Assembly: GCA_027490665.1 (NCBI GenBank)
Contig: JAIXXP010000074.1
Coordinates: 1-46,774 of the forward strand
DNA length: 46,774 bases
DNA from: Cryomorphaceae bacterium
GTDB lineage: Bacteria; Bacteroidota; Bacteroidia; Flavobacteriales_D; Crocinitomicaceae
Direction of reading: 5' to 3'
Shown here: in pieces, positions 1 to 46,774 of the stretch
Layout: each line of letters opens with the position of its first letter
Numbering within the stretch: position 1 is the first letter of the stretch
Made by a program: the position numbers and the translations under genes
The notes under the pieces: model-generated
What the model was told of the DNA's origin: nothing
Databases searched by the model: none
What the model saw: only the letters and a program-made list of their open reading frames with translations

Positions 1-1065
1 AAACATTCCGGGCGGGATCACATTGGCGCCTTTGGCAAAAACTTTACGCCCATTGATTTGAAACACAAATGAAGTGCCCCACTCATCTTTTTCTTGAAGC
101 AATTCTACTTTTCGAATTCCAAAGCAATAAGGGTGTTCTAAAAGGAGCTTTCCATTGGTGTCATAAAATCGCAAGGTGTCGTGATACAAGTGTTGCTCAC
201 CCTGCCCTACTGGCCACCAAAGCTGCGCGTTTGACAATAGTTTGTCCGCGTATAAACTGAAGGATGAAACTTTCGAGGAAGGCTCTGGAATATCAAGTGG
301 GGATTTTTCAGAAATTTCGATATCCGCAAAATAGGTGCTCTTACATACAAGTTTAACTTGCGCTTTTTGAACGATGAAGTTTAAAGAAATCTTGGCTTCA
401 TTGGACTCAGAAATACTTAAGGTATTCACGTGGAGGTTTTCAACGTATACAATTGGTGTAACGCCAATTGTAATTGGATACGCAAAACCAATGGTATTGA
501 GGCGAGGTGCCCAATCCCAGCCAAATTGATATTGCGGTTTGCGTGTTAAAGAAGCCACTTTTGCAGCTCCTACATCATTAGGCGCAGGGTAAGTAAAGGC
601 CTTGTATTGCGTTAATTTTGCATGGTGTTGAACAGGAGATTCGATCTTGATTTCAAGCAAGTTGTACCCACATATGAGGTCTTTTACATCGATCAGAAAT
701 TGGTGGTGTAAAAAGAAATTATCCGTTGTTGCCAATGGCTTCCCGTTCAAGAAAATTTGCGCATAAGTATCGAGGTTTGGAATGTCGAGGCTGAGAGATG
801 ACGCATTAAAAAATGCTTCATTCAAAAAGAATTGAGCTCTAAAATGCCAAGTGTGGTCTTCTATCCATTGGTATTTTGCTTCATTTTCACCGTAAAAAGG
901 ATCGGGTAATTCTCCTGACTCCCAGAGAAATTCCTGGACTGTACCAGCCTGGCCAAACGGTAACCATGATTTTTTGATTGGATGAAAAACCTCCCAATCG
1001 AGCGTAATTTGAGCGGTAATGGAGCTCATCAGCGAAACAAATAAAAGTAGAAGGATCTTACTCAT
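1..1065 (-). CDS. Beta-mannosidase, GH2 family (3' end beyond window)
   Basis: The visible 355 codons start at an ATG at 1065 and stay open to the window edge. A signal peptide (about residues 1-19, ending SSITAQ) predicts export. The GH2 sugar-binding fold follows, with the beta-mannosidase signature RKPQYQFGWDWAPRL near residue 180. Next come a beta-sandwich ending in LWWPVGQGEQHLY and the entry to the catalytic TIM barrel (GIRKVELL, then FAKGANVIPP). Both catalytic glutamates would lie in the missing C-terminal part; family members are usually about 800-850 residues. The enzyme removes terminal beta-1,4-linked mannose, for example Man-beta1,4-GlcNAc of N-glycan cores or mannan oligosaccharides. 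The start lies 1 base after the stop of the glycosylasparaginase gene, so the two are probably translated together. Confidence 0.9.
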   Translation of the reverse strand, partial: MSKILLLLFVSLMSSITAQITLDWEVFHPIKKSWLPFGQAGTVQEFLWESGELPDPFYGENEAKYQWIEDHTWHFRAQFFLNEAFFNASSLSLDIPNLDTYAQIFLNGKPLATTDNFFLHHQFLIDVKDLICGYNLLEIKIESPVQHHAKLTQYKAFTYPAPNDVGAAKVASLTRKPQYQFGWDWAPRLNTIGFAYPITIGVTPIVYVENLHVNTLSISESNEAKISLNFIVQKAQVKLVCKSTYFADIEISEKSPLDIPEPSSKVSSFSLYADKLLSNAQLWWPVGQGEQHLYHDTLRFYDTNGKLLLEHPYCFGIRKVELLQEKDEWGTSFVFQINGRKVFAKGANVIPPGMF

Positions 1066-1066
1066 C

Positions 1067-2056
1067 TTACCAATTGCGGTCAAATTTGGCATCGATAAGC
1101 GCCTCACCCTCGGCGTTGCGCAAAGCAAAATTGAAACCGGCATAAATAGAATAAGCGCCGTAGTTACCCTCTTTGTCTATGGCTAAGAAACCACATTGCA
1201 AGCCAGTAAGGTCTTTGTGTTTGGAAATGATGCGCATACAAGCTTCTTTGCAGGCATCATAAGGGCTGTAGCCGTGGCGCATGAGTTCTACTACCGTATG
1301 GCTGCCCGCTACGCGAACAATGGCTTCGCCCAAACCAGTTGCGGTGGCTGCACCTACTTCGTCATCGACAAACAAACCTGCCCCGATTATCGGTGAATCA
1401 CCTACTCTGCCATGCATTTTGTAGGCCCAGCCACTGGTGGTGCAAGCCCCCGCTAGGTGCCCTTGTGCATCCATGGCGATCATGCCGATGGTGTCGTGGT
1501 TTTCGTGGTTGATCTCGGGTTTCTTGAATAAGTCTTTGTTTTCTTTGCACCATTTTTCGTAGTCTTTCTTGACTTCATCTATGGGCATTTTGGCCGTTGC
1601 AAAACCCTGCTCAAGGGCAAATTTGCGCGCGCCAGCTCCAACGAGCATAACGTGCTGCGTGCGTTCCATAACGGCGCGCGCCACATTGATAGGATGCGCG
1701 ATGCCTTCCAAGAACGCCACAGAGCCACAACGAGAATCGCCGCTCATGATACAAGCATCTAAAGTAACGTGGCCATCGCGGTCTGGGCGGCCACCAACGC
1801 CAACGCTGCGGTTGGTGAGGTCGGCTTCGGTCACCATGACGCCTTTTTCGACCGCATCGAGGGCTGAGCCGCCTTTTTGCAACACTGCCCATGCGCCTTC
1901 ATTGGCTGCCAAGCCATGGTTCCAGGTAGAAAGTACGATAGGTCCTTTGGACTTGCCTTGGTATGATTGCGCCACAATATTAGTCGCTTGACTTGGCTTG
2001 ACTATACTCAGTGCGCCAACGGCTGCACCAAAGCGAATAAACTGTCTTCTTTTCAT
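1067..2056 (-). CDS. Glycosylasparaginase (N4-GlcNAc-asparaginase), Tat-exported
   Basis: This is an Ntn-hydrolase that cleaves the GlcNAc-asparagine link of deglycosylated glycopeptides. The 329-residue sequence closely resembles the characterised Elizabethkingia (Flavobacterium) meningosepticum enzyme along its length. The block HDTIGM at 187-192 holds the predicted autoproteolysis site and nucleophile Thr189; GRVGDSPIIGAGLF and ATATGLGE follow. The N-terminus MKRRQFIRFGAAVGAL is a twin-arginine signal, so the protein is probably exported folded; a tatA-like gene lies at 41902-42276. The start is 4 bases after mltG and the stop 1 base before the beta-mannosidase start, so it sits in the dapF-mltG transcription unit. 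With beta-mannosidase it suggests N-glycan core breakdown. Confidence 0.93.
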   Translation of the reverse strand: MKRRQFIRFGAAVGALSIVKPSQATNIVAQSYQGKSKGPIVLSTWNHGLAANEGAWAVLQKGGSALDAVEKGVMVTEADLTNRSVGVGGRPDRDGHVTLDACIMSGDSRCGSVAFLEGIAHPINVARAVMERTQHVMLVGAGARKFALEQGFATAKMPIDEVKKDYEKWCKENKDLFKKPEINHENHDTIGMIAMDAQGHLAGACTTSGWAYKMHGRVGDSPIIGAGLFVDDEVGAATATGLGEAIVRVAGSHTVVELMRHGYSPYDACKEACMRIISKHKDLTGLQCGFLAIDKEGNYGAYSIYAGFNFALRNAEGEALIDAKFDRNW

Positions 2057-2060
2057 AGGC

Positions 2061-3140
2061 TTATCTATTGCGAAGTTCTGCTGCTAACCAATTTTGAAAG
2101 GCCTTGGCATTTTTAGCGTGTTCAGCACCTGAGGCTGTAAAATTGTGTGTGCCGGAGTAATCTGGTTTGGCACACATAAAAATATAATCGTTTTGATCGG
2201 GGCTCAGCACGGCCTCCACTACACCCACTGGCGGCAAATAAATGGGACCTGGGGGCAAGCCTTTGATTTTGTATGTATTATATGGGCAATCGATGTCGCG
2301 ATGGACGGCCAACAAACGCTGCACGCCCTTTAGTTGATCTCCCCAACAAAATTTGAAAGTAGGATCAGATTGCAATTTGATACCCTGCTTGATTCTGTTC
2401 AAATACAAACCTGCTATAATTGGCCATTCCTCGGCCCTTCTCGACTGCTCCGAATAAACGATACTCGCCAAAGTAACAGCCTCGCTAGGTGCATTCAAAC
2501 CAACCGTTTTTAATTTGGACCTGCGAGCTGGGGTCCAGAAATTTTTGAATTCTTGGGCCATGCGGTCCACAAATTGTTGAGGCGTTTGGTCCCAGTAAAG
2601 ATCGTAGGTGTTCGGAATAAAAAGAGCTGGGAGTTGCTCTAGCGTAAAACCCAAACGCGCAAGCGTCGAGCCATTCTGGAGATAAGCCATCAACTCGGTA
2701 CTGTCTAAATCGAGTTGGTTTTGGAGCTTTCCTGCAAGGTCATTGAGGGTGCGGCAATTTTCAAAGCTTACTTGTACCGATTGCTCTGCATTACCGTTCA
2801 ACTTGCCGTTTATCGTCAAACCATTCCAAATATGGCGATACGCAGTACCCGGCTCGATGACGTATTTACCCGGAGCAATATTGCGCGAATTCATTTCCTT
2901 GTTTGTGCCAACCAATTCAAAGAGGTCTGTATTGGAAATAACGCCTTTTTCTTGAAGCAAACGCGCTACATTTTTAACATCTAAAGGTTGGTCCTTAGCT
3001 GAAAGATAAATTGCGACTGGTGCTGCATTGCTAGACTTTTGAAAAGCAGCGTAGGCATACTTTAATTTTGGAAAAAGTAAAACAGCAGCCCCAAAAAAGA
3101 GGACAACTGCAACTAAAATCAGTTTTTGTTTTTTAGACAT
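2061..3140 (-). CDS. mltG: Endolytic murein transglycosylase MltG (YceG-like)
   Basis: MltG is an inner-membrane lytic transglycosylase that cuts nascent glycan strands and so sets their length. The 359-residue protein has one N-terminal membrane helix (about residues 7-25) and an outward-facing YceG domain. The catalytic block is ASIVYSEQSRRAEEWPIIAGLYLNR, with Glu231 as the expected acid/base, followed by LQSDPT near 256-261. Length is normal for the family. The first 22 bases overlap the end of the GNAT gene. The order dapF, GNAT, mltG fits a shared wall-related transcription unit. Confidence 0.95.
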   Translation of the reverse strand: MSKKQKLILVAVVLFFGAAVLLFPKLKYAYAAFQKSSNAAPVAIYLSAKDQPLDVKNVARLLQEKGVISNTDLFELVGTNKEMNSRNIAPGKYVIEPGTAYRHIWNGLTINGKLNGNAEQSVQVSFENCRTLNDLAGKLQNQLDLDSTELMAYLQNGSTLARLGFTLEQLPALFIPNTYDLYWDQTPQQFVDRMAQEFKNFWTPARRSKLKTVGLNAPSEAVTLASIVYSEQSRRAEEWPIIAGLYLNRIKQGIKLQSDPTFKFCWGDQLKGVQRLLAVHRDIDCPYNTYKIKGLPPGPIYLPPVGVVEAVLSPDQNDYIFMCAKPDYSGTHNFTASGAEHAKNAKAFQNWLAAELRNR

Positions 3141-3649
3141 AGTTGATAAGTAAGTTCGTCAAAATATTCATTTTTGAAACGCAGCCAGTTTTTGCGGGTT
3201 CCGACATGTTCAAACCCTGCTTTTTCAAAAAGAGCAACACTTGCTTGATTGTCGCCGTGTATTTGGCAATATAAATTGCGCAATTCAAGAATTTCCTTGC
3301 AGTATGTACTGAACAACCGCAAAGCTTCAGATGCGTAGCCTTTTCCTTTGTCGGCGTCAGCTGCAATAAGGATACCAACTGCGGCATAACCATGCTTGAA
3401 ATTGAGGTCGTATAAATCAATAACCCCCACCGGGCGGTCTTCTGTTGAGGTTTGGATCACCAAACGCATTTGACCCGACTTACGGATATCAGATTGTTGC
3501 TCAATGAGTTGATGAATATCATAAAGCGAAAACGGTACTTCGGTATTAGAAACCTTCCAGTTGGCCGGGTTGTTTTCCCACATAAATATGGTACTCGCAT
3601 CGTCTTTTTCGACCGCCCGTAAAGTAACCAAACTACCCCTCAAGCTCAT
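3119..3649 (-). CDS. GNAT-family N-acetyltransferase (RimJ/SpeG-like)
   Basis: The 176-residue protein has the Acetyltransf_3 layout: LRAVEKDDAS at the N-terminus, a central strand pair ending VGILIAADADKGKGYASEAL (acetyl-CoA loop, about residues 91-110), then LRNLYCQIHGDNQASVALFEKAGF, which is the usual GNAT motif B. The sequence recalls spermidine acetyltransferase SpeG and RimJ/RimL. The acceptor substrate cannot be read from sequence. It overlaps dapF by 17 bases upstream and mltG by 22 bases downstream, so all three are tightly coupled. A role in wall precursor or ribosomal protein modification would be a guess. Confidence 0.85.
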   Translation of the reverse strand: MSLRGSLVTLRAVEKDDASTIFMWENNPANWKVSNTEVPFSLYDIHQLIEQQSDIRKSGQMRLVIQTSTEDRPVGVIDLYDLNFKHGYAAVGILIAADADKGKGYASEALRLFSTYCKEILELRNLYCQIHGDNQASVALFEKAGFEHVGTRKNWLRFKNEYFDELTYQLCLKNKN

Positions 3650-4418
3650 AAGTTCCGTTATAAACGAGCTTTGCTGGCCCTGTTAAATATACTTCAGTAT
3701 AAGCGTGTTCTGGTTTGCGTTGCCATTGCACCTGTAGTTGTCCACCTTTGGTTACAACCTTGACAGCACCTTTTTGAAGATCCTGAAGTTGGGCATAAAC
3801 CAAGGCGGCAGCAGTTACGCCGGTTCCACAAGAAAGTGTTTCATTTTCTACACCGCGTTCGTAGGTGGCCACCCGAATGCCATCTGCTGTGATTTCCATC
3901 AAATTGACATTGATGCCGTCTTTTTGAAAGCTTTCGCTATAACGTATGCTGCGGCCAACTTCTAAAACGTGCTCGTGGGTGTGTAAGTCGTCGAGTTGCA
4001 CGTAATGAGGAGATCCGGTTTGTACTACATATGCGTTTTCCAAACATTGAATTGGGTCAACGTCTGACATCTTGAGTTTCACTTCTTCTTCGCAAAGCCA
4101 GGCTTGGTGTGTGCCATCGATAGCTAGAAAGGTAGTCTGAAACGAAGGTAGTAAGCCCAACTTAGCCGCAAAAGCAACCGCACAACGCGCACCATTTCCG
4201 CAAAAAGATTGCGTGCCGTCGGCGTTGTAATAAACCATTTCAAAGTCATAGCCCTGACACAACCCAATGGAGATGAGCCCGTCGGCACCTATGCCAAATT
4301 TGCGGTCACATAGTTCTTGAATGTCAGCAATAGACAAATTGTCATAAATACCGGACGTGTTGTTAAGCATGATGAAATCATTGCCCGTACCCTGATATTT
4401 GAAGAATGATAGTGTCAT
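3633..4418 (-). CDS. dapF: Diaminopimelate epimerase
   Basis: DapF converts LL- to meso-diaminopimelate for lysine and peptidoglycan. I place the start at 4418 (MTLSFFKYQGTGNDF, 261 residues) rather than at an upstream in-frame ATG at 4475, because family members begin at this motif and a -7 promoter element (4429-4436) lies between the two starts. The two catalytic cysteines are visible: Cys73 in NADGTQSFCGNGARC and Cys197 in ETLSCGTGVTAAA. Asn13 and Glu192 blocks are also in place. It is the first gene of the run dapF, GNAT, mltG, glycosylasparaginase, beta-mannosidase, and is divergent from degP. Confidence 0.95.
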   Translation of the reverse strand: MTLSFFKYQGTGNDFIMLNNTSGIYDNLSIADIQELCDRKFGIGADGLISIGLCQGYDFEMVYYNADGTQSFCGNGARCAVAFAAKLGLLPSFQTTFLAIDGTHQAWLCEEEVKLKMSDVDPIQCLENAYVVQTGSPHYVQLDDLHTHEHVLEVGRSIRYSESFQKDGINVNLMEITADGIRVATYERGVENETLSCGTGVTAAALVYAQLQDLQKGAVKVVTKGGQLQVQWQRKPEHAYTEVYLTGPAKLVYNGTYELEG

Positions 4419-4428
4419 TGCGGTCGAA

Positions 4429-4436
4429 CAAAAATA
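4429..4436 (-). promoter_or_regulatory. dapF: -7 promoter element for dapF
   Basis: Read on the minus strand this is TATTTTTG, an exact match to the Bacteroidota -7 consensus TAnnTTTG. It ends 10 bases before the chosen dapF ATG and predicts a very short leader. No well-spaced -33 TTG is clear. Confidence 0.6.
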
Positions 4437-4490
4437 GTTGAATATTCGATACCAATTCTTAACAAAATTTAACATTTTTCAAGCAATTTT

Positions 4491-4505
4491 TGGAACACTA
4501 TTTGC
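4491..4505 (+). promoter_or_regulatory. degP: Sigma54-like (-24/-12) promoter upstream of degP
   Basis: The 15 bases read TGGAAC, five bases, then TTGC. GG at 4492-4493 and GC at 4504-4505 are separated by exactly ten bases, the invariant spacing of sigma54 promoters. Transcription would start near 4517, about 20 bases before the degP ATG. GGAAC could instead be an ECF-sigma -35 element. No activator site was identified. Confidence 0.5.
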
Positions 4506-4537
4506 GTTTATGAAGCAGTAAATTAAAATCTGACAGT

Positions 4538-6010
4538 ATGACACTTACCAGTACACTCAAATTATTCGGAATGGGTATTCTAGGTGGCACCCTCCCATTG
4601 GCTACTTATGTCATTATTCAGCATAACAGTAGCAGCTTATCAGACCAAGTCATTGACGGCAACCGCCGCGCCCCAATTCAGCAGGTCGACTACCAAGGTG
4701 TTCCACAAGGCCTAGATTTCACTGCAGCAGCAGAAAGCACGGTTCATTCAGTAGTTCACATCACCACCAAAGTTGTTCAAACCACCTTCCAACGCGATCC
4801 CTTCCAAGAATTTTTCTATGGCCCAGGTGCCGGTGGCCGCGAATTCAAGCAATACGGAGCTGGTGCTGGTTCTGGCGTTATTGTTTCGTCACAGGGCTAT
4901 ATTGTCACCAACAACCACGTTATTGAAAACGCTAGCGAAATTCAAGTTGTACTCAACGATAACTCCAAATACGACGCAAAAGTTGTTGGTGCCGACCCTT
5001 CAACGGACATTGCTGTTCTTAAAATCGAAGGCAACAACTTTCCTGCTATTCCAATCGGCAATTCAGATGAACTCAAAATTGGCGAATGGGTCTTGGCCGT
5101 TGGCAACCCCTTTAACCTTACCTCTACCGTTACCGCTGGCATCGTTTCTGCTAAAGCACGCAATATCAATTTGCTCTCAGAACGCAACACCAAAGAAGTT
5201 GTTCCGATAGAATCCTTTATTCAGACAGACGCTGCGGTTAACCCCGGTAACAGTGGCGGTGCTCTTGTAAACACGCGTGGGGAGCTCATCGGCATCAACA
5301 CCGCTATCGCATCACAAACAGGCTCATATTCTGGCTATTCTTTTGCGGTTCCTGTCAATTTGGTAGACAAGGTCATGCGCGACCTCATCGATTTCGGTAT
5401 TGTTCAGCGCGGCTACCTAGGTGTTCAAATTTCAGATATCACGCAAGAAATCAAAGAAAAAAACAAGCTCCCCGACCTCAAAGGTGTGTTCTTAGCCAAA
5501 GTGGTCGAAGGTGGTTCTGCCGACAAAGCAGGCCTTAAAGACGGTGATGTCATTCTGAAAATTGGCAGCAAGGAGGTCAATTCTGTAGCCGCGCTGCAAG
5601 AAGAGATTGGCAAGCGTCGCCCTGGCGATAAGGTTTCTTTGAGCGTACGTCAAAAAGATGGCGACATCATTACCAAAGAACTCGTATTGCGCAACCAAGA
5701 CGGCGAAACACAATTGTTATCCAAAGAAGAAATCAATAAAAATGCCGCCCTTGGTGCCACTTTCGTCGAACTCACCGAAAAAGAGAAAAAAGAGCTCAAC
5801 ATCAATTATGGTGTCAAAATCAAAACCATCAATACGGGCAAACTCAAATCGATTGGCTTAACAGAAGGAATCATTATCGTTAAAATCAATAACGAGCCAA
5901 TTGAAACCGTTGAAGAATTAACTCAAAAACTAAGTGGCGTCAATCGCGGCATCTTGCTCGAAATCATGGATGAAACTGGTAAAAGAGACTACCGAGGCTT
6001 GGGTTTATAA
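4538..6010 (+). CDS. degP: DegP/HtrA-family periplasmic serine protease
   Basis: This is a 490-residue envelope quality-control protease and chaperone. An N-terminal membrane segment (about residues 7-27) acts as signal or anchor. The trypsin-like domain carries the triad His127 (VTNNHVIENA), Asp157 (DPSTDIAVLK) and Ser239 (NPGNSGGALVN). PDZ1 spans about 285-385 (RGYLGVQISD to LVLRNQ) and a PDZ2 covers about 400-485. Length and layout are normal. It is divergent from dapF and followed by rpoD with 161 bases between. The sigma54-like element upstream suggests regulation apart from ordinary housekeeping promoters. Confidence 0.96.
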   Translation: MTLTSTLKLFGMGILGGTLPLATYVIIQHNSSSLSDQVIDGNRRAPIQQVDYQGVPQGLDFTAAAESTVHSVVHITTKVVQTTFQRDPFQEFFYGPGAGGREFKQYGAGAGSGVIVSSQGYIVTNNHVIENASEIQVVLNDNSKYDAKVVGADPSTDIAVLKIEGNNFPAIPIGNSDELKIGEWVLAVGNPFNLTSTVTAGIVSAKARNINLLSERNTKEVVPIESFIQTDAAVNPGNSGGALVNTRGELIGINTAIASQTGSYSGYSFAVPVNLVDKVMRDLIDFGIVQRGYLGVQISDITQEIKEKNKLPDLKGVFLAKVVEGGSADKAGLKDGDVILKIGSKEVNSVAALQEEIGKRRPGDKVSLSVRQKDGDIITKELVLRNQDGETQLLSKEEINKNAALGATFVELTEKEKKELNINYGVKIKTINTGKLKSIGLTEGIIIVKINNEPIETVEELTQKLSGVNRGILLEIMDETGKRDYRGLGL

Positions 6011-6112
6011 GCATTTGAGCGCGAAAATATGCCGCGTTGAAAAAGTTAAGAACTCGTTAATAACTCAACAAAAAAAGGCCTCTTCAGATTTTTTTAACCC
6101 TAATTTTCGTCG

Positions 6113-6120
6113 TTACTTTG
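6113..6120 (+). promoter_or_regulatory. rpoD: Probable -7 promoter element for rpoD
   Basis: TTACTTTG differs from TAnnTTTG at one position and lies 51 bases before the rpoD ATG. The degP-rpoD interval (6011-6171) shows no other convincing element; a short inverted repeat ATTAC/GTAAT near 6146-6158 sits in the predicted leader. Confidence 0.4.
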
Positions 6121-6171
6121 CTCAAGAAGCAGTAGCAAAACATTACCTAGTAATCCAGTATAGATAAGCGC

Positions 6172-7038
6172 ATGAGACAGCTAAAAATCACCAAATCCAT
6201 CACGAACAGAGAAAGTCAATCTCTGGACAAATACCTTCAAGATATCGGTCGTGAAGAACTCATCACCGCAGAAGAAGAAGTAGAACTTGCACGTCGCATT
6301 AAAGCCGGCGACCAAAAAGCCTTAGAAAAACTCACTAGAGCTAATCTTCGTTTTGTGGTTTCCGTTGCCAAGCAATACCAAAACCAAGGCCTCACCCTTC
6401 CTGACCTCATCAACGAAGGCAACCTTGGCCTCATTAAAGCTGCACAAAAATTCGACGAAACCAGAGGTTTTAAATTCATCTCTTATGCCGTATGGTGGAT
6501 CCGTCAGTCTATCTTACAAGCTTTAGCTGAACAAGCACGCATTGTACGTTTGCCACTCAACCAAGTAGGCTCGCTCAACAAAATCAACAAGGCATTTTCA
6601 CGCCTAGAGCAAGAATTCGAGCGTCCGCCAAGTGCAGAAGAGCTCGCCGAAGCTTTAGAAGTTCCCGAAGACAAAATCAAAGAAAGCCTCAATGTTTCTG
6701 GTCGTCACGTATCTATGGATGCGCCGCTCACGACCAACGACGACGGCGGTACGCTCATGGATGTCATGGCCAACCCAGACTCCCCACGTACCGACCACAT
6801 GCTTATGGCAGAATCTTTGCAAAAAGAAATCGAGCGCTCACTCAGTACCCTCACCGACAAAGAACGTGAAATCATCCGCTTGTTTTTCGGCATCGGCATG
6901 AACCACGGCCTTACCCTAGAAGAAATCGGCGCTAAATTCAACCTTACCCGAGAGCGCGTGCGACAAATTAAAGAGAAAGCGATTCGCCGACTCCGTCACA
7001 CCTCTCGAAACAAGCTATTGAAGTCTTATTTAGGCTAA
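6172..7038 (+). CDS. rpoD: Primary RNA polymerase sigma factor (RpoD/SigA)
   Basis: The 288-residue protein is the short Bacteroidota form of sigma70, lacking the long region 1.1 and the non-conserved insert of E. coli. Region 1.2 (about 17-50, [19 protein letters not shown]), region 2 ([18 protein letters not shown] to [11 protein letters not shown]), region 3 ([12 protein letters not shown]) and region 4.2, with the helix-turn-helix [21 protein letters not shown], are all present. It should direct transcription from the TAnnTTTG promoters seen in this window. A strong terminator follows directly. Confidence 0.96.
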
Positions 7039-7045
7039 CAATTTG

Positions 7046-7075
7046 AAGGCTACCTACTTGTGGGTAGCCTTTTTC
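7046..7075 (+). terminator. Intrinsic terminator after rpoD
   Basis: A 9-bp perfect stem (AAGGCTACC at 7046-7054 with GGTAGCCTT at 7063-7071), an 8-base loop and a T run form a typical rho-independent terminator 8 bases after the rpoD stop. No clear promoter is visible between it and gap, so gap depends on an unseen promoter or on readthrough. Confidence 0.85.
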
Positions 7076-7116
7076 TTTTCATCAACAAGCAATTATCAAC
7101 ATCAATCAACAACAAC

Positions 7117-8562
7117 ATGGAAACCAAAGACGGTTATGAAAAAGAGCTCAACCTTCACATTGAGCGCGAAAGAGCAGCTGTTAAATTACAGAGTAAAGTC
7201 GGAGAACTCCTCTACGACAAAGGCATCGAGCTGGTATTATTCAGAAATCACCTCACCGACATCACCATTTCGGAAATTTTAAACCTGCACGAATATGCCA
7301 AACAAGTGGTAAACAAACCCATTGATGTGTTTACAACCGCTGCCTTGGCAGAAACCCTCATGACACTCGACATTCCTGCCTCCAAACTAGACATCGGCTT
7401 ATTGGCGAGCGAATGGCTTGCTGGGCAAACCGAACAAAGCGGCATGGCGCGTTTTCTCATGGAAAAATTAGGCGGTTTACAGACCCCACAAGCAATAGAG
7501 CCACGAGACGTCGTGCTTTATGGATTCGGGCGCATTGGCCGTTTGGCTGCGCGCGAACTCATCAAACAAGCAGGTAAGGGCCAACAATTGCGTTTGCGTG
7601 CAATTGTGACGCGCGGTTCTTCAGACGGAGATATCATTAAGCGTGCATCGCTTTTGCGCAACGACTCCGTACACGGCGCGTTCAAAGGAACGGTCATTGA
7701 AGACCTCCCTAATAAAAGCCTCATCATCAACGGGCAAATTGTACACATGATAGACGCTGCCAACCCAGAAGACATCGACTACACCATCTATGGTATCCAA
7801 AATGCCCTCATCATTGACAACACAGGCGTATTTACCAACAGAGAAGCACTCTCTCGTCACCTTCAAGCAAAAGGTGTAGAAAAAGTATTGCTCACCGCAC
7901 CAGGAAAAGAGATCCCAAATGTGGTTTACGGAATCAATCAAGATACACTTGACGTCGAAAACGAAAACATCTTTTCGGCCGCGTCTTGTACCACCAATGC
8001 CATATCTCCTATTCTAAAAGTCATCAATGATCATTTTGGCGTCGTAAAAGGACACATCGAAACGGTGCACGCCTATACCAACGACCAAAACCTTTTGGAC
8101 AACATGCACAAAAAACCACGTCGTGGCCGTGCAGCTGCAGTCAATATGGTCATCACTTCAACAGGTGCAGGTTCGGCAGTAACCAAAGTAATTCCTGAAC
8201 TCAAAGATAAACTTACGGCAAACGCTGTTCGTGTACCTACTCCGAACGGATCCTTGGCTATTTTGAGCAAAAAAAAAAAAAAAACCGTCGATCTCGAACA
8301 AGTGAATGCCGCAATCAAAGATGCAGCACTCCACGGCGAGTTGGTTAACCAAATCTACTATTCCTTCGACCCAGAACTCGTTTCTTCGGACATCATCGGC
8401 AATACTTGCTGCAGTGTTTTTGACTCCAATGCAAGCATTGTTTCGGTTGACGGCAAGAATGTAGTGCTTTACGCTTGGTACGACAACGAATTTGGTTATA
8501 CCAAACAAGTGATCCGCATGGCCAAATACATCACGCAAGTACGCAGAGCGATTTACTATTGA
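7117..8562 (+). CDS. gap: Glyceraldehyde-3-phosphate dehydrogenase, long form
   Basis: The start at 7117 (METKDGYEKEL) is chosen because the longer reading from 7060 begins inside the rpoD terminator. The 481-residue protein has an N-terminal extension of about 130 residues before the NAD-binding motif GFGRIGR (136-142). The active-site motif SCTTN holds Cys291, with His318 in HAYTNDQ. Such ~480-residue GAPDHs are common in Bacteroidota beside the ~335-residue form. The reaction is glyceraldehyde 3-phosphate to 1,3-bisphosphoglycerate or its reverse; the preferred direction and cofactor are not visible. A run of 16 adenines (8269-8284) encodes SKKKKKT near residues 385-390. The stop overlaps the cmk start as TGATG. 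Confidence 0.9.
   Translation: METKDGYEKELNLHIERERAAVKLQSKVGELLYDKGIELVLFRNHLTDITISEILNLHEYAKQVVNKPIDVFTTAALAETLMTLDIPASKLDIGLLASEWLAGQTEQSGMARFLMEKLGGLQTPQAIEPRDVVLYGFGRIGRLAARELIKQAGKGQQLRLRAIVTRGSSDGDIIKRASLLRNDSVHGAFKGTVIEDLPNKSLIINGQIVHMIDAANPEDIDYTIYGIQNALIIDNTGVFTNREALSRHLQAKGVEKVLLTAPGKEIPNVVYGINQDTLDVENENIFSAASCTTNAISPILKVINDHFGVVKGHIETVHAYTNDQNLLDNMHKKPRRGRAAAVNMVITSTGAGSAVTKVIPELKDKLTANAVRVPTPNGSLAILSKKKKKTVDLEQVNAAIKDAALHGELVNQIYYSFDPELVSSDIIGNTCCSVFDSNASIVSVDGKNVVLYAWYDNEFGYTKQVIRMAKYITQVRRAIYY
8269..8284 (+). repeat. A16 homopolymer inside gap
   Basis: Sixteen consecutive adenines lie in frame and encode five lysines plus the first base of ACC. The reading frame is intact as given and the segment length agrees with my recollection of the family, so the count is probably right. 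Confidence 0.95.
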
Positions 8563-9242
8563 TGCAAAAAAAAATCACCATAGCAATTGACGGTTACGCA
8601 GCCTGCGGCAAAAGCACATTAGCCAAGGCCTTAGCTCAGCAACTTCAATACATTTTCATAGACTCCGGCGCGATGTATCGCGCCGTTGCTTTTTATTGTC
8701 TAGAAAATGAACTCATTGACAGAGAAGGTATCATTCAAATTCAACAATTAGAAAAACACCTCCACAACATCAAGATCGAGATGACACCCGATCAAAAAAT
8801 CTTTCTCAATGCGCAAGACATCACTGACGCCATTCGCACCCCGCGTGTGGCAGCAGTTGTATCTCAGGTTGCTGCCCTCAAAGCGGTGCGTACTAAATTA
8901 GTTGAACTCCAACAACAAATGGGTGTAAATGGAGGTATCGTCATGGATGGTCGGGATATCGGAACAGTAGTGTTTCCTGCTGCCGAGCTCAAAATTTTTG
9001 TGACGGCTTCTGCGGAAGTACGCACGCAGCGTCGCTTGGCTGAACTCGAAGCCAAAGGAGAACAGACAGACGCTCAGAGCGTTCAGCAAAATTTATTACA
9101 ACGAGACCACCTAGATAGTACAAGAAAAGAAAGCCCGCTTGCGCAGGCTTCCGATGCAATTGTGTTAGATACGACTGAATTGAGTCGAGAAGCTCAATTA
9201 GCTTGGGCGCTAGCGCGCGTAGCTTTACTCGTAACCGATTAA
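8562..9242 (+). CDS. cmk: Cytidylate kinase
   Basis: Cmk phosphorylates CMP and dCMP to the diphosphates. The 226-residue protein starts at the ATG that overlaps the gap stop (TGATG), not at an upstream in-frame start at 8475. The P-loop GYAACGKST occupies residues 11-19; IDSGAMYRAVA, the CMP-binding MDGRDIGTVVFP and a lid region with RTQRRLAEL follow. Length is normal. The tight overlap implies co-translation with gap. The 3' end overlaps the convergent DUF2891 gene by 18 bases. Confidence 0.95.
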   Translation: MQKKITIAIDGYAACGKSTLAKALAQQLQYIFIDSGAMYRAVAFYCLENELIDREGIIQIQQLEKHLHNIKIEMTPDQKIFLNAQDITDAIRTPRVAAVVSQVAALKAVRTKLVELQQQMGVNGGIVMDGRDIGTVVFPAAELKIFVTASAEVRTQRRLAELEAKGEQTDAQSVQQNLLQRDHLDSTRKESPLAQASDAIVLDTTELSREAQLAWALARVALLVTD

Positions 9243-10340
9243 AGCAAATACAGAGAACGACGACAACCAGTGGTCGATGTCGTAGTTGCCTTTACCAATA
9301 CTTTCTTGCGCGTAGTCCCACATGGCATTCATGCTACTTGCCCATGCTGCTTTGGTTGTGGCATCTATACTTTCTGCCGGCAACGATTTGAGCATGCCGT
9401 TTAAGCACCAAATGCGGTTCAGATGATAACCGTCCCAATGAGATTCATAGCCGTCGTGTTTGTCGGTTTTCTTGATTTGAAGGTCTTTTTTGGCTGTTTC
9501 AGCAGCGAATAAACCCGGAGCAAAACCTTTGACCCACTTGAGGTACTCTTCTTGTGTATATACTTTGCGCATGAGGTCGGTAACCAATAAAGAAGCCGAC
9601 ATGAAATCGTACTCAAATGGCTCTGCACGTAAAGGCGCTTTGGTCATTTTGCCAAAATAACGCTTGCTCGCTTTGAGCGCAACCTTAAGAAGGTCTTCAT
9701 CGCCGAAGGTACGGGCGTAGTCGATTGCAAAAGAAAGGTTGAGCGAAGGCGCGTCGTGGGAACCCGACAACTTGACCTCTTTGATGTCTTTCCAGATGAC
9801 CTGAGCAGCAGCCGCGCACAAGCGGTGCAAAGGGCCAAGGTTTTCTAACCAGCGTTCGGCGTCGGGGTCGTTCCAGCGAGCAAGTTCGTCAGCTACCTTG
9901 AGCAACCAACCTTGTCCGTAAGGAAATTCAAAGACATAACGCTCTTTATTGGTTTCGAAATATTCGTATTCTTTGCGGATATTCTCTTCACTGAAACTTT
10001 CATCGAGCTTGGCGCGTATGGCGGCAGCTTCTGGAATATCTGGGTAGGTTTTCAGAATTTTAATGAGTGCCCAGTGGTTGTGGACGGCACTGTGCCAGTC
10101 GTAACATCCGTAAAAAGATGGCCAGATATCAGTTGGTGTTTGGGTATCTCCCGGTTGGCGCAACGCTTGGTAGTAATAGTGTGGTGTTGGCTTAGATGTA
10201 CAATCCAAGGAAAGTTTAGCAAAATAAGAAGCCCCCTCAGCCGAAAGCGTGTAGCGTCCGTCGGGAGTGGTGCTCACTAATTGAGCAAAGAAAAAGCTCA
10301 CGCTGAAAACAGCGACAATTAAAGATGAAAATTTAAGCAT
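9225..10340 (-). CDS. Exported DUF2891 family protein
   Basis: The start at 10340 (MLKFSSLIVAVFSV) gives a clear signal peptide and 371 residues; the reading from 10427 is rejected because it overlaps the upstream gene. The sequence matches the DUF2891 family as I know it: FYGCYDWHSAVHNHWAL near the N-terminus, FPYGQGWLLKVADEL, GSHDAPSLNLSFAIDYAR, and SHWDGYHLNRIWCLNGML near the C-terminus. The many conserved Trp, His and Asp residues suggest an alpha-helical carbohydrate-active-like fold, but no activity is known to me. It lies 16 bases after the membrane protein at 10357-11742 and probably shares its transcript. Confidence 0.85.
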   Translation of the reverse strand: MLKFSSLIVAVFSVSFFFAQLVSTTPDGRYTLSAEGASYFAKLSLDCTSKPTPHYYYQALRQPGDTQTPTDIWPSFYGCYDWHSAVHNHWALIKILKTYPDIPEAAAIRAKLDESFSEENIRKEYEYFETNKERYVFEFPYGQGWLLKVADELARWNDPDAERWLENLGPLHRLCAAAAQVIWKDIKEVKLSGSHDAPSLNLSFAIDYARTFGDEDLLKVALKASKRYFGKMTKAPLRAEPFEYDFMSASLLVTDLMRKVYTQEEYLKWVKGFAPGLFAAETAKKDLQIKKTDKHDGYESHWDGYHLNRIWCLNGMLKSLPAESIDATTKAAWASSMNAMWDYAQESIGKGNYDIDHWLSSFSVFALIGYE

Positions 10341-10356
10341 GGGTTTTGGTTTAGAT

Positions 10357-11742
10357 TTAAGATTGGAGGGGTTTCTTCTTAAACCCATTCTTGAATATAG
10401 ACAAGGACTCAGTACCGATTCCTGCAATTGAAATAAAATTTAATGGGAATTCAAGCAGCACATGTGTGAAGCTCAGGAAGAACAGAACACTTAAGCCTAA
10501 CTTATAATCAATTGAATAAAAAATAGCAGCTGCAAGCCACAGAACTACGACCAAAATGAAGCGTACTTTTGGTACCTTATGCCAACGAATAACTTCGGTT
10601 TTACTGAACCAATTAAGATAATGATAAAGGTATGCGAAAGCGATAAAACGCATCAGCATGATGCCTACCTCAGAAAAGAATATGAGGTTATCCGTACTTT
10701 TTTTTCTTTCTTTTCCCATTGGACTAATCCAAAGATCTTTGGGCATTGCTACATTTTTATATTTATCTAATCGCTTCACATAGTTGGTGTCGTTATTGAA
10801 AAAATATAGCACGTGATCATGTATATGACCCCCTTGATCTGTAATTTGAGGATTGATGGGCTGTTTACTTAGAATAAAGTTCTTGTTTTGGATTTTTTTC
10901 AGGGAATCTATGTGCTTATAATAGCTGACTGAATCAATGATTTTATTCTGAATGAGTGCTTTTTCAGTAGTTGGATTTGTAACAATATCCAAGTATTCCT
11001 TATTATTGAGCTTGTTGTCGAAAAGGTTGAAATGATTTAAAATTGAATAATTGGTATTGTAAAAACCTTCGCCATCGGCATAATAAGCATCTTTACCGTA
11101 ACCGGAAAGATGTGAATTAGTCGTATCTTTAGGCAAGCCAAAAACAAGAATTAATGGAAATAAGATGAACCCCACCATCTGCAATAAACCTGATTTACTT
11201 CTGGATTTAAGTGCGCCATAGAGCATAAATAAGCCCGTAAAAACATATACATGTATGAGCGTAGGAATAAGTGATGTCAATGTAAAAATCAAACTACTAT
11301 CTGTATTGTCAATATCGTTTGAAGGGTGTAACCATCTTCTTACGATAATCAGGTAAAATAAACCTATTAGACCTAACTTGATATAAAAGTTTTTGATGAG
11401 CGCAAATACAATTCCAGAAAATATTGCAATAATTAACAATTGATTTGATAGGTTTGTTTCATTGAAAAAACTCACAAAATCGTTGCTCATTTTCAAGTCA
11501 TTGAACATCGCATCAAGAGATAATAAGATACCAATAACCAGCAAAACAAGGTAATCCCATTTACCTTTCGCAAAATACTGGCGGTCGTGGAGCCAGCTAA
11601 TTTCGGTGAGGTAATGCAAAGGCCCTAAATAGGCATAGGCTAAAAGGAAGGTTTCAAAAGGAAAATAGTAGGCCAACACCGCAGTGATGAGCATTAAGCC
11701 GATATTCAGGTAGTTGATGCGGTCTTCTTTGAGCAAATTCAT
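10357..11742 (-). CDS. Unknown polytopic membrane protein, histidine-rich
   Basis: I do not recognise this 461-residue protein with confidence. It has about nine or ten membrane segments: six before residue 205, a polar loop at about 205-350, and three after 350. Conserved-looking histidines sit in GPLHYLTEISWLHDR (His43, His52), at His164, in GGHIHDH (306, 308, 310), at His374 and in FTHVLLEFPLN (His427). Intramembrane histidines at helix ends recall membrane metal-dependent oxygenases such as the Brp/Blh beta-carotene cleavage family, and similar proteins have been annotated that way; this is only a suggestion. The gene is clearly richer in A+T (about 27-38% GC in 60-base samples) than its neighbours. 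Confidence 0.8.
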   Translation of the reverse strand: MNLLKEDRINYLNIGLMLITAVLAYYFPFETFLLAYAYLGPLHYLTEISWLHDRQYFAKGKWDYLVLLVIGILLSLDAMFNDLKMSNDFVSFFNETNLSNQLLIIAIFSGIVFALIKNFYIKLGLIGLFYLIIVRRWLHPSNDIDNTDSSLIFTLTSLIPTLIHVYVFTGLFMLYGALKSRSKSGLLQMVGFILFPLILVFGLPKDTTNSHLSGYGKDAYYADGEGFYNTNYSILNHFNLFDNKLNNKEYLDIVTNPTTEKALIQNKIIDSVSYYKHIDSLKKIQNKNFILSKQPINPQITDQGGHIHDHVLYFFNNDTNYVKRLDKYKNVAMPKDLWISPMGKERKKSTDNLIFFSEVGIMLMRFIAFAYLYHYLNWFSKTEVIRWHKVPKVRFILVVVLWLAAAIFYSIDYKLGLSVLFFLSFTHVLLEFPLNFISIAGIGTESLSIFKNGFKKKPLQS

Positions 11743-11766
11743 TTTTGCAACTTTTTAGGATACATA

Positions 11767-11774
11767 CAAAAATA
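11767..11774 (-). promoter_or_regulatory. -7 promoter element for the membrane protein gene
   Basis: On the minus strand the bases read TATTTTTG, an exact TAnnTTTG, 24 bases before the ATG at 11742. It gives the membrane protein/DUF2891 pair its own promoter downstream of parC. Confidence 0.6.
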
Positions 11775-11826
11775 AGCAAAGGACCATCGCGAAAAAAATG
11801 ATATTGCTCATTTATTTCTAGGGTTG

Positions 11827-14520
11827 TTAATCCGCCTCTGGTTCTTCGGTGAAAAGTGGAATTTGGTCGGGGTTGTCGTCTTCATTTTTTGATAAATCCC
11901 ATTCCATAGAAGGTGTTTCTGCTTCATCTTCCAGCAATTCGGTTTCTTCAAGAATTTCTTCTGCTTGTGGCCAAGGCTCCGGGCTTTCGTCGATTGGGTG
12001 CGTAAGTACAATTTCTTTGACCTTCATTTTGGTCATTTGATTACCCTGCGCTTTCATACCTTTAACGTCAATGAGGTCTGCTAAATTCAGGACTTGATCT
12101 GGTAAATTTTTGGTTTCCTTGAGCAATTTATTGAACACAATTCGCGCTTCAGGTCTGAATGCCGTAGACACCACATCTAGATAAGAACCTGGCGCCTCAG
12201 AAATATAACTGACACGTTTGTCTTGGGTGACTTCACAGGTAAAGCGTTTGACATAATGCAACTCTTTTTCCGCATCGAAATAAACAGCGGAGATTGGGCG
12301 ATCTTGGATCCACTTTTCGATATGGATCATGTCTTCGTCGAAGTGGGTGGCGAGGTCAAAGCTACTGAGGCGGTACTCGCCATTTTTGTAAAGGGATAAT
12401 ATGCGATCTTCGCCTTTAAAAGAACCTAGAAACTTGCCACGACCCTCGTCGTTGAGACGTCCAACAACGGTATCGTACCAAATTTTGCGAGCGGCAAGCG
12501 TAGAGCCTCCCACCTCTTTTTGGACTATTTTTTGAATGATTTCTTTGGTGACGCGGTTTCCAGCAGAGTTGCGACCTTTGATGAGCAGTGCGCCGAGGTC
12601 GATGTCAAAGCGCAAGCGTTTGAGATGTGGGCGCGGTCGTAAGAATACACTCACTACCTCGCGCTCACCATTAGGATGCACACTGAAATACAGCATTTTA
12701 GATCCTTTTGTGCCTTTGGTGAGGTCGTATTCGGTATCGCGGGTGATGGAATTGACGTAAAAACGCTTCATCATGGTAGGGCCGCCGGTTCCATCTTGAT
12801 AGAAAAGATGGTAAATGGTACGCGTATCGCCTTTTTTCCAAACATTGGCGTAGATGAGGCCTTTGCCAATGAATTTTTTATCGGCCACTTTGGTAATCAT
12901 GAGCTTGCCTGAAGAGAAAAAGCAAATGACGTCGTCGATTTCGGAACAATCCGAGACTGCTTCATTCTTTTTGAGTCCGTAGCCAATGAAACCTTCTTCG
13001 TAGTCGACGTAAAGTTTGCGGTTGGCAATAATGACTTTACTCGCGGTAATGGTATCAAAAGTTTTGATCTCGGTTTTGCGCTCTCGGCCCGCTCCAAAGC
13101 GTTTTTTGAGGTCTTTGAAGTAATCGATGGCGTATTCGACAAGATGTGCGAGATGATGCTTTACTTGCTGCATCTCCTCCTCTATTTTGAGCAAGGCTTC
13201 GTCGGCTTTGTCGGCATCGAAGCGCGTGATGCGGATCATGGGGATCTGCGTTAGCTTGTGTAAATCTTCGTCTTGGATTTCTCGGAGGAGTTGTTTTTTA
13301 AATGGCTTGAAACGCTCATAGAGATACACATAGAGGGCTTCGCGGTCGCTGTAGAGTTTGAAGTCGATGTACATCTCGTGGTTGATGAAGAGCTTTTCTA
13401 GGGTAGAAAAATGCCATTGGCGCTCGAGTTCATCTAGTTTGATTTCAAGCTCGAGTTTGAGCAACATAACGGTATGATCCGTGTTGACCTTTAAAATTTC
13501 TGTAACACCCATAAAACGTGGGCGCTCGCCGTCGATGATTGAGGAATTGGGCGAAACAGAAACCTCACAATCTGTAAAGGCATAGAGCGCATCTATGGTG
13601 TTGTCTGGCGAGACACCCGGAGCCAAATGCACGATAATTTCGGCCTCGGAAGAGGTGTTGTCTTCGATTTTTTTGATCTTGATCTTGGCTTTGTCGTTGG
13701 CTTTGATCACAGATTCTATCAATGAGGTGGTGGTGGTTCCGTAAGGAATTTCATTGATGATGAGCGTTTTGTTGTCGACCTTTCTGATTTTGGCGCGGAT
13801 GCGCACGCGTCCGCCGCGCAGGCCGTCGTTGTAGCCGGAGAAATCGGCCATACCGCCGTTCGGAAAATCAGGTAAAATCTCGACTTTTTTGCCGCGCAAG
13901 TGATTGATCGACTGCTCGATAAGCTCTATAAAGTTGTGGGGTAAAAACTTACAGGCCATCCCGACGGCAATTCCTTCAGCTCCTTGTGCAAGCAGCAAAG
14001 GAAATTTCATTGGAAGTTGCTGCGGTTCTTTATTACGGCCATCGTAAGAGGACAACCAATTGGTAGTTTTGGGATTAAAGGCTACATGCAAAGCAAATTT
14101 GCTCAAGCGAGCCTCGATGTAACGCGCTGCTGCTGCGCCGTCGCCGGTAAGGGTATTGCCCCAGTTTCCTTGGCAGTCAATTAAGAGGTCTTTCTGACCA
14201 ATTTGCACGAGCGCATCGCCAATGGAGGCATCGCCGTGCGGATGGTACTTCATGGTGTTGCCGATGATGTTGGCCACCTTATTGTAGCGACCATCTTCCA
14301 TCTCGCGCATGGAGTGCAAAATGCGGCGCTGAACAGGTTTAAGCCCGTCGTATAAACTCGGTACGGCACGTTCTAAGATCACATAACTCGCGTAATCCAG
14401 GAACCAACTTTGATATAAGCCATTGAGCGGGACAATTTTGTCATCGACGTGCTGTTTCTCAAAAGGATTGTGCCCACTTTCTTCTTGTGGCATTTGGTCT
14501 TCTATTTCGTCTTCTGCCAT
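11827..14520 (-). CDS. parC: DNA topoisomerase IV subunit A
   Basis: The 897-residue breakage-reunion subunit separates replicated chromosomes together with ParE. The winged-helix region contains KYHPHGDASIGDAL (91-104) and the catalytic tyrosine Tyr134 in AAARYIEARLS. Ala98 stands where E. coli GyrA has the quinolone-target Ser83; I believe this is usual for Bacteroidota topoisomerase IV. A C-terminal beta-pinwheel follows, then a strongly acidic tail (about 855-897). The ATG is 1 base after the parE stop, so the subunits are translationally coupled. No clear terminator was found in 11743-11826. Confidence 0.95.
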   Translation of the reverse strand: MAEDEIEDQMPQEESGHNPFEKQHVDDKIVPLNGLYQSWFLDYASYVILERAVPSLYDGLKPVQRRILHSMREMEDGRYNKVANIIGNTMKYHPHGDASIGDALVQIGQKDLLIDCQGNWGNTLTGDGAAAARYIEARLSKFALHVAFNPKTTNWLSSYDGRNKEPQQLPMKFPLLLAQGAEGIAVGMACKFLPHNFIELIEQSINHLRGKKVEILPDFPNGGMADFSGYNDGLRGGRVRIRAKIRKVDNKTLIINEIPYGTTTTSLIESVIKANDKAKIKIKKIEDNTSSEAEIIVHLAPGVSPDNTIDALYAFTDCEVSVSPNSSIIDGERPRFMGVTEILKVNTDHTVMLLKLELEIKLDELERQWHFSTLEKLFINHEMYIDFKLYSDREALYVYLYERFKPFKKQLLREIQDEDLHKLTQIPMIRITRFDADKADEALLKIEEEMQQVKHHLAHLVEYAIDYFKDLKKRFGAGRERKTEIKTFDTITASKVIIANRKLYVDYEEGFIGYGLKKNEAVSDCSEIDDVICFFSSGKLMITKVADKKFIGKGLIYANVWKKGDTRTIYHLFYQDGTGGPTMMKRFYVNSITRDTEYDLTKGTKGSKMLYFSVHPNGEREVVSVFLRPRPHLKRLRFDIDLGALLIKGRNSAGNRVTKEIIQKIVQKEVGGSTLAARKIWYDTVVGRLNDEGRGKFLGSFKGEDRILSLYKNGEYRLSSFDLATHFDEDMIHIEKWIQDRPISAVYFDAEKELHYVKRFTCEVTQDKRVSYISEAPGSYLDVVSTAFRPEARIVFNKLLKETKNLPDQVLNLADLIDVKGMKAQGNQMTKMKVKEIVLTHPIDESPEPWPQAEEILEETELLEDEAETPSMEWDLSKNEDDNPDQIPLFTEEPEAD

Positions 14521-14521
14521 G

Positions 14522-16414
14522 TTAAGATGCTAATTCGGTGGTTTCGGCCTCTTCAGTTGCTTCGGCTGCAGAGGATTCAGGTAGGTCTTTTTCGACGCGC
14601 AAGTTGTCTATGATAAAATCTTGTCTTTCTGGGGTGTTTTTACCCATAAAATAAGACAGAATTGAATCAATGGAAGCGTCTTTGGTCAGGATAACTGGCT
14701 CTAGACGGATGTCTTCACCAATAAAGTGTATGAATTCGTCTGGAGAGATTTCACCTAGACCTTTAAAGCGCGTGATTTCGGGGTTTTTGCCGAGCTCCGC
14801 AATTGCGGCGCGGCGTTCCTCATCAGAGTAACAATATATCGTTTTCTTTTTGTTTCTAACCCTGAACAATGGTGTTTGCAAGACATAAACATGGTTGCGC
14901 TTCACTAAATCTGGAAAGAATTGCAAAAAGAAGGTCAGCAAGAGCATGCGGATGTGCATACCGTCGACATCGGCATCGGTAGCAATGACAATACGGTTGT
15001 AGCGCAGGTTGTCCATGTCTTCTTCGATGTCGAGCGCGGCCTGAATGAGGTTGAATTCTTCGTTTTCGTAGACCACTTTTTTGGTGAGCCCATAACAATT
15101 GAGGGGCTTACCTCGCAGCGAGAAAACAGCTTGCGTATTGACATCTCTTGACTTTGTGATTGAGCCACTTGCAGAATCACCTTCCGTGATAAAAAGCGTG
15201 GTGTCTTCTCTACGTTCGTCTTTTAAATCGGTTAAATGCGTGCGGCAGTCGCGGAGTTTTTTGTTGTGCAAGCTCGCTTTTTTGGAGCGGTCGCGGGCCA
15301 ATTTACGGATGCCTGCTAGGTCTTTGCGCTCGCGCTCAGACTGCTTGATTTTCTTTTCAATGATTTCGGCGACGTCCGGATTGCGGTGCAGGTAGTTGTC
15401 TAGTTTATCTTTGAGAAAGTCGTTGATAAAAGCGCGCATGGACTTTCCGCCCGGCTCGATTTCTTGAGAACCCAGCTTGGTTTTGGTCTGGGATTCAAAA
15501 ACAGGCTCAACTACTTTTACAGCGATTGCCGCTACAATAGATTGACGAATGTCTGAAGCCTCGTAATTTTTATTGTAGAAGTCGCGGATAACCTTCGCCA
15601 CGGACTCGCGAAAGGCACTTTGATGCGTACCTCCTTGGGTGGTGTGTTGGCCATTGACAAAAGAATAGTAGTCTTCGCCGTAGGTGCGGCCGTGTGTGAA
15701 AGCAACCTCGATATCGTCGTCTTCTAGGTGAATGATTGGATAAAGCGGATCGCCGTCCATGTTGTTCTCGAGGAGATCTTTGAGACCATCTTTTGAATTG
15801 AACTTTTCACCGTTGTAATATATAGACAGGCCACGATTGAGGTAACAATAGTTCCACATCATTTTGTCGAGGTAAGCCGTTTTGAAGGCGTACTTTTTGA
15901 AAATGGTGTCGTCTGGAATGAATTCTACATAGGTACCATTCGCTTCTTCAGTTTTTTCGATAGCCGATTCAGAAACGAGCTCGCCGCGTTCAAAAACCGC
16001 AGTTTTCTTTTCGCCATCGCGCACGGCGTACAACATAAAGTAAGAAGACAAAGCATTGACTGCTTTGGTACCCACCCCGTTTAGACCCACAGATTTTTTA
16101 AACGCTTTGGAGTCGTATTTACCTCCGGTATTCATTTTAGAAACCACCTCTACCACTTTACCCAAGGGAATGCCTCGGCCGAAGTCGCGGACAGACACTT
16201 TGCCATCTTTGACTTTGATATCGACGCGCTTGCCATTACCCATTACGAATTCATCGATGCAGTTATCGACGACTTCTTTCACGAGAATGTAAATACCGTC
16301 GTCGGCAGCGGCGCCATCGCCAAGCTTACCGATATACATTCCGGGACGCAAACGAATGTGTTCTTTCCAATCTAGGGAACGTATGTTGTCTTCGGTGTAT
16401 TGATTTTCAGCCAT
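14522..16414 (-). CDS. parE: DNA topoisomerase IV subunit B
   Basis: The ATPase subunit has 630 residues. The GHKL ATP-binding motifs are [11 protein letters not shown] (Glu47 catalytic, Asn51 for Mg), [11 protein letters not shown], and the lid [14 protein letters not shown]. The TOPRIM domain carries Glu411 ([11 protein letters not shown]) and the DxD pair Asp480/Asp482 in [10 protein letters not shown] short acidic tail ends the protein. It is the first gene of parE-parC and is divergent from efp. Confidence 0.95.
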
Positions 16415-16439
16415 GTAGCTTTAAAAAATTTGGAACAAA

Positions 16440-16447
16440 CAAAAATA
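16440..16447 (-). promoter_or_regulatory. parE: -7 promoter element for parE
   Basis: TATTTTTG on the minus strand, an exact TAnnTTTG, 25 bases before the parE ATG. A properly spaced -33 TTG is not obvious. Confidence 0.55.
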
Positions 16448-16502
16448 ACAAACTACAGCACTCAGAAGTCGGTATAGAAAAGGAAATTATAAACTAAATG
16501 TG

Positions 16503-16532
16503 TTGATAACAATAGGAATTCGGCTATCTTTG
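16503..16532 (+). promoter_or_regulatory. efp: Bacteroidota promoter of efp (-33 and -7)
   Basis: TTG at 16503-16505, a 19-base spacer and TATCTTTG at 16525-16532 match the TTG-N17-23-TAnnTTTG consensus in full. The element ends 21 bases before the efp ATG. This is the best complete vegetative promoter in the window. Confidence 0.75.
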
Positions 16533-16553
16533 CCCACAAATTGAATCAGAATT

Positions 16554-17120
16554 ATGGCAACAACTGCAGATATCCGCAACGGATTGTGCATCAAGCACAA
16601 CGAAAAACTCTTTCAAATCATCGAATTCCAGCACGTTAAACCTGGTAAAGGCCCAGCTTTTGTACGCACCAAAATGCGTCAAATTGAATCTGGAAAGGTA
16701 CTCGATCATACCTTCTCAGCAGGACACAAAATCGAGCCAGTTCGCATCGAAAACCGCGAATACCAATACCTCTATCAAGAATCCGACGACTACATTTTCA
16801 TGAACAATGAAACTTTTGAGCAAGTCAATATTCCGCTCAAAATGGTCGAAAAACCAGGTTTTCTTCAAGAAGGAATGACAGTCAATATTTTGTATCATGC
16901 TGAAGAAGAGGCTCCCCTGGTTGTAGAACTTCCTATGTACATCATCTCTGAAGTAACTTACACAGAGCCAGGTGTAAAAGGCGATACCGCTACCAACTCC
17001 ATGAAGCCAGCTACTATTGCTACCGGAGCAGAAGTACGCGTGCCTTTGTTCATCGATAACGGCGAAGTAATTAAAATTGATACTCGTACAGGCGTTTACG
17101 TTGAACGCGTAAAAGGATAA
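16554..17120 (+). CDS. efp: Translation elongation factor P
   Basis: EF-P relieves ribosomes stalled at polyproline. The 188-residue protein has the three-domain KOW/OB/OB layout of normal length. The tip loop is [12 protein letters not shown] with Lys32 at the position that is modified in E. coli (Lys34). The C-terminal domain holds [15 protein letters not shown] and the terminal signature [10 protein letters not shown]. It has its own strong promoter and is followed 1 base later by gcvT. Confidence 0.97.
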
Positions 17121-17121
17121 A

Positions 17122-18204
17122 ATGAAAAATACAGCACTTACCCAAAAACACATCGCACTCGGCGCCAAAATGGTTCCTTTTGCGGGCTACAACATGCCGG
17201 TACAATACGAAGGCGTCAACGCTGAACACGACACCGTCCGCAATGGCGTTGGTGTTTTTGACGTTTCTCACATGGGTGAGTTCTTGTTAAAAGGACCAAA
17301 AGCCCTCGACCTCATCCAAAAAGTATGCAGCAACGATGCCTCTGTTCTTTTCGATGGCAAAGCACAATACAGCTGCTTGCCAAACGGCAAAGGCGGTATC
17401 GTAGACGACCTCATCATTTACCGCGTCAATGCTGAAGAATACTTCATTGTTGTAAATGCCTCCAACATTGAAAAAGATTGGAACTGGATTTCCAGCCACA
17501 ACGACCTCGGTGTTGAAATGCAAAACCTTTCAGACGATTACTCCTTATTGGCTATACAAGGCCCGAAAGCTGCTGAGGCTATGCAAAGCCTCACTTCAAT
17601 TGACTTGAGCAACATGACCTACTACACTTTTCAATACGGCACCTTTGCAGGTATTGAAAACGTAATGGTTTCTGCAACTGGCTACACTGGTTCTGGAGGT
17701 TTTGAAGTATATGTCAAAAACGACGACGCTGAAAAACTCTGGGATGCCGTTTTTGAAGCTGGCGCCGCATTCGGCATCAAGCCAATTGGCCTTGCAGCCC
17801 GCGACACCCTCCGCTTAGAAATGGGTTTTTGCCTTTACGGAAACGACATCGACGACACCACCTCTCCTTTAGAAGCAGGCCTTGGCTGGATTACCAAATT
17901 CACTAAAGATTTCACTGATGCTGAATTTCTGAAAGGCCAAAAAGAAAGTGGCCTCACACGCAAGCTTGTCGCCTTTGAAATGATCGACCGCGGCATTCCC
18001 CGCCACGACTACCCCATTCTAGATGCGAGTGGTGCTGTAATCGGCAAAGTTACGTCAGGTACAATGTCTCCAAGCATGAAAATTGCTATAGGTTTAGGCT
18101 ATGTGCACACCACTCACAGCGCACTTGATTCCGAAATCTTCGTTGAAATTCGTGAAAAAGGAATCAAGGCAAAGGTGGTTAAATTACCTTTCTACAAAGC
18201 ATAA
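17122..18204 (+). CDS. gcvT: Glycine cleavage system T protein (aminomethyltransferase)
   Basis: GcvT moves the methylene group from the aminomethyl-lipoyl H protein to tetrahydrofolate. The 360-residue sequence has [11 protein letters not shown] (44-54), the folate-site block [11 protein letters not shown] with Asp95/Asp96 at the catalytic position, [12 protein letters not shown], and the C-terminal domain with GLGWITKF and [10 protein letters not shown]. Length is normal. The ATG is 1 base after efp. No gcvH or gcvP lies in the window; lpdA (30396-31787) could supply the L protein. It is convergent with the GDPD-like gene with a single base between stops. Confidence 0.95.
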
Positions 18205-18205
18205 A

Positions 18206-19024
18206 TCAATCTCTAATGACCAACGCGCCACGGGGGTCATCAGCTAATATTGCGAAGGGCTGCTTCTGAAGAGCGGCCCTTTGTTTTTTACTCGAACGCA
18301 TTTCAAATAAAAAACAGTCTTTATCCATTTGCCTCAATTGCACAATTTGAGCTTGGGTGATATCCTTACTGCGCAGCATCAATCCTTGGAGCGCAGGTAC
18401 TTTTTGAAGTTGCTTGAGTCCTTCATCAACGCTCACCGTGGAAAATACCACCCTAAAATCTTGACTCAAGGCCGCTAACCAATTCGGATTTGAAGAATCA
18501 AGTGTAATTTGTGCGCGGTATTGTATGGGAATTTCATAGAGTGCATCTTTAAAGCGCTGCATGTCCACATAGCCATCGGTGCAAGCATTCCAATGCTTGA
18601 GGTCGAGAATGATTTTACGCTGTCCGAGCAGCGGCCAAACCTGATCTAGCCTGGCTAATTTTTCTTTGTGTAAACTTTTGTAATGGAGTTTTTCTAGCTC
18701 AGCATCTGTGGTTTCGAAAATACAACCAATACCATTGGTGTGGGACTCGAGTAAATTCTCATGAAAAAGCCATAAAGTGCCATCTGCACTCATGCGCACG
18801 TCCACCTCTACCCCATCAATTGTGGGCAAAGAAAGTGCAAACGCAATGGATTCAATAGAATTGTCGTGATAGACGCTTAGACCGATATCCATCCCCATTC
18901 CGGCATGGCCGTAGATTTCAACTTCTGGATAAGACTCTTGCTTATTGCAGCTAACAAGCACACTCCATAAAGAAAGTAAGAGCCAGATCGACTTTTTAAA
19001 TATCAAGAATGGAAGACACTTCAT
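18206..19024 (-). CDS. GDPD-like lipoprotein (glycerophosphodiesterase family)
   Basis: The 272-residue protein has a lipoprotein signal ending LVSC (Cys26), so it is probably membrane-anchored outside the cytoplasm. The TIM-barrel GDPD motifs are present but altered: GHAGMG at 39-44 replaces the usual HRG, so the arginine is lost while His40 remains. The metal pair Glu73/Asp75 (GVEVDVRMSADGT) and His88 (LFHEN) are kept. The family hydrolyses glycerophosphodiesters; an HAG variant may use a different phosphodiester. The upstream gene overlaps it by 4 bases, suggesting coupling. Confidence 0.8.
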   Translation of the reverse strand: MKCLPFLIFKKSIWLLLSLWSVLVSCNKQESYPEVEIYGHAGMGMDIGLSVYHDNSIESIAFALSLPTIDGVEVDVRMSADGTLWLFHENLLESHTNGIGCIFETTDAELEKLHYKSLHKEKLARLDQVWPLLGQRKIILDLKHWNACTDGYVDMQRFKDALYEIPIQYRAQITLDSSNPNWLAALSQDFRVVFSTVSVDEGLKQLQKVPALQGLMLRSKDITQAQIVQLRQMDKDCFLFEMRSSKKQRAALQKQPFAILADDPRGALVIRD

Positions 19025-19530
19025 TTTTTTGAAGAAAAAAGATCATAATTGAACTGCAACTGTGGATTCAAGAAAAAATGAAATTTCTGTTGAGTCTGAA
19101 TCTCAAGTCCATATATTTTTTCACCAACGAACCCTACTGATAACTGCAGATCAGCACGGGCCTTTGCACCAAAGGCATAACCTAAACTCAAGTATACACC
19201 GTGATACGTATCGGTAATACTGGCTTTCTGCACATCAAATTGATACCTAGCCGTATAAAAAGGATGATTCATTGGATAATGTCTGTTTTTAATGGGCAAA
19301 GGCGACTGCCAAAAGAAAGCAATTTGAGGTGCGAGTGCACCTTGCAAACTACGCTCGACTCCCAAACCTACATCCAAGCCTAGGTTCCCTTTCTCTGAAA
19401 TTTTCTTCCCTTTCAAACTTACTACTTGATCGTAGCGATGAAGGGCAGCTCCAAGACCAAAAGCATATTGCGTATATCCTCGGACATACGAAAATTGAAA
19501 AAGTACAAAAAACAGGAAGAATCTAAACAT
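19021..19530 (-). CDS. Unknown small exported protein, outer-membrane-barrel-like
   Basis: I do not recognise a family. The start at 19530 (MFRFFLFFVLFQFSYVRGYTQ) gives 169 residues with a signal peptide. The mature part alternates polar and hydrophobic residues with repeated Gly/aromatic strands (AFGLGAALHRY, LGLDVGLGVE, GVYLSLGYAFG, LQLSVGFVG, FFLNPQLQFNYDLF), as in 8-stranded outer-membrane barrels of the OmpW/OprF-N kind. It lies between gdhA and the GDPD-like lipoprotein and overlaps the latter by 4 bases. Confidence 0.7.
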   Translation of the reverse strand: MFRFFLFFVLFQFSYVRGYTQYAFGLGAALHRYDQVVSLKGKKISEKGNLGLDVGLGVERSLQGALAPQIAFFWQSPLPIKNRHYPMNHPFYTARYQFDVQKASITDTYHGVYLSLGYAFGAKARADLQLSVGFVGEKIYGLEIQTQQKFHFFLNPQLQFNYDLFSSKK

Positions 19531-19533
19531 GTG

Positions 19534-19541
19534 CAAAAATA
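19534..19541 (-). promoter_or_regulatory. -7 element overlapping the gdhA terminator tail
   Basis: TATTTTTG on the minus strand is an exact TAnnTTTG, only 3 bases before the ATG at 19530, so a transcript from it would be leaderless. The same bases extend the T-rich tail of the gdhA terminator, so the match could be incidental. Confidence 0.4.
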
Positions 19542-19568
19542 AAAAAGGCCCTCCATTGGAAGGCCTTT
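19541..19568 (-). terminator. Intrinsic terminator of gdhA
   Basis: On the minus strand AAAGGCCTTCC, a 3-base loop AAT and GGAGGGCCTTT form an 11-bp stem with one G-T pair, followed by a T-rich tract. It lies 20 bases after the gdhA stop. The plus-strand reading has no T run. Confidence 0.8.
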
Positions 19569-19588
19569 CGTAAGATTTATTCTTGTGC

Positions 19589-21013
<1,425 letters not shown>

Positions 21014-21023
21014 TCAACATTTT

Positions 21024-21046
21024 ATTAGTGTCAAATTGACACTAAT
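21024..21046. promoter_or_regulatory. 23-bp perfect palindrome between gdhA and the T9SS gene
   Basis: Two 11-base arms (ATTAGTGTCAA and TTGACACTAAT) flank one central A with no mismatch. It lies about 40 bp upstream of the gdhA -7 element and about 95 bp upstream of the other divergent element. No T run follows on either strand, so a dimeric repressor or activator site is more likely than a terminator. The factor is unknown. Confidence 0.6.
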
Positions 21047-21140
21047 TTAAAGGTGTGGATAAAAGGATGTTCTCAAATTTGAAAGAAGATAAAAAAGTAC
21101 CTATTTTTACCCTGCGCAAAGCAACCCAAATACTATCCCT

Positions 21141-21148
21141 TACGTTTG
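21141..21148 (+). promoter_or_regulatory. -7 promoter element for the T9SS protein gene
   Basis: TACGTTTG matches TAnnTTTG exactly and lies 31 bases before the ATG at 21180. No -33 TTG is seen at standard spacing, so an activator may be needed. Confidence 0.5.
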
Positions 21149-21179
21149 AGGAACGTACCTTAACTAAGAATACAACCTA

Positions 21180-23912
21180 ATGAAAATAAAAAATACCAAA
21201 CTACTCAGTCTTTCAGGAATATTTTTTCTTGTTTTTCAGTTGTTGAACTTCTCTTCTTTACTTGCTCAAGGCCCAGTTACACTATGTCTTGGTCAAGATG
21301 CTACAGTTTGTCCTGGGCAGACCGTCATCATTAACAATTGCAACACAGGAACAGCACCAGGCACGGCTGCGGGTCTGTACCTCAATGCCCCAACAAATGT
21401 TGCACTCTCAGACGACGTTTGGTCGGGCACTGTAAATATTGGTTTTCCTTTCAGTTTTTATGGCAACACATACAGCCAATGTGTCATTGGATCCAATGGT
21501 TTGGTTTCATTCAACCTCGCTAATGCCGGTGGCTATTGCCCTTGGGCTTTAAATGGTGTTGGGACTTTACCAAACGCAGGATTTGCAGCAGCGAAAAACA
21601 CCATCATGCTCACCTACCAGGACATCAATCCGTCCTTGGGTGGTCAGATCCAATACCAAACTTTAGGCACGGCTCCCAACCGTAAATTTGTAGTACTCTA
21701 CAAAAACATCCTGATGTTTAGCTGTACCTCACAATGTAACTATATGGCTATTGTCATGTATGAAACCTCCAATATTTTCGAATTACATATCGGTAACAAA
21801 CCAATTTGTAATGGCTGGAACGGCGGCTTAGCCATCCAAGGTTCTGAGAACAACATGCCAATGCCCATCGCGCACATCACGCCAGGTCGCAACAACTCTG
21901 TTTGGGGTGCTAATCAAGATGGCCGCAGGTTCCTACCTACCTCGCCGAGCAACACGGCATCATACACCATGTCGCAAATTCCTTACTTGATGGTCAATAG
22001 CCCAGGTAGCAACTTTTTATGGGCAAATACAAACGGGCAAACTTTCCCTTACAACAACGGAACATTAAATGTCAATGTCGTTCCTCCCGGAACCACCGGC
22101 TACTTCTTATCTGGTGCTGCTTGCGGAACCAGCATTGGTTCAATTACCCAAGATACCACCTGGATTACCCGCGCCACACCATCCGTTACCACAACTACCC
22201 TACCCGACGTATGTACACAAGGTGTAGGAAGCGCCACTGCTAACCCGGGTGCTGGTTCACCAACCCCATGCACATATACCTGGAACCCTGGCGCTCTAAC
22301 CGGCAATCCTGTCAACAACCTTTTAGCCGGCACCTACACCGTTACACAAATAGACGGAAACGGCTGTAGTGCAACTGCAACAGCTGTTGTTGGCGATACG
22401 CCAGCTAGCTTCAGCGCCACCACAACATTGGTGTCTTGCCCCGGCGGCAACGACGGAACTGCCACTGCCAATGTTACACCTGCTACAGGAGTTATTACTT
22501 ATCAATGGAGTAATGGTCAAAACACCCAAACAGCTACTGGTCTTAGCGCCGGCAACTATTGGTGCTACGCCTCCAATACCACAGGTTGTTCAGATACCAT
22601 ATATGTGACCATTTCAGAAATTCCAGCAATGGTACTTAACGCAACCAATATTATAGATGCAGACTGTTACACCATCGCAAATGGGCAAGCAACAATAAAT
22701 GCAACATTAGGAACCGCTCCATATACTTACGACTGGGACATCTCCGCCTCGTTAAGTGCCACTGCCTTAGATTTAGGCGCCGGAATGCACACTTGTACTG
22801 TAACTGATGCAAACGGTTGCGTGCAAACCATTTCAGTCAACATCAACCAACCAAGCCCTCTAGACATCACTTTCTTGACCCAAGACACCATGATCTGTTC
22901 AGAGTCCAGCATTTTACTTTCGGCTACTGGTGCAGGCGGATCTACTGCCTATACTTATTCTTGGACAGAAAACGGCATTGCTATTGGCAACGGAGGCAGC
23001 ATTACCGTAGATCCTATCAATTCAGGTACTGTCTATTGCGTGACACTCAGCGAAGCTTGTGGTTCACCTACCACAACCGAATGCATGACAATCATCTTCC
23101 CATTAGAAATCATACCAGTAATTACGGCAGTAGACAATCAAATTTGTACTCCCGGCGACTTCCAACTACACAATAATTCTACCAACGGACAAGACATCGC
23201 TTCTACAGCTTATCTTTTCTCTAACGGAGACAGCTACACAGTACCAAATCAAGACGACCTCTTCCACACAATAGTTCAACCTGGTGTCTACGATCTTTCT
23301 GTCGTCATGACCTCCGTTCATGGCTGTGTTTACAATGGTTTCTTCGATGATCACATTACAGTAACAGACAATCCTACTGCCAACTTTACAATATCAAAAA
23401 ATCCAGTAACATGGTTTGAGACTACCGTTCAAACAAATGATGTTTCAATTGGCAACATCGCTCAATACAATTGGTCTTCTCCAGGATCAACGAATATCGT
23501 AAGCACTGGCTCTAGTGCACTGATCTCCTACCCTGAAGGCATTATGGGGACTTACCCAATTATGTTAACAGTTACAACCGTAGATGGCTGTTCTGACTCC
23601 ATTACCATCGATATCGATGTTGTTTCAGACGTCATCTTCTACGCACCTACAGCGTTTACACCAGACGACGACGAACACAACCAAGTTTGGGCTTTCTATC
23701 TCGAAGGAATTGACTACGAAAACTTCCACTTAGAAATTTACAACCGCTGGGGCGAAATCATTTGGGAAACCTACGACACCAAAGGCTTCTGGGATGGTTA
23801 CTACAACGGAGTCAAAGTACAACCAGGCACCTATACATGGAAAGCATGGTTCAAAGACAAAGACACCGATGGCAAAACTGTAAAAACTGGCATGATTCAT
23901 GTGATTCGCTAA
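21180..23912 (+). CDS. T9SS-secreted multidomain protein with SprB-like repeats and CHU_C sorting domain
   Basis: The 910-residue protein has a signal peptide (about 1-30, ending LLAQ). Next is a beta-rich domain with GFPFSFYGNTYSQCVIGSNGLVSF near 85-115. Three SprB-like repeats follow at about 338-404, 412-480 and 487-556; each has a Cys, a GNDGTA-like turn, YxW and a closing GC. Ig/PKD-like domains come next. The last 90 residues form the type B sorting domain (FYAPTAFTPDDDEHNQVW, IYNRWGEIIWE, GFWDGYYNGVKVQPGTYTWKAWF, GMIHVIR). The protein is expected to cross the outer membrane by type IX secretion and act as a surface adhesin or secreted factor; its ligand is unknown. A DUF4197 gene follows 3 bases later. 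Confidence 0.9.
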   Translation: MKIKNTKLLSLSGIFFLVFQLLNFSSLLAQGPVTLCLGQDATVCPGQTVIINNCNTGTAPGTAAGLYLNAPTNVALSDDVWSGTVNIGFPFSFYGNTYSQCVIGSNGLVSFNLANAGGYCPWALNGVGTLPNAGFAAAKNTIMLTYQDINPSLGGQIQYQTLGTAPNRKFVVLYKNILMFSCTSQCNYMAIVMYETSNIFELHIGNKPICNGWNGGLAIQGSENNMPMPIAHITPGRNNSVWGANQDGRRFLPTSPSNTASYTMSQIPYLMVNSPGSNFLWANTNGQTFPYNNGTLNVNVVPPGTTGYFLSGAACGTSIGSITQDTTWITRATPSVTTTTLPDVCTQGVGSATANPGAGSPTPCTYTWNPGALTGNPVNNLLAGTYTVTQIDGNGCSATATAVVGDTPASFSATTTLVSCPGGNDGTATANVTPATGVITYQWSNGQNTQTATGLSAGNYWCYASNTTGCSDTIYVTISEIPAMVLNATNIIDADCYTIANGQATINATLGTAPYTYDWDISASLSATALDLGAGMHTCTVTDANGCVQTISVNINQPSPLDITFLTQDTMICSESSILLSATGAGGSTAYTYSWTENGIAIGNGGSITVDPINSGTVYCVTLSEACGSPTTTECMTIIFPLEIIPVITAVDNQICTPGDFQLHNNSTNGQDIASTAYLFSNGDSYTVPNQDDLFHTIVQPGVYDLSVVMTSVHGCVYNGFFDDHITVTDNPTANFTISKNPVTWFETTVQTNDVSIGNIAQYNWSSPGSTNIVSTGSSALISYPEGIMGTYPIMLTVTTVDGCSDSITIDIDVVSDVIFYAPTAFTPDDDEHNQVWAFYLEGIDYENFHLEIYNRWGEIIWETYDTKGFWDGYYNGVKVQPGTYTWKAWFKDKDTDGKTVKTGMIHVIR

Positions 23913-23915
23913 CAT

Positions 23916-24665
23916 ATGAGACCAACCACAGCAATATTTATCCTGACCCTTAGTTTTGTTCAGTTCTCTTGCGGACAAAACATCAAAGGCTTAGTTAAAC
24001 AAATTCCCACACAGCTTCCAACTCAAATCCCGAACGGACAAAAACCAGCTTTGACTAATGACGAAGTAGTTGCTGGCCTCAGAGAAGCGCTACAAGTTGG
24101 AATCAAAAATTCCGTGAATAAAAGCTCAGCTTTAGATGGTTTTTTGGGAAATGCACAAATCAGACTACCCTTCCCTCCTGACGCGCTTAAAGTCAAAGAA
24201 AAAGCCCTTCAACTAGGCATGAATAGCCAAGTAGAACAATTCGAAACTACCCTCAACAGAGCTGCTGAAGAAGCCGTTAAAGAAGCCTTACCTATTTTTA
24301 CTCAAGCCATTTTAAACATGAGTGTTCAAGATGGTTTTGCCATTCTCAAAGGCGGCAACGGCGCAGCCACAACCTTTCTCAAAAACCAAACGAGTCAACA
24401 ACTTTATAATGCTTTTCTCCCTAAGGTGAAAGAAGCAACTGCAAAGGTGAGCCTTACCGCCAAATGGACCCCACTCATGACCAAATACAACCAAGCCATG
24501 ACGCTCACAGGCGGTGAAAAAATCAACCCCGATTTAGACGCGTTTGTGACAGAAAGAGCTATCGCAGGACTTTTCACGCTAGTGCAGCAAGAAGAAGACA
24601 AAATCAGACAAAATCCGGCCGCAAGGGTAAGCGATTTATTGGTCAAGGTTTTCGGATCCCTCTAA
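23916..24665 (+). CDS. Exported DUF4197 family protein
   Basis: The 249-residue protein starts with a hydrophobic signal ending FVQFSCGQN, which could be a weak lipobox (Cys19) or a signal peptidase I site. The body matches DUF4197: LTNDEVVAGLREALQVGIKNSV near 45-67, IRLPFPPDALKVKEKALQLGM, FETTLNRAAEEAVKEALPIF, and a C-terminal DAFVTERAIAGLFTLVQQEEDKIRQNPAARVSDLLVKVFG. It is mainly alpha-helical. Function is unknown. The start is 3 bases after the T9SS gene, so the two are likely co-transcribed. Confidence 0.87.
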   Translation: MRPTTAIFILTLSFVQFSCGQNIKGLVKQIPTQLPTQIPNGQKPALTNDEVVAGLREALQVGIKNSVNKSSALDGFLGNAQIRLPFPPDALKVKEKALQLGMNSQVEQFETTLNRAAEEAVKEALPIFTQAILNMSVQDGFAILKGGNGAATTFLKNQTSQQLYNAFLPKVKEATAKVSLTAKWTPLMTKYNQAMTLTGGEKINPDLDAFVTERAIAGLFTLVQQEEDKIRQNPAARVSDLLVKVFGSL

Positions 24666-24690
24666 TTATTTTTTGCCTTATAACACACTG

Positions 24691-25554
24691 ATGCAATTTC
24701 CAGCAACAGAATTGGTTCTTGATGCTCAAGGAGCTGTGTACCACCTCGGTCTCCAGCCTGAACAACTTGCAAGGCGCGTAATCTTGGTTGGCGATCAAGA
24801 CCGAGTTGCAAAAATTACGCGTTTTTTTGATCAAATAGAAAGCAGGGTTCAACATCGAGAATTTGTAACGCATACCGGCACCTACAAAGGCAAACGCATC
24901 ACAGTTTTATCTACCGGAATTGGCACTGACAACATAGATATTTGCATGGCAGAACTCGACGCCTTGGTGAATATCGATTTGATCAACAGAAACCAAAAAG
25001 ACGAGCAAATTAGCTTAGAAATCGTGCGCATTGGAACCTGCGGAATGCTGCAAGCTGATATGCCTCTACATTCTTTTGTGCTGTCCACACATGCACTTGG
25101 ACTTGATAACATTGCTCATTTTTACCCCATTCACTTTACTTTAAACGAGCAATTACTGCTCGACGAAATCACAAGCCAGGTCAGCTTTCCAACTGGCATC
25201 GCTCCATACTTAAGTGAGGCGCATCCTCAACTGATTGACAAACTCGATTCAGCTCAAGTTAGAAAAGGCATCACGGTAACAAGTTCTGGCTTTTATGGCC
25301 CACAAGGAAGGTCATTAAGGTTAGCAAGCAAAATGCCTGACATCCATCTTTCACTTGAAAAATTCAAGGACAACGGACATCAAATTGTCAATTTTGAAAT
25401 GGAAAGCTCCGCTATATTTGCACTTGGCAAAGCATTAGGACATCAGTGCACGAGTATCTGCTTAGGGGTAGCTAATAGGCCTCAAGAAATTTTTTCTACT
25501 GGAATTGATGCTGCTATGGATGAGCTCATTACCTACGTATTGGAGCGCATCTAG
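24691..25554 (+). CDS. Nucleoside phosphorylase (uridine phosphorylase-like)
   Basis: The start at the ATG 24691 (MQFPATELVLDAQG, 287 residues) is preferred to a TTG at 24673. The PNP/UDP family motifs are present: VILVGDQDRVAKI near 31-43 (phosphate loop), VLSTGIGTDNIDICMAEL, RIGTCGMLQ, and IVNFEMESSAIFALGKALGH with the ribose-binding Met-Glu. The family splits nucleosides with phosphate to ribose 1-phosphate and free base in salvage. The low similarity to purine-specific members favours uridine or a mixed substrate. It lies 25 bases after the DUF4197 gene and is convergent with the thioredoxin-like gene. Confidence 0.85.
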   Translation: MQFPATELVLDAQGAVYHLGLQPEQLARRVILVGDQDRVAKITRFFDQIESRVQHREFVTHTGTYKGKRITVLSTGIGTDNIDICMAELDALVNIDLINRNQKDEQISLEIVRIGTCGMLQADMPLHSFVLSTHALGLDNIAHFYPIHFTLNEQLLLDEITSQVSFPTGIAPYLSEAHPQLIDKLDSAQVRKGITVTSSGFYGPQGRSLRLASKMPDIHLSLEKFKDNGHQIVNFEMESSAIFALGKALGHQCTSICLGVANRPQEIFSTGIDAAMDELITYVLERI

Positions 25555-25579
25555 CATTTTTGAACTTACGTCCTTTTAC

Positions 25580-26104
25580 CTACTTCAGGAATTTATCTAA
25601 GGTAATGTGTAGGTTCAGGCCGCGCAGTTCTGCACCACTTGCAACCACCACCCCATTGCCATCGAGTAAAAACGCATTGGGTATTGTAGCTACTTGGTAA
25701 TTTGCAGATGCCAAACCTTCTGCATCTAGTACATGGTATTTCCAAATGAGTTTATCTGCAGTAATCGCTTGTTTCCAAGCCTCTTGATCGCGGTCTAGGG
25801 ACACACTGAAAATTTCGAAGCCTTTGCCACTTGTAAATTCCTTTTGATGGTATTTGTGGTAGGCCTCTACAACATTTGGACTTTCTTTGCGACACGGACC
25901 ACACCAAGATGCCCAGAAGTCTACCAAGACCATTTTGCCACGCAAACTGGAAAGCTTGAGCGTTTTGCCTTTTGGCGACAGCAACGAGATTTCTGGAGCT
26001 GTAGCATCAGGCGGTAACGCTGAGCCTGGTTCTTGTCTGAAACAAAGAGCGTAGCAGGCAAAAGCAGCTACAAGTGCAATGATAAGCAGACTCGACTTTC
26101 TCAT
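25580..26104 (-). CDS. TlpA/ResA-like membrane-anchored thioredoxin
   Basis: The 174-residue protein has an N-terminal membrane anchor or signal (about 5-22) and a periplasmic thioredoxin fold. The redox motif is WCGPC with Cys68 and Cys71 in VDFWASWCGPCRKE, and the cis-proline loop is VATIPNAFLLD. Such proteins reduce disulfides in cytochrome c maturation or other envelope proteins. The 4-base overlap with the murA stop shows it is the last gene of purL, DUF4290, murA, thioredoxin. Confidence 0.92.
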   Translation of the reverse strand: MRKSSLLIIALVAAFACYALCFRQEPGSALPPDATAPEISLLSPKGKTLKLSSLRGKMVLVDFWASWCGPCRKESPNVVEAYHKYHQKEFTSGKGFEIFSVSLDRDQEAWKQAITADKLIWKYHVLDAEGLASANYQVATIPNAFLLDGNGVVVASGAELRGLNLHITLDKFLK

Positions 26105-27408
26105 CCGATTCTTCTGATGTCGGCTCCGATGTTATTGAGTCGGTATTCGATGTCTTGGTACCCGCGGTCAATTTGTTCGATGTTGTGAATAACGCTTTTT
26201 CCTTTTGCCGAAAGCGCAGCAATTAACAAAGAAACACCTGCGCGAATGTCTGGAGAAGTCATTTCGATGCCTTTGAGGTCATGTTCACGGTTCAGGCCAA
26301 TAACAGTGGCGCGGTGCGGATCGCAGAGTATAATTTGAGCACCCATGTCGATGAGTTTATCGACAAAAAAGAGTCTGGACTCAAACATTTTTTGATGAAT
26401 CAGGACAGATCCTTTGGCTTGTGTAGCAACTACAAGTATGATTGATAGTAAGTCAGGGGTAAAACCTGGCCATGGCGCGTCGTAGATGGTCATGATAGAA
26501 CCGTCTATGAAGGTTTCAATTTCGTATTTTTCTTGTGCAGGAATGAAGATGTCGTCGCCACGTCGCTCTAACTTGATACCTAAGCGGCGAAAAACATTTG
26601 GAATAACGCCGAGGTTTTCCCAGGAAACATCTTTAATGGTGATTTCGGATTGTGTCATGGCAGCTAGACCAATAAAACTACCAATTTCGATCATGTCGGG
26701 TAAAATGCGGTGAAAACAACCACCGAGTGACTTCACACCTTGAATTTTGAGCATATTGGAGCCAATTCCGGTGATTTGTGCACCCATGGAATTGAGCATT
26801 TTACAAAGCTGCTGAATGTAAGGCTCACATGCGGCATTATAAAAGGTAGTTTCACCCTCAGCCATCACGGCTGCCATTAAGATATTGGCAGTTCCAGTAA
26901 CGGAAGCTTCGTCGAGGTGAATGTAGGTTCCTTTGAGCTCAGCGGCCTCTACAGAATAGAAATGTTCGCCGGCGTCGTAGTTGAACTTGGCGCCTAGTAG
27001 AGCAAACCCTTCAAAATGCGTGTCGAGGCGGCGGCGGCCTATTTTGTCACCACCTGGTTTTGGAATAAACCCACGGCCATAACGCGCCAACAAAGGCCCG
27101 ACAATCATGATTGAGCCGCGCAATGAGGAAGCTCTTTTTTTGAAATCTTCAGTTTCTAGGTAAGCTAAGTCAATTTCTTTGGCCTGAAAGATATATGTAC
27201 CTTTCTCTACCTTCTCTACCTTCACGCCCATTGTTTGCAATAAAGCGATGAGCTTATTGACATCAACAATATCTGGAATATTGGAAATTGTTACTTTTTC
27301 TGGAGTGAGGAGTGGCGCACAAAGCACTTGCAATGCTTCGTTTTTTGCGCCTTGCGGGATTATTTCACCTTTGAGTGGCTTACCACCGTAAATTTCAAAA
27401 GAAGCCAT
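26101..27408 (-). CDS. murA: UDP-N-acetylglucosamine 1-carboxyvinyltransferase (MurA), Asp-type active site
   Basis: MurA adds enolpyruvate from PEP to UDP-GlcNAc, the first committed step of peptidoglycan synthesis. The 435-residue protein has GAKNEALQ (Lys22, Asn23) and the active-site loop KPGGDKIGRRRLDTHFEGF. Asp121 stands where E. coli has Cys115, the residue alkylated by fosfomycin. Natural Cys-to-Asp MurAs (for example in mycobacteria) are active and fosfomycin-resistant, so the same is expected here. The loop DMIEIGSFIGLAAM and the C-terminal DIRAGVSLLIAAL are conserved. It lies 3 bases after the DUF4290 gene. Confidence 0.95.
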   Translation of the reverse strand: MASFEIYGGKPLKGEIIPQGAKNEALQVLCAPLLTPEKVTISNIPDIVDVNKLIALLQTMGVKVEKVEKGTYIFQAKEIDLAYLETEDFKKRASSLRGSIMIVGPLLARYGRGFIPKPGGDKIGRRRLDTHFEGFALLGAKFNYDAGEHFYSVEAAELKGTYIHLDEASVTGTANILMAAVMAEGETTFYNAACEPYIQQLCKMLNSMGAQITGIGSNMLKIQGVKSLGGCFHRILPDMIEIGSFIGLAAMTQSEITIKDVSWENLGVIPNVFRRLGIKLERRGDDIFIPAQEKYEIETFIDGSIMTIYDAPWPGFTPDLLSIILVVATQAKGSVLIHQKMFESRLFFVDKLIDMGAQIILCDPHRATVIGLNREHDLKGIEMTSPDIRAGVSLLIAALSAKGKSVIHNIEQIDRGYQDIEYRLNNIGADIRRIG

Positions 27409-27411
27409 GCC

Positions 27412-28062
27412 TTATTTTTTGATGAATTTTTTCTTTTTGTATTTATTGTTGTTATTTTTTTGCTTGTTCAAGCGCATGTTTTTTTGCTGGTTTTGACCAA
27501 TCCCCATGGTTTTGAGCAAGGTATTGGTGTGCACTAAATCGTCTGGATTTTCGAGAACAAGCTCTCCTTTAGAGAGTTCTTTAAGTTGTTGGGCAATTAC
27601 GTGGTTTTCGACGGTGTCGTTGTTGTAGGCCAAGAATTGTTTTTTCATAAAGTTGGCCATGGTGGTCTTGAGGAATTCTTTTTCCTCCGGTACTTCGACT
27701 TCTTTGGCCGCTTCTAAAATAGTTTGTGTGTATTTGCCGTAATGACCATAGCGGATTTTACTAGACGGATAGACCATGCGTTGCGGCTTCTCACTGAGCA
27801 CCTCTGGCTTTGGTTTGTCATAGGGAGAATCTACGTCAAACTCAAAATTAGACATCACAAATAAGTGTGTCCATAGTTTGTGACGGTAGTCTTCAACGTC
27901 GCGTAAATGCGGATTGAGCTGTCCCATAACCTCAATGATGGCCTGAGCAGCACGGTTGCGCTCGGCACGATCGGTGAGTTCCATGGCATGCGCAATCATG
28001 TTTTGAACATTTCTACCATATTCTGGTAAAATTAACGGACCACGCGTGGTATTGTATTCCAT
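27412..28062 (-). CDS. DUF4290 family protein
   Basis: The 216-residue protein is of the Bacteroidota-restricted DUF4290 family (MEYNTTRGPLILPEYGRNVQ, then LWTHLFVMSNFEFDVDSPYDKPKPE). It has no signal peptide or membrane segment. The helical core ends near 190; the last 27 residues are Asn/Gln/Lys-rich (QNQQKNMRLNKQK, NNNNKYKKKK), a basic tail that could bind RNA or acidic surfaces. Function is unknown. It sits 2 bases after purL and 3 bases before murA, a placement I recall as common in the phylum. Confidence 0.88.
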   Translation of the reverse strand: MEYNTTRGPLILPEYGRNVQNMIAHAMELTDRAERNRAAQAIIEVMGQLNPHLRDVEDYRHKLWTHLFVMSNFEFDVDSPYDKPKPEVLSEKPQRMVYPSSKIRYGHYGKYTQTILEAAKEVEVPEEKEFLKTTMANFMKKQFLAYNNDTVENHVIAQQLKELSKGELVLENPDDLVHTNTLLKTMGIGQNQQKNMRLNKQKNNNNKYKKKKFIKK

Positions 28063-28064
28063 GT

Positions 28065-30302
28065 TTAGTTTTCTAAGTGAGCGCCTAGGGCGTTGTCGTA
28101 AATTTCTTTTGCTTCGGCTATAAAACCATAATGTTGTTCATCAATTTGAAGTTTCCCTTTGGTCACATGGCCCAAAAGGGTAATATTGACGCCGGTAGCC
28201 ACCATGTATTCGACGAAGTCTTCGACGTTTTCTTCAGTAACTGTTACCACAACACGACCTTGACCTTCACCAAATAAGAAGGCATCTAGACGGATATCAG
28301 CATCGCTGACGATGTCAAAACCTAAACCTCTTGGCATCGACATTTCGATGAGCGTGACATACAAGCCGCCATCTGCTACGTCGTGAACAGCATTGACGTG
28401 ATTTTCGGCTATAAGACCTTTGACAGCCTGCTGCATTTGGAATTCTTTCTCGAGGTCAAAATACGGAGCAGGCGAAGCTTTGACGCCATGGTAACTAGCA
28501 AGGTATTCTGAAGAGGAGATATCTTCTGTGTAGTCGCCGATGAGGAAAATGACGTCGCCTTTTTGTTTGAAATCGAGGGTCATGACCTTGTCTTTATCTG
28601 GGACAATGCCGATCATGCCAATGGTTGGAGTCGGGAAAACAGGAACTTCTTTACCGTTCATGACCGTTTGGTTATAGAACGATACATTACCACCCGTTAC
28701 TGGTGTTTCGAATTTCAGACAAGCCGCAGACATTCCTTTAATGGCACCAACAAATTGCCAGTACGACTCTGGGTTGTATGGGTTGCCAAAATTGAGGCAA
28801 TTGGTGATGGCACTTGGGTTTCCACCTGCACAGGTGATGTTGCGCGCAGCTTCTGAAACGGCAATCATGGTGCCAATTTCTGGATCGGCGTTGACATAAC
28901 GCGAGTTGCAGTCGACGGTCATGGCAAGGGCCTTGTTGGTGCCTTTGATATTGACTACGCCTGCATCAGAAGGGCGATTGGTGGTCATGTTGCGGGTACC
29001 CACCATGGAGTCATATTGCTCGTAGACCCAACGCTTAGAAGCGATATTTGGCAAGGCTAACATGGCATCAGCAACCGCTTTGAGGTCGGTAGGTTCCGCA
29101 ATTTGCGAAATATCGAATTTCTTATATTCTTGGTAATAGGCAGGCTCGGTGTATTCGCGCTTGTATTGTGGCGCTCCTCCTCCTAATACGAGAGATTCAG
29201 CAGGGACATCTCCGACCAAAGCGCCATCCATGTAATAACGGATGCGACCAGTGTCGGTAACGTGGCCGATTTCTTCGGCGTGGAGGTCCCATTTGTCAAA
29301 GATGTCTTTTACAACTTGTTCTTTGCCTTTTTGAACAACAACAAGCATGCGCTCTTGTGATTCAGACAAGAGAATTTCGTATGGCAGCATGTTTTCTTGG
29401 CGGGTTGGGACGCGGTCGAGGTAGATTTCCATTCCGACGTTGCCCGCCGCGCTCATTTCACAGGTTGAACAGGTAATTCCTGCCGCACCCATGTCTTGCA
29501 TGCCGACAATAGCGTCGGTAAGCGAGAGTTCCATGGTGGCTTCTAAAAGGAGTTTTTCCATGAAAGGATCACCAACTTGAACCGATGGGAGGTCGTTGGC
29601 CGATTCTTCGGTGATGTCTTTGGAGGCAAAAGCAGCACCCGCGATGCCGTCCTTACCAGTGGCAGAACCGACAATAAAGACAGGGTTTCCTGGGCCTTTT
29701 GCCGTTGCTGATATGATTTTTTTGGTGTCGATGATGCCCGCAGAGAAAGCATTTACCAACGGATTGGTGTTGTAGGATTCGTCGAAGAAAACTTCGCCGC
29801 CAACGATTGGAATGCCAAAAGCGTTGCCGTAGTCGCCGATGCCTTTGGTCACACCTTTTACCAACCATTTGGTGCGTGCTTCTTCGATGTTGCCAAAACG
29901 CAAAGAGTTCAGCTGTGCAATTGGACGCGCTCCCATTGTAAAGATATCGCGGTTGATGCCTCCCACCCCTGTTGCTGCGCCTTGATAAGGCTCTAGCGCA
30001 CTTGGGTGGTTGTGAGATTCGATTTTAAATACGCAACCCAAGCCGTCGCCGATATCGACCAAACCGGCGTTTTCTTCACCGGCCTTCACCAACATGTGCG
30101 GGCCGTCTTTTGGCAGCGTTTTGAGCCAAAGAATGGAATTTTTATAAGAGCAGTGTTCACTCCACATCACGGAATAAACGGCTGTTTCTGTAAAATTTGG
30201 TGTGCGACCAAGGATTTCTTTGACATGTTCAAATTCGTCGGCGCGGAGGCCTAAATCGATGGCTTGTTCTAGCGTAGCTTCTTTTTGATGATTGGTTTCC
30301 AT
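28065..30302 (-). CDS. purL: Phosphoribosylformylglycinamidine synthase, small PurL type
   Basis: PurL makes FGAM from FGAR, glutamine and ATP in purine synthesis. The start at 30302 ([13 protein letters not shown], 745 residues) matches the short Bacillus-like form that needs separate PurQ and PurS; neither is in the window. Family blocks include [17 protein letters not shown], the ATP/Mg region [42 protein letters not shown]-like [17 protein letters not shown], and the second-half GGNVSFYNQ and [16 protein letters not shown]. It heads the purL, DUF4290, murA, thioredoxin operon and is divergent from lpdA. Confidence 0.95.
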
Positions 30303-30323
30303 ACAGTATTGAGAATTCAAGGA

Positions 30324-30357
30324 CAAAAGTAACGATTAATCGGATAGCATCTTTCAA
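30324..30357 (-). promoter_or_regulatory. purL: Promoter of the purL-murA operon (-33 and -7)
   Basis: On the minus strand TTG (30355-30357), a 23-base spacer and TACTTTTG (30324-30331) match the Bacteroidota consensus at the long end of the spacer range. The -7 element ends 21 bases before the purL ATG. A 10-base palindrome CGATTAATCG (30333-30342) lies in the spacer. Confidence 0.6.
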
Positions 30358-30367
30358 ATTTTCGCCT

Positions 30368-30375
30368 TAAATTTG
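30368..30375 (+). promoter_or_regulatory. lpdA: -7 promoter element for lpdA
   Basis: TAAATTTG is an exact TAnnTTTG, 20 bases before the lpdA ATG. It lies back to back with the purL -33 element, so polymerases on the two strands would compete for this 93-base interval. Confidence 0.55.
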
Positions 30376-30395
30376 TCACTTAAAACTTTCAAAAA

Positions 30396-31787
30396 ATGAG
30401 TTACGACATCATTGTTGTGGGTAGCGGCCCAGGCGGATACGTCACCGCCATTCGCGCCTCTCAGTTAGGCCTTAAAACTGCAATTGTAGAAAAAGAATCT
30501 TTAGGCGGAGTTTGCCTCAATTGGGGCTGTATACCAACAAAAGCACTCATCAAGAGCGCCAATGTTTACGAATACCTTCAGCACGCCGCAGACTACGGCA
30601 TCAACGTCAAAGAGAGCAGCGCAGACTTCGGTGCTATGATCAAACGTAGCCGCGATGTCGCCAACGGCATGTCTAACGGCATTCAGTTCTTAATGAAGAA
30701 AAACAAAATCGATGTCCTTAAAGGCAACGGCGTCATCAAAGCAGGCAAAGCTGTAGAAGTAACAGACGAAAGCGGCAACAAAACCACCTACACCGCAGCC
30801 AAAGGCGTCATCATCGCCACTGGTTCACGCTCACGTCAACTTCCTAACCTTCCACAAGACGGCACCAAAATTATTGGTTACCGCCAAGCCATGACCCTCC
30901 CTACACAACCTAAGAAACTAGTAGTTGTGGGCTCAGGCGCCATTGGAGTTGAGTTTGCTTATTTCTATAATGCAATCGGCACAGAAGTCACCATTGTAGA
31001 ATACCTACCAAACATTGTTCCTGTCGAAGACGAAGATGTTTCAAAACAACTCGAAAAATCCTTCAAAAAGGCGGGCATTAACATCCTTACCAACGCTTCT
31101 GTCGAATCTGTCGACACCAGCGGTAGCGGCTGTGTAGTGAGCATCAAAACAGCTAAAGGCGAAGAAAAAATCGAATGTGATGTCGTGCTTTCAGCCGCGG
31201 GGGTTGTCACAAACATTGAAAACATTGGCTTAGAAGAACTCGGAATTGTCGTAGACAAAGGCCGCATTTTGGTCAATGACTACTACCAAACCAACTTGCC
31301 AGGCTATTACGCAATTGGCGATGTGGTGCCAGGCCCAGCATTAGCACACGTTGCATCAGCTGAAGGCATAATTTGTGTCGAGAAAATCGCAGGTCACCAC
31401 CCAGAGCCACTCAACTACGGCAACATCCCGGGTTGCACCTACTGCTCTCCAGAAGTGGCAAGTGTAGGCATGACTGAAAAAGCAGCCAAAGAAGCTGGCT
31501 ACGAGATCAAAGTGGGCAAGTTCCCATTCTCAGCCTCGGGTAAAGCAAGCGCTGCCGGTGCTAAAGATGGTTTTGTCAAGCTTATTTTTGACGCCAAATA
31601 CGGCGAACTCCTCGGCGGCCACATGATTGGCGCCAATGTCACCGAAATGGTAGCAGAGCTCGTTGCCGTGCGCAAACTAGAAACAACCGGCGAAGAACTC
31701 ATCAAGACAGTTCATCCGCACCCAACTATGTCAGAAGCCATCATGGAAGCCGCAGCAGCAGCCTACGGCGAAGTGATCCACTTGTAA
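30396..31787 (+). CDS. lpdA: Dihydrolipoyl dehydrogenase
   Basis: This is the E3/L flavoprotein of 2-oxoacid dehydrogenase and glycine cleavage complexes; it reoxidises dihydrolipoamide with NAD. The 463-residue protein has the FAD motif VVGSGPGGYVTA, the redox disulfide Cys40/Cys45 in GGVCLNWGCIPTKAL, the NAD motif VVGSGAIGVEFAYFY, and AIGDVVPGPALAHVAS. The C-terminal catalytic His/Glu block is HPHPTMSEAIMEA. Length is normal. A terminator follows. Confidence 0.96.
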   Translation: MSYDIIVVGSGPGGYVTAIRASQLGLKTAIVEKESLGGVCLNWGCIPTKALIKSANVYEYLQHAADYGINVKESSADFGAMIKRSRDVANGMSNGIQFLMKKNKIDVLKGNGVIKAGKAVEVTDESGNKTTYTAAKGVIIATGSRSRQLPNLPQDGTKIIGYRQAMTLPTQPKKLVVVGSGAIGVEFAYFYNAIGTEVTIVEYLPNIVPVEDEDVSKQLEKSFKKAGINILTNASVESVDTSGSGCVVSIKTAKGEEKIECDVVLSAAGVVTNIENIGLEELGIVVDKGRILVNDYYQTNLPGYYAIGDVVPGPALAHVASAEGIICVEKIAGHHPEPLNYGNIPGCTYCSPEVASVGMTEKAAKEAGYEIKVGKFPFSASGKASAAGAKDGFVKLIFDAKYGELLGGHMIGANVTEMVAELVAVRKLETTGEELIKTVHPHPTMSEAIMEAAAAAYGEVIHL

Positions 31788-31808
31788 AAGCTAATTCCAG
31801 AGTGAAAT

Positions 31809-31836
31809 AAAAAGCGCCCTAAAGGCGCTTTTTTTT
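31809..31836 (+). terminator. Intrinsic terminator after lpdA
   Basis: AAAGCGCC and GGCGCTTT (extendable by outer A-T pairs) form a GC-rich stem around a 5-base loop, followed by eight T. It is 22 bases after the lpdA stop. Confidence 0.88.
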
Positions 31837-31891
31837 GTTTCCTATTTTTTTTCATTTGTAACCAATCGTTAAACGCGACTTTATTTAGCAT

Positions 31892-33358
31892 ATGCCTAAA
31901 ATCAGAACAATGCGTTTGACTCTCTTTATCCTACTCGTCCTCAATTCAGATTTATACACTGCTCAAAAATTTGCGCTCATTGAAAATAAAGGTGAAAATG
32001 CGGCATATTTTGATTACAGCAATCCAAATTCTTTCGTCGGTGTTTTGATGAACAATATCGACTATATCCCGACGCTTATTGATCAAAACGGTTATGGTGG
32101 GGTTTATGACGCTTACATGCTAGCGCAACTGGGTGTAGCGCCAGAAGAAATGCTTACTACAACAACCTCTACAAGATTACTTCTGTATGATCCGCAAGCG
32201 AATGAAGAAGCTATGGTGATCAAAACATCGCAATCATTAAACACATTTCTTGATTCAGTAAAAGATATACCTGTCTATGAAAGTCTCTTCCAAATTGAAG
32301 AACAAAGCCTCAAACAATTTTGGGACAACAGTTGCGAAAATTGCGCAGTCCGCATTTTCTCGAAATTTTATTTTGACATCAGAAATACCGATGCATTATT
32401 AATTGAAGATCGAGACAATGAAAGATGGATTCATTTGATTGGAAAATTAAAAGACGGCAGACACATGATTACCTTATCTCTGCGCGCAGAGCAATTAAAA
32501 GAAGAAGAATGTTTTAGATTTCTGCACTTCATCGACCCAGAAAATAGCAAAAGCCTATATGAGGCATACAAAAAACAAGCGAACTACCAGATTGAGTCCG
32601 CTATTTGTAGGGAATGGAAACAAGGTAAATCGATATATTTTTCAGCCTTACTGAATAATTTTGATGTGATCAATGAGCCTTCTTGCTGGAACTACATTAC
32701 CTCTAGCGGACTGCAATTGATGGGTGTAGCTGATTCTGAAAAAATTGGCACTTTACATCAACCAATTGGTAGAGATACAATTTCAACTTCATTTGAATTG
32801 GTTCAACAACATGGGGATATCTTCTCTGTCTACAACTATCTTTCTGAAGATACTACTTACATTATCAAAACATCCTTTGATTTTGCAACGGCTTATCGTT
32901 CCTTCATGGACAATCCTGATTTTATGGATTACGTATATTCAGACAGCACATGGCTTGCCTCATGGTGGGCATCAGCTCAAATTGGCGATACACTAAGATC
33001 CCTACCACAGACTTTGACTTTTTGGAAGGAAAGAAACCAAAATGATGCTGCATTTTATTACAAAATAGGCACAGACCTGAACTATGTTCCGAAAGCATTT
33101 GTAACCGACCTTGTTTTTTATACCTCACAACCTAACTCCAAAGAAATTTTCTTGAGCTACAACTACCAAATAGCAAGAGATAACGAAGAATTCAGCGGAG
33201 CGATTCTATCAGAAATAAACACAGCTATCCAAAACCAAGAAGCTTTTTTAAATCCGTCGTTAAAATGGAACAAATTCCTCGGTACGTCTACAAAAAAAAT
33301 AACCTTTTTTCAACTTCAAAAAAAGCTTAACCTAATCAATACCAATCCAGAAATTTAA
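31892..33358 (+). CDS. Unknown exported protein
   Basis: I do not recognise a family. The 488-residue protein has a signal peptide ending LYTAQ; the start could also be the second ATG at 31910. The mature part (FALIENKGENAAYFDYSNPNSFVGVLMNNIDYIPTL and onward) is soluble-looking, rich in aromatic and acidic residues, with one close cysteine pair CENC near 150 and no membrane segment. The layout, a N-terminal ALIENKG strand then long alpha/beta stretches, loosely recalls DUF3352-like Bacteroidota proteins, but I would not assign it. It is AT-rich compared with lpdA. No clear TAnnTTTG lies upstream. The next gene begins 4 bases later. Confidence 0.75.
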   Translation: MPKIRTMRLTLFILLVLNSDLYTAQKFALIENKGENAAYFDYSNPNSFVGVLMNNIDYIPTLIDQNGYGGVYDAYMLAQLGVAPEEMLTTTTSTRLLLYDPQANEEAMVIKTSQSLNTFLDSVKDIPVYESLFQIEEQSLKQFWDNSCENCAVRIFSKFYFDIRNTDALLIEDRDNERWIHLIGKLKDGRHMITLSLRAEQLKEEECFRFLHFIDPENSKSLYEAYKKQANYQIESAICREWKQGKSIYFSALLNNFDVINEPSCWNYITSSGLQLMGVADSEKIGTLHQPIGRDTISTSFELVQQHGDIFSVYNYLSEDTTYIIKTSFDFATAYRSFMDNPDFMDYVYSDSTWLASWWASAQIGDTLRSLPQTLTFWKERNQNDAAFYYKIGTDLNYVPKAFVTDLVFYTSQPNSKEIFLSYNYQIARDNEEFSGAILSEINTAIQNQEAFLNPSLKWNKFLGTSTKKITFFQLQKKLNLINTNPEI

Positions 33359-33362
33359 CACC

Positions 33363-33986
33363 ATGAAAAACTTCCTTTTGATCTCAATTCTTGCGGCTTG
33401 CAATACCATTGTAAATGCCCAAACAGCAAACATTTCTCAACCTGAAATGCAAATTGTATATCGCGGCTACGATAATAAAATCATACCAAATATTCCCTGC
33501 GGACAGCAGCTCGACATCATTGTTGAGGGTGCAACAATTCAAAAAGCCTCTTGGACAGACAACCAAGGACAAAGCCAAATAGGATACAATTTACGTGTCA
33601 ATGGAACGGCACGCAACGTCGTCGTCAAAATGAATGGACTCGATGAAAAGGGCAATATTGTATCCACTTCTATTCAGACCTTTCATGTAAAAGCATTTCC
33701 AGCTGCCCAACTCCAAAATGATCGGATTTCTAAAACGAGCGGCATGCGCGCAAGTGTTGGCCTCGGACCAGATTGCCCTTTTACAGGTGTTTCGTTCGAG
33801 GTGATCGGAGGTAGTTTGCTAACTGAAAACGAAGAACTGACGTTCTCTGGATCAGTTATACCTGCATCCTATTTGGCTAAGGTTAAAACAGGTAAAAAGA
33901 TTGTTGTTAATGTGAATTACATTAGGAATGGATCTGGAGGTGCAGGCGTTATGACTTGCAGCAGCGTTGTCGAGGTTGAGCCTTAA
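33363..33986 (+). CDS. Secreted GldM C-terminal-domain-like protein
   Basis: The 207-residue protein has a signal peptide ending IVNAQ. The mature part resembles the last two periplasmic domains of GldM, the T9SS/gliding motor protein: PEMQIVYRGYDNKIIPNIPC recalls the MNVLYRGVDNP motif, and TFHVKAFPAAQLQ recalls FRVKxIPxP. A second domain (VSFEVIGGSLLTENEELTFSG to KKIVVNVNYI) follows. It lacks the N-terminal membrane helix and the helical domain that let GldM work with GldL, so it is not GldM itself. The assignment rests on motif resemblance only. It shares a TTAA stop with convergent map. Confidence 0.65.
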   Translation: MKNFLLISILAACNTIVNAQTANISQPEMQIVYRGYDNKIIPNIPCGQQLDIIVEGATIQKASWTDNQGQSQIGYNLRVNGTARNVVVKMNGLDEKGNIVSTSIQTFHVKAFPAAQLQNDRISKTSGMRASVGLGPDCPFTGVSFEVIGGSLLTENEELTFSGSVIPASYLAKVKTGKKIVVNVNYIRNGSGGAGVMTCSSVVEVEP

Positions 33987-34777
33987 AGCCCCAAAGCCTC
34001 ATAAATGTAATCAAAGGTCGAGAGGATGACTGGCTGACCGTCGACAACGGCAATGTTGTGCTCGAAGTGGGCACTTGGTAGGCGGTCGGCAGTAACGATG
34101 GTCCATTTGTCGTCGAGGGTTTCGACTTTTTCTGTACCCATGTTGATCATGGGTTCGATGGCAATGGTGAGGCCGTTTTGGATTTTTTTACCGCGGCCTC
34201 GGCGTCCGTAATTCGGCACTTGAGGTTCTTCGTGGAGTTCTTTGCCTAAGCCATGGCCAACGAGGTCCCGAACAACACCATATCCGTGTGCTTCGGCGTG
34301 TTGCTGAATGGCAAAGCCAATGTCTTCTATACGATTGGCTGTATTGGCTTGTTCGATACCCAAATACAGGCATTCTTTGGTGACTTTACACAATTGTTTT
34401 TTCTCTGCGCTCACGGTTCCTACTTCAAAGGTATAGGCGTGGTCGCCGTAGTAGCCTTTATAGAATGAGCCGCAGTCTACAGAAACGATATCGCCATCTT
34501 GGATGGGTGTGTCGGTCGGTAAGCCGTGTACGACTTGTTCGTTAACAGAAATCAGAAGTGTGCTCGGGCAACCATAAAGTCCCTTAAAGCCTGGAATGGC
34601 ATTTTGGGTGCGGATGTAGTCTTCGGCGATTTGATCCAAGAAACGCGGCGTAACACCTGGCTTCATGTGCTGAGCCACCAAACCTAAAGTGCGGCTCACA
34701 ATTTGCGCAGCTTCGCGCATGATTTCGATTTCTTGGGGTGTTTTGTAACGGATCATGAATTTATCTAAAAGAGACAT
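33983..34777 (-). CDS. map: Methionine aminopeptidase, type I
   Basis: Map removes the initiator methionine from new proteins. The 264-residue protein has all five metal ligands: Asp101 (VSVDCGSFYKG), Asp112 (GDHAYTF), His175 (VGHGLGKELHEEP), Glu208 (IAIEPMINMG) and Glu239 (FEHNIAV). I use the ATG at 34777 because it overlaps the upstream stop as TAATG; an ATG at 34756 (MIRYKTPQEIEIM) fits family starts equally well. It is co-transcribed with the acyl-CoA reductase gene. Confidence 0.95.
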   Translation of the reverse strand: MSLLDKFMIRYKTPQEIEIMREAAQIVSRTLGLVAQHMKPGVTPRFLDQIAEDYIRTQNAIPGFKGLYGCPSTLLISVNEQVVHGLPTDTPIQDGDIVSVDCGSFYKGYYGDHAYTFEVGTVSAEKKQLCKVTKECLYLGIEQANTANRIEDIGFAIQQHAEAHGYGVVRDLVGHGLGKELHEEPQVPNYGRRGRGKKIQNGLTIAIEPMINMGTEKVETLDDKWTIVTADRLPSAHFEHNIAVVDGQPVILSTFDYIYEALGL

Positions 34778-35814
34778 TAGGCAAAGTTACCAAGAAATTG
34801 CATGGTGTCAATGCCATCGGCGTAATCTGTTAGTGTTGGGCATTGAGCTGAACCAAAAGGGAGGTAGTTGTGCCCAACGATGCATTGTATTTGATGTTGA
34901 TTTTCTTCAAGATAGGTCATCACTTCATTATGATGCTTATAGCGTTGGTAATGCAACATACTTAGTGGCGAATGCAGGTCTTTGCTTTCCTTCAGCAAGA
35001 CAAAATTGTTGTCGAGAATCGGGACTTGGTTCATGAGGTGCACCGCCTTGTTGTAGTCGTAGTTGTTGCCATATTTTTTATGATTGATGACCTCCGCATA
35101 AGGTAAAATAGCTTCAAAAAAGCGATTGAGCTCAAAGTTTTCAGGGATCCATAATTGTGTCACGTTGCGGCAACCTCTGCCATAATACTGAAAGATATCC
35201 TGCCCCAATGCGGTGAGCTCTTGAGGCGTTTCGCTGCCATTGAGTACGGCAATGGAGGTGCGGTGGCCCCTCAATAAGTGAGGACGGTTGGAGAAATATT
35301 GCTTGAAATGCAGCATGCTGTTATTCGAACCCGTAGCAATTACTGCCGAATAGTCTGAAAGTTTGCCGACAGCGAATGCAATGCGTCCTTGCAATTCGGG
35401 CTCGAAAAGGACAAGCATTTTGACCAAGGCCGGCAGCAAACGCGCGTCTTCGCTACTGAGCTTGACCAACACCTTATGGCCCGAGCAAAGGACGCAAAGA
35501 AAATCGTGAAAACCAACCAGCGGTAAATTACCTGGCAAGATAAGCGCAACAGTTTGTGGCTGGGTGGCAAAGGTGTATGGTGCGAGCCATTGTTCGAGTT
35601 GGGCTTGATCTAGCCAGGCTGCAATTTCGCCAAAGGCATTTTTGATGACCTCTGGAGTAAACCAACCATTGTGGTGCTGCTCTCTTTGGATGAGGTGAAG
35701 CAACGCGTCCCATTCGGTTGCAGTACAAGTAAAAGGGCGTTGTTGATCTTTGGCGATTGCAGCAAGGATGGTTCCGAGCGCTGCAAAAGCGGAGGTAATT
35801 TGGCTTCTTTCCAC
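34777..35814 (-). CDS. Acyl-CoA reductase (LuxC-like)
   Basis: The protein belongs to the acyl-CoA reductase family, which reduces acyl-CoA to aldehyde with NADPH. I start it at a GTG at 35814 (345 residues), because the longer reading from 36036 runs through the ferredoxin gene and past the promoter. No ATG lies nearby. Visible motifs are LILPGNLPLVGFHDFLCVL (93-110, nucleotide loop), KVLVKLSSEDARLLP, and YYGRGCRNVTQLWIP with the likely catalytic Cys215. Length suits the short Bacteroidota form. A -7 element ends 4 bases before the GTG. Confidence 0.85.
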   Translation of the reverse strand: MERSQITSAFAALGTILAAIAKDQQRPFTCTATEWDALLHLIQREQHHNGWFTPEVIKNAFGEIAAWLDQAQLEQWLAPYTFATQPQTVALILPGNLPLVGFHDFLCVLCSGHKVLVKLSSEDARLLPALVKMLVLFEPELQGRIAFAVGKLSDYSAVIATGSNNSMLHFKQYFSNRPHLLRGHRTSIAVLNGSETPQELTALGQDIFQYYGRGCRNVTQLWIPENFELNRFFEAILPYAEVINHKKYGNNYDYNKAVHLMNQVPILDNNFVLLKESKDLHSPLSMLHYQRYKHHNEVMTYLEENQHQIQCIVGHNYLPFGSAQCPTLTDYADGIDTMQFLGNFA

Positions 35815-35818
35815 GGTG

Positions 35819-35826
35819 CAAAAGTA
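35819..35826 (-). promoter_or_regulatory. -7 element for the acyl-CoA reductase-map unit
   Basis: TACTTTTG on the minus strand is an exact TAnnTTTG only 4 bases before the GTG start, implying a leaderless transcript and supporting the short start. Confidence 0.55.
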
Positions 35827-35840
35827 CGCTTTTCTAAATT

Positions 35841-35862
35841 TTTTGTGGGCTAGCGCACAAAA
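35841..35862. promoter_or_regulatory. 22-bp palindrome between acyl-CoA reductase and ferredoxin genes
   Basis: Arms TTTTGTG (35841-35847) and CACAAAA (35856-35862) flank a palindromic core GCTAGC (35849-35854); 10 of 11 base pairs are symmetric. It lies 14 bases from the minus-strand -7 element and 18 bases from the plus-strand one, the right place for an operator acting on both promoters. Confidence 0.6.
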
Positions 35863-35880
35863 GAATCGCTCAGTCGTTGT

Positions 35881-35888
35881 TATATTTG
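35881..35888 (+). promoter_or_regulatory. -7 promoter element for the ferredoxin gene
   Basis: TATATTTG is an exact TAnnTTTG, 16 bases before the ATG at 35905. The palindrome at 35841-35862 covers the expected -33 region. Confidence 0.6.
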
Positions 35889-35904
35889 CATAAAAAATTG
35901 ACTT

Positions 35905-36252
35905 ATGGCCATCACAATAACCGACGAATGCATTAACTGTGGCGCTTGCGAGCCCGAGTGTCCTAACAATGCCATTTACGAAGGTGGCGCCGAATGGAAA
36001 TTCTCCGACGGCACAACCCTCAAAGGCCTCATCCAAACGCTAGACGGCGAAGAAATACAAGCAGACCACGCTTTTGAACCAGTAAACATGGACGTCTACT
36101 ACATCGCGCACGAAAAATGTACAGAATGTGTTGGCTTCCACGACGAACCGCAATGTGCTGCTGTTTGCCCTGTAGATTGTTGTGTAGACGACCCCGACTA
36201 CCGCGAATCCGAAGACGAATTGCTAGCTAAAAAGAATTTCATGCACTTGTAA
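35905..36252 (+). CDS. 2[4Fe-4S] ferredoxin, YfhL/Alvin type
   Basis: The 115-residue electron carrier has a first cluster motif Cys9-x2-Cys12-x2-Cys15-x3-Cys19-Pro. The second is Cys72-x2-Cys75-x8-Cys84-x3-Cys88-Pro, with the loop insertion typical of Allochromatium-type ferredoxins and E. coli YfhL. A stretch at about 26-66 between the clusters is longer than in YfhL. Cys92 and Cys93 add extra cysteines. Such ferredoxins have very low potentials. The gene is divergent from the acyl-CoA reductase and is followed 1 base later by the hydrolase-like gene. Confidence 0.93.
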
Positions 36253-36253
36253 G

Positions 36254-37915
36254 GTGTTGAGAAGCTTAGTTTTTACACTCCTTTTTTTTCTCGGAAGTCC
36301 TTCGCTATACGCCGACAACGGCCGTGTTGTACACCTTGCCTGGACCGAAAACAACGACGGCAGCATTCAAAATGCAAACAACCCCGAGCATGGTCTTTAT
36401 TTTTTAGAACAACGCAATCAATTTCTCAACTATAAAGATCCTAACAACCCGTTTTTTAAAATTCGGTATTCTTGGCTCGGCATCGACTGGACCATCGTTC
36501 ATTTTATTGCCTTGCTCCTTACAATCATTCTTCAAATACTCACTTTCAAACGCATCAATGCCCGGATGGCCGAAAGTCGTTTTTTCAAGCGTTGGTCTTA
36601 TCGATTTCTGAAGCTCTTTTTATGGCTTGCTGTAATTGCAGGCAATACGGCAGCTATATGGGCCATAGATTTCTACAACACCGAAATCCATTTTCGCTTT
36701 CATCAACTGAGCGACTTCAAAAATGCAACGGTTGCCCGCCTAGACAAAGGTCGCAATGACCGCACTTATTTCCTTCCCAAAGAAACCACGCGTATCCGTT
36801 TTCAATTGTACCGAAAAAACGACAACAAATGGCACACCCAAAGAGCATTAGCTGTTTTGTATTTTGAACAAGACGAAGCGGGTGCCTTACACTACAAACA
36901 CGACAAAAGATCCTTCAAAGCACATCCAGATTCCTTGCGCAATAAAGCCAAAGAACAACTTATCGTTATTCATCAAACCAGACCTAACAGAGCAGACACC
37001 ACCCTGCTCTTTCAGATTCAAAACCGACAAATTGTACCCTACCAGCACAAAAAAGACCGCGCACAACGCATCTTGTTATTCGTCAATGGCTATCGGCCAG
37101 TCTCGGCTGAGCAAGATCCCGAAAAAGCACTGCAGGCCATCAATAGCAAAGGTCTCGAACGCCCCAGATCCAAGAATTTAATTTACAGCTCGGATATTTT
37201 CGGTTATTGGCCTCAAGAAAAGTTCATTGCAGGCGTACAAGCACGATTTACACCGAGCAGAACGCTCTTTGCCGATGGCCACCACAGTGTCAGCACCTCC
37301 AATCATGGCTCTTTATTGAAATTTGTGAGTAGTGCGGCGCTTTATCCTAAGCCCTGTGCAGGTGAACACCACTGTTCCACTACACAAATTGCCAAGCAGC
37401 AAGAGGTCCGGACCTACAGCTTACTTGCCACTGTACCGAATTACAATGGCTTTAGAAAACGCTATGACGCAGGAAAGCAAGCAGGTCGTAATCTTTTACA
37501 AGAACTTGCAAAAAATGGCAATGACCCCAAAAATGACACCCTCTATACAGTGAGCCATAGCATGGGACACGCCTATTTTTTAGGAATGGCCAGCGTACTC
37601 AAAGGAAGAATTCAGTTTGGGTCGTATTATGCGTTTTCACCTGAAAATCCAAAGGGCAAAACAATCAAAACCAGCAATTGGTCCGCTGTGTTTCAGTATG
37701 GCACCAAACTTTACGGTACACAGCGCCATGCGCCTTGTCAACAAGATGGCGTAGCACCACAATGGCGTATGAGTGGTTTAGCTCCTTCAGCCCACATTGG
37801 TTTCCCAAAGGCACTCAAAGCGCGCCTAGGTTACTTCAGTTCACATTTTGTGGGCTATTACACCTGGGTTTTTGACATTCCGAAAGGTAAGCCTGGTTAT
37901 CTCGGCCTTGACTAA
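36254..37915 (+). CDS. Membrane-anchored alpha/beta-hydrolase-like protein, function unknown
   Basis: This 553-residue protein has no family I can name. It starts at GTG 36254 (a TTG follows at once). It has a signal peptide (about 1-20), two membrane helices at about 76-98 and 118-139, and a large C-terminal domain. That domain has the strand-loop ILLFVNGYRP (273-282), which fits an oxyanion loop, and a nucleophile elbow TVSHSMGHAYFLG with Ser436, so an alpha/beta-hydrolase such as a lipase or esterase is likely. A Cys/His cluster CAGEHHCSTTQ lies at 368-378. It is transcribed with the ferredoxin; its last 4 bases overlap the convergent Smr gene. Confidence 0.75.
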   Translation: MLRSLVFTLLFFLGSPSLYADNGRVVHLAWTENNDGSIQNANNPEHGLYFLEQRNQFLNYKDPNNPFFKIRYSWLGIDWTIVHFIALLLTIILQILTFKRINARMAESRFFKRWSYRFLKLFLWLAVIAGNTAAIWAIDFYNTEIHFRFHQLSDFKNATVARLDKGRNDRTYFLPKETTRIRFQLYRKNDNKWHTQRALAVLYFEQDEAGALHYKHDKRSFKAHPDSLRNKAKEQLIVIHQTRPNRADTTLLFQIQNRQIVPYQHKKDRAQRILLFVNGYRPVSAEQDPEKALQAINSKGLERPRSKNLIYSSDIFGYWPQEKFIAGVQARFTPSRTLFADGHHSVSTSNHGSLLKFVSSAALYPKPCAGEHHCSTTQIAKQQEVRTYSLLATVPNYNGFRKRYDAGKQAGRNLLQELAKNGNDPKNDTLYTVSHSMGHAYFLGMASVLKGRIQFGSYYAFSPENPKGKTIKTSNWSAVFQYGTKLYGTQRHAPCQQDGVAPQWRMSGLAPSAHIGFPKALKARLGYFSSHFVGYYTWVFDIPKGKPGYLGLD

Positions 37916-38442
37916 AATCCTTTGAACTGATGGAGGAGCAATTCGATACGCGACGCACCAACCGCGCCGTTGCTCCATTGCGCGTCGTGCACAGACATAC
38001 CTTCTTTTCCATTGCAGATTTGTCGGATCTCTTGCTTGAGCCTGCCTTCGCCTGCACCGTGAATCACAATAAATTTAGCATTTCGGCGTTGTGCTTGCGC
38101 GTTACAAAAGTTCTTAAAGGCGTTGATCTGCGTCATAAAGACGTTGTGAGCCGAAAGGTGACTTGGAATGGACAGCTCTTCTGAATGGAGGTCGATAAAG
38201 GGCAAGTTGCGTTCTTTAGAAACCTCTACTTTCTTCGAACCCGAAATGATTTTTGCTTGAACGTCTTTAGAAGTGATCTGATCAATAATGATCTGCTGGC
38301 GGGACACCACATCTTGTTTTAAATAGCGGTAAGAGAAGCCAATATCATCCTCGAGCACAAGATATTCATTTTCTACAGCACGTACTTTGAAAACGCCTGC
38401 TTCTCGCAAAACACCAACCTCTTGACCCACAAACCAACTCAT
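37912..38442 (-). CDS. Smr domain protein
   Basis: The 176-residue protein has an N-terminal beta-rich part (about 1-55) and a C-terminal Smr domain with the two hallmarks FIDLHSEEL (DLH) and FIVIHGAGEGRLKQEIR (HGxGEG). The domain acts as a nicking endonuclease in MutS2 and related proteins, on DNA or on stalled-ribosome mRNA. Small Smr proteins of this kind, with a DUF2027-like N-terminus, are common in Bacteroidota; their substrate is unsettled. The start overlaps the permease stop by 4 bases (ATGA), so it is coupled to that gene. Confidence 0.87.
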   Translation of the reverse strand: MSWFVGQEVGVLREAGVFKVRAVENEYLVLEDDIGFSYRYLKQDVVSRQQIIIDQITSKDVQAKIISGSKKVEVSKERNLPFIDLHSEELSIPSHLSAHNVFMTQINAFKNFCNAQAQRRNAKFIVIHGAGEGRLKQEIRQICNGKEGMSVHDAQWSNGAVGASRIELLLHQFKGF

Positions 38443-40097
38443 TGGAATTTGAGTGCTTTAATTGGTGAAATGCGCGAAACCACCCTACTTGGCAACAACA
38501 AAGCAACCATACAAGTAGAGAAAGTGAGGGCATTGATGAAAATAAAATTCCAGAAATTGAATTCGATAGGCACTGCGTCGAGGTAATATACTTCCGGATT
38601 GAGTTTGATGAACCCATATTGATATTGCAACCAACTGAGCACAATTGCCAGTGTGTTACCGATGAGCAAACCGCGCAGCAACAAATAAGCTGCTTGCCAT
38701 AAAAAGATCCGCCGAATAGAGCGATTGTTGGCACCAAGAGCCTTTAGCAAGCCCACAAAAGAAGTTCTTACTACAATTAAAACGAGCACTGCAGAACCTA
38801 CATTAATGATTCCGATTATAAGCATTAAAAATATGATAATCAATACATTAAAATCTAAAAAATGCAACCATGAAAATAGATCAGCTTCAGTATCTTGAAT
38901 ATTACTAACCTGCAATAAATGCTGATTCACTGGCCGCATTTCAACTGCATCTTTGAGCGCTTGCTCTACCTTAGGCAGTGCAGCAAGATTGGAAACCGAC
39001 ACTTCAAAACCGGAAATGAAATGAGCTGCAGTACCCGTGCCATCTTGAAAACGAAAGCGTAGCGGTCCTTTTTGAGTCGCGAATACCTGCTCTTCTAAAC
39101 CATCGACCAAACAAACTGGAGTTCCATTTTCAAGCTGTAAATCCGTGTAAGATGAGACACCAGGGGCCTTGATTTCTATTTGCGCGCTATCGATAAGCTT
39201 TGTAAGCCTGTTGCCGTTTTGATAGCGGTAGGCGTAAACTTTAAGAGTGGTATCCTTCAAGGAAGTAAAGCGGTGTGCCGTGTAGATGTCCTTACCTAAG
39301 CCCCAATCGAATAACAAATTAGAAGCATCTCCTTCGACCTCGACAGTGATTAAGAATTGTGCTTTCCCAGCGAGTTTGGGGCGCAGAGATATCTTTGTGC
39401 CGTTGTCGCTCATTTGCTGTACCAACGCTAAATTTCCGAAGACCAATTTTTGATCGTACTCCAAAAAACCAGTATTGTAGATCCCGACAACTTTGAGCTT
39501 TTTCAAAAGCGGTTGCTGCTTAATGTGATATGCAGAAACCTCATCTTCTAGCTTGATATTTAGCTTTTTACAAATTTCCAATGAAAGTAATACTTCATTA
39601 TTATTTTGCTTTTTAGGGAGCCTTCCTTCAACGAGATTTGAACGGATAAATGACCAATCATATTGCGGATCAACCCCTTTGAGCATAAGGCCGAGCATGT
39701 CCTGACGCTGCACGAGCGAATCTTGACCATTAGCCATCTGGATGGTGTCGTTGAAGCGCGTAGATTGCAATAAAAGTGGCTTAAATGCAACCGGGCTAAT
39801 AGCGCTTACACCAGGGGTTTTTGAGAGTTCAGGAAGAAATGGAATGCGGCGATCGAGGGCTTCTGCTTCAAAAATATGTGCGGATCCGGCCTTCGAAATG
39901 AAAAGTGGAGCGTTAAAACCCGTAATTTTGTCCTTGATTTTTTGTTGAAAACCGCGCACGATTGCCAATGTCAAGGAATTGACTAATATCGCAAGCGCAA
40001 TGCTCACCACTGAAATCCGGAGCACAGGCCTCGATACCCGAAGCCCGAGGTGCTTTTGACGAATCAGCCTAGAAGATATGAAGCGCTCAAATGACAA
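38439..40097 (-). CDS. FtsX/LolC-E family ABC transporter permease
   Basis: The permease has one membrane helix near the N-terminus (about 25-47), a large periplasmic domain, and three helices in the last 150 residues, as in LolC/LolE and MacB. I place the start at a TTG at 40097 (552 residues): the only upstream ATG (40202) precedes the -7 element at 40117-40124, and relatives begin at LxFERFISSRL. The periplasmic part is about 130 residues longer than the ~410-residue Bacteroidota LolE-like proteins I know. The ATPase partner is not adjacent. The likely role is lipoprotein release from the inner membrane. Confidence 0.82.
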   Translation of the reverse strand: MSFERFISSRLIRQKHLGLRVSRPVLRISVVSIALAILVNSLTLAIVRGFQQKIKDKITGFNAPLFISKAGSAHIFEAEALDRRIPFLPELSKTPGVSAISPVAFKPLLLQSTRFNDTIQMANGQDSLVQRQDMLGLMLKGVDPQYDWSFIRSNLVEGRLPKKQNNNEVLLSLEICKKLNIKLEDEVSAYHIKQQPLLKKLKVVGIYNTGFLEYDQKLVFGNLALVQQMSDNGTKISLRPKLAGKAQFLITVEVEGDASNLLFDWGLGKDIYTAHRFTSLKDTTLKVYAYRYQNGNRLTKLIDSAQIEIKAPGVSSYTDLQLENGTPVCLVDGLEEQVFATQKGPLRFRFQDGTGTAAHFISGFEVSVSNLAALPKVEQALKDAVEMRPVNQHLLQVSNIQDTEADLFSWLHFLDFNVLIIIFLMLIIGIINVGSAVLVLIVVRTSFVGLLKALGANNRSIRRIFLWQAAYLLLRGLLIGNTLAIVLSWLQYQYGFIKLNPEVYYLDAVPIEFNFWNFIFINALTFSTCMVALLLPSRVVSRISPIKALKFQ

Positions 40098-41394
40098 ATT
40101 AAAAAGTTTACAAGTCCAAAAATACACAAAGGTTTTGGCATCTATTGCGCTGCTCTCATTTTTGCTCAACTCTTGTGGCTTATTTCCTGCAAAGGCTTTC
40201 ACGCCAACACCCGTTCATTTTGCCGAAACAATAGTCATTGAGGAGGCGTCTAACGCATTAGTAGATCATGCTGAAATTACACCGCAGCAAAAACCTAACC
40301 TTGCTGCTCCTCAACTCGGTATAGACCGCTTACATCTTTTTGTCGATTCTTTAGCAGGAAAACGCATTGCGGTAGTCGCGAACCAAACATCAGTCGTAAA
40401 AGGCGTTCATCTAGTGGATACCTTACTTTCATTGAAACTCAATGTAGTAAAGGTATTTGCCCCTGAGCACGGTTTTAGAGGCGATGCCGATGCTGGTCAG
40501 CACATCGGCCACAGCACCGACGACAAAACAGGGCTTCCCTTGGTTTCGCTTTATGGCTCCAACAAAAAACCAACCGACCAACAACTTGCCGATGTAGATA
40601 TCGTTCTTTACGACATTCAAGACGTCGGAGTGCGTTTCTACACCTATATTTCCACCTTACATTACGTGATGGAAGCCTGCGCCGACAACAGTAAGCAATT
40701 AGTTGTTTTAGATCGACCCAATCCAAATGGTCACTACATCGACGGCCCGGTTCTTGAATCGCAGTACAAATCATTTGTCGGGATGCACCCTGTGCCTATC
40801 GTCTACGGCATGACCATCGGTGAATACGCCATGATGATCAACGGCGAAGGCTGGTTGCACGACAGCAAACGCTGCCAACTTTGGGTCATTCCTTGCAAAA
40901 ACTACAAACACAAACTACCTTATAGCCTTCCGGTGGCGCCTTCTCCTAATTTGCGTACAGACGCCGCAATTGCGCTGTATCCTAGCCTTTGCTTATTTGA
41001 AGCCACTACAGTTAGTGTGGGTCGTGGCACCGACAAACCTTTCGAAATTTACGGACATCCAAAATTCCCGGTTGGCAGCTATCAATTCATGCCTATCCCG
41101 ACCGTTGGCGCAAAAACGCCCCTACACATGAATAAAATTTGCCAAGGTATAGAACTTACCCAAAGCAAAAGACCTTATCAAATCAATCTGAATTACCTCA
41201 TTGAAGCCAAAGAACTACTCGGAGACACCAATGTTTTTATAGACCAAACTGCGTTTTTTAACCGTCTAGCCGGTACCGCCACTTTAAAGGAACAACTAGA
41301 CAAAGGTTGGTCTGCAAGAGAAATCAGGGCCACATGGAAGCCCGGGCTCGACGCTTTTTTACAAACGCGCAGCAAATACTTACTCTACGAGTAA
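40078..41394 (+). CDS. namZ: Exo-beta-N-acetylmuramidase NamZ-like lipoprotein (DUF1343, GH171)
   Basis: NamZ-type enzymes release MurNAc from the non-reducing ends of peptidoglycan fragments. The 438-residue protein has a lipoprotein signal ending FLLNSC (Cys33) after an unusually long N-region; a later start cannot be excluded. The DUF1343 motifs are GKRIAVVANQTS, VKVFAPEHGFRG with Glu130/His131, DIQDVGVRFYTYISTL, VLDRPNPNG, and FEATTVSVGRGTDKPFE. It overlaps the divergent permease start by 20 bases. MltG and MurA in the same window act on the same polymer. No TAnnTTTG match was found; TGCTTTTG near 40050 is one base off. Confidence 0.87.
   Translation: MKRSNDKLKSLQVQKYTKVLASIALLSFLLNSCGLFPAKAFTPTPVHFAETIVIEEASNALVDHAEITPQQKPNLAAPQLGIDRLHLFVDSLAGKRIAVVANQTSVVKGVHLVDTLLSLKLNVVKVFAPEHGFRGDADAGQHIGHSTDDKTGLPLVSLYGSNKKPTDQQLADVDIVLYDIQDVGVRFYTYISTLHYVMEACADNSKQLVVLDRPNPNGHYIDGPVLESQYKSFVGMHPVPIVYGMTIGEYAMMINGEGWLHDSKRCQLWVIPCKNYKHKLPYSLPVAPSPNLRTDAAIALYPSLCLFEATTVSVGRGTDKPFEIYGHPKFPVGSYQFMPIPTVGAKTPLHMNKICQGIELTQSKRPYQINLNYLIEAKELLGDTNVFIDQTAFFNRLAGTATLKEQLDKGWSAREIRATWKPGLDAFLQTRSKYLLYE
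40117..40124 (-). promoter_or_regulatory. -7 promoter element for the permease-Smr unit
   Basis: TATTTTTG on the minus strand matches TAnnTTTG exactly, 19 bases before the TTG start. It lies inside the 5' coding part of the divergent NamZ gene. Confidence 0.5.
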
Positions 41395-41431
41395 AATAGA
41401 GAAGGACTCAGCAATAAGAAAGTATTTAGAA

Positions 41432-41905
41432 TTACAGTTTGGCGTCTAGCACTTGCTGCGCCATATCGGCCATATAGGCATCTAATTTTGCCTGAAGCTG
41501 TGGATCAAAGGCGCCAAGCATGCGCGCTGCCAACAAACCTGCATTTTTAGCGCCGTTTAGCGCAACTGTTGCTACAGGAATACCATTGGGCATTTGCAAG
41601 ATCGAAAGGATGGAATCCCAGCCGTCTATAGAATTTGAAGATTTAATTGGAACACCAATTACAGGCAAAGAAGTCATGGAGGCGGTCATGCCTGGTAAAT
41701 GTGCTGCACCACCGGCTCCGGCGATAATCACTTTGATACCACGACCCGCTGCGGCCTTGGCATAGGTAAACATTTTTTCCGGTGTGCGGTGCGCAGAAAC
41801 CACCTCAGCTTCAGTTTCTATACCAAATTCGTGGAGCATTTTTTGTGCTTCTTGCATAATTGGCCAGTCAGATTTACTGCCCATAATGATGCCTACTTGT
41901 ATCAT
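41432..41905 (-). CDS. purE: N5-carboxyaminoimidazole ribonucleotide mutase
   Basis: PurE class I rearranges N5-CAIR to CAIR in purine synthesis. The 157-residue protein has [16 protein letters not shown] (Ser10 region, phosphate binding), [10 protein letters not shown] with catalytic His39, and [12 protein letters not shown]. The GSKSDW start and length mark class I, which works with PurK; no purK is in the window. The start overlaps the tatA stop by 4 bases. Confidence 0.96.
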
Positions 41906-42276
41906 GCGGTTGGGTTTGGTTCGTTATCCTCGACAGGATTACCTGCGGTTACTTGTTGTTTCACTTGCTTGGGCATACTGCCGTAGTGAATGGTGTTGTC
42001 GATGTCGGTGGTCATTTGATCGAGCGGTTGAACGAGGGCTTCTTCGGTTTCTTTGAGAATGCCTTCAAGGTTGAGCTCAGATTTCATTTCTTGACCGGAC
42101 TTGCGAATTTCTTGCTGGAGGTCGTTGGATGCGTTGCGGATTTGATACAGTGCTTGACCTAAGGTCTTAGCGATGCCAGGCACACTCTTGGAGCCAAAAA
42201 ACATCAGGACCACAAAGACAATGACAATAACCTCAGAGCCCGCGACGTCGCTTAAAAAAAGTGGAATGCTCAGCAT
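41902..42276 (-). CDS. tatA: Sec-independent translocase protein TatA/TatB family
   Basis: The 124-residue protein has one N-terminal helix ([15 protein letters not shown], about 14-28), the hinge [17 protein letters not shown], an amphipathic helix and a long charged tail. This is the TatA/B design; the missing FGP proline-type variation and long tail do not settle A versus B. The Tat system exports folded proteins with RR signals, such as the glycosylasparaginase at 1067-2056. It overlaps purE by 4 bases; tatC is not present here. Confidence 0.88.
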
Positions 42277-42280
42277 AGGG

Positions 42281-42288
42281 CAAAGCTA
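42281..42288 (-). promoter_or_regulatory. tatA: -7 promoter element for tatA-purE
   Basis: TAGCTTTG on the minus strand is an exact TAnnTTTG ending 4 bases before the tatA ATG, which predicts a leaderless transcript. Confidence 0.5.
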
Positions 42289-42300
42289 CAAAGAAAAGTA

Positions 42301-43074
42301 TTAGGATTGCTGCATTTTGGCAATGATTGAAGCGGTCATGCTTTGCGGAAGAAAAGGCATGAGAACTTTAATCAAGAATGTAAATTGAAACTCGGAAATA
42401 CAAATCACTTTACCCTTCTCCATGGCACGGTATCCTTTTAGAGCAGTTTTTGCTGCACTTGCAGCACCATCGAACATTTTAGAACCTCCAAAACCGGCTA
42501 CTTTGGCAAATTCGGTTGCTACAGGCCCTGGACAAAGTGCGGTAACGGTGACACCGCTTCCTTTGAGCTCATGCGCTAAGCCTTGTGTATGCGACACAAC
42601 AAAAGCTTTGGTGGCGAAATAAGTGTTTTGATATGGGCCAGGTAAAAAACCTGCTGTGCTTGCTGTTTGCAAAATTTTACCTTTTCCTCTGGCTTTCATG
42701 TCCTTGCCAAACAAATGCGTCAGCTTGAGGAGCGCCATTACGTTGAGGCGAACCATTTCGACATCTGCCTCGAGGTCGCGGTCTAAAAAAGCGCCTTTCC
42801 CTCCAAAACCAGCATTGTTGAAAAGGTAGTCTACCTGCCAACCATTTTGCTTGACCTCATCATAGACTGCTTGCGAAGAGCCTACCACGCTGAGGTCTTT
42901 TTGAATGACTTGCACCGCGACGTTATATTTTTGAACGAGTTCTTCTTTTAAGCTATCGAGCAATTCTTTTCTTCTCGCTACCAAAATCAAATCTCCTCCT
43001 TTGGAGGCATGGATGCGTGCGAATTCTTTTCCGATTCCGGATGACGCGCCGGTGATAAGTGCAGTGTTTTTCAT
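42301..43074 (-). CDS. Short-chain dehydrogenase/reductase
   Basis: The start at 43074 (MKNTALITGASSGIG) gives 257 residues, normal for a classical SDR; the extension from 43143 is rejected. Motifs: the nucleotide loop TGASSGIGKEFA (about 8-19) with a following basic ARRKE that favours NADP, NNAGFGG, the catalytic Ser in LQTASTAGF, and YFATK with Tyr and Lys. The substrate is unknown; the sequence resembles DltE/YqjQ-like oxidoreductases. No clear promoter element was found directly upstream. Confidence 0.9.
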   Translation of the reverse strand: MKNTALITGASSGIGKEFARIHASKGGDLILVARRKELLDSLKEELVQKYNVAVQVIQKDLSVVGSSQAVYDEVKQNGWQVDYLFNNAGFGGKGAFLDRDLEADVEMVRLNVMALLKLTHLFGKDMKARGKGKILQTASTAGFLPGPYQNTYFATKAFVVSHTQGLAHELKGSGVTVTALCPGPVATEFAKVAGFGGSKMFDGAASAAKTALKGYRAMEKGKVICISEFQFTFLIKVLMPFLPQSMTASIIAKMQQS

Positions 43075-43105
43075 GGATAAGTAACGATTTGTAAGGACGT
43101 ATTGT

Positions 43106-43333
43106 TTATAGTTGAGCAAAAATAGCATGATATTCTGCTTCATGGATTACAATGAATGATGCATTTCCTTGAAGCATGTCTTGAATGCGCAGTAAATCAG
43201 GGAATTGCTGCACCTCAAATGCGTAGGAAAACCATTTAGAACCAATTTGTTGTAGTTCTGTAAATTGATTGGGCGAAGTAATTTTGTACAACGACCTACC
43301 ATTCTCGAGTTTTCTAAATTGAGGAAAGACCAT
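43106..43333 (-). CDS. Small conserved-looking protein, 75 residues
   Basis: The start at 43333 (MVFPQFRKLENGRSLYKI) gives 75 residues. Nothing suggests export or membrane insertion. The pattern, with FPQFRKL at the start, an IGSKWFSYAFEVQQFPDLLRIQDML core and a short tail, resembles small unannotated Flavobacteriia proteins I recall. An exact -7 element lies 18 bases upstream, which supports that it is a gene. Function unknown. Confidence 0.7.
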   Translation of the reverse strand: MVFPQFRKLENGRSLYKITSPNQFTELQQIGSKWFSYAFEVQQFPDLLRIQDMLQGNASFIVIHEAEYHAIFAQL

Positions 43334-43351
43334 TTTGATTGTATCTTCGTG

Positions 43352-43359
43352 CAAAGTTA
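43352..43359 (-). promoter_or_regulatory. -7 promoter element for the 75-residue gene
   Basis: TAACTTTG on the minus strand matches TAnnTTTG exactly, 18 bases before the ATG at 43333. It lies only 8 bases from the divergent start codon at 43368. Confidence 0.5.
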
Positions 43360-43367
43360 AAACAAAC

Positions 43368-43862
43368 ATGCAAGAGCTCTCTGACAAAGACAAAGAAATA
43401 TTGGCCTTGGCCAAAACCAACTTCAAGGCCAATCAGGTAGTCCTACGGAAATGGAATAAAACCAAACCCAAAGATTTAGACCAGCGCTTCAGCAAAGCCC
43501 ACGAAAAAGACTTTGCCAAGCGCGATTGCCTCAGCTGTGCCAATTGTTGCAAAACTACCAGCCCTATTTTTCGACAGCCAGACATCCGCCGCATGGCCAA
43601 ATCCTTGCGCATGAAAGAAAGCCAGTTGGTAGCACAGTATTTAAGACTCGATGAAGACGACGATTACGTCCTGAAAACCTCTCCCTGCTTTAATTTACTT
43701 CCAGACAATACTTGTGCTGTTTATGAAGACCGCCCCCTTGCCTGCCGAGAATATCCACACACGGATCGCAAAAACATGTATCAAATAATGGACTTAACAG
43801 CCCAAAACACGCTCATTTGCCCCGCTGTGGCAAGCATCGTGGAGAAAATCGTGAATAGCTGA
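43368..43862 (+). CDS. YkgJ-family cysteine-cluster protein
   Basis: The start at 43368 (MQELSDKDKEIL) gives 164 residues. The eight cysteines follow the YkgJ/UPF0153 pattern: CLSCANCCKTTSPIF near 54-68, PCFNLLPDNTCAVYEDRPLACREYP near 106-130, and CPAV near the end. The family probably binds zinc or an Fe-S cluster; its role is not established. The imperfect element TATCTTCG (43342-43349) is a candidate promoter. Confidence 0.9.
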   Translation: MQELSDKDKEILALAKTNFKANQVVLRKWNKTKPKDLDQRFSKAHEKDFAKRDCLSCANCCKTTSPIFRQPDIRRMAKSLRMKESQLVAQYLRLDEDDDYVLKTSPCFNLLPDNTCAVYEDRPLACREYPHTDRKNMYQIMDLTAQNTLICPAVASIVEKIVNS

Positions 43863-43879
43863 AATTGCTGAAAAAAACC

Positions 43880-43887
43880 TAAATTTG
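43880..43887 (+). promoter_or_regulatory. icmF: -7 promoter element for icmF
   Basis: TAAATTTG matches TAnnTTTG exactly, 20 bases before the icmF ATG at 43908. The nearest TTG is only 12 bases upstream, so no standard -33 is seen. Confidence 0.5.
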
Positions 43888-43907
43888 CCCATCAATCAAA
43901 AGCCCCT

Positions 43908-46774
43908 ATGGAACAGGTTCAACCTTATATCCCGCAACATAAAATCCGCATTGTAACCGCCGCGGCCCTTTTCGACGGACACGACGCCGCTATCAACATC
44001 ATGCGCCGTATCATTCAGGCCACCGGCTGTGAAGTGATCCACCTCGGCCATGACCGCTCAGTTGAAGAAGTGGTCAACTGTGCCATTCAAGAAGATGCTC
44101 AGGCCATTGCCATGACCTCCTACCAAGGCGGTCATATGGAATATTTCAAATACATGCACGATTTACTCCAGGAAAAAGGAGCGCCACACATCAAAATTTT
44201 TGGCGGCGGCGGAGGTACCATTTTACCTTCGGAAATTGCTGAACTACATGGTTACGGCATTACGCGCATCTACCACCCTGACGATGGCCGCTCAATGGGG
44301 CTGCAAGGCATGATCAACGACCTCATTGAAAAATGTGATTTCGCGGTCGGTAAAGCCAAAGCAGAAAGTGCGCTAGAAACCCTTGCCCAAATCGAGCACA
44401 AAAACATACCAGCTATTGCCCATTGCATCAGTGCAGCCGAGAACTTCCCCGAAGAAAACGCTGCCCTTTTAAATGCACTGCGCGAGGCCGGAACCAAAAA
44501 TGCGATTCCTGTACTCGGCATTACCGGTACGGGCGGCGCCGGAAAATCTTCTTTGGTAGATGAGCTCGTGCGTCGTTTTTTACTCGACTTCCCCGACAAA
44601 CAGCTCGCGGTGGTGTCTGTAGACCCCTCCAAAAGAAAAACTGGCGGCGCACTCCTCGGAGACCGCATCCGCATGAACGCCATTAAAAGTCCGCGCATTT
44701 ACATGCGTTCTTTAGCTACGCGTCAGTCTAACTTGGCGCTCTCCAAGCATGTGGCGGAAGCTATCTCAATCTTGAAAGCTGCTAAATACGACCTCATTAT
44801 TTTAGAAACCTCAGGAATTGGCCAATCTGATACCGAAATCCTCGATCATTCCGATGTGTCTTTGTACGTCATGACACCTGAATATGGCGCAGCAACGCAA
44901 CTCGAGAAAATCGACATGCTGGACTTCGCCGACGTCATTGCACTCAACAAATTTGACAAACGCGGCGCACTCGATGCCCTGCGCGATGTCAGAAAGCAAT
45001 ACCAACGCAACCACAACTTATGGGAAAGCCAAGTAGACGACATGCCAGTTTACGGCACCATTGCATCGCAGTTCAACGACCCAGGCATGAACACCCTCTA
45101 CAAAGTGGTCATGGACCACGTCGTTCAAAAAACGGGCGGAGACCTCCAATCTACTTTTACCATTACCCGCGAGATGTCGCAAAAGGTGTTCGTTATTCCG
45201 CCAGAGCGTACGCGCTATCTTTCCGAAATTTCTGAAAGCAACCGCGCCTACGACAAATGGGTAGAGCAACAAGTGGCTGTCGCAGAAAAACTTTACGGAT
45301 TCCACCTTTCCATAAACGCGCTTCAAGCTTCGGCGCTAGAAGACAAAGACCGCCTCATCAAATCTTTACAAGAGGCATTTGAAACAGAAAAACTCAATTT
45401 TGACCCAAAAAACTGGGAAATTCTCCAAAATTGGACCGCTAAAAAACAGGCCTACAAAAACCCAACTTACGAATTCAAGGTTCGAGACAAAGTATTGAGT
45501 ATCCAGACCCACACTGAGTCTTTATCGCATTTGCAAATCCCAAAAGTAGCCACCCCTAACTACCAAAGCTGGGGCGACATCTTGCGTTGGGTCTTGCAAG
45601 AAAACGTACCTGGCGAATTCCCATACACCGCAGGGCTCTTTCCTTTCAAACGCGAAGGCGAAGACCCAACCCGCATGTTTGCCGGCGAAGGCGGCCCTGA
45701 GCGCACCAACAAGCGTTTCCATTATGTTTCTTTGGGCATGCCCGCCAAACGTTTGTCTACAGCTTTTGACTCCGTTACCCTCTACGGCAACGACCCCGAC
45801 TTGCGCCCAGACATCTACGGCAAAATCGGAAACTCCGGAGTTTCTATTTGCTGCCTAGACGATGCTAAAAAACTCTATTCCGGTTTTGACCTCAGCCATC
45901 CAGCTACCTCTGTATCCATGACCATCAACGGGCCGGCACCAATGCTCTTGGCTTATTTCATGAATGCCGCAATTGATCAAAACTGTGAAAAATACATCAA
46001 GGCCAACGGTTTAGAAGCTGAAATTGAAGCCAAAATTGCCGCTATTTACAAAGCCAAAGGAACAGCTCGGCCAGCTTATCAAGGCGCCTTACCTGAAGGC
46101 AACGACGGCCTTGGTCTTATGCTCTTGGGCGTTACCGGCGATCAAGTGCTACCAGCTGCCATCTACGCTCAAATTAAAGCCGATACCCTCAAACAAGTGC
46201 GCGGTACTGTGCAGGCAGACATCCTCAAAGAAGACCAAGCACAAAACACTTGTATTTTCTCGACCGAATTTGCTTTGCGCCTCATGGGAGATGTTCAAGA
46301 ATACTTCATTGCCAACGGTGTGCGCAACTTCTATTCGGTCTCTATTTCTGGCTACCATATCGCCGAAGCAGGCGCCAATCCTATTACCCAATTGGCCTTT
46401 ACACTTGCCAATGGTTTCACTTATGTAGAATACTACTTAAGCCGAGGCATGGACATCAATGAATTTGGCCCGAACTTATCGTTCTTTTTCTCAAATGGCA
46501 TTGACCCTGAATACGCTGTCATTGGCCGCGTGGCGCGCCGCGTGTGGGCGAAGGCTCTTGCGCGCAAGTACGGAGCAAACTCCCGTGCTCAAATGCTCAA
46601 ATACCATATCCAGACGTCTGGGCGCTCCTTGCATGCACAAGAAATCGATTTCAACGACATCCGCACCACCCTGCAAGCACTTTATGCCATCTACGACAAC
46701 TGCAACTCTTTACACACCAACGCCTACGACGAAGCCATTACTACGCCAACAGAAGAATCTGTGCGCAGAGCCAT
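43908..46774 (+). CDS. icmF: Fused isobutyryl-CoA mutase IcmF (3' end beyond window)
   Basis: IcmF interconverts isobutyryl-CoA and n-butyryl-CoA using adenosylcobalamin and carries its own G-protein chaperone. The frame is open for 955 codons to the window edge; family length is about 1,090-1,150. Domains in order: the B12-binding domain with [10 protein letters not shown] (Asp23, His25 as lower ligand) and [13 protein letters not shown]; the MeaI-type GTPase with Walker [13 protein letters not shown] (204-215) and NKFD; a linker; and the mutase barrel with [39 protein letters not shown] and [10 protein letters not shown]. The role is valine or branched-chain acyl-CoA catabolism. The fused G domain separates it from methylmalonyl-CoA mutase. 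Confidence 0.95.

Follow-up and report, generated by a model that had tools for sequence, protein, structure and literature searches.

The glycosylasparaginase gene and the beta-mannosidase gene (referred to as GGA and MAN, respectively) at the left end of the window, that is, the whole 46,774-base stretch of DNA analysed here, which made up an entire contig (C102 of genome G000), probably form part of a glycosylasparaginase-type route dismantling the core of Asn-linked glycans in a lysosome-like manner, as judged at the sequence level from family membership, catalytic residues, conserved linkage, and co-occurrence. Such a route would be a variation on bacterial N-glycan systems already described.

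Gene pair GGA–MAN and its source genome

The source genome had 2.79 Mb in 139 contigs and was 92% complete; the sample names of its near relatives hinted in part at lakes and ponds. The left end of the window displayed the minus-strand gene order dapF–GNAT–mltG–GGA–MAN start, and the features considered in the window were as follows:

1–1065, minus strand: MAN, putative GH2 beta-mannosidase, N-terminal 354 codons, truncated by the contig end
1066: single base separating the GGA stop codon from the MAN start codon, from the sequence
1067–2056, minus strand: GGA, putative glycosylasparaginase of 329 aa, from Pfam, PDB matches, and residues
2061–3140, minus strand: mltG, context gene directly upstream of GGA
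3119–3649, minus strand: GNAT acetyltransferase gene, context
3633–4475, minus strand: dapF (diaminopimelate epimerase), context
40078–41394, plus strand: gene whose product resembled by eye a DUF1343/NamZ-type exo-muramidase

The stop codon of GGA extended down to 1067 and the start codon of MAN up to 1065, and thus the gap between these two minus-strand genes was one base, as an earlier note on this DNA had described; its placing of dapF and mltG upstream of the pair was likewise borne out by the dapF–GNAT–mltG block. mltG stayed upstream of GGA in several relatives where MAN did not adjoin, and the dapF/mltG linkage was taken as lineage context. The export signals claimed for both products agreed with the appearance of their N-termini by eye: (i) that of GGA looked like a Tat-like signal, an RR–x–hydrophobic pattern being present within the first 60 residues in 117 of 119 GGA loci (raw pattern count), and (ii) that of MAN looked like a Sec-like signal.

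Sequence features of GGA

GGA belonged to the Pfam family Asparaginase_2 (E 3.1e-67); its best PDB matches were glycosylasparaginases (371 bits), the best L-asparaginase/isoaspartyl peptidase reaching 129 bits, and it also matched the solved aspartylglucosaminidase 1apy by sequence. The 371-bit match to the solved bacterial glycosylasparaginase 1p4k/3ljq, which we take to be that of Elizabethkingia meningoseptica, extended over 283–285 residues, and the two had the same catalytic and binding residues. The sequence comparison was also applied to 119 GGA loci drawn from 121 sources (the window plus L061 to L180, of which L066 and L068 contributed MAN only; some genomes occurred twice). In the numbering and with the residue roles that we assume for the Elizabethkingia enzyme (W11, D151, T152, T170, R180, D183, T203, and G204), the equivalents W45, D188, T189, T207, R217, D220, and G241 were found in all 119 loci, while the T203 equivalent (T240) was conserved as T in 117 loci and replaced by S in the other 2. 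The position of Phe13 in the Elizabethkingia enzyme, presumably a pocket residue and not taken as strictly defining, was occupied by His in 113 of the 119 loci, the window among them, by Phe in 4, and by Ser and Pro in 1 each. T152 is presumably the nucleophile, an Ntn-hydrolase Thr nucleophile following HD being what we regard as the hallmark of glycosylasparaginases, and self-cleavage of GGA before Thr189 is predicted from homology. With these residues, and being nearer to glycosylasparaginases than to isoaspartyl peptidases, GGA would be classified as a glycosylasparaginase (EC 3.5.1.26).

Sequence features of MAN and genes past the left edge

The window part of MAN harbored Glyco_hydro_2_N2 (E 2e-40), and its best PDB matches were named beta-mannosidase. 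The remaining 469 codons of MAN opened another contig of the source genome, C18 (G000:C18:2-1408, followed by the stop codon); this C-terminal half had 2vjx as its best solved match (E 3.6e-85) and contained GNNE and EYGFQSFPE. Both halves of MAN aligned to 2vjx/2je8, presumably BtMan2A of Bacteroides thetaiotaomicron, and these two motifs were common to MAN and 2vjx/2je8. GNNE, whose Glu we take to be the acid/base, was present in 73 of 73 near-full-length MAN relatives, and the second motif E(Y/F/W)G–Q, whose Glu is presumably the nucleophile, in 71 of 73 (members below 70% of the median length were left out). MAN would thus be classified by sequence as a GH2 beta-mannosidase, with GH2 N2 and GH2 domains followed by a TIM barrel carrying both Glu motifs.

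In C18 (L192, 5660 bases), MAN was followed by a DUF2805 gene (name taken from the close relative in L082), a BtuB-like TonB receptor gene (675 aa), a trpS-like gene on the opposite strand, and an acyltransferase-like gene, the last two called by eye:

L192, 1516–3898, plus strand: DUF2805 gene and BtuB-like TonB receptor gene, 3′ of MAN on C18, also there in close relatives

The order DUF2805–TonB receptor–trpS-like was repeated in close relatives, e.g., L082, L085, and L086. The alpha-mannosidase, hexosaminidase, or SusCD genes that had been suggested past the left edge were therefore a wrong guess, the genes left of the window on C18 including no glycan genes besides the rest of MAN. A reading as a SusCD-type polysaccharide utilization locus was rejected: no SusC/SusD pair was found at the GGA–MAN locus, the receptor downstream of MAN was BtuB-like, and the two SusD genes of the genome were located on C139 and C65.

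Conservation of the GGA–MAN pair

The set of relatives comprised 120 genomes, the source genome included, with cut-offs of E 1e-50 for GGA and E 1e-20 for MAN; GGA was found in 99 and MAN in 92 of them. In the window's genus, 65 of 73 genomes harbored both genes, which were (i) at most 250 bases apart on one strand in 48 genomes, (ii) about 0.9 kb apart in 1, and (iii) unlinked in 16, in several of which the MAN match was a distant copy with 30–35% identity. In the other genera of the order, both genes were present in 23 genomes: adjacent in none, within 10 kb in 7 (on opposite strands in 1), and unlinked in 16. One GGA and one MAN position were counted per genome; GGA occurred in two pieces in G006, G044, and G066, and the piece on the MAN contig was used; G081 was scored as lacking MAN (beyond the E cut-off), yet a MAN with 25% identity adjoined its GGA (L070).

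That 48 of the 65 genomes of the genus harboring both genes retained this arrangement argues that the pairing is more than chance. The earlier note had named two observations that would speak against its reading: lack of other glycan genes nearby, which was indeed what the source genome displayed, and absence of the pairing from related genomes, which was contradicted by its widespread occurrence.

Fuller clusters in other Bacteroidota and the scattered set in the source genome

In other Bacteroidota, GGA was located in fuller clusters: (i) in L096, GGA was followed by GH20 (E 9e-116), CutC (E 3e-67), and MAN genes, with GH92 (E 1e-182) and a GluP/FucP/NagP-type permease gene on the opposite strand (Pfam E values); and (ii) in L161, GH20 stood ahead of GGA, followed by CutC, MAN, and GH92. 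Clusters additionally contained a ROK kinase in L062 and alpha-fucosidases in L172, while GGA was accompanied by few or none of the other set members in the Roseivirga and Aureispira loci (gene orders from 119 of 121 sources). GH20 and GH92 fell in one cluster in the gene orders; their lengths, together with Pfam hits of representative members, separated the two.

The source genome harbored three GH92 genes (C110, C1, and C107), one GH20 gene (C72), and one CutC gene (C91), and no other set member lay beside the GH92, GH20, and CutC genes in the stretches read; the GH92 gene on C107 had an amylase-like neighbour by eye. Of the families GH18, GH26, GH85, GH5, GH130, and GH38, the search of this 92% complete genome covered GH18 and GH26 and gave no match to either. 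It also contained two further loci:

L256 (contig C89), 475–3255, minus strand: PNGase-F-like secreted protein of 926 aa with a laminin-G domain and a secretion-system sorting tail, matching PNGase F at E 1.5e-10 except for the first 78 residues of the latter
L194 (contig C65), 3179–14372, plus strand: consecutive NagP/GluP-like permease, SusC/SusD pair, and GH3 genes, forming a glycan locus of its own

Of the GH92, GH18, GH20, and SusC/D genes for which a search had been proposed, the genome thus had three GH92, one GH20, and two SusD genes, none beside the pair, while GH18 was not found. The set was dispersed over the chromosome in the window's lineage, with only GGA and MAN linked; the gene order suggests that a fuller cluster may have decayed there.

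Co-occurrence and linkage of the five genes

In the 47 genomes that belonged to the order but not to the genus, all five genes (GGA, MAN, CutC, GH92, and GH20) were present in 22, none in 13 (9 of which belonged to the two families f8 and f13), and a mixture in 12; genomes without a match row were counted as lacking the gene, consistent with the tallies. CutC–GH20 had the lowest p value of the ten gene pairs (both in 27, CutC alone in 0, GH20 alone in 1, and neither in 19; Fisher 2.9e-12, kinship ignored), and GGA–GH92 ranked second (30, 0, 2, and 15, respectively; p 1.8e-10, kinship ignored). CutC and GH20 lay at most 6 kb apart in 22 of 27 genomes, 20 of these on one strand, and the same distance held for CutC–MAN in 14 of 24 and for CutC–GGA in 12 of 25 genomes; the CutC and GH20 positions came only from the other genera of the order and G012. 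Inside the genus, the pairwise signal was weak (p from 0.001 to 0.03 for four pairs and at least 0.03 for six) because most genomes have most genes.

The analysis was also applied to 109 genomes evenly sampled across the phylum, 32 of which had CutC. In the 30 CutC genomes outside the window's genus, GGA was located within 5.3 kb in 14 (directly adjacent on one strand in 11), at least one of GGA, GH20, GH92, and MAN was located within 7.2 kb of CutC in 19, and none of the four was found in the stretch fetched in the remaining 11; a broken CutC (L255) was counted within the 30, and the positions from the genome search were used for L229, L249, and L251, where CutC was missed by the ORF caller. 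The presence of GGA near CutC in 14 of 30 genomes is far beyond chance at an assumed background of 0.5–2% per 20-kb stretch, kinship ignored.

CutC as a linked member of the set

The CutC of the source genome scored above the PF03932 cut-off and had a TIM-barrel fold, and it was of the same family as the solved CutC structures (3iwp from human, 1twd, 2bdq, and 4r9x) by Pfam, sequence, and fold. Residues E7, R26, E28, C30, G37, T39, R60, H122, R123, D126, and H199 (own CutC numbering) were invariant in 24 Bacteroidota CutC sequences, and one residue was kept at each of these positions in 52–54 of 54 CutC sequences of the 120-genome set; they look like an active site. The CutC model (mean pLDDT 95) matched CutC structures at Z 28–33, followed at Z 15–20 by MJ1099, hexulose-6-phosphate synthase, deoxyribose-phosphate aldolase, PdxJ, HisA/PriA, and TrpF; these modelled fold neighbours are TIM barrels mostly handling phosphorylated substrates, a likeness that does not establish function.

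In two genomes of family f9, G114 and G119, a sugar-1-phosphate nucleotidyltransferase domain (PF00483; E 5e-7 and 2e-9, respectively) preceded CutC within one fusion protein, encoded beside GH20:

L257, 6329–8569, plus strand: CutC fusion with PF00483
L258, 7983–9521, minus strand: CutC fusion with PF00483

A sodium:solute symporter gene lay upstream in both loci, and a GHMP/galactokinase-like kinase gene was also present in G119 (L258).

No export signal was seen by eye in CutC, which would take part in the catabolism of N-glycan sugars inside the cytosol. It is quite possible, if somewhat short of probable, that CutC works there as a TIM-barrel enzyme whose substrate is a sugar phosphate originating from sugars of the N-glycan core, either GlcNAc or a GlcNAc/mannose derivative, in the same pathway as GGA, MAN, GH20, and GH92 in Bacteroidota and beyond (Xanthomonas nix; see below). 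The pathway link is suggested by gene neighbourhood and co-occurrence, and the sugar-phosphate part by the fold neighbours and the two nucleotidyltransferase-domain fusions. The open-licence PMC literature searched yielded no report of CutC with glycosylasparaginase in Bacteroidota or of a CutC role in glycan breakdown; CutC is also the name of the choline TMA-lyase, which may explain literature matches from Akkermansia. CutC, which is conserved from bacteria to humans, is annotated under copper homeostasis; this label originates from E. coli and, according to PMC6538781 citing Guo et al. 2014 on MicL, is not supported there.

Proposed route and alternative explanations

The order of steps, the substrate, and the locations given here are what we infer from the gene set. 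The starting material would be glycoproteins of eukaryotes, perhaps algae, from which proteases, perhaps with the PNGase-F-like secreted protein, would free glyco-asparagines or glycans; exported GH92 enzymes would remove alpha-mannose, MAN the core beta-mannose, and GH20 the outer GlcNAc; GGA, exported through its Tat-like signal and self-cleaved, would convert GlcNAc-Asn to aspartate and 1-amino-GlcNAc, and the latter would fall apart to GlcNAc and ammonia; monosaccharides would be taken up via a NagP/GluP-type permease and then phosphorylated, with CutC acting as a cytosolic step. The route is supported by the presence of all five genes and the PNGase-F-like gene in the source genome, by the lack of a GH26 match there, and by the independent parallel of Xanthomonas nix. 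Counting against it are the lack of glycan genes beside the pair in the source genome, the unlinked state of the pair (16 of the 65 genomes of the genus and 16 of the 23 from other genera that have both genes), the His at the Phe13 position of GGA in 113 of 119 loci, which may bear on its exact specificity, and a co-occurrence that may partly mirror kinship and a lifestyle of sugar degradation in general (f8 and f13 account for 9 of the 13 genomes lacking all five). The feeding on eukaryotic glycoproteins proposed in the earlier note is supported in part: the conserved pairing, the clusters that also hold GH20, GH92, and a sugar permease (in some cases a sugar kinase as well), and the three GH92 genes, the GH20 gene, and the PNGase-F-like gene of the source genome would fit it, while the lack of glycan genes beside the pair and of a GH18 match would not.

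It is very unlikely that GGA is mainly an isoaspartyl peptidase/L-asparaginase clearing damaged periplasmic peptides near the cell-wall genes dapF and mltG: the Pfam family is common to both enzyme types and the order dapF–GNAT–mltG–GGA was kept where MAN did not adjoin (e.g., L063, L064, L133, and L134), but the 371 versus 129 bits favour glycosylasparaginase, the W11, R180, and D183 equivalents were present in every one of the 119 loci, and the fuller clusters placed GGA with glycosidases, not with dapF/mltG. If MAN instead served plant/algal beta-mannan and GGA were an unrelated exported amidase, the two genes would have come to lie close by chance, an arrangement then fixed in a single lineage. 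This is quite unlikely, since GGA and MAN recurred with GH20, GH92, and CutC in clusters of several families and no GH26 was found in the source genome (of GH26, GH5, and GH130, the search covered GH26); pointing towards beta-mannan are the unlinked state of the pair in many genomes and the best solved match of the MAN C-terminal half, 2vjx, presumably BtMan2A. A preference of BtMan2A for short manno-oligomers (PMC9232400) points the same way.

The set would also be explained by degradation of GlcNAc-/mannose-rich material in general (chitobiose, peptidoglycan, or glucuronomannan) with N-glycans as a side substrate. This is unlikely: GGA and MAN jointly fit the Asn-GlcNAc2-Man core, and we know of no role of GGA in chitobiose, peptidoglycan, or glucuronomannan breakdown, which counts against it. 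In favour of general degradation are the exo-muramidase-like protein at 40078–41394 of the window and the other uses of GH20 and GH92; GH92 is reported from glucuronomannan clusters of marine flavobacteria (PMC9723552), which also counts against the N-glycan route. That route nevertheless remains the probable reading of the pair.

Comparison with known systems

Lysosomal glycoasparagine degradation involves AGA, MANBA, HEXA/B, and alpha-mannosidases. The N-glycan route proposed here would share with it equal activities at the same N-glycan core bonds, but it differs in that the bacterial enzymes would be exported, GH92 replaces GH38, and CutC is linked. The GH38/GH5_18/GH20 N-glycan core operon of Cutibacterium acnes (PMC6160142) is similarly an alpha-mannosidase, beta-mannosidase, and hexosaminidase cluster for Man3GlcNAc2, while its enzymes belong to other families and are cytoplasmic. 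The terms asparaginase, aspartylglucosaminidase, and CutC did not occur, by term search, in the main texts of this operon paper, a review of bacterial N-glycan breakdown (PMC10154615), or a study of plant N-glycans in Bacteroides (PMC9522356).

The nearest published parallel is the Xanthomonas nix system: PMC6718126 places its N-glycan genes and cutC (XAC3091) in a common region and interprets cutC as a copper-resistance gene, and PMC5700972 names an asparaginase (XAC3092) near nix; XAC3091 and XAC3092 would be neighbours, going by their numbers. The likeness lies in beta-hexosaminidase (nixG), beta-mannosidase (nixH), alpha-mannosidase (nixK), and cutC in one region, whereas nix is found in Gammaproteobacteria and includes TonB receptor and fucosidase/galactosidase genes. 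Co-location of cutC with N-glycan genes is thus already in print for Xanthomonas, a report that supports the pathway link of CutC and lowers its novelty.

The recurrence of the set around glycosylasparaginase across Bacteroidota would mean a bacterial lysosome-like route that also handles the last Asn-GlcNAc bond; the set would moreover tie CutC, a protein shared with humans, to sugar catabolism and thereby make its function testable.
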